This document shows, in pieces, positions 1 through 32,185 of a stretch of 32,185 nucleotides of DNA. The number at the start of each line of letters is the position of its first letter. The first letter of the stretch is position 1. The position numbers and the translations under genes are program-made. The stretch is from Planctomycetota bacterium (GTDB lineage: Bacteria > Planctomycetota > B15-G4 > JADJEK01): positions 60,644 through 92,828 of the forward strand of contig JACQZJ010000055.1 of assembly GCA_016213895.1 (NCBI GenBank), written 5' to 3'. The notes beneath the pieces were generated by a model. The model was given only the letters and a program-made list of their open reading frames with translations. It did no database searches and had not been told where the DNA came from.

Positions 1-830
1 TGCTCCTCGGCGAGCAGGCGCTCGACCGCGGGCGCGTCCTTCGCCCGCGGCTCGACGAAGAGGCGCAGCGAGCCGCCGTGCGTGGGCAGGCGGCGCACGT
101 CGTTGAGCGCGAGCCCGCGCGCGCGAAAGAGGCGCGCCAGGGAGGTGACCGAGTAGTAGCAGAGGTGCTCGTGATAGATGGTGTCGAACTCGCAGCGGTC
201 GATCAGGTCGCGGACGTAGGGGACCTCGATGACTGCGACGCCGTCTTCCTTGAGGAGGAGCCCGATTCCGGAGACGAAGCCGCCGAGGTCGGCGACGTGG
301 GCGAGCACGTTGTTGGCGAACAGCACGTCGGCGCGGCGGCCGGCGGCGGCGAGACGTTCGGCCAGGGTGCGGCCGAAGAACTCCTCGAGGACCTCGATGC
401 CGAGGGCGCGCGCCGCGGCGGCCGGTCCGGCGGCCGGGTCGATGCCCAGCACGCCCACCCCGCGCTCGCGGAAGTGGCGCAGCAGGTAGCCGTCGTTGCA
501 GGCGAGCTCCACGACCAGGCTGCCGGCGCCGAGGCCGCGGGTCTCGATCAGCTCGAGCGCGTTCGCGCGGCAGTGCGCCACCCAGCCCTCGGAGAAGGAC
601 GAGAAGTAGGGGTAGTCGCCGCCGAAGAGCACCTCGGGCGGCACCGTCTCGCGCAGCTGCGCCAGCGAGCAGGCCGGGCAGAAGGCCACGGTCAGGGGAA
701 AAGCCCGCTGCGGCGCGCCGAGCTGGCCGGCGGGGACGAGCTGATCCGCGGGCGGCATGGCCGGCAGGGAGAGGAAATCCTCGAGCGTGCGTGCGCCGCA
801 GGCGCGGCAGGCGGCGATGACCTCGTGCAT
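1..830 (-). CDS. Zinc-finger class I SAM C-methyltransferase for nucleotide sugars (C-terminus off window)
   Basis: This gene probably adds a methyl group to a carbon of a nucleotide-activated deoxysugar. The N-terminus has a four-cysteine zinc-binding module (C8, C11, C51, C54). A Rossmann methyltransferase domain follows, with SAM-binding motif I around residues 107-115 (VELACNDGY). A later YHEH motif is typical of the sugar C-methyltransferase family (relatives of TylC3, NovU and TcaB9). The chosen ATG lies one base after the stop codon of the upstream epimerase gene, so the two are probably translationally coupled. Together with rfbF and the epimerase it forms a nucleotide-sugar cassette, presumably for a surface polysaccharide or glycosylated metabolite. 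The 3' end is cut off by the window edge after about 276 codons; family members are usually about 400 residues long. The exact sugar cannot be told from the sequence. Confidence 0.88.
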   Translation of the reverse strand, partial: MHEVIAACRACGARTLEDFLSLPAMPPADQLVPAGQLGAPQRAFPLTVAFCPACSLAQLRETVPPEVLFGGDYPYFSSFSEGWVAHCRANALELIETRGLGAGSLVVELACNDGYLLRHFRERGVGVLGIDPAAGPAAAARALGIEVLEEFFGRTLAERLAAAGRRADVLFANNVLAHVADLGGFVSGIGLLLKEDGVAVIEVPYVRDLIDRCEFDTIYHEHLCYYSVTSLARLFRARGLALNDVRRLPTHGGSLRLFVEPRAKDAPAVERLLAEE

Positions 831-831
831 G

Positions 832-1887
832 TCAGGCTCGCGGCGCCGGCCGCGCCGCGTTCCCGGTGCGGCGCAGGTTCGCGTCCAGCAGGCCCTCGCG
901 CTGCTGCTTGACGATCTGCTTGATGCGCAGGAAGCCGGGGCCGAGGAAGGCGGCGCTGTCCAGCCCGTGCCGGCGGTAGGCATCGCGGAGCTCCTCGATG
1001 CCGGCCCGCACGGTCCAGCGCGGCCGGTACTCGGGGAGGGCGCCCTCCAGCTTCGAGCAGTCCACCTCGTAGTAGCGCGTATCCGCCTCGGGCTTGTCGC
1101 CGAACTGGACGGCGGCGCCCGGAACGGCCGCGGCCACGGCCTCGGCCACGTCGCGGACGCGGTAGTTCTCGCTGGTCCGCCCCACGTTGAACGGCTGGTC
1201 GTGGACCGTGTCGCGCGGGGCGTGCAGGATGGCGGTGTACGCGCGGCAGATGTCCTCGACGTGGACCAGAGGGCGCGCCGCCATGCCGTCGCTCTTCAAG
1301 AGCACCTTCCCCTCGGTGACCGCGTAGCCGGTGAGGTTGTTGACCACGAGGTCGGCGCGCAGCCGCGGGGAGAAGCCGTAGGCCGTGGCCGCGCGGATGT
1401 AGGAGGGGCTGAAGGAGGCGCTGGCGAGGCGGGTCAGGTCCGCCTCGCTGAGCATCTTCGAGGCGCCGTAGGGCGTGACCGGGTGGAAGGGCGCCGCCTC
1501 GGTGAGGAGGCCGCAGTCGCGCGAGGCGCCGTAGATGCTGCACGAGGAGGCGTAGAGGAAGCGCCCCACGCCGGCCTTCTTCGCCAGCTCCGCCAGGCGC
1601 ACCGAGGCGCGGTGGTTGATTTCGAGGGTGCACTCGGGGTTGAGGTCGCCGAGCGGGTCGTTCGAGATGCCGGCCAAGTGGATGACCGCGTCGAAGCCGC
1701 GCAGCATCCCCGCCTCGACGTCGCGCACGTCGACGTCGAGAGACGGGATCTCCGGCGGCGGCGGGCCCAGCGTGCCCGTGACGAACAGGCCGCTGTCCAG
1801 GCCGACGACATCGTGCCCGGCGCGGCGCAGCATCTCCTGCAGGACCGACCCGATGTAGCCGCGATGGCCCGTGAGCAGGACCTTCAC
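832..1887 (-). CDS. NAD(P)-dependent sugar epimerase/dehydratase
   Basis: This is an extended short-chain dehydrogenase of about 351 residues acting on a nucleotide sugar (epimerase, reductase or dehydratase). The nucleotide-binding motif GHRGYIG is at residues 7-13. The catalytic Tyr and Lys are in YGASK (Y140, K144), preceded by a serine in YASSCSIYG. I chose the GTG at 1887: it has a GGAG ribosome-binding site eight bases upstream, it puts the glycine motif at the normal distance from the N-terminus, and it leaves 4 nt after the rfbF stop. An upstream start would overlap rfbF by about 50 nt. The rfbF, epimerase, C-methyltransferase order points to a CDP- or similar nucleotide-sugar pathway. 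The precise reaction cannot be assigned from sequence alone. Confidence 0.9.
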   Translation of the reverse strand: MKVLLTGHRGYIGSVLQEMLRRAGHDVVGLDSGLFVTGTLGPPPPEIPSLDVDVRDVEAGMLRGFDAVIHLAGISNDPLGDLNPECTLEINHRASVRLAELAKKAGVGRFLYASSCSIYGASRDCGLLTEAAPFHPVTPYGASKMLSEADLTRLASASFSPSYIRAATAYGFSPRLRADLVVNNLTGYAVTEGKVLLKSDGMAARPLVHVEDICRAYTAILHAPRDTVHDQPFNVGRTSENYRVRDVAEAVAAAVPGAAVQFGDKPEADTRYYEVDCSKLEGALPEYRPRWTVRAGIEELRDAYRRHGLDSAAFLGPGFLRIKQIVKQQREGLLDANLRRTGNAARPAPRA

Positions 1888-1891
1888 TTCC

Positions 1892-2659
1892 TCAACTCCA
1901 CAATTTCCAGGGCGCCTTGCCGCTGCTCCACAGCGTCTCAAGGAGCTTCTTGTCCCGGAGCGTGTCCATGCACTGCCAGAAGGAGGCGTGCTTGAACGCC
2001 ATGAGCTGGCCGTCCTGGGCCAGACGTTCCAGCGGTTCCCGCTCCCACTGCGTGTCGTCGCCGTCGACGTAGTCGACGACGCCAGGCTCGAGCACGAAGA
2101 AGGCGCCGTTGATCCACCCTTCCTCGAGCGGCTTCTCGGAGAAGCGCGTCACCACGTCGCCGTCCAGTTCCAGCTTGCCGAACCTGGCGGGCGGGCGCAC
2201 GGCGGTCACGGTCGCCAGGCGGCCGTGCGACTTATGGAAGGCAAGGAGCTGGCGCAGGTCCACGTCCGAGACGCCGTCGCCCCAGGTCAGGAAGAACGTG
2301 CCCGGACCGAGGTGGGGCGCCAGGCGCTTGATGCGGCCGCCGGTGGCGGTCTCCTGGCCGGTGTCGACCAGCTCCACGGTCCACTGCTCGCCGCAGCGCG
2401 CGCTCGTGGACACCGCGCCCGAGCGGAAGTCGATGCTCATGTTCGCGCCGAGCGAGCAGTAGTCGAGCATGTACCTCTTGATGTACTCGCCCTTGTACCC
2501 CAGCGCGATGACGAAGCGATCGAAGCCGAAGTGTTCGTAGTGCTTCATGATGTGCCAGAGGATCGGCTTGCCGCCGATCTCGACCATCGGCTTCGGCTTG
2601 CTCACGCTTTCTTCTTGAATGCGCGTGCCGACTCCCCCGGCGAGGATCCCCGTCTTCAT
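1892..2659 (-). CDS. rfbF: Glucose-1-phosphate cytidylyltransferase
   Basis: This enzyme makes CDP-glucose from CTP and glucose 1-phosphate, the first step toward CDP-3,6-dideoxyhexoses and related branched sugars. At 255 residues it matches the family length of about 256. The N-terminal nucleotidyltransferase signature LAGGVGTR (about residues 6-13) is followed by the KPKPM motif, and TWGDGVSDVD carries the metal- and sugar-binding Asp residues. The ATG at 2659 is preceded by GGTGG six bases upstream. It is the first gene of a three-gene minus-strand cluster with 4-nt and 1-nt spacers to the next genes. A CDP-glucose 4,6-dehydratase, the usual next enzyme, is not in the window and may lie beyond the left edge. 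Confidence 0.93.
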   Translation of the reverse strand: MKTGILAGGVGTRIQEESVSKPKPMVEIGGKPILWHIMKHYEHFGFDRFVIALGYKGEYIKRYMLDYCSLGANMSIDFRSGAVSTSARCGEQWTVELVDTGQETATGGRIKRLAPHLGPGTFFLTWGDGVSDVDLRQLLAFHKSHGRLATVTAVRPPARFGKLELDGDVVTRFSEKPLEEGWINGAFFVLEPGVVDYVDGDDTQWEREPLERLAQDGQLMAFKHASFWQCMDTLRDKKLLETLWSSGKAPWKLWS

Positions 2660-3025
2660 GTGAAACCACCCCTTGAGCAGGGCTGGACAAGAGCTTGAGG
2701 CGCTCGGGCGCCGTGCGCTCCGTTCCAGGATTCGACTCCCCGCGGACCGAGTCCCCTCCGCTGCGCTGGCCCGCGGGCTCGACCTCCCGGGAAGGCGGTG
2801 CAGCGAACGGCACGTTGCGGTCTGTCGGGATCAGTTCCGTGACGCTTGCCGGGGGGACATTGGACTACGGAGCGGCGGCGGGGTCAACAGCCGTGGCGGG
2901 GGGACGAGAGCGCCCGCGCCGCGGTGAGAAGCAGGAAGATCCTGAGGGCAGCGGGCCTGGATCTGGTGGAATGACGGGCTTCCTCATCGGCTCCGTTTCC
3001 TTGATCTGGCGACAGGACTATCGCG
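2660..3025. other. Intergenic region between divergent rfbF and saccharopine dehydrogenase genes
   Basis: These 366 bases separate two divergently transcribed genes, so promoters for both must lie here. I see ribosome-binding sites at each end (GGTGG before rfbF; AGGA, eight bases before the ATG at 3026) but no convincing -35/-10 pair, operator repeat or RNA gene. No reading frame in this stretch resembles a protein. Confidence 0.5.
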
Positions 3026-4357
3026 ATGCACCAAGTTCTCGTTCTCGGGGCCGGTCTCGTGTCCCGGCCGCTCGTTCGCTATCTGCTCGACAAGGAGGTC
3101 CTGGTGACGGTCGCCGACCGCTTCGGCTCCAGGGCGCAGGATCTGGTCGGCGGTCATGCCAACGGCCGGGCGCTGCAAGTCCTCGCTGATGACGAGAAGG
3201 AGCTGGAGAGGCTGGTGCGCGAGCACGATCTTTCCGTGAGCCTGCTGCCCGCGCCGCTGCATCCCCTGGTCGCCGAGATGTGCATCAAGCACAAGAAGCA
3301 CATGGTGACCACCTCGTACGTCAGCGACGCGATGCGCGCCATGGACAAGGCGGCGCGCGATGCGGGCGTCACGATCCTGAACGAGATCGGCCTCGACCCG
3401 GGCATCGATCACATGTCCGCCATGCGCATCATCGACGGGGTCAAGAAGCGCGGCGGCGAGATCACCAGCTTCAGGTCGTACTGCGGCGGACTGCCGGCGC
3501 CGGACGTGAACGACAATCCGTGGGGCTACAAGTTCTCCTGGAGCCCGCGGGCGGTGTGCACCGCCGGGAAGAACTCCGCGCGCTGGCGCGAGAACGGCAA
3601 GGAGATCAAGATCCCCGGGCCCGAGCTCTTCCTGAACCACCACAAGGTCGATGTCGCGGGGTTCGGCACGCTCGAGGCCTACCCGAACCGCGACAGTCTG
3701 GGCTACCTCGACGTCTACGGCCTGAAGAACATCCAGACCCTGTTCCGCGGCACGTTCCGCTACGAGGGCTGGTGCAACTGCCTGAAGAAGGTCGTGGACC
3801 TCGGCCTGCTCTCCGAGGAGCCCGTGACCTACCCCAAGGGCATGACGCTCGCGCAGTGGACCGCGACCTTCCTCAAGGGCAAGAAGAGCGGCGACCTGCG
3901 CGCCGACCTGGCGCGGGAGTGCAGGCTGGAGCCGTCATCGGACGTCCTGGACCGCTTCGCCTGGCTCGGCCTGTTCAGCAACGAGCCGATCCCGCTCGCG
4001 GGCGAGCGCACCACGCCGCTTGACGTGCTGGCCGCGCGCATGCTGGCGAAGATGCCGTACCGCAAGGGCGAGCGTGACATGATCGTCCTCTGCCACTACT
4101 TCATCGCGCGCTTCAAGGGCGGCACGGAGGAGGAGATCACGTCGACGCTCATCGACTTCGGCCAGCCGAACGGCGACTCCTCCATGTCGCGCAGCGTCAG
4201 CCTGCCCGCGGCCATCGGCGCCAAGATGATCCTGGACGGCGCGCTCGACGCGTCCGGAGTGCAGATCCCGGTCATCCCCGCGATCTACAACCCGGTGCTC
4301 GACGAGCTGGAGCGCCTGGACATCAGGTGCGTGGAGCGGACGAAGGCCCGCGCCTGA
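3026..4357 (+). CDS. Saccharopine dehydrogenase family protein (LYS9-like)
   Basis: This 443-residue protein resembles L-glutamate-forming saccharopine dehydrogenase (LYS9 / C-terminal half of AASS), which interconverts saccharopine with glutamate and 2-aminoadipate semialdehyde using NAD(P). The N-terminal Rossmann fold carries GAGLVSRP (residues 8-15). The stretch ILNEIGLDPGIDHMSA (about 117-132) is the family hallmark in the saccharopine-binding domain. Its length matches yeast LYS9 (446). The start has an AGGA site eight bases upstream. It appears to be a single-gene transcription unit: a hairpin with a T-run directly follows the stop. No other lysine-pathway gene is in the window. Carboxynorspermidine dehydrogenase is a related alternative, but the sequence looks closer to LYS9. 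Confidence 0.88.
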   Translation: MHQVLVLGAGLVSRPLVRYLLDKEVLVTVADRFGSRAQDLVGGHANGRALQVLADDEKELERLVREHDLSVSLLPAPLHPLVAEMCIKHKKHMVTTSYVSDAMRAMDKAARDAGVTILNEIGLDPGIDHMSAMRIIDGVKKRGGEITSFRSYCGGLPAPDVNDNPWGYKFSWSPRAVCTAGKNSARWRENGKEIKIPGPELFLNHHKVDVAGFGTLEAYPNRDSLGYLDVYGLKNIQTLFRGTFRYEGWCNCLKKVVDLGLLSEEPVTYPKGMTLAQWTATFLKGKKSGDLRADLARECRLEPSSDVLDRFAWLGLFSNEPIPLAGERTTPLDVLAARMLAKMPYRKGERDMIVLCHYFIARFKGGTEEEITSTLIDFGQPNGDSSMSRSVSLPAAIGAKMILDGALDASGVQIPVIPAIYNPVLDELERLDIRCVERTKARA

Positions 4358-4380
4358 CCGCGACCTCGCGGCTGCTTTTC
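4358..4380 (+). terminator. Probable intrinsic terminator after the saccharopine dehydrogenase gene
   Basis: Immediately after the TGA there is a GC-only stem CCGCG / CGCGG (4358-4362 and 4367-4371) with a four-base loop ACCT, followed by CTGCTTTTCC. The stem can extend by one A-T pair if the loop shrinks. The short stem and interrupted T-run make this moderate evidence. Confidence 0.5.
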
Positions 4381-4427
4381 CTTCCTGCTCCCGATGGGCG
4401 CGGCGCGGCGGTCGCTACGATCTGGCC

Positions 4428-4790
4428 ATGCGCATGAGCGTGAAGCTCGAAGGGGCGCGGCAGGAGGCCGTGACCGCGCCGCTTTCCCTGATCGCCCTGA
4501 CCGCGGGCGTGTACGTCCTCGTGCTCATGGTCCTCTTCCTGTACCTGGCCTGCACCATCCGCTTCCGCACAGACGGCCAGCCCGCGGACCCGCGCTGCGA
4601 GCCGCTGTGCCGCTGGCTCACGGCCGCTAACGTGCTGTGGCTGCTGCTTCTCGCCTGCGACCTGGTGCGCCTTCTCACCGCCAAGCGCCGGCGCGCCTGG
4701 GTGCAGGTGGTCACGAGCTCCCTCGCGCTCGTGCTCATCGCCGGCGTGCAGTGGGTGGTCTACTACGTGCTGCAGGCCACCTCCCGATGA
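4428..4790 (+). CDS. Small membrane protein, unknown function
   Basis: This is a 120-residue protein with three predicted membrane helices (about residues 19-42, 62-81 and 93-113) and a basic cytoplasmic loop with KRRR between helices two and three. I do not recognise a family. Two in-frame ATGs lie close together (4428 and 4434), and neither has a strong ribosome-binding site. The element TACGAT, 7 bases before the first ATG, could be a -10 box, which would make the message almost leaderless; I see no matching -35. It converges with the lipoprotein gene and ends 12 bases from that gene's stop. Confidence 0.6.
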   Translation: MRMSVKLEGARQEAVTAPLSLIALTAGVYVLVLMVLFLYLACTIRFRTDGQPADPRCEPLCRWLTAANVLWLLLLACDLVRLLTAKRRRAWVQVVTSSLALVLIAGVQWVVYYVLQATSR

Positions 4791-4802
4791 CGCCTTGCAG
4801 CC

Positions 4803-5351
4803 TCAGCGCGCGCTCGCCGCCGGGCGGCGGCGCTCGACCTGCGTCACCACCTCGAGCGGCAGACCGTCCTTCAGCGTGGCGTAGCGCACCGGCGGGCCGG
4901 GAAGGGCCTTGGCGAAGTGGAACTCGCGCACCGCCCCGGTCTCGGAGTCGGCGACGCGGTAGAGCCAGCAGTCGAGCGCGCCGAGGGGGGTCTCGAGCGT
5001 CTCTTCGCTGAGCGAAGCGCGCTCGGCCGGGAAGGCCGCGTGGTTCCTGAGCTCGACCCAGGTGCTGGCCTCGCGGCTGGCCTGGCCCGCAGGCGCGCCG
5101 CCAGCGTCGAGCGGGCAGGACTCGATGACCACGGACTCGGCGTCGGCCTCGACCACGCGCCACAGCTCGAAGCGGTCGCGCGCGCCGGCCGTCCGCCGCA
5201 GCAGCTTCACGGTGAAGCCAGGCACCATCTCGTCCCGGATCTGCTGCGCCGTGAACGGCCGGCGCAGGATGGTCGGATCATCCGGATCGAGCGGCGGAGC
5301 GGAGCAGCAGGCAAGGGCGAGCGCGAGCAGCAGGAGGGCGGGGCGGGTCAT
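4803..5351 (-). CDS. Predicted lipoprotein of unknown function
   Basis: This is a protein of about 182 residues with a lipoprotein-type signal: a short basic start (MTRP), a Leu/Ala-rich core and a cysteine in ALACCSAPP. The -3 residue is Ala rather than Leu, so the lipobox is slightly atypical. The ATG at 5351 has AGGA eight bases upstream. The mature part is mostly beta-strand-like, with the pattern TPLGALDCWLYRV, as in small envelope proteins whose function is unknown. No catalytic motif is seen. It faces the alpha/beta hydrolase gene in the same direction, 68 bases downstream of that gene's stop. Confidence 0.68.
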   Translation of the reverse strand: MTRPALLLLALALACCSAPPLDPDDPTILRRPFTAQQIRDEMVPGFTVKLLRRTAGARDRFELWRVVEADAESVVIESCPLDAGGAPAGQASREASTWVELRNHAAFPAERASLSEETLETPLGALDCWLYRVADSETGAVREFHFAKALPGPPVRYATLKDGLPLEVVTQVERRRPAASAR

Positions 5352-5419
5352 GGGGCCGGTCCTTCGCAAGAGGGTCTTCGCCGCCGGTGCGGCCGCCCCA
5401 TCCTATCCGCGGCGCGGAC

Positions 5420-6265
5420 TCAATCGTCGCCCGGCTTGGCCGCGGCGGGCGCGAGCAGGTCGAGCAGCCCGCCCGGGTCGTCCACCTGCGGCCAGTGTCC
5501 GGCGCCCTCGAGCACGGAGAGGCGGACGCGGCCGTGCTCCGCGAGCGCGCGCACGCCCTCGAGGTCGCGTTCGCTCCAGCGGTCGCTCCTTCCGCCCCGC
5601 ATCACGTGGATGGCGACGCGCTGATCGAGATCGGCCATGATGGCCAGGCCGTCGAGCGCCCAGTAGTCCGCGAGCAGGTCGCGCGCTCCGCCCAGGTCGA
5701 AGCGCCAGGAATGGCCGCCGCCACGCTCCAGGCGCAGGTTGGTGGCCATCCACAGGGAGATGTCCCGCGGGATGCCGGCCTGGAGCAGGGCGCGCGTGGC
5801 GGCGGAGCGCGGCCTGATCGGGAGGGTGAGGGCGCTCACGGCCTCGAGCACGCGCCCGGCGTCCGTGGGCAGGAGACGGATCGCGGGCGCGGTCGGGCCG
5901 GGCGGCGAGTCCAGGCTCCAGACTTCCTCGAGACCCTGGGGGAGGTCGCGGGCATAGACGAGCGCCACCTTGCCGCCGAGGGAATGGCCGCAGACGACCT
6001 CGGGCGGCCTGCCGAGGCGCTCCGCCAGGGCGCGCAGGTCCGCGGCGCAGGCCGCGAGATCGTGCGGCGGCGGCGCGTTCTGCGACGCACCGTGGCAGCG
6101 CAGGTCGACCAGGCAAACGCGCAGCTCGGGCCGCCGCTCAGCCAGCAGGCCGGCGAAGGAGCGCCAGTTGCGCCCGCTGCCGAAGATGCCGTGCAGCAGG
6201 AAGACCGTTCGTCGCGGGCGGGCTCCGGGGGCCACGACCTCCTGACATGCGGGCACGAAGGTCAT
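5420..6265 (-). CDS. Alpha/beta-fold hydrolase (esterase-like)
   Basis: This is a 281-residue cytoplasmic alpha/beta hydrolase of the YbfF-like esterase type. The oxyanion region is HGIFGSGRNW (about 25-34), the nucleophile elbow is GHSLGG with Ser95, VDLRCHG follows strand four, and the catalytic His lies in GAGHWPQ near the C-terminus. I chose the ATG at 6265 because GAGGT lies six bases upstream; the reading frame stays open far upstream but without coding character. The substrate is unknown. It probably shares a transcript with the lipoprotein gene downstream. Confidence 0.85.
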   Translation of the reverse strand: MTFVPACQEVVAPGARPRRTVFLLHGIFGSGRNWRSFAGLLAERRPELRVCLVDLRCHGASQNAPPPHDLAACAADLRALAERLGRPPEVVCGHSLGGKVALVYARDLPQGLEEVWSLDSPPGPTAPAIRLLPTDAGRVLEAVSALTLPIRPRSAATRALLQAGIPRDISLWMATNLRLERGGGHSWRFDLGGARDLLADYWALDGLAIMADLDQRVAIHVMRGGRSDRWSERDLEGVRALAEHGRVRLSVLEGAGHWPQVDDPGGLLDLLAPAAAKPGDD

Positions 6266-6370
6266 TGACGGACCTCGTTGCGGCGGCGTCGCGACCAGAT
6301 TGGCTCGTTTGAGTGCATGATCAGCGTCCAGGCCTCTTCTTGTTGTACCGAGCTGGCGCCGCCGCGGCTC

Positions 6371-6397
6371 GGGGTCCGAGGTCGGAAGTCGGAAGTC
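6371..6397. repeat. Short heptanucleotide repeat
   Basis: The sequence GGGGTCC GAGGTC GGAAGTC GGAAGTC is a degenerate run with a period of about seven bases, ending in two perfect GGAAGTC units (6384-6390 and 6391-6397). It lies in noncoding DNA beside a decayed gene. Confidence 0.5.
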
Positions 6398-6454
6398 AGC
6401 GGCGCGGCGGGCAGGTGCGGGCCTGGCCGGCGCGCGCCGCCCGCTCCCGCCGCG

Positions 6455-6719
6455 GAGGACGCCTGCCTCGCGGCCGGCGTGGTGCGCTTCCTTCTGGAGC
6501 TGCAGCGCGCGACCGGCGACGCCGCGCGCCACGCGCGACGAGCGCGGGCGGCGTTGGGTGCACGCCGAGCAAAGCGTGCGGCCCGACCTCTTGGCGGCGC
6601 AGACCGGCTGCATGCAGGGCGCCGCCGGGATCGGCATGATGCTGCTGCATCTCCACCGCGCCCTGCGGGGCGGGAGCGACTGGCTGCGCCTGCCCGACAG
6701 TCCCTTCGCCGGCCGGTGA
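6455..6719 (+). pseudogene. Frameshifted C-terminal remnant of a LanC-like (lanthionine synthetase C-like) gene
   Basis: Two frames each give a piece of a LanC-like alpha-toroid protein. From 6455 one frame reads EDACLAAGVVRFLLELQRATGD, a typical LanC-like helix with its RATGD turn. From about 6543 another frame reads RWVHAEQSVRPDLLAAQTG and then CMQGAAGIGMMLLHLHRAL, ending LRLPDSPFAGR and a TGA at 6717. The order and the GAAGIG motif match the end of LanC-like proteins, so a frameshift lies near 6530-6545. The N-terminal two thirds is missing, and no start codon or ribosome-binding site is evident. It ends two bases from the convergent glycosidase stop. LanC proteins form thioether rings in peptides, but LanC-like homologues have other roles and nothing functional can be inferred here. 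Identification is by pattern recognition, not a search. Confidence 0.6.
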
Positions 6720-6720
6720 T

Positions 6721-9700
6721 CTACTCCACGTGCCGCAGCTCGGGCAGGTTCCAGGCCTCCTGGCCGTCGATGGCCAGGGTGTACCCCTCCGGCGCCTCCT
6801 CGTAGACGCGCGTGCCGTCGGGCCGGTCCCAGGTGATGTCCAGGCTTTTGCCGTGGTAGAGGATGCCGGCGAAGCGGAAGTGCTCGAGGCTCTTCACCAG
6901 CGGCCAGAGCTCGACGCGGCCGTCCGCGTGGGGGACGAGTCCGCCCACGAAGCGGATCAAGAGGTCGTTGTAGGACGACTGGAAGCTGTCCAGGCAGCCT
7001 TCGCCCTGCCCGGTCTCGCCGTCGTAGCACTCGCGGAGCAGCGGCCGCTCCGCGTCTCCCTGCTCGAAATGCAGGCGCGTGTAACCGTCCAGGAAGTGGC
7101 GCAGCGCCTCCTCCGTGACCGCCGAGGGGCCGTAGTAGCGCAGCGCGTTCGCGAGCGCCTCGGCGATCATGCTGTCGGCCAGCGGCCAGGTGCTGCCGTT
7201 CCAGGCGAAGACGCTCTCCTCGCTGCCGGCGATCTGCCGCCTCTCGGCGCGCGGCGAGAAGCCCGGCGCGGCGCGCGACACGGTGGCGATCGGATGATCG
7301 CTCCAGTACTCGCCCGGGGCGAGCAGCGCGGCGAGGGCCGCGCGGAAGTCCGGCTCATCGGGAGCGAGGCGGGCGAAGAACGGATAGAAGCTCGACACGT
7401 CCGCGGGCCGCGCGCGCGCGCCGTCCTTCTCGCGGACGGAGAAGAAGGAGCGTTCCGCCGGGTCCCACATGCGCGCGAGCACCGCCTGCCGCACGCGCTC
7501 GGCCGCTGCGTTCCAGCGCGCTTCCTCACCCGCGTCCCCGAGCACCGCGTGGCCCTCGGCCAGGGCGCGGGCCGAGGCATAGACGAAGGAGGCGTACGCG
7601 ACCGTTTCGAGGCGCGCGCCCGCGGCGCCGTCCTCGCCGCCGAACGAGAAGAAAGCGGGCGCAAACGGCGTCCCCGACTGCAGGTGGCCGGGAGGCGCGG
7701 GCAGGCCGTTCTGGTCGGCGTCGAACAGGGCGAGCACGGCGTCGACGTTTCGCGCCAGCAGGCCGAGGATCTCCTTGAGGTACTGCTCGGAGCCGTTGAC
7801 CGCGAAGCCGCCGAGCGCCGCGGCCGGGACCCAGTCGGCGAAGCAGCCGCCGCGCGACTCTGCGTCCAGGCACGGCAAGAGCCCTTCGGGGTACTGCTGC
7901 TTCAGCAGGGCGCGGATCTGCCCCTGGGCGAAGTCCTGGTTCCTGAGCCAGCGCACCTCCGCGAGGATGAGCGGCGTGGTGGCGGTGCTGAGCGAGGCGC
8001 GGCGGCCGCTGCGCCCCTCGAAGAAGACCGGCAGGGAGAAGTCGGGCAGGTCGAGCTGCGCCATTGCATGGCGCGCGAGGAACCAGCGGTAGTGCCAGGC
8101 CTGCTCCATGAGCGGGTCGCTGCAGGAGAAGCGCGGGGCGTTCTCGGCGAACCAGTCTCTGCATTCCTGCAGGTGGCGGCGCACGAGGTCCTCGCCGTGA
8201 TTCGCGAACTCCTGCGCCATGAGGATGGTCATGAAGCTCTGGCGGCCGGTCGCCAGCACCAGGTTCACGGACTCGGTCGCGCCGGGTGCAAGCACGAAGT
8301 GGCGCAGGAGCGCGCGCTCGCCGCTCGGGGCGCGCGTCACCACGAAGTCCGGCCCGGAGAGGGCGAGATGGACCGGCGCGCCGTGGAAGTCGGTCTCGCC
8401 GAGCAGCGCCTGCATGCGCCCGGTCTCCGGCGGCACTTCGATCGTGGCTGCGATCAGCAGCGGGATCGCGACGCCGTCGTCCTTGGCGAAGCGCACGCGC
8501 TCGATGAAGCGGCCAGGCGGCGGGACGTACGCCAGGCGCACCGCCTGCTCCTCGAGGCGCGGCAGGGTCAGGACGAGCCACTCGCTGCGCTCGCCGAGAT
8601 CCTCGCGCGCGCCGGCCGCGGGCGCCGCGCCTTGCGGAGCGCGCGCCGGCCAGGCCACCACCTCGGACGTGCCGTCGTCGAGGAGGAACTCGTAGCGCGC
8701 CGGCGGCCCGCCCGCAGCGTCCGAGCCGCGCGGCGTCCTGACCATGCCGAGCAGGTGCACTTCCGAGCGGGCGGGCCTGACCTGCTCCAGCGGGAACTCC
8801 ACGGCAGCCGGGAAGCCGCGCGCCGGATCTCCCTGGAAACCGCCCTGGAGCGCCACCAGCGTCGGCGCGTTCTCCGGCCCGGGATCGCGGATCAGGTAGG
8901 TCACCGAGTCGTACTGCGATCCGCCCGGGAAGAGCGGGATCTGCTCCGGCACCTCGAAGAAGAAGGACTGGCCCGGGGCGAGGTCCGGGAGCGGGACTCC
9001 TTCTTCCATGAAGAAGAAGCCGTCCAGGGCCGCGGTGCAGACCGGAGTCGGCGGCGCGGCGAGCGACACGGTGTGCCGACCCGGGCCGAGCCTGGCCGCA
9101 GGGATGTCGAGGAAGCGCCAGTGCCGGGGCTCCTCTCCCCAGCCGCCGGTGGAGAGGACCTCGAGCGGCCGCAGGTCGGTGCTGTCCACGCGCACGCGCA
9201 GCATCGCGCTCCCGGACGCGCCGCGGGCGTACCTCAAGCGCAGCACCGGGCGTTCGAGCGGCGGGATGATGGTCTGATAGACCGCCTCGCTGCCGAACTC
9301 GGAGCCGAATCCCCCGGCGAGGCAGAAGCCCGCCGAGGCGCTCGCGCGCGCTTCTTCCGCGCCCGGCCCGGCCACGTAGAGGGGCCGTTCGCATTCCACC
9401 CAGGCCATGGCGGGCGCCGGCCCGGCCGTGAACAGGCGCCTGCCGCTCGTGGGCGCGACGTTCGCGACCGCCGTCAGGTCCACCGGGATCTGGCGGGAGT
9501 GGAAGCGCTCGAGCAGGGGCGTCGTCCCGCCGTACACGAAGACGCGCACGTCCTGTTCGCGATCCGGAGAAGTGTTGGTGATGGCGACGTGGTCGACCAG
9601 CATGTCGCTCGAGGTGATGAACTTCTTCTCCGCCAGGCGAATGCCCTCTCCGCTCCACGTGGCGAGGAGGTGCGAGGGATACCAGGTCGTCTGCTCCGGC

Positions 9701-10005
9701 TCGAGCCGCAGCGGCCCTTCTTCGCCATGCAGCTCGACGACGATCGGGTCCTTCCAGCGCGTGCGCTCCCCGCCGTAGCAAAACAGCCCGCGCAGTCCCG
9801 GCGCCGCGTCCATCTGCTCCGCATAGAGCCTGGCGCCGGTCGGGCCGAAGGTGCCGTAGCGATCGCCGGCGCGGCGCAGGCGCGCGTCGTACGCGGAGAC
9901 CGCGTCCTGCGCGAGGGCCGGGCCGGCGGCCGCGGCGCACGTGCACATGGCGAGGGTGAGAAGGGCGCGTCGCCGCGCCCCGTTACGGAGCAGACTGGTC
10001 TTCAT
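6721..10005 (-). CDS. Exported GH-G clan (MGH1/GH63-like) glycoside hydrolase with embedded beta domain
   Basis: This is a 1094-residue exported protein. Residues 1-32 form a Sec signal peptide (RRR start, hydrophobic core, cleavage at ALA-Q). The N-terminal part is beta-rich. Roughly residues 205-335 (PVLRLRYARG through LDGFFFMEE) look like a carbohydrate-binding jelly roll inserted before the next beta region. The C-terminal third is an (alpha/alpha)6 barrel of the mannosyl-glycerate-hydrolase/GH63 type: FAWNGSTWPLADSMIAEAL matches the barrel motif Y-W-G-x-x-W-P, and ECYDGETG near the end fits the general-base Glu region. It probably trims oligosaccharides outside the cytoplasm; the linkage is unknown. 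The ATG at 10005 gives a complete signal peptide, with only a weak ribosome-binding site. It lies 41 bases after the deiminase gene and is probably cotranscribed with it. Confidence 0.8.
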   Translation of the reverse strand: MKTSLLRNGARRRALLTLAMCTCAAAAGPALAQDAVSAYDARLRRAGDRYGTFGPTGARLYAEQMDAAPGLRGLFCYGGERTRWKDPIVVELHGEEGPLRLEPEQTTWYPSHLLATWSGEGIRLAEKKFITSSDMLVDHVAITNTSPDREQDVRVFVYGGTTPLLERFHSRQIPVDLTAVANVAPTSGRRLFTAGPAPAMAWVECERPLYVAGPGAEEARASASAGFCLAGGFGSEFGSEAVYQTIIPPLERPVLRLRYARGASGSAMLRVRVDSTDLRPLEVLSTGGWGEEPRHWRFLDIPAARLGPGRHTVSLAAPPTPVCTAALDGFFFMEEGVPLPDLAPGQSFFFEVPEQIPLFPGGSQYDSVTYLIRDPGPENAPTLVALQGGFQGDPARGFPAAVEFPLEQVRPARSEVHLLGMVRTPRGSDAAGGPPARYEFLLDDGTSEVVAWPARAPQGAAPAAGAREDLGERSEWLVLTLPRLEEQAVRLAYVPPPGRFIERVRFAKDDGVAIPLLIAATIEVPPETGRMQALLGETDFHGAPVHLALSGPDFVVTRAPSGERALLRHFVLAPGATESVNLVLATGRQSFMTILMAQEFANHGEDLVRRHLQECRDWFAENAPRFSCSDPLMEQAWHYRWFLARHAMAQLDLPDFSLPVFFEGRSGRRASLSTATTPLILAEVRWLRNQDFAQGQIRALLKQQYPEGLLPCLDAESRGGCFADWVPAAALGGFAVNGSEQYLKEILGLLARNVDAVLALFDADQNGLPAPPGHLQSGTPFAPAFFSFGGEDGAAGARLETVAYASFVYASARALAEGHAVLGDAGEEARWNAAAERVRQAVLARMWDPAERSFFSVREKDGARARPADVSSFYPFFARLAPDEPDFRAALAALLAPGEYWSDHPIATVSRAAPGFSPRAERRQIAGSEESVFAWNGSTWPLADSMIAEALANALRYYGPSAVTEEALRHFLDGYTRLHFEQGDAERPLLRECYDGETGQGEGCLDSFQSSYNDLLIRFVGGLVPHADGRVELWPLVKSLEHFRFAGILYHGKSLDITWDRPDGTRVYEEAPEGYTLAIDGQEAWNLPELRHVE

Positions 10006-10046
10006 GGGGATGTGGCGTCCGGCGCCTGCGCCGTCTCCTGGAGCGG

Positions 10047-12707
10047 TCAGCTGATGTGATACGTGACGCGATCGCGGTTCGTCAGGTAGCGCTGTCCGGT
10101 GGTCATGTCCTGCAGCCACGCCTGGAAGTACAGCTCCACGCCGTCGAGGCTCGGCAGCGCGGGGACGGGGTACTCGGCGTGGAACTCGCCGCTGCCGTCC
10201 AGCGTGGCGATGATCGGCGGCAGCATGGTGATCGTGTCGATCAGCATCAGCCCCTGCGGCAGCGGGCGGTAGCCGGGACCGTAGGAGACGCACAGGCCGA
10301 GGTTGGCGTTGGCGTCGCCCTTCACGTCCACCGCGTACTTGGTCGGGTCGTTGTTCGCGACGTGCGCCACGAGGTCGATGGCGAAGCCGAGGTGCTCGAG
10401 CAGGCGCGCGGCCAGGAGCTTGCCGTGGCTGGGATGCGCGCCGTCGACCAGGTCGGCGATCTGCAGCGACAGGGCCGCGGTGCGGAAGGTGCCGGTCGAA
10501 TAGGTGACCGCCTTCGCGTCGCTGCCGTCGTGGAGCACGGCCAGGGCCGAGGCCGCGGGCGTCAGGTGGTCGGAGGAGTCGTTCTCGCCGTAGTAGCCGA
10601 AGGTCATGCCCGCGGTGATCGTGCCCGCCGCTCCCGTGACGCTGCTGCTCACGGCGCTGCCGGCCGAGGCGGAGGCGATGCCGAAGCTGGCGCGGTAGAT
10701 CGAGCTGCTCGAGTCCTGGGCGAAGCAGTTGCCGCCCTCCAGGTAGGCATTGCCGCCGGCGTTGAGGAAAGAGACCAGGCCGTTGGCCTGCGAGCTGGTG
10801 AGCGAGCCCTTGGTCGGGTTCATGCCGAGGCAGATGAGCGCTGCCTGATAGGTGCCGAGGGACGCGGGCCAGGCGCTCAGGTAGCGCACGCTCAGCCCCA
10901 GGTCGTCGCAGGCCGCGGCCAGGACCGGGCCAGAATCGGGCGACTTGTCCAGGTCGATCACGGCGATGGGCTTGCTGGCGCTGATCTTGAAGTAGTTCCA
11001 GCCGTCCGTGGGCGCGCGCCGGACGTTGGACGGCGAAGCTCCGTCCTGGGCCACGATGCGGTAGGAGATCAGGTCGTTGAGCGCCGCCGAGCCCGTCATC
11101 AGCGCGCTGAAGCGGAAGGTGCCTTCGTCCTGCGCCAGCGTGACCGCGGGCTGGGGCACGCCCTTGATCGAGTATTCCAGCGTCACGGCCGGAATGCCGG
11201 TGTTGTCCGTGGCGGTGCACTCGATGGTGAGGGGCCATTCCGCGGGCGTCGCCCCGTGGATCGCGAGGTGCTGCAGGTCCGGGGGCTCGACGTCGCTCTC
11301 GATCTGGATCGTGAACATGCCGCTCGGCGCCACCAGGGGCTCGTTCTTCTGGTTGCTGGCCAGGTCCTCGGCGTGGATGAAGTAGTCGATCCTCGTTCCC
11401 AGCGGTTGCGCGGGGATCGTGCCGGCGTACTCGTGCGGATTCCCGGTCGGCGTCATCGAGACTGCCTGGAACGGCGCGCCGCCGCTGCGCGTCCAGTGGA
11501 TCTCGGGGTTCTTGGAAAGGGCCGTGGAGTTATCGGGGATCACGCGCGCCGCCACCGGATACGGGTTCAGCACGTCGTCGGTCGATTCCCAGTGAGGCTG
11601 TGCGTAGATGCGGATTGCGTCGCGACGCACGAAGTTGCGGGTGCGGCAGTGGATCGAATCGCCCCAGGTGGTGCCGCCGTTGCCGACGTTGATGACGCGG
11701 TAGCCGGGGGCGGCCTCCTCGTAGATCTGCTTGGCAATGGCGTCGCTTGGCAGGCTGTAGTTGCAGATGAGCAGCTTGTCCTGGGTCTGCAGGCCGTTGA
11801 TGTAGGCGGTCCAGGAGGACCAGATGTCCCAGAGTGGCATGCGCCGGATCTTGTACGGCCAGCCATACGGGCACTGCAGGGTCTGGTAGTAGGCGAGCGC
11901 GGCCTCGCAGTAGTACCAGGGCGTGGTGTTCACCGGGAACTCGCCCCAGATCATGCTGTCGGGCGCGAGGATCTTGCCGAAGGTGTCGAAGTGCTCGATG
12001 GTGTAGCTGATCTCCGGGGTGACGTAGCGCTCGATGCCGAGGTAGTCGGCCATGATCTGGTTGACCTCGGCCTCGGTCTTGGAGGGGTTCTCCTTGTAGA
12101 CCAGGCGCGTGGACCAGGCGTTGCCGAAGCCGTCGGTGTAGTAGTTGCCGCCGGTGTGGATCAGATCCATGCCGTAGTAGCGGATGCCGTAGGTCGCGGC
12201 GATGATGCCCGGAATGACGTCATCCAGGGGCCGGGGCCGGTTGTAGATGTTGTCCACCAGTCCGAACATCTGGTTCGCGTCCCAGATGAACCAGGGGCCG
12301 AAGTCGCGCACGTAGAGGCTGTCCGTGGGAGCGTTGAGGTAGTGGACGTTCGTCGTGGGGATGCCGTTGCTCGCGAGCCAGCTGTTCCACCAGCCCGCGT
12401 TGGTGGTGATGATGAACAGGTCGTTTTCCTTCTGGAGCTCGTTCATCAGCTCGGCGTTGGACCAGTGGCAGAAGACGCCGTTCGACTCGGCCCACTCGGC
12501 CGCGGCCGTGGCCGGGCCGATCGGCGGATTGGTCGTCGCCTTGTTCATGCCGATGCGATGGGACAGATCCCTCTCGCCGGGAGCGAAGCCGATGGGGAGG
12601 TTCTTGGAGCCTGGGGGGCCGGAGGCGGCAGAGGGGCAGGTTTGGGCGAGGAGGGAAGCGGAGAGGGAGGAGAGGATCAGGAGGAGGAACGGCAGGTGAG
12701 GTTTCAT
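10047..12707 (-). CDS. Secreted peptidylarginine deiminase / agmatine deiminase family protein with C-terminal extensions
   Basis: This is an 886-residue exported protein. Residues 1-21 are a signal peptide. Residues about 50-365 form the deiminase domain of the Porphyromonas PAD/agmatine deiminase superfamily, and all four catalytic residues can be placed: Asp135 (VRDFGPW), His239 and Asp241 (EHFD) and Cys354 (SIHCRTRN). Their spacing is nearly that of P. gingivalis PPAD (D130, H236, D238, C351). Two Ig-like regions follow (about 375-470 and 475-575), then a Rossmann-like segment (580-775, IAVIDLDKSP to LEHLGF) and a beta-rich C-terminal domain (785-886). Such an enzyme would turn arginine into citrulline in peptides, or agmatine to carbamoylputrescine; export and the Ig-like domains favour a peptide substrate. 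The ATG has a perfect GGAGG seven bases upstream. The glycosidase gene follows in the same direction. Confidence 0.87.
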   Translation of the reverse strand: MKPHLPFLLLILSSLSASLLAQTCPSAASGPPGSKNLPIGFAPGERDLSHRIGMNKATTNPPIGPATAAAEWAESNGVFCHWSNAELMNELQKENDLFIITTNAGWWNSWLASNGIPTTNVHYLNAPTDSLYVRDFGPWFIWDANQMFGLVDNIYNRPRPLDDVIPGIIAATYGIRYYGMDLIHTGGNYYTDGFGNAWSTRLVYKENPSKTEAEVNQIMADYLGIERYVTPEISYTIEHFDTFGKILAPDSMIWGEFPVNTTPWYYCEAALAYYQTLQCPYGWPYKIRRMPLWDIWSSWTAYINGLQTQDKLLICNYSLPSDAIAKQIYEEAAPGYRVINVGNGGTTWGDSIHCRTRNFVRRDAIRIYAQPHWESTDDVLNPYPVAARVIPDNSTALSKNPEIHWTRSGGAPFQAVSMTPTGNPHEYAGTIPAQPLGTRIDYFIHAEDLASNQKNEPLVAPSGMFTIQIESDVEPPDLQHLAIHGATPAEWPLTIECTATDNTGIPAVTLEYSIKGVPQPAVTLAQDEGTFRFSALMTGSAALNDLISYRIVAQDGASPSNVRRAPTDGWNYFKISASKPIAVIDLDKSPDSGPVLAAACDDLGLSVRYLSAWPASLGTYQAALICLGMNPTKGSLTSSQANGLVSFLNAGGNAYLEGGNCFAQDSSSSIYRASFGIASASAGSAVSSSVTGAAGTITAGMTFGYYGENDSSDHLTPAASALAVLHDGSDAKAVTYSTGTFRTAALSLQIADLVDGAHPSHGKLLAARLLEHLGFAIDLVAHVANNDPTKYAVDVKGDANANLGLCVSYGPGYRPLPQGLMLIDTITMLPPIIATLDGSGEFHAEYPVPALPSLDGVELYFQAWLQDMTTGQRYLTNRDRVTYHIS

Positions 12708-12825
12708 GGCAGGGCCTCCGTGGAACGGTGGGCATCAGTCTAAACGGGATGGGATCCGGAGGGGAAGGGGCCGGAGAGAGGAGCGTCGCAGCCGCTTCTC
12801 CGGGGCCGGGGGCGGCTGCGCAACA

Positions 12826-12970
12826 ACCGGTGCATCGAGTGCGCGAGGAACGAGGAGCGGCTCGTCAAGGTGAAGGCGATGCTCGCGGTTCTGCGGCCTG
12901 AGGTAGGAGCGGGGTGAAGTGGTACGAAGTTGCGGCCGCCCCCTTTCCCGGAGAAACGCTGCTCCGCTTC
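12826..12970 (+). repeat. Left half of interspersed repeat (copy A), interrupted by insertion sequence
   Basis: This segment matches 28717-28861 with scattered substitutions and few indels. Shared blocks include GGTGCATCG, GAACGAGG, GGCTCGTC, AGGCGATGC, GTGGTACGA and GCTCCGCTTC. A 29-codon frame starting CGG TGC ATC at 12828 aligns without gaps to the other copy and ends at the same TGA (12915-12917). Similarity stops abruptly at 12970, where the insertion sequence begins. Confidence 0.8.
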
Positions 12971-12971
12971 T

Positions 12972-12986
12972 ATGGGGAGGCCGGCC
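12972..12986 (+). repeat. Left (transposase 3'-side) inverted repeat of the insertion sequence
   Basis: ATGGGGAGGCCGGCC is the exact reverse complement of 14694-14708. It begins one or two bases inside the left junction with the interrupted repeat. Confidence 0.88.
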
Positions 12987-13456
12987 CTGTCAAGAGGAAA
13001 GTCTGGGGATGCGTAGACCTCCTTCTTGGGGCGCTGGTCTGTTTCGGGGAACCGCCGCGTGAGGAAGCCGTGAGCCGTTCTGCTCCGGCGCGTGGGCGCA
13101 GAGCTGCCGCTTCGCCCGCCGAGCGCGCCCCTGCAGCGCTCGGCGAGGCGGGCGAAGCGGCCCGGCGCACGACCATGCCCCTGCAGGGTCAGGCGGAGGC
13201 CCGCAAGAACCGCAGGAGAGGAAGAGAAGGGAGGGACGATCCCGGCCATGCTTCTATCCGCAGTCGGACCGTGGTCCGCTGCAAGTTGTGGTCCGGTGAA
13301 GGCGGGTGCTGCAATCTCCATACCACGGCTTCGTGTGGCCAGCGGAGCAGGCGCAGTCACCCGGACTCTTCGATGGGATCGTCGTCTCTTTTTCACGCAG
13401 GGGAGTGGTCGCAGCGCGACCACGTTAGTTGGTAGTTCCTGACGGGATGTTTCAGT
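12987..13456 (-). ncRNA. Candidate bridge/seeker RNA region of the insertion sequence
   Basis: Between the transposase stop and the left inverted repeat there are 470 nt with no credible gene. In IS1111-type elements this is where the structured guide RNA for target choice is encoded. Several hairpins are visible: a perfect 8-bp stem GTGGTCGC/GCGACCAC (13405-13423) just after the transposase; two GTGGTCCG units near 13271 and 13289, the first inside the palindrome-like GGACCGTGGTCC; and a long stem at 13106-13161. The most likely RNA body is about 13250-13430, close to the transposase, but its ends cannot be set from sequence alone. The location is family knowledge; the RNA itself is inferred. 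Confidence 0.45.
13106..13161. other. Long perfect-stem hairpin within the insertion sequence
   Basis: The arms GCCGCTTCGCCCGCC (13106-13120) and its reverse complement (13147-13161) pair over 15 bp. A further 6 bp, GAGCGC with GCGCTC (13121-13126 and 13136-13141), stack above a five-base bulge GGCGA, closing a 9-nt loop. It could be part of the guide RNA, a barrier to read-through, or a separate palindromic element. Confidence 0.7.
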
Positions 13457-14617
13457 TCACGCGCTCTGGACGCTCGGGCTGGACTGCTCGGCCGTGATCC
13501 TGGCGGCGGTCTTCGTTTTTGCGCGGTTCGGCGGCCTCGACGCCATCTGCGCAGCCTGCTTCTGGTGCAGCTTCGCCACGTGGTGGGGGTCGAACACCTC
13601 GCCCGTGATCCACAGGCGGTGCATGAGCACGGCGAGCCGGCGCGCGACGGCGACCTTGGCGCGCTTCCTGGCGTTCTTGCCGCCGTGCTCCATGAGGGCC
13701 AGGCCGAAGCTCCTGAGGTCCCAGTCGGCGCTCCGCGGGTGGAGGACGCTGTTCGCGCACTGGACCAGGAGCGAGCGCAGGCGTACGTCGCCGGCCTTGG
13801 TGATGCGCAGCTGCGGGCGCTGCTCGCCGGAGTCTCCGGACCCCGGCGCCAGGCCGACGTAGGCGCCGACCGTGCGGCTCTTGGGGAAGCGGTGCGGATC
13901 CTCCACGGTCAGGACGAAGGCCAGCGACGTGACCGGGCCGATGCCCGGGATCTCCTCGGCGAAGCGCTGTGCGATCGGGTAGCGCTTGGCGGTGATCCTG
14001 GAAAGCCTCCGGTCGCACGCGGCGATGGCGCGGGTCAGCTCGCGGATGGTCCGCAGCAGGGGCAGGACGATGCGCAGGAGCTCGCGCGGCAGGTCCTTGG
14101 CGGCGCGCTGCGCGAAGTTGTCCGCCTCGCAGTCCTGGATCCTGCCACCCAGAGGCTTGACCAACCCGCGCACGCAGTTGATCAGGGTGGTGCGCGTCCC
14201 GACCAGCGCACCGCGGGCACGCAGCTGCATCAGGTCACGGTGCGTCTCGCGCGACCGGAAGCGTACCGTGTTCAGGTAGCCCGCAGGCAGGAAGCCGGCC
14301 ATGGCGAGGCGCCGCGCGTCCTCGCGATCGGTCTTCTTCCTCCCCTGCGTGCGCGGGTCGCGCGGATCCACGATCAACACATCGTGGCCAAGGGCGGTGA
14401 GTTCGTCACGGATCCAGAGCGTGTGGGTGCCCGCCTCCACTACCACCCGCAGCGGCTTGAACTTGGCGAACCACGCCCGGAACGCGTCCTGGTTGTTTTT
14501 GACCGTGTCTTCGAGCATGACCTCGCCCGGCTCGCTCATGACGCAGATGCGCGAAGATTTGTCGCTGACGTCCACACCCGCCACCGAACCCTGAAACTCG
14601 AAGCTAGAATCGACCAT
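13457..14617 (-). CDS. IS110-family DEDD transposase (recombinase)
   Basis: This is a 386-residue RNA-guided recombinase of the IS110 family, which excises its element as a circle and inserts it at a site chosen by a bridge RNA. The N-terminal RuvC-like domain has the full DEDD set: Asp16 (GVDVSD), Glu61 (VEAGTHT), Asp97 and Asp100 (KTDREDARRL). The C-terminal Tnp domain contains a helix-hairpin-helix IPGIGPVTS (223-231) and YVGLAPGSGDSGEQR, in which Ser263 is the expected catalytic serine. The ATG at 14617 has AAGGAGA eight bases upstream. The gene is intact, so the element may still be mobile. The C-terminal tail is basic and probably disordered. Confidence 0.93.
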   Translation of the reverse strand: MVDSSFEFQGSVAGVDVSDKSSRICVMSEPGEVMLEDTVKNNQDAFRAWFAKFKPLRVVVEAGTHTLWIRDELTALGHDVLIVDPRDPRTQGRKKTDREDARRLAMAGFLPAGYLNTVRFRSRETHRDLMQLRARGALVGTRTTLINCVRGLVKPLGGRIQDCEADNFAQRAAKDLPRELLRIVLPLLRTIRELTRAIAACDRRLSRITAKRYPIAQRFAEEIPGIGPVTSLAFVLTVEDPHRFPKSRTVGAYVGLAPGSGDSGEQRPQLRITKAGDVRLRSLLVQCANSVLHPRSADWDLRSFGLALMEHGGKNARKRAKVAVARRLAVLMHRLWITGEVFDPHHVAKLHQKQAAQMASRPPNRAKTKTAARITAEQSSPSVQSA

Positions 14618-14693
14618 GAGGCTGGTCTCCTTCTGCACTCGACGAGTGCGCATGAACTGCTTGCAGACGCGACAGCGTACTGCGTCACGCGGA

Positions 14694-14708
14694 GGCCGGC
14701 CTCCCCAT
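14694..14708 (-). repeat. Right (transposase 5'-side) inverted repeat of the insertion sequence
   Basis: On the minus strand this reads ATGGGGAGGCCGGCC, identical over 15 bases to 12972-12986. It lies about 20 bases inside the inferred right junction. Confidence 0.88.
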
Positions 14709-14732
14709 CACATCTCCCCATCACATCTCCCC
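14701..14732. repeat. Tandem 13-bp repeat at the right end of the insertion sequence
   Basis: CTCCCCATCACAT occurs twice in a row (14701-14713 and 14714-14726), followed by a partial third unit CTCCCC (14727-14732). The first unit overlaps the right inverted repeat. Confidence 0.85.
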
Positions 14733-14862
14733 TCGGGCGCCGTCTCGGTGCTCACGGTCGAGGCGGGCCGCTCCGGTTCAACCCACCTGCGGTAGGCGGT
14801 CGCGGGCGGGATAGGAGCCCGCTCCCGCCCCAGAATGATGCACCGCGCGGGGACGCGTGCAG
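14727..14862 (+). repeat. Right half of interspersed repeat (copy A)
   Basis: This matches about 28862-28992. The best blocks are GTCGAGGCGGGCCGCTCCGG, GGCGGTCGCGGGC, AGCCCGCTCCCGCCCC and GGACGCG. It keeps the GCGGGC/GCCCGC hairpin with a different loop (GGGATAGGA here, AAAA in the other copy) and a bulged form of the second hairpin. The next hundred bases, up to the end of the ATPase gene at 14964, show nothing I can identify. Confidence 0.78.
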
Positions 14863-14963
14863 CGTCGGCCTCGAGCGGCAGCCGCCGAAACAACCGTCTT
14901 GTTCGCGAAGCGACGGCGTCTCCGCTCTTGGGTCGCGGGCGAGGCCATCGCTGAGACGAGCGC

Positions 14964-15961
14964 CTATTCTTCCTCGAGGTGGCAGCGGAACCAGCCCCCG
15001 CTCCCGGTCTCGCGCTGCGGCGGCGCCACGCTGCGGCAGTGCTCCATCACGAAGGGGCAGCGCGTGTGGAAGCGGCAGCCCGGCGGCGGCCTGAGCGGGG
15101 AAGGGACGTCGCCCGCGAGGAGGATGCGGCGGCGGCGCTCGCCGGGCCGAGCGACCGGGACCGCGGAAAGGAGCGCGCGCGTGTAGGGATGGCGGGGATG
15201 GGCGAAAAGCGCGGCGCACTCCGCGGTCTCCACGACCTCGCCGAGATACATGACGACCACGCGCCGCGACACGTGGCGCACCACGGCGAGGTCGTGGGAG
15301 ATGAAGAGGTAGGCCAGGCCCAGCTCCTCCTGCACGTCGCGGAGCAGGTTCACGATCTGCGCCTGCACCGAGGCGTCGAGGGCGGAGACCGCCTCGTCGC
15401 AGACCACGAAGCGCGGCTCGAGGGCGAGCGCGCGGGCGACGCCGATGCGCTGGCGCTGCCCGCCGGAGAACTCGTGCGGGTAGCGGCTGGCGCAGCTTGG
15501 ATCGAGCCCGACGCGCGCGAGCAGGCGGGCGACGCGCCTCTGGCGCTCCGCGCCGCGCGCCAGGCCATGCACCGCCAGCGCCTCGCCCACCAGGTCGGCG
15601 ACCTTCATGCGCGGGTTGAGCGAGGAGTAGGGGTCCTGGAAGATGATCTGCATTTCCCGGCGCAGCCTTCGCAGGCCCTTCTCGTCCAGGGCGCGCACGT
15701 CGCGCACGTCGGACGCCTCCGGCCCGCCGAAGCGGACGGAGCCCGCGTCCGCCTCGATGAGCCGCAGGATCACGCGGCCGAGCGTGGTCTTGCCGCAACC
15801 CGACTCGCCCACGCAGCCCACAGTCTCGCCGGCCCACACCTGCAGATCGACGCCGCTCAGCGCGTGCACCCTGCCGATCACGCGGCCGAGGAGGCCGGCG
15901 CGCACCGGGAAGGTCTTGACCAGGCCGGCCACGTCGAGCAGGGGCGGCGCGCCGGGCGTCT

Positions 15962-15965
<4 letters not shown>
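14964..15965 (-). CDS. Oligopeptide ABC transporter ATP-binding protein (OppF/DppF-like)
   Basis: This is a 333-residue ATPase, the second nucleotide-binding subunit of a peptide importer. Walker A is GESGCGKT (53-60), the Q-loop lies in [12 protein letters not shown] (108-117), the ABC signature is FSGGQ (166-170), Walker B is FVVCDE (186-191) and the switch His is in ISHD. The C-terminal oligopeptide-transporter domain has [17 protein letters not shown]; in some homologues these cysteines bind an iron-sulphur cluster. Its ATG overlaps the stop of the preceding ATPase gene by 4 nt (ATGA), implying translational coupling. It is the last gene of the transporter operon. No clear terminator hairpin with a T-run is visible after its stop. 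Confidence 0.93.
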
Positions 15966-16963
<998 letters not shown>

Positions 16964-16965
16964 GC

Positions 16966-18177
16966 TCAGCGCAGCCTCGGGTCGAAGGCGTCGCGCAGCC
17001 CCTCGGCCACGACGTTCATCATGGTCACGGTGGCGAAGATGAGCAGGCCAGGCGCGAGGATGAGGTGCAGCTGGCCGGTCTCGCGACCGGCCCGGAGCAC
17101 CTGGCCCCACGAGGCCACCGAACTGTCGCCCAGGTTGAGGAAGGAGAGGCCCGACTCCACCAGGATGGCGCCGGCCACGCCGAAGGCCGCGGTCACCAGC
17201 ACGGGGGCCAGCGCGTTCGGCAGCAGGTGGCGGAAGACGATGCGCCCGCGCGGCAGGCCCAGCGCGCGTGCGGCCACGGCGAAGTCCAGGTCCGCCAGGC
17301 GCAGGAACTCGGCGCGCACGAGCCGCGCCACCGTCGGCCAGCCGGTCAGGCCGATGACCAGCATGACGTGGAAGATGGAGCGCTCGCGCACCAGCGCGAT
17401 GAGCGTCAGCACCAACAGGAAGCTGGGGAAGCAGGCCACGACCTCGACCAGGCGCATCACCAGCGCGTCCGTCCAGCCGCGCAGGTAGCCGGCGAGCGCG
17501 CCAAGCAGCACGCCGATGGCGAGGTAGACGGAGACGGCCACGAGCCCGATGCTGAGCGACACGCGCGCGCCGAAGAGCAGGCGCGCCAGCACGTCGCGCC
17601 CGGCGGGATCGGTGCCGAGCAGGTGTCGCGCCGACGGCCCCTGGTAGGCGGCGAGCACGTCGGTCCCGGCCGCGGAGCAGCAGAGCGGCGCGAAGAGAGC
17701 GGTCACCTCGTGCCCGGCGCGCCGCAGCTCCTCCACCTGGCCGGCGTAGTCGCGCGCCGGCTGGCCGTGAGCAAGCGCCACCGCGAGCAGCGCCGCGGCG
17801 AGCGCTGCGCCCAGAGCGGCGCGCCCGGCCGCGCGCCAGGAGCGGCGCCAGAGCACGATCAACAGGAAGAGCGGGAAGACCGCGAGCAGGCCGTTGAAGA
17901 AGAGGTCGACGCCCGATTCGTAGACGTGCTCGTCGAAGAGAGCGGAGAACCAGGGGAAGGACACGCCAGCGGGCAGGGCGCCGAAGCCGCCTGTCGCCGC
18001 CTCTGGCGGCACGATCAGCAGGAAGGGCCGGTCGCTGGCGATCGCCGGCGCCAGGAGCGCCAGCAGCAGCAGCAGCGCGAGCAGGCGCACGCCGGCAAGA
18101 GCCACTTTGTCCGCGGCAAGGCGCCGCCACGCCCCGGCCGTCTCGGCGCGCACCGCCTCGTGCAGGATCTCCCTCAC
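16966..18177 (-). CDS. Oligopeptide ABC transporter permease (OppC/YejE-like) with extra N-terminal segment
   Basis: This is a 403-residue inner-membrane permease, about 100 residues longer than E. coli DppC. Helix one (about 27-47) is followed by an insertion of about 135 residues that seems to contain two more membrane segments (97-109 and 119-136). The standard core then begins at [24 protein letters not shown] (about 185-208). The EAA loop that contacts the ATPase is [20 protein letters not shown]. The N-terminal SDRPFLL resembles the YejE type, which imports larger peptides such as microcin C. The GTG start at 18177 has GGAGGGGG four bases upstream and overlaps the OppB stop by 4 nt (GTGA). 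TM counts are by eye. Confidence 0.88.
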
Positions 18178-19595
18178 CGCGCCCCCTCCCGCCCGCCCGC
18201 GAGCGAGAGGCGCGGGTCGGCCGCGGCGCAGGCCAGGTCCGCCAGCAGGAAGCCGACCAGCGTCAACACCGCCGCGATCAGGGTCGTGGCCATGATCACG
18301 TTGTAGTCGCGCATGAGGATGGCGTCGAATATGTACGAGCCCATCCCCGGGATGTCGAAGATGATCTCGATGATCACGGCGCCGGAGAAGACCGCGGGAA
18401 GCACGTTGCCGAGCAGCGTGATGAGCGGCAAGAGCGCGTTCCTGAGGGCATGGCGGAAGAGCACCGCCCGCTCGCACAGGCCCTTGGCGCGCGCGGTGCG
18501 CACGAAGTCCGCGCGCAGCACCTCGAGCAGCGAGTTGCGCGCGTAGCGCGAGAGGATGGCGAGGCCCGCGTACGTCAGGCAGAAGACCGGCAGCACCAGG
18601 TGGTGCGCCCGATCGAGCAGCCGGCCGGGAAGCGCCAGCTCCTCGTAGCCGTCGCCTGAGTGCAGGCGGCCGCTCGGGAACCAGTCGAAGGGCTCGCCGA
18701 CGCTGAAGAAGTGCAGGAGCAGCGTGGCGGCGAAGTAGGTCGGCAGCGAGTAGAGGGCGAAGAGGATGACCGCGAGCGCGCGCTCCGCGCGCCGGCCGCG
18801 CAGCACGGCGGAGGCCACGCCGAGCGGCACGGCGAGGAGGTAGGACAGGAAGATGGACAGGAAGCAGATGAGGAAGGAGTTGCCGAGGCGGCCGAGGAGC
18901 GTAGGCAAGACCGGCTGCTGATCGGCCATGGAGACGCCGAAGTCGAGGTGCAGCAGGTTGCGGAGGTAGACGGCGAAGCGCGTCTCGAGGAAGGTCACGC
19001 GCGCGCGCTCGAGCAGGCCGGGAGCGAAGCGCTCGGCCCGTTCCGCAAGCCAGGCGCGCCACGCCGCGGCGCGCTGCTCGCGCTCCGCTGCGCTCGCGGC
19101 CGGCCCGCCGGCCGAGAGGCGCGCGACGAGCGCGTTCTCTTCGTTCTTCCAGCGCCGCGGGCCCGCCTCCTCGCCTGGCTCGATCGGCTGGCGCGCCCCC
19201 TCGGGAAGCAGCGCGAGGGCGAGATCGCGGAGCGCCGCCTCGGCCCCCGCGTCCCCCGCCGCCTCGATGAGGCCGGGCACGGCGTGGCGCCCGAGGTCCG
19301 CGAGCCGCTCTTCCGCCTGGCGCCGCGCGTTCTCTTCACCGCCAAGCGCGCGCTGCAAGAGCGCGCGCACGTCCTCGGCGCTCGTTGCATGGCGGAAGTT
19401 GAGAAAGACCGGGTGCCCGAGCCCGAACTGCGCGCGGAAGACGCGGTAGGACTCGCGGAACTGGTTGTGCTCGGCTTCCACGTCGATGGAAAGCGGCGCG
19501 GCGGGCACGGCGTTCACCACGCCGAACACGACCAGGGCGATGAGGAACAGCGTGGGGATGAAGACCAAGAGCCGCTTGAGGAGCCATGTGCGCAT
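18174..19595 (-). CDS. Oligopeptide ABC transporter permease (OppB-like) with HEAT-like periplasmic insertion
   Basis: This is a 473-residue permease, against about 310-340 for typical OppB/DppB. Helix one is at 9-31. The usual [12 protein letters not shown] segment (56-67) is interrupted before the core by about 135 residues (68-203) that are helical and charged. They include [17 protein letters not shown], which looks like a PBS-lyase HEAT repeat. The core resumes at [17 protein letters not shown], and the EAA loop is [21 protein letters not shown]. The insertion should lie in the periplasm, next to where the binding protein docks. The ATG follows the binding-protein stop by 9 nt. A possible role in substrate or partner contact is inference. 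Confidence 0.88.
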
Positions 19596-19604
19596 CGCCG
19601 CGCG

Positions 19605-21386
19605 CTACTTCGCCCTGTACCACCCGAAGGACAGGAGCTGGGGCCGCGCCACCGCGTACTCGACGTTCTCGAGCCACGGCTGGTAGGCCGACATGCGGAT
19701 GCGCCTGAGGAAGAAGGTGAAGGGCTGCTCGCGGTGCAGGATCTCCTGGATGCGGAGCGCCAGCTTCAGGCGCTCGTCGCCGGCGGCCGTCTCCCGGTAT
19801 TTGACGATCAGCTCGTCCGCCTCAGCGTCGCGGAAGCCCCCGCCATTCGAACCGCCCTGGCTGTGGAAGTAGTCGTAGAAGTCGACCTCCCAGCCGAGGC
19901 CGACCAGGCCGGTGTAGGCGTCGACCTCCTGGTCGACATACACGCGCTTCTGGAACTGCCCCCAAGGAAGGCGCTCGACCTGCATGTCCACGCCGATCTT
20001 CTTCAGGTCCTCGCGATAGACGGCGAGGACCGTGTCGAACTCGGTGCTGTCGGTGAAGGTGATCATGGTGAAGCGCAGGTCGCGGCGCGCCTCGCCGATC
20101 GTCTTGTCGCGCACGCCGTCGCCATCCTGGTCGCCCCAGCCGGCCTCGTCGAGCAGCTTCGAGGCCTTCCCGAGGTCGAAGGGGATGGCGGGGAGGTCCG
20201 GGTTGTGGTGCGGGTGGCGGTAGTAGACGGGCGAATCGACCAGCGCCGCGAGGTCGAAGTACACCTTGCTCAGGAAGGCCTCGCGGTGGAACGCGAGGCT
20301 CATGGCGTTGCGCACGCGCGCGTCGTCGAAGGGCGGCCGCTTGCAGCACCAGCCGAGGTAGATGTACTCGAGCTTCTCGTACGGCTTGGTCCGGAAGCGC
20401 CCGCCGCGGAAGGGCGAGCCCTCCTTCGCCTCGAGCACGTACTTCCGGTACTGCTGGGGCATGAAGACGTTGTAGTCGACCTGGCCGTCCAGCATGCGCA
20501 ACACCGTGGCTTCCCCGTCGCGGACGATCTCCCAGCGGATCTCCTGGATCGCGGGGCGGAAGACCGGGAAGTCGTCCATGCGGCGCAACACGATCTCCGT
20601 GTCCGGCTCCATGCGCACGAATTCGTAGGGCCCGTAGCCGCACAGCCTGCTGTTGTGCCAGTGCTGGCGGAAGGCCTTGCCGAACTCCTCGGCGGGGATC
20701 GCGTGTCCGTCCTCGTCACGCGCGTAGAGGAACTGCGGCAGGATCTGCGTCCAGGAGATGGAGGTCTCCAGGGCGTAGACGTAGAAGCGCTCCCAGTGCA
20801 CGCGGAAGGTGCGGCGGTCGAGGATCTCGACGCGGCTGCCCTCGAAGTAGCTGTGCGCGTGGTCCACGCCGGCGTCCGGGTTCATGATCACGTCGTGCGT
20901 GAACTTGACGTCCGCGGCGCAGAGCTCCGGCGGCTCGTCCGCGAACAGCTCGACCAGCCAGGAATAACGCGGGTCGTCCCGGTCGACGGCCGGGAACTGC
21001 CAGCGCAGGCCCTCGCGCAAGCGCACGGTGACGCAGCTCAGATCCTCTGTCACGGAGGCATAGTCCGCCGCACCCGGCGCCCACTTGCCGGGATCGTCGC
21101 GGTGGCGCAGCGCCAGGTCGAGACAGCAGTAGACGATCAAGCTGTCGACCAGGTTCGCGTCGTTCGCGACCAGCGCGTTCAGGGCCCCGGGCGCCGAGCC
21201 GAACCAGCGGCGCAGCACCGTGTCGTCCCGCACCCCGGGCGGCGGCCCCAGGCCCGCTGGATCGGCCGCGAGGACGTTCGGGCCGAAGGCGACATCGAGC
21301 TCCGCGAGGGTCATCTGGTCCGGCCCGGCGCACCAGGCGAAAGGCTGCGCCGCGAGCAGCAGGAGGATCGCGCAAGTCGTTCTCAT
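19605..21386 (-). CDS. Periplasmic oligopeptide-binding protein (SBP family 5)
   Basis: This is a 593-residue extracellular solute-binding protein of the OppA/DppA family that would deliver peptides to the adjacent permeases. Residues 1-19 form a Sec signal peptide ending near AWCAG, which does not make a good lipobox, so a soluble periplasmic form is likely. Recognisable family segments are LREGLRWQFPAV, ADVKFTHDVIMNP, CGYGPYEFVRMEPDTEIVLRR and DDARVRNAMSLAFHRE. The loop WGDQDGDGVRDK is EF-hand-like and common in this family. The ATG overlaps the stop of the M16 peptidase gene by 4 nt (ATGA). It is the first of the five transporter genes. Confidence 0.92.
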   Translation of the reverse strand: MRTTCAILLLLAAQPFAWCAGPDQMTLAELDVAFGPNVLAADPAGLGPPPGVRDDTVLRRWFGSAPGALNALVANDANLVDSLIVYCCLDLALRHRDDPGKWAPGAADYASVTEDLSCVTVRLREGLRWQFPAVDRDDPRYSWLVELFADEPPELCAADVKFTHDVIMNPDAGVDHAHSYFEGSRVEILDRRTFRVHWERFYVYALETSISWTQILPQFLYARDEDGHAIPAEEFGKAFRQHWHNSRLCGYGPYEFVRMEPDTEIVLRRMDDFPVFRPAIQEIRWEIVRDGEATVLRMLDGQVDYNVFMPQQYRKYVLEAKEGSPFRGGRFRTKPYEKLEYIYLGWCCKRPPFDDARVRNAMSLAFHREAFLSKVYFDLAALVDSPVYYRHPHHNPDLPAIPFDLGKASKLLDEAGWGDQDGDGVRDKTIGEARRDLRFTMITFTDSTEFDTVLAVYREDLKKIGVDMQVERLPWGQFQKRVYVDQEVDAYTGLVGLGWEVDFYDYFHSQGGSNGGGFRDAEADELIVKYRETAAGDERLKLALRIQEILHREQPFTFFLRRIRMSAYQPWLENVEYAVARPQLLSFGWYRAK

Positions 21387-24043
21387 GGCTTCGGCACCTC
21401 CTTGGGCCAGAGCACCAGCAGCAGTCCGTCGCCCTGGAACGTGCGCCGCGCCGCCTCGTTGACGCGCTCGAGCGCAACGCTCTGCACACGCTCCCGATAA
21501 CGCTCCTCGGCGTCGGCAGGAAGGCCGTAGACCCCGCCCGCGGCCGCCACGTAGGCGCGCGCCGCTTGCGTCTGGTGGGCGGTCTGGCGGCTGACCAACA
21601 GCACGTTCCGGGCGAGCGCCAGGTCCGCCTCGTTCATAGCCCCCCGGCCGAGCGCCGTAACTTCGGCGCGCAGCGTTTCCACCACCTCCGCGTAGCGCTC
21701 CGGCGCGCACTGGGCGAGCACGTAGAACAGGCCGGCGCCGGGCATGGGCCGGTGCTCGGCCTGGACGAAATAGACCAGGTCGCGCGCGCCGCGCAGGGCG
21801 TCGTAGAGCGGTCCGCTGGCGATCCTCCGGCCGGACGCCCAGGCGTCGACGAGGTCGAGGGCCGCGCGCTCCTCCTCCTCTGCCACGCTCGCGCCCGGGA
21901 AGGCCAAGATCACGCTCACCTGCGAGCGCTCCGTGTCCAGGAACACGGTCTCGCCGGCGGGGTCGATCGCGGGAGGCGGCGCCTTGACCTCCGGCTGGCC
22001 GCCCTCTTGCGGCAGCTCGAGGAGCGCGAGGCGCGCGCGCACCTCAGCCGGATCGAAGTCGCCCGCGACCGCGACCACGAGGTTCCCGGCCCAGAGCATG
22101 CGCTGCGCCAGGTCCTCGACCGCGGCCGCCTCGAGAGCGGCGAGCGCTTCCTCGGCGCCGCCGAGCCGCAGCCCCAGGGGGCTCCCCGGGAAGACCCGGC
22201 CGAAGAGACAATCCTCCGCGTCCGTGTCGAAACGAGTGCGCCGCGCCGCGGCGCGCGCGAGCGCCCTCTTGCGCGCGGGCGCGAAGGCCTCGGCCGCGAC
22301 CGAGACGTTGCCGAGAGCGCCCGCGACGAAGTCGAGCGCCTCGACCGCGTCCTCTTTCAGCGCCTGCACGGCGAGCCCGAGCGCGAAGCGGTCCGCGCTG
22401 CACGACGCCGAGCCGCCGCGCGCCTCGAGCCGCTTGAGCCGCTCGGCCAGATCCTGGCGCCCACCGCGCAGCAACAGATCGGCCAGGATGGACGCAGCTC
22501 CCGCCGTGGCGGCGTCCTCGAGCAGGCTGCCCCCCGCGAGCGCGGCGTGGATCGCGACCACGCCGCAGCCGGGCTCGGGCAGGAGGCGCAGGCGCACCCC
22601 GTTCCCGAGCGTCTCCGCGGCCGCTCGCGCCGGAGGCATTCCAGCGCGCGCCTCCTCGCCGCCCGCGACAGCCTCCGCCCCGCCGCCCGCGCCGGGCGGC
22701 CCCACCACCGCAACGGTCAGGCGCTCGGGCCGCAGGTAGCGCGCCGCGGCGGCCTGGACCCGCTCCGGCGTCACTGCCCGCAGGAGTTCGAGATACGTCT
22801 CGGTGTAGCGGCAGTCGCCGGTCTGCAGGTAATCCCGCGTGAGCGTCTGCGCCAGCTCCTCCACGCTCTCCAGGCCGAAGACGACCTCGGCGTACATCTT
22901 GAGGGCGGCGCGCTCCACCTCCGCATCCTCCACCCCCTGCTCGGCGATGCGGAGCAGCTCCTCCTGGACCACCTCCTCGAGGCGCGCGACCTGCTCCGGC
23001 GCCGCGTCCGCCAGGACCGCGAACAGGCCGCCCCCGAGCGCGGGAGTGCGCGACAGGACGCGCAGCGAGCCGGCGAGGCCCTCGCCGTCGACCACGCGCC
23101 GCCAGAGGCGCGAGTCGCTCCCCGAGCCCGTGATCGCCTGCAGCGTGTCGAGCAGGATCATGTCCTCGTGGTCGAGCGCCACCGTGCGCCAGCCGAGCGC
23201 GACCGAGGCCCGCGTGCCCACGCCGGGCAAGCGGGCGAAGCGGCGCCCGTGCTGCGCGGGCTCGGCCGGAAGGTACGGCTCGGGCAAGCGCCCCGCGCGC
23301 CAGGCCGAGAAAGCCGCGCGCGCCAGGCGGCTGGCGCGGGCGGGGTCGACGTCGCCGACCACCGCGAGCACGGCGTTCGCCGGCACGTAGCAGCGCTCGT
23401 GGAACTGGACGAGGTCCTCTCGCGCCAACGCCGCGAAGCGCTCCCGGCAGCCCTGCAGCGGCAGGCGCGCGGGGTGGCTGCGGAAGGCCGTGGCGTGCAG
23501 GAGCTCCCAGACGCGGCGCGGATCCTGGTCCGCGTACAGCTCGAGCTCGCGCAGGATGACCTCCTTCTCGCGGGCGACCTCGGCCTCCGGCAGCGCGAGG
23601 TTCGCCACCCAGTCGGCGAGGAGGTCCAGAGCGCGCTCGAGCCCCTCAGGGACCGTGGTGATGTAGACCCAGGTGCGGTCGGCGTCCGTCGTGGCGCTCT
23701 TCATGCCGCCAAGCGCGCGCACCAGCTGCTTGCTCTCCTCCTCGGTCCGCGCCCGCGTCGAGCCGCCGGCCACGAGGTGCTCGAAGTAGTGGGAGATCCC
23801 CGTGCCGGCCCACTCCCCCTCGAGCCAGGCGCCGGCCCGCAGCGCGAGGCGCACGTCCACCAGTCCCTGTCCCGGCCGCGCGCAGACCACCACGTGCAGG
23901 CCGTTCTCCAGCGTCTCTTCCACCAGGTCCGGCATGCGGAAGTCGGGAAGCGGGCGCGCGACCGGCGGCGGCGCCGCGCCCAAGTCCTGCAGCGCGGCGG
24001 GCGCGAGCAGGGACGCGGCCAGGAGGCACAGCGCGGGCAGCAT
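21383..24043 (-). CDS. Exported M16 (insulinase/pitrilysin-like) zinc metallopeptidase
   Basis: This 886-residue protein has two M16 halves in one chain. Residues 1-18 are a signal peptide. The first half has the inverted zinc motif HYFEH (H85, E88, H89) and the third ligand Glu166 in EVILRELE, at the canonical spacing of 76 residues after H89, so it should be active. After a Gly/Ala-rich linker near 455-470, the second half lacks the motif (AGAASILADLL in its place), as in other M16 enzymes where that half closes over the substrate. M16 peptidases degrade peptides rather than folded proteins. Its coupling to the peptide-binding protein gene suggests it cuts peptides for import. It starts 9 nt after the ridA stop. 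Confidence 0.92.
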   Translation of the reverse strand: MLPALCLLAASLLAPAALQDLGAAPPPVARPLPDFRMPDLVEETLENGLHVVVCARPGQGLVDVRLALRAGAWLEGEWAGTGISHYFEHLVAGGSTRARTEEESKQLVRALGGMKSATTDADRTWVYITTVPEGLERALDLLADWVANLALPEAEVAREKEVILRELELYADQDPRRVWELLHATAFRSHPARLPLQGCRERFAALAREDLVQFHERCYVPANAVLAVVGDVDPARASRLARAAFSAWRAGRLPEPYLPAEPAQHGRRFARLPGVGTRASVALGWRTVALDHEDMILLDTLQAITGSGSDSRLWRRVVDGEGLAGSLRVLSRTPALGGGLFAVLADAAPEQVARLEEVVQEELLRIAEQGVEDAEVERAALKMYAEVVFGLESVEELAQTLTRDYLQTGDCRYTETYLELLRAVTPERVQAAAARYLRPERLTVAVVGPPGAGGGAEAVAGGEEARAGMPPARAAAETLGNGVRLRLLPEPGCGVVAIHAALAGGSLLEDAATAGAASILADLLLRGGRQDLAERLKRLEARGGSASCSADRFALGLAVQALKEDAVEALDFVAGALGNVSVAAEAFAPARKRALARAAARRTRFDTDAEDCLFGRVFPGSPLGLRLGGAEEALAALEAAAVEDLAQRMLWAGNLVVAVAGDFDPAEVRARLALLELPQEGGQPEVKAPPPAIDPAGETVFLDTERSQVSVILAFPGASVAEEEERAALDLVDAWASGRRIASGPLYDALRGARDLVYFVQAEHRPMPGAGLFYVLAQCAPERYAEVVETLRAEVTALGRGAMNEADLALARNVLLVSRQTAHQTQAARAYVAAAGGVYGLPADAEERYRERVQSVALERVNEAARRTFQGDGLLLVLWPKEVPKP

Positions 24044-24052
24044 GCGCCTCTC

Positions 24053-24436
24053 TCAGACCACGGCCACGGCGTCGATCTCGACGCGCACGTCCCGCGGCAG
24101 GCGGCGCACCTCGATCGTGGCTCGCGCCGGGAACGGATCGCCGAAGTACTGGGCGTACACCTCGTTCATGGCCGCGAAGTCGTTCATGTCGGCCAGGAAG
24201 ACGGTGCACTTCACGGCGTTCTTCAGCGAGGTGCCGGCGGCCGCGAGCACGGCGGACAGGTTATCCAGCACGCGGCAGGTCTGATCGCGGATGTCGCCCT
24301 TGACCAGCTCGCCGGTCTTGGGATCGATCGGGATCTGCCCCGAGCAGTAGACCAAGTCCCCGGCGCGGATGGCCTGGGAATAGGGGCCGATCGCCGCCGG
24401 GGCGTCGGCCGTCTCGACTTTATGGCGCTCCGCCAC
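24053..24436 (-). CDS. ridA: Reactive intermediate/imine deaminase
   Basis: This is a 127-residue YjgF/YER057c/UK114 family protein, which hydrolyses reactive enamines and imines released by PLP enzymes such as threonine dehydratase. Family motifs are GPYSQA (17-22) and PARATIEV with the essential Arg105. The GTG start has GGAGG six bases upstream and lies inside the 3' end of coaD (17-nt overlap), so the two are coupled. The peptidase gene follows 9 nt after its stop. Confidence 0.95.
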
Positions 24437-24932
24437 CTTTGCCCTCCCGTGCTGTGCTGAGGCGCGCGCGCAGCTTCGTCTGCACGGACGCCGGGATGAG
24501 ATGAGACATGTCGGCTCCCAAGAGGACGGTTTCGCGGATGAGGCGCGCCGACACGTACGAGTAGCGCAGGCTCGGCATGACGAAGACGGTCTCGATGTCC
24601 GGCGCCAGGCGGCGGTTGGTCAGGGCCATCTGGAACTCGTACTCGAAGTCGGCGATGGTGCGCAGGCCGCGCAGCAGGCAGTGCACTCCGCTCTGCCGCG
24701 CGTACTCGACGATCAGCCCCGCGAACGAGGTCACCTCGACGTTGGCGAAGCGGCCCGCGACCTGCTCCCGCAGCATGGCCACGCGCTCCTCGGAGCTGAA
24801 CAGGGGAGCCTTGTCGACGTTCCTGGCCACGGCCACGATCAGGCGGGAGAACAGCCTGCTGCCGCGCTCGATGAGGTCGAGGTGACCGTTGGTCACCGGG
24901 TCGAAGGAGCCGGGGTAGATCGCTTCGGTCAT
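24420..24932 (-). CDS. coaD: Phosphopantetheine adenylyltransferase
   Basis: This enzyme catalyses the penultimate step of coenzyme A synthesis, ATP plus 4'-phosphopantetheine to dephospho-CoA. It has 170 residues, close to the family's 160. The nucleotidyltransferase motif is [12 protein letters not shown] (T14-N-G-H17). [21 protein letters not shown] is the substrate-binding signature, and YVSARLIRE matches the C-terminal ATP loop. The ATG at 24932 has AGGTGG six bases upstream and gives the usual N-terminus. As the first gene of the minus-strand run it probably carries the promoter, in the 114-nt gap shared with divergent comEC; no promoter box stands out there. Confidence 0.96.
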
Positions 24933-25046
24933 GGGGCACCACCTCGCGCCCATCCTAGCAGCCCATTGAAGAAGTCACCCTGCCTGCGGCGCGGCGGGTC
25001 GAGAGCCGCCCGTAACCCGGCCCCTGCAGGCGCGACCTACTCGCCG

Positions 25047-25383
25047 ATGCCCCGGGCCTTCACCTCCTTGCGCCACGCGCGGCAGGCCGGACCTCCGTGG
25101 GACGACCCGCTCGTCGCCGGCGCCGCCGGTCTGGCCGCGGGGATCGCCGCCGCCGACGCCTGGCCGGCGGCGCGCTGCCTCTCCCACGTCCTGTTCCTGG
25201 CCGCGGGATGCGCGCTCGCCCTGCTCCTCCTGCGGCCGCCGCGCTTGCGGCCGCCGGCGCGCCGCGCGCTCCTCCGCGCCTTTCCCCTGCTCGGCATGCT
25301 GGCCCTCGGGGCGGCGCGGGCCGTCCCGGCCGCGGACGCGGTGCGCGTGGCGAGCGCCAGCCCTCGCGCCGCCGGACGAGCGC
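25047..25383 (+). pseudogene. comEC: N-terminal part of ComEC in a different reading frame
   Basis: From the ATG at 25047 this frame reads MPRAFTSLRHARQAG, then hydrophobic segments PLVAGAAGLAAGIAAADAW and HVLFLAAGCALALLLL, a basic loop, and FPLLGMLALGAARAVPA. These match the N-terminal membrane segments of ComEC. Around 25350-25384 the ComEC-like sequence moves to the +1 frame, where the main part continues. A one-base insertion or two-base loss would explain this. It may be a real mutation or a base-calling error in a GC-rich run. If the frame is restored, the full protein would be about 785 residues, normal for ComEC. Confidence 0.6.
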
Positions 25384-27405
25384 GTGGCCCCGCGCTCTGC
25401 CCTGCTCCTCGAGGAGTGCGCGGTCGCGGCCGGCGGCCCGTGCTTCCGGCCGCGCGGCCGCGTGCGCGTCCTGGTCCCGCCCGGCGACCTCCTCATCGAG
25501 ACGGGCAGCCGGGTGCGCGTCACCGGGTCGCTCATCGCGGCCACCGGCCCGCGCAACCCCGGGGGCGCGGACGAACGGCGCTTGCGGCGCCGCCAGGGAA
25601 TCGCCGCCGTGCTCGGAGCAGCGAGCGCCGCGGCCATCGGCGTGCTCGCCGCGCCGCCGCCCTGGTCGCCCTTCGTTCTCATCGACCGCGCGCGCGCGGC
25701 CGTGCTCAGCCTGCTCGGCCAGAGCCTCTCCCCGCGCGCCGCGGCCCTCTCCGCGGCGCTGCTCCTCGGCTTTCGCGAGAGCCTCGACCCCGCGCTCAAG
25801 GACGCCGTGGCGCGCACGGGCACGGCCCACCTGCTCGCCATCAGCGGACTGCACATCGTCATCCTGATCGGCGCGCTGCGCGCCGTGCTCGGACTGCTCA
25901 TGCGCCCGCTGCCCGCGGACCTTCTCGCCGTAGCAGCCGCGCTCTTCTACGCCGCCCTCGCCGGAGCCGAGTCGCCGGTGCTGCGCGCCGCGGTCGGCTG
26001 CGCCGTCCTTTTCGGCGGGCGCTGCCTGGGGCGCCGGCCGCGCCCCTTCGCCTCGCTCGCGTTCGCGGCCACGGTGATCCTGCTGCTCGACCCCGCGGAC
26101 CTCTTCCGTCCCGGCTTCCAGCTCTCCTTCGCCGCGGTCGCGGCCCTTTCCTTGCCGGGTCGCAGGGAGTGGACAGAAGCGCTGCCGCGGGAGCGCGGCG
26201 TGTGGGGCAGGACGCGCGCGGCTCTCGCCGTGTCGCTGCGCGCCGCGATCGGAACCGGCCCGATCGTCGCGCACCACTTCGGCACGGTCGCCCCGCTCGG
26301 GCCCTTGTTCACCGTGGCGGTGACGCCCCTGTTCCTCGCGGCCTTCGGCGCGTGCGTGCTGCACGGCTTGTTCGGCCTGGCCGGCGCGAGCATGGCCGCC
26401 CTGCTCGCGGCCCCCGCCGACGCCCTGTGCGCGCTCCTCGCGACCGCCTTCGTCGCGGCCCGCGAGGTCCCCGGCGCGGCCTTCTGCATCATGCGGCCCG
26501 GGCTGCTCGCCGCGTCGGCGCTGACCGCCGCGGCCTTCCTCGCGCTCGCGCGGCGCTTCGCCGCCGCCGCCGTCCTCTTGGCCCTGGCGCTCGCCTGGAA
26601 CCAGTCCGCGCGGAGCAAGCCGGCCGCGCACGAGGCCTGGACCTTCGACGTCGGCCACGGTCAGGCCGTGCTGCTGCGCTCCCCGCAGGGCGCCGTGGTG
26701 CTGGTGGACTGCGGATCGCGCGGAGCGCCGGACGTCGGCAGGAGGACCATCCTGCCCGCTCTCGACGCCCTGGGAGTGGCGCGCATCGACCTCCTGGTGC
26801 TGTCGCACGCCGACGCCGACCACGTGAACGGCGCGCCTCATCTGCTCGCGGCGCGCAGGGTGCGCGAAGTAGTCCTCGGCTGCGGCGCGGGCGGAGCCGC
26901 GTTCTCCGACCTGGCGGCCGCCGCCGCGCGAAACGGCGTGCCCTGCCGGACCGCGCGGCGCGGCGACGTCCTCCTTGACGAGGGAGCGGGAGGTCTCGAG
27001 CTGCGCGTGCTCGCGCCCGCGGGCGTCCGCTCGGATCGCTCCGACAACGACGGCAGTCTCGTGCTCTGCGCGCGCGTGGCGGGCCGTTCGATCCTCCTGC
27101 CCGGCGACATCCAGAGCGCGGGAATCCGCGATCTCCTGGCAAGCGGAGAGGACCTGGCCGCCGACGTGCTGCTCTTGCCCCATCACGGCAACCGCGATCC
27201 GTGGACCGGCCCCCTCCTCCACGCCGCGGCGCCCGCGCTCGCGATCGCGTCCAGGGCAGACGGCTTCCGCGACCAGACGGTTCCGCTGCTGGCGCAGCGC
27301 AGCGGCGCCGAGATGCACTCCACGGCCAGCTCGGGCGCGGTGCTGGTGCGAATCCGCTCTGATAGCACGATGCGTGCCGAGGGATACCTGGAAGACGCTG
27401 ACTGA
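25384..27405 (+). CDS. comEC: ComEC/Rec2 DNA internalization channel (main part, apparently frameshifted at its N-terminus)
   Basis: ComEC is the inner-membrane channel for single-stranded DNA in natural transformation. This 673-residue reading starts at a GTG only because the frame changes there. It contains the OB-like region with GSRVRVTGSL and GPRNPGG (about 41-61), the competence domain with TGTAHLLAISGLHIVILIG (about 145-163) and about ten membrane segments. It ends in a metallo-beta-lactamase-like domain with FDVGHGQAVLL, SHADADH (H475, D477, D479, H480), LLPGDIQ and LLLPHHG. The metal ligands are kept, so the nuclease-like domain could be active if the N-terminus is joined. It is divergent from coaD. 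Confidence 0.87.
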   Translation: MAPRSALLLEECAVAAGGPCFRPRGRVRVLVPPGDLLIETGSRVRVTGSLIAATGPRNPGGADERRLRRRQGIAAVLGAASAAAIGVLAAPPPWSPFVLIDRARAAVLSLLGQSLSPRAAALSAALLLGFRESLDPALKDAVARTGTAHLLAISGLHIVILIGALRAVLGLLMRPLPADLLAVAAALFYAALAGAESPVLRAAVGCAVLFGGRCLGRRPRPFASLAFAATVILLLDPADLFRPGFQLSFAAVAALSLPGRREWTEALPRERGVWGRTRAALAVSLRAAIGTGPIVAHHFGTVAPLGPLFTVAVTPLFLAAFGACVLHGLFGLAGASMAALLAAPADALCALLATAFVAAREVPGAAFCIMRPGLLAASALTAAAFLALARRFAAAAVLLALALAWNQSARSKPAAHEAWTFDVGHGQAVLLRSPQGAVVLVDCGSRGAPDVGRRTILPALDALGVARIDLLVLSHADADHVNGAPHLLAARRVREVVLGCGAGGAAFSDLAAAAARNGVPCRTARRGDVLLDEGAGGLELRVLAPAGVRSDRSDNDGSLVLCARVAGRSILLPGDIQSAGIRDLLASGEDLAADVLLLPHHGNRDPWTGPLLHAAAPALAIASRADGFRDQTVPLLAQRSGAEMHSTASSGAVLVRIRSDSTMRAEGYLEDAD

Positions 27406-27412
27406 GCGCTAG

Positions 27413-27441
27413 TTACCTCGGCGCTGGCCTTCGGCTATGAT
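27413..27441 (+). promoter_or_regulatory. Possible sigma-70-type promoter for the HEAT-repeat gene
   Basis: TATGAT at 27436-27441 matches five of six -10 consensus bases. TTACCT at 27413-27418, exactly 17 bases upstream, is a weak -35 (three of six). It sits just after the comEC stop and 30 bases before the next start codon. Confidence 0.4.
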
Positions 27442-27471
27442 GATCGCGGCCGCGCCGGCGAGGAGGATCCC

Positions 27472-28626
27472 ATGATCATCCGGCCCATTCCGACCATCTT
27501 CCTGGGAACCCTCGCGCTCTGCCTTGCGCCGGCCGCGGCCCGGGCGGACGTGGTGCACACGGCCGGCGGGCGCGCGGTCGCCGGGACCATCGAGACCAGC
27601 AGTCCGGCGGATCCCGTGATCGTGACGACGCTCCAGGGCAGGGTCGAGATCCCGCGCGAGGACGTGCTGCTCGTCGAGGACCGCGCGGAGCTGCTGCGAG
27701 CGCTCTGCGCCGCGAAGCGGCGCCTCGCCCCGGGCGATCTCGACGCAACCATCCAGCTCGCGGACTGGGCGCTGAGGAAGGGGCTGTTCGCCGGCGCGCT
27801 CGAGCTGGCCGACGGCGCCCTGGACGCGGCGCAGAGAGCGGAGAGCACTTCCGCGCTGAAGCTGCCGCCCGCCCTGTTCGAGGTCCCGGTGGCGGGGGTC
27901 GCCGCGTTCGGCGTGGTGGACGAGCAAGGCGCGCGGGCGCTTCTCGGCGAGTGCGGCGGCCGGAAGCCGGCCACGGCGCTGGTCGCGGCCCACCGCTTGA
28001 AGACGCTCGCCGCACGCTCTGACGTGACCGCGGCGCTGCTCAGCGGGCTCGAGGACCAGCGGCCGAAGGTGCGCCGCACTGCCCTCGAGGTGCTGGCCCT
28101 GACGATCCCGGAGGGGACCATCGAGCGCGTCATCGAGCGCATGCTGTTCGACCGGGACGCGCGCGTGCGCGCGGCCGCGACCGAGACGGTGCGCGCCTAC
28201 GGCAACGACGGCGTGATCCACCCGCTGGTGCGCGCCTTGCGCCAGGACGATCAGAGCCTGCGCGGCGCGGCCATGGACGCGATCGAGATGCTGCGGGACA
28301 AGCGCGCGGTCGCCACGCTCATCCGCAGCCTGCGCGCCGGCTCTGCCGGGAGCGGCAAGGTCCGCAACCACATCGCGGCGACGACGCAGACGAGCTACGT
28401 CAGGGACTACGACGTGGAGATCGCCCAGGCCGCGGTCATCGCCGACCCGGTCATCGACACGGTGCAGCACGGCGTGGTGCTGGACGTCGGCGCCGCCGGC
28501 GTCTCGGAGCGGCGCATGCCCGCGGGGGAGAGGGCTCGCGTCCTGGCCCTGCTCGAGTACTTGACGGGGCAGAAGTTCGGCGACGACGTCGCCAGGTGGG
28601 AAGCCTGGCTGGAGGAGCAGCGGTAG
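27472..28626 (+). CDS. Exported HEAT-repeat protein
   Basis: This is a 384-residue protein with a Sec signal peptide (1-25, cleavage ARA-D). An N-terminal beta segment with GGRAVAGTIE and GRVEIPREDV resembles the small SH3-like domain often found on exported proteins of unknown role. A helical middle follows, then HEAT-like repeats from about 165 to 300, for example RPKVRRTALEVLALTIPEG, DARVRAAATETVRAYGNDG and DQSLRGAAMDAIEMLRDKR. It probably acts as a protein-binding scaffold in the periplasm; no enzymatic motif is seen. The start has GAGGAGG five bases upstream and a possible promoter. It lies between comEC and comM, but nothing in it points to DNA uptake. Confidence 0.85.
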   Translation: MIIRPIPTIFLGTLALCLAPAAARADVVHTAGGRAVAGTIETSSPADPVIVTTLQGRVEIPREDVLLVEDRAELLRALCAAKRRLAPGDLDATIQLADWALRKGLFAGALELADGALDAAQRAESTSALKLPPALFEVPVAGVAAFGVVDEQGARALLGECGGRKPATALVAAHRLKTLAARSDVTAALLSGLEDQRPKVRRTALEVLALTIPEGTIERVIERMLFDRDARVRAAATETVRAYGNDGVIHPLVRALRQDDQSLRGAAMDAIEMLRDKRAVATLIRSLRAGSAGSGKVRNHIAATTQTSYVRDYDVEIAQAAVIADPVIDTVQHGVVLDVGAAGVSERRMPAGERARVLALLEYLTGQKFGDDVARWEAWLEEQR

Positions 28627-28716
28627 TCGCGGCTGTTTGGCTGGGAGCCGGAGGGAGGGGACGTGAGGCGAGCGATCGCGGCCGTTTCCCTGGCCTCCGG
28701 GGCCGACCGCGCGACG

Positions 28717-28992
28717 CCCGGTGCATCGCGTGCGCGACGAACGAGGGGTGGCTCGTCGAGACAGAGGCGATGCGGGCGGTTCAGCGATACGAGGTACGCG
28801 AGGCGTGAGTGGTACGAGCGTCGCGGGCCGGCCCCTGCGCCAGGGAAACGCCGCTCCGCTTCCCAGCGCGCCGTCCCGAGGCTCGCGGTCGAGGCGGGCC
28901 GCTCCGGGTCAACGTACTTGCGGAAGGCGGTCGCGGGCAAAAGCCCGCTCCCGCCCCGGAATGAGTGCACGGCGCAAGGACGCGCCGTGCGA
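28717..28992 (+). repeat. Interspersed intergenic repeat, uninterrupted copy B
   Basis: This about 275-bp unit is the intact counterpart of the split copy at 12826-12970 plus 14727-14862. Its left part contains the 29-codon frame that begins CGG TGC ATC (28719) and ends at TGA (28806-28808). Its right part contains two strong hairpins: GCGGGC-AAAA-GCCCGC (28933-28948) and GCACGGCGC-AAGGAC-GCGCCGTGC (28967-28990). It occupies most of the 409-nt gap between the HEAT-protein gene and comM. I see nothing else in that gap. Confidence 0.8.
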
Positions 28993-29035
28993 GGAGCGCT
29001 GTAACCCGCGCGCTTGGCGCTCGTCTCTTCGCGGC

Positions 29036-30553
29036 ATGGGCCACACCGTCTTCGGCGCCACGCTCCTCGGGATCGATGCCCGCCCGGTCGAGGTCGAAGT
29101 GCGCATCCTCGGCGGGCAGATGGGCAAGTTCCTGCTTGGCGGGCTGCCCGGCGCCGCGGTGCGCGAATCGCGCGACCGCGTCAAGGCGGCCATCGGCGCC
29201 TCCGGCTTCCGCTTCCCGCGCCAGTCGCTCCTGGTCCACCTCGCCCCCGGCGATCTGCGCAAGGAAGGCCCCTTGCTCGACCTGCCGATCGCCCTCTGCA
29301 TACTGGGGGCCTCCGACCAGCTCGCGGTGACCCGCCCCGGGCGCATGCTCGCCCTCGGCGAGCTGGCTCTCGACGGCCGCGTGCGCGAGGTCCGGGGCGC
29401 CCTGTCCATCGCCGCCATGGCCCGCCGCCAGGGCTTCGACGGACTGCTCGCCCCGGCCGGAGGCTCGTCCCAGGCGGCGCTCGCGAACGGCATCCCGGCC
29501 TACGGGGTCTCCTCGTTGACCGAGGCAGCCGCCTTCCTCGGCGGACACCTCGAGCTCGACGCGGCCCGTCCGTCGGACGCGGCCGAGGACGGCGAGACCG
29601 ACGACGACCTCGCGGACGTGCGCGGCCAGGAGGAGGCCAAGGAGGCCCTGGCTGTGGCCGCCGCGGGCCGGCACAACCTGCTCCTCATCGGCCCGCCCGG
29701 CTCCGGCAAGACCATGCTCGCGCGGCGCATGCGCGCGCTCCTGCCCGACCTCACGGAAGAGGAATCCCTGGAATGCGCGCGCATCCTGAGCGTGGTCGAC
29801 GCCGGCTGCCGGGGACGGCTGCGGCGCCCGCCGTTCCGCGCTCCCCACCACACCACCTCCCCCGCGGCCCTGGTCGGCGGCGGCCCGCTCCTGCGCCCCG
29901 GGGAGATCACGCTCGCCCATCACGGCATCCTCTTCCTCGACGAGTTCCCCGAGTTCCCGCGCAACGCCATCGAGGCGCTGCGCCAGCCCCTCGAGGACCG
30001 CGTGGTCACGGTGACGCGCGCCGCCGGCACGGTCACGCTGCCCGCGGACATCTGCCTGGTGGCGGCCATGAACCCCTGTCCCTGCGGTTACCGCGGGCAC
30101 CGCGCGGTCCCGTGCCGCTGCCCGGAGGCCGCGGTGCAGCGCTACACGCAGCGCATCTCCGGACCCATGCTCGACCGCCTCGACCTGTGCATCGAAGTGC
30201 CGGCCGTGGACATCCAGCAGCTCCTCGAGCCGGGCGCGCGCCAGAGCAGCGCAGATCTGGCGGAGCGCGTGCGCCGGGCGCGCGCCTTCCAGCAGCGCCG
30301 GTTCCACGGTCTGGCCACGACGTGCAACGCGCGCATGCGGCCGCGCGAGATCGAGGAGCACTGCGCCCTCGACCCGCCGGCGCACTCCCTGCTGGTGCGG
30401 GCCGCGCAGAGGCTCAGTCTCACGGCGCGCGCGGTCACGCGCGTGCTGCGCGTGGCGCGCACCGTCGCGGACCTGCGCGGCGCCGAGGAGATCGCGAGCA
30501 GCGACGTGGCCTTCGCCGTGAGCTGCCGCGCTTCCCTGCCCGGCGTGGAATGA
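29036..30553 (+). CDS. comM: ComM/YifB-like AAA+ branch-migration helicase
   Basis: ComM is a hexameric AAA+ helicase that extends heteroduplex DNA during natural transformation. This protein has 505 residues, the usual length. An N-terminal Lon-protease-like ChlI domain (about 1-170) precedes the Mg-chelatase-type AAA+ domain with Walker A GPPGSGKT (219-226) and Walker B ILFLDE (298-303). NPCPCGYRGHRAVPCRCPE supplies four cysteines (348, 350, 360, 362) characteristic of the family. The C-terminal Mg_chelatase_C helical domain ends the protein. The ATG at 29036 begins with the family pattern MGHTVFGATLLGIDA; the frame is open upstream only through the repeat. No strong ribosome-binding site is seen. 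Confidence 0.94.
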   Translation: MGHTVFGATLLGIDARPVEVEVRILGGQMGKFLLGGLPGAAVRESRDRVKAAIGASGFRFPRQSLLVHLAPGDLRKEGPLLDLPIALCILGASDQLAVTRPGRMLALGELALDGRVREVRGALSIAAMARRQGFDGLLAPAGGSSQAALANGIPAYGVSSLTEAAAFLGGHLELDAARPSDAAEDGETDDDLADVRGQEEAKEALAVAAAGRHNLLLIGPPGSGKTMLARRMRALLPDLTEEESLECARILSVVDAGCRGRLRRPPFRAPHHTTSPAALVGGGPLLRPGEITLAHHGILFLDEFPEFPRNAIEALRQPLEDRVVTVTRAAGTVTLPADICLVAAMNPCPCGYRGHRAVPCRCPEAAVQRYTQRISGPMLDRLDLCIEVPAVDIQQLLEPGARQSSADLAERVRRARAFQQRRFHGLATTCNARMRPREIEEHCALDPPAHSLLVRAAQRLSLTARAVTRVLRVARTVADLRGAEEIASSDVAFAVSCRASLPGVE

Positions 30554-30590
30554 AGGGCGCCGGGCCGCTCCCGCCGGCCGCCGGGCTGCT

Positions 30591-32185
30591 ATGCTGCGCC
30601 GCGTTCCCGGCCAAGGAGGCAGCATCGAGAACGGCGATCCCAAGGACCTGCGCGCCGTCTTCCGCGAAGGCGGCATCCCCCTCTGGGGGATCCTGGCCGC
30701 ATCGGCGCTCCTCAAGGGCGTCTACGCCGCGGACTACCTGGCCCGCAGTCCGCTCGCGAGCGGCCTGATATCGGACGCCCTGCTCTATCACGAGTGGGCC
30801 GCGGCCATCGCCGGCGGCGACTGGGCCGGGCCGGCGGAGCCGTATCACCACCCTCCGCTCTACCCCTACGTCCTCAGCGCCGTCTATCGGGTCGCCGGCA
30901 ATTCGCCGGCGGCCATGGTCGTCTTCCAGCTCCTGCTCGGACTGGGGACGCTGTTCCTCTGCTATGCCCTGGCGCGCCGGCTCGCGGCCCGCGGCGCGGC
31001 CCTTTGCGCCACCGCGCTCGCTGCCCTCTACCTGCCCGTGGCGTACTACGAGACGCGGCTGCTCCCCGCCGCGCTGGCGACGTTCCTCGCGGCCTGCGCC
31101 CTGCGCGCCCTGCCGCTCCGCCCCGGCCCGGCTGGCCCGCTCGCACTCTTCGTCCCGGGCCTGCTCTTCGGCCTGCTGGCCGCGGCGCGACCGAACCAGC
31201 TCCTCGCCGTACTGATCGTGCTGCCCGCCGCCGCTCTCTTCGCCTGGCGCGCCGGCCGCCGCACGCTCGGCGCGCTCTCCCTGCTCCTCGCCGCGGCCCT
31301 CGGCGGAGCGGCCCTCCCGGTCGCTCCGTTCTTCCTGCACAACCTGCTGCACGGCGGCGAGCCCATACTCCTGTGCGACACCGCCGGCGTGAACCTCTAC
31401 TTCGCGCACAATCCGGCGGCAGGGGTCTCGTTCCGCACGCCCGAGCCCGAGCTCGGCGACGTGGCGCAGCAGGCGGCCGCGGCGCGCGCCATCGCCGAGG
31501 CAGCGGAGCGGCGGCGCCTGACCTGCGGCGAGGTCTCGAGCCACTTCAGCCGCCGCGCCCTGCGCTACGCGCTGGAGCATCCGGCGGCCGAGGCGAAGAT
31601 GCTCCTCCTGCGGGCGGCGGCGTTCTTCTCCAACTTCGAGTACGGCATCGAATACACGCCCGCGGCCGAGGCTCGCGCCACGCCGGCGCAAGGCCTCTTC
31701 TTCCTGCCCGCCGGCGTTCTCCTGGCCCTGGCGGTCGCGGGCGCGGTCCTCGCGCTGCAGGGCGGCGCCGGGCCGCGTGCGCTCCCGCTCATCCTCTTCG
31801 TGCTCGCCCAGCTCGCGACCGCCGTCCTCTTCTTCCAGTACAGCCGCTTCCGTGTGGTAGCCGTTCCCGCGCTGGCTGCGCTCGCCGCCCTGGCGCTCGG
31901 CCGTGCGCTCCTCCTGGCGCGCACGGCCCGCGGCCGCGGGCTCGCCGCGCCGGCCTGCGTCCTGGCCGGCGTGCTGCTGCTCGCCTTCCTGCCGCCGCCC
32001 GGAAACGCGCATGAACAGCTCGCGAACAGCCTCGTGACCCTGGCCCAGGGCTACGCCGCCCGCGGAGACGTCGACCGCGCGGAGGAGGAGCTGGCGAGGG
32101 CCGAGGAGCTGGCGCCCGAGATCCCGCGCATCCCGCTCGCCCGGTACGAGCTGCTGCGCGCGCGCGGCCGGCAGGCCGAGGCGCT
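30591..32185 (+). CDS. GT-C (PMT/ArnT-like) membrane glycosyltransferase with C-terminal TPR region (3' end off window)
   Basis: This is a polytopic inner-membrane glycosyltransferase that uses a lipid-linked sugar, like the GT39/ArnT group. The first extracytoplasmic loop has the catalytic Asp62 in SDALLYHEWAAAIAGGDW and then PPLYPY, as expected. About ten hydrophobic segments follow. After the last one, residues from about 475 (HEQLANSLVTLAQGYAARGD) form tetratricopeptide-like helices up to the window edge. The start is uncertain. The ATG at 30591 lies within TATGCT, which itself resembles a -10 box. The only strong ribosome-binding site, AAGGAGG at 30613-30619, points to an in-frame ATC at 30624. 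Acceptor and sugar are unknown. Confidence 0.8.
   Translation, partial: MLRRVPGQGGSIENGDPKDLRAVFREGGIPLWGILAASALLKGVYAADYLARSPLASGLISDALLYHEWAAAIAGGDWAGPAEPYHHPPLYPYVLSAVYRVAGNSPAAMVVFQLLLGLGTLFLCYALARRLAARGAALCATALAALYLPVAYYETRLLPAALATFLAACALRALPLRPGPAGPLALFVPGLLFGLLAAARPNQLLAVLIVLPAAALFAWRAGRRTLGALSLLLAAALGGAALPVAPFFLHNLLHGGEPILLCDTAGVNLYFAHNPAAGVSFRTPEPELGDVAQQAAAARAIAEAAERRRLTCGEVSSHFSRRALRYALEHPAAEAKMLLLRAAAFFSNFEYGIEYTPAAEARATPAQGLFFLPAGVLLALAVAGAVLALQGGAGPRALPLILFVLAQLATAVLFFQYSRFRVVAVPALAALAALALGRALLLARTARGRGLAAPACVLAGVLLLAFLPPPGNAHEQLANSLVTLAQGYAARGDVDRAEEELARAEELAPEIPRIPLARYELLRARGRQAEA

Follow-up and report, generated by a model that had tools for sequence, protein, structure and literature searches.

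A Planctomycetota IS1111-group insertion sequence with a predicted guide RNA, inserted at one position of a dispersed repeat

The element and the repeat that it interrupts

The window that we analysed, a stretch of 32,185 nucleotides of Planctomycetota DNA, carries an insertion sequence with a DEDD recombinase, set inside one copy of a dispersed repeat of about 290 bp, while a second copy of the repeat is uninterrupted (Table 1). Both recombinase domains, PF01548 (DEDD) and PF02371, exceed the curated cut-offs, and in a PDB search the C-terminal part of the protein resembles IS621 and ISCro4. The initial annotation had noticed perfect 15-bp inverted repeats; these are indeed perfect, but their position is sub-terminal rather than terminal. 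Their length lies inside the range of about 7-17 bp spanned by the sub-terminal inverted repeats of IS1111 elements (PMC11208160), and the ends, AGATGTG + ATGGGGAGGCCGGCC ... GGCCGGCCTCCCCAT + AGA, are exactly as the IS1111 convention has it, with 7 bp lying beyond these repeats on the left and 3 bp on the right (PMC11187229). The non-coding region of 488 bp, with the predicted guide RNA, lies downstream of the recombinase, and the layout is therefore that of IS1111, unlike IS110. On its recombinase domains and the anatomy of its ends, the element is assigned to the IS1111 group of the IS110 family, which bears out its first description as IS110/IS1111-like. Near its 3' end, a TTGACA, with TTGAC at the equivalent place in most relatives, could act as a -35 box once the element ends join.

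Table 1. Features of the element, its predicted RNA and its target repeat (positions in the window)
Feature	Position	Strand	Basis
IS1111-group insertion sequence, 1747 bp	12969..14715	- (recombinase strand)	junctions from filled versus empty repeat copies
Recombinase (DEDD transposase), 398 aa	13457..14653	-	PF01548 1.4e-16, PF02371 1.6e-20; PDB matches
Sub-terminal inverted repeat, window-left arm (element 3' end)	12972..12986	+	15/15 complementary to 14694-14708
Sub-terminal inverted repeat, window-right arm (element 5' end)	14694..14708	-	15/15 complementary to 12972-12986
3-bp extension AGA outside inverted repeat	12969..12971	-	sequence and junctions; IS1111 convention (PMC11187229)
7-bp extension AGATGTG outside inverted repeat, element-side core included	14709..14715	-	sequence and junctions; IS1111 convention
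Target-side CT core	12967..12968	+	last bases common to filled and empty sites
Element-side CT core	14714..14715	+	flank starts after CT at all five right junctions, bar the 13-bp extra here
Extra 13-bp copy of element end (CCCCATCACATCT)	14716..14728	+	tandem repeat; only in this copy
TTGACA, candidate -35 box of a promoter formed at the circle junction	12988..12993	-	sequence; putative promoter role
Predicted bridge/seek RNA, target-binding loop then donor-binding loop	13239..13369	-	covariance model E 3.2e-24, this sequence itself being among the model's 15; conserved fold
Left target guide CUGCUCCGCU	13341..13350	-	10/10 identical to left target, core included
Right target guide GGAG, pairs with [CT]CC	13316..13319	-	homology to relatives' right guide slot
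Left donor guide CACAACU	13284..13290	-	6/7 to element end CACATCT; read against relatives
Right donor guide AUAGAAG	13251..13257	-	identical to element 3' end plus core
Left half of target repeat	12780..12968	+	alignment to 28.7 kb
Right half of target repeat	14729..14862	+	84% identity to 28868-28984
Uninterrupted (empty) repeat copy	28670..28984	+	alignment

The repeat had been described as continuous near 28.7 kb, and this holds: its halves at 12826-12968 and 14729-14862 align with 28718-28984 at 78% and 84% identity, and once joined they give a single alignment of 322 columns at 78%, with similarity reaching out to about 12780 and 28670. Both proposed junctions had to be moved. The break had been placed after GCTTC, at 12970, and actually falls at 12968/12969, two bases further left, because the TC at 12969-12970 is part of the element, and its agreement with the 28.7-kb copy is fortuitous. 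Similarity had been thought to resume near 14727, whereas it does so at 14729; the element ends at 14715 and what follows is an extra copy of its end. The resulting 13-bp tandem duplication (14703-14728), bounded by CTCCCC on both sides, is missing from the four other right junctions; either slippage or core-to-core recombination would fit.

In the whole genome, 79 matches to the repeat sum to 14.9 kb, or 0.27% of the assembly, and the copies often stand in tandem or half-unit clusters. The sister species has 59 matches and two other genomes of the family one weak match each; among the genomes searched, the repeat is confined to this genus. It carries a conserved GC-rich hairpin and short terminal inverted repeats (CGGTGCAT..ATGCACCG), and has a MITE-like look. 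We considered the repeat as a structured RNA and found this unsupported, as its fold is not more stable than that of shuffled sequence (z 0.42) and covariation is almost absent from its consensus fold (-0.35 kcal/mol). Both copies in the window are intergenic, which suggests that the repeat could be a "safe" site.

Junctions, empty sites and the core

The assembly of the source genome comprises 5.5 Mb in 218 contigs. Searched with the element, it yielded one complete copy, that of the window, and 12 partial copies (75-148 bp) that with few exceptions lie at contig ends, as is usual when a multicopy element has collapsed in the assembly. At least nine copies are present in the genome. As contigs stop inside the element, the other copies are visible at their ends only, and left and right junctions were counted separately. 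All nine left junctions (contigs C17, C39, C43, C64, C72, C99, C104, C128 and C199) lie within the repeat, at AAACGCyGCTCCG[CT] followed directly by TCTATGGGG; the junction sequence in nine of nine is AAACGC(T/C)GCTCCGCT then TCTATGGGGAGGCCGG. The five right junctions (C39, C94, C115, C166 and C211) show CCTCCCCATCACATCT and then the flank, which in four is the other half of the repeat. At C211 the right flank lies outside the repeat; the left side of this locus (L002 / L207, G000:C211) is unassembled, and the locus may be a repeat copy with the left half only or a different site. C43 and C94 hold diverged relatives (84% and 89% identical) at the same insertion site. Given that the repeat makes up so little of the assembly, and yet takes nine of nine left and four of five right junctions at one position, this distribution is not due to chance (for the left junctions, a probability of about 8e-24). 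The search for further copies, proposed in the initial annotation, thus showed them to share both their ends and their position in the repeat, and the target does sit within a dispersed repeat; the source genome showed neither non-adjacent repeat halves nor copies with unrelated flanks and different ends.

Defining the empty site as AAACGCyGCTCCGCT with up to a few mismatches, we counted about 48 intact empty sites in the genome. Most read GCTCCGCTC; the base after the core is variable, being C in 41 of the 48 and T in four, the 28.7-kb copy among them. Filled and empty sites agree through CT and the right junctions leave from CT, so that the core is CT and the element has the limits given in Table 1. 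Insertion is therefore site-specific with a short core, as in the IS110 family, and the comparison of filled with empty sites does read the target core, as had been anticipated, with a matching guide in the predicted RNA. The repeat at 28.7 kb had been offered as a natural empty site, and it is an empty copy, but as a paralogue it is not the pre-insertion site. A better one is found in the sister species (G001:C61), where at the matching locus an uninterrupted repeat adjoins the same ABC-transporter gene, across which the two genomes, draft assemblies like all those compared, are 92% identical. Targeting is not absolute, since at least one end of a related element in the sister species falls outside the repeat. 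Two related-element ends there, L205 (G001:C418:24643) and L206 (G001:C274:5431), are some 30-70 bp away from repeat copies and may belong to a single off-target insertion that landed between tandem repeats, one end at either side of it.

The predicted guide RNA in this element and its relatives

The left target guide of the predicted RNA reproduces the final 10 bases of the left target, with its end precisely at the core, and occurs in 0.35% of simulated regions of the same composition. The right target guide agrees with the CC that follows the core at the four right junctions of the main element; against the flanks of its own element, only about two bases fit beyond the core. The right guide also matches GTGGT in one flank, but we dismissed this match because its register does not agree with the core. 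Taken together, the predicted guides match both sides of the target and both donor ends, core included, as in a bridge RNA or seekRNA, the right guide being short. RNA guides of this design are known in IS110/IS1111 elements (PMC11187229, PMC11208160). Rfam at gathering thresholds gave no match in the window.

Among 392 genomes of the phylum, recombinase relatives occur in 17 besides the source genome, most at 35-46% identity, and a genome collection gave one more (L044). Most relatives, at least 15, have the predicted RNA in their 3' region. In the alignment of 15 RNA sequences, 94.5% of cells are paired and 9 of 17 pairs show double changes, against 86.5% and 2.3 pairs in shuffled alignments, and none of 500 shuffles reached the observed values. 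With guide slots placed by eye from conserved anchors, the left guide matches cognate flanks at a mean of 7.3 positions and non-cognate flanks at 4.1 (cognate ranked first in 12 of 14; permutation p 5e-5), and the right guide at 5.9 and 3.6 (permutation p 5e-5). In 18 of 19 elements the right donor guide equals the element's own 3' end, and six distinct guide sequences are represented (p 1e-5). The covariance model led to further RNAs, and in five held-out elements the left guide matches its own flank at 7.1 positions against 4.1 for the flanks of others (exact p 0.008), even if in two of the five another element's flank matches equally well or better. On these alignments, target and donor guides change in step with each element's own flanks and ends. 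One relative (L162, G167:C16) has GT/AC as its core in place of CT/AG, a switch shared by the left and right guides, the donor guide and the two ends; another (L187) has TGGACG in its donor guide and in its end. In the sister genome, the covariance model found no RNA, the element copies there probably being cut at contig ends. Strong matches to the RNA model also lie mid-contig in two places, L189 (G011:C1) and L190 (G072:C67), where no recombinase was found nearby; these could be remnants, non-autonomous copies or orphan RNAs.

The many copies of the target also give a natural readout of specificity. At position -7, the guide has U and the repeat T or C. A perfect 10-nt match to the guide is present at seven of nine filled but only 11 of 48 empty sites (Fisher p 0.003), or at seven of eight filled sites when the diverged C43 is dropped (p 0.0009); the two other filled sites each depart from the left guide at one base, and one of these holds C43, whose own guide is not visible. 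The right flank starts with CC at four of four sites of the main element versus 21 of 48 empty sites. The exact 10-mer is filled at 7 of 19 places inside the repeat, and is empty at all 26 distinct places outside recognised repeats, so that the left guide alone is insufficient. CC follows the core at only four of these 26, two of the four looking repeat-like. Left guide, core and CC may account for the preference for the repeat, to which selection against genic insertions may add. The suggestion that the element specialises in a multicopy site agrees with these counts and with the nine left junctions.

Proposed mechanism, alternatives and known systems

We consider it very probable that the best explanation is an IS1111-group element steered to the repeat by an RNA guide from its own 3' non-coding region, on the basis of the ends, the core, the common site, the 10-nt guide match, the conserved RNA fold and the co-variation of guides in relatives. 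In this model, an RNA transcribed from the 3' non-coding region would be bound by the DEDD recombinase and direct it. The target loop, through CUGCUCCGCU, would match CTGCTCCG[CT] in the intergenic repeat of about 290 bp, and the short right guide would contribute the preference for CC after the core. The donor loop would pair with both element ends across the circle junction, predicted to be CCCCATAGA-AGATGTGATGGGG, and recombination at the CT core would then insert the circle, leaving CT at each side. By analogy with the family, the element would have a circular intermediate, and would be mobile and active at present.

Three other explanations were weighed. The common position could go back to one event, a single insertion that spread by duplication or homologous recombination of the element-bearing repeat. 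The element copies are identical over the stretches visible, and the frequent tandem clusters of repeats make recombination plausible, but among themselves the nine left flanks are as divergent as the empty repeat copies, a diverged relative occupies the same site (C43, C94), and targeting is needed to explain why the guide matches and why perfect sites are enriched; we regard such a spread as very unlikely. Slightly less probable still is that protein or DNA structure lets the recombinase find its site, much as hairpins are recognised, the guide match being incidental. Conserved hairpins in the repeat speak for such recognition, and the exact 10-mer, filled at none of the 26 outside places, does ask for something beyond the left guide; however, with CC after the core so rare at these places, left guide, core and right guide may suffice, guides track flanks in relatives with unrelated targets, and RNA guidance has been proven in the family (PMC11187229, PMC11208160).

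Random insertion, with survivors only in the intergenic repeat through selection, has next to no probability in our view. It would agree with the intergenic position of both window copies, but selection cannot put nine junctions on the same base, which refutes it as a full explanation; selection may nevertheless act alongside targeting.

IS110/IS1111 recombinases are under development as programmable DNA-insertion tools. The 18 relatives in which guides could be compared with the element's own flanks and ends form a natural reprogramming series in which one is core-switched, and a single genome in which one target exists in nine filled and 48 empty forms gives base-exact ends and core as well as a natural readout of mismatches. 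In the seekRNA paper, the lack of uninterrupted targets was said to limit the fixing of ends and targets (PMC11187229). It is a tentative proposal, to which we give slightly less than an even chance, that the window element and its relatives represent an undescribed IS1111 branch with right target guides of about 6-7 nt and a core reprogrammed in nature (L162), for which, in the source genome, the genus-specific repeat serves as a harbour with possibly about half of the predicted left guide/core/CC sites filled.

Dispersed-repeat targets are known for IS1111/IS110 elements, namely ISPa11, IS621 and ISPpu10 (PMC11187229, PMC11208160). ISPa11, of the IS1111 group, targets the REP of Pseudomonas aeruginosa (PMC11187229), and like the window element it has the IS1111 layout, a downstream non-coding RNA and a fixed place in a dispersed repeat; it differs in guide and target, a short REP palindrome as compared to a repeat of about 290 bp seen in one genus only. 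IS621, of the IS110 group, targets REP in Escherichia coli (PMC11208160). It shares with the window element the CT core, the order of target loop then donor loop, guides that include the core and a dispersed-repeat target, but its RNA lies upstream of the recombinase, and its right target guide has four bases, whereas in relatives of the window element the fit to the right flank extends over about 6-7 bases. ISKpn4 and ISPst6, of the IS1111 group, target attC sites (PMC11187229); they resemble the window element in their IS1111 layout, in a seekRNA derived from the non-coding region and in a top-strand match 5' of the bottom-strand match, and differ in that their target is the attC site of integrons. 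RNA-guided insertion and the targeting of repeats are thus known features of these families, and what sets this case apart is how good the natural data set is, together with the relative whose core is switched.
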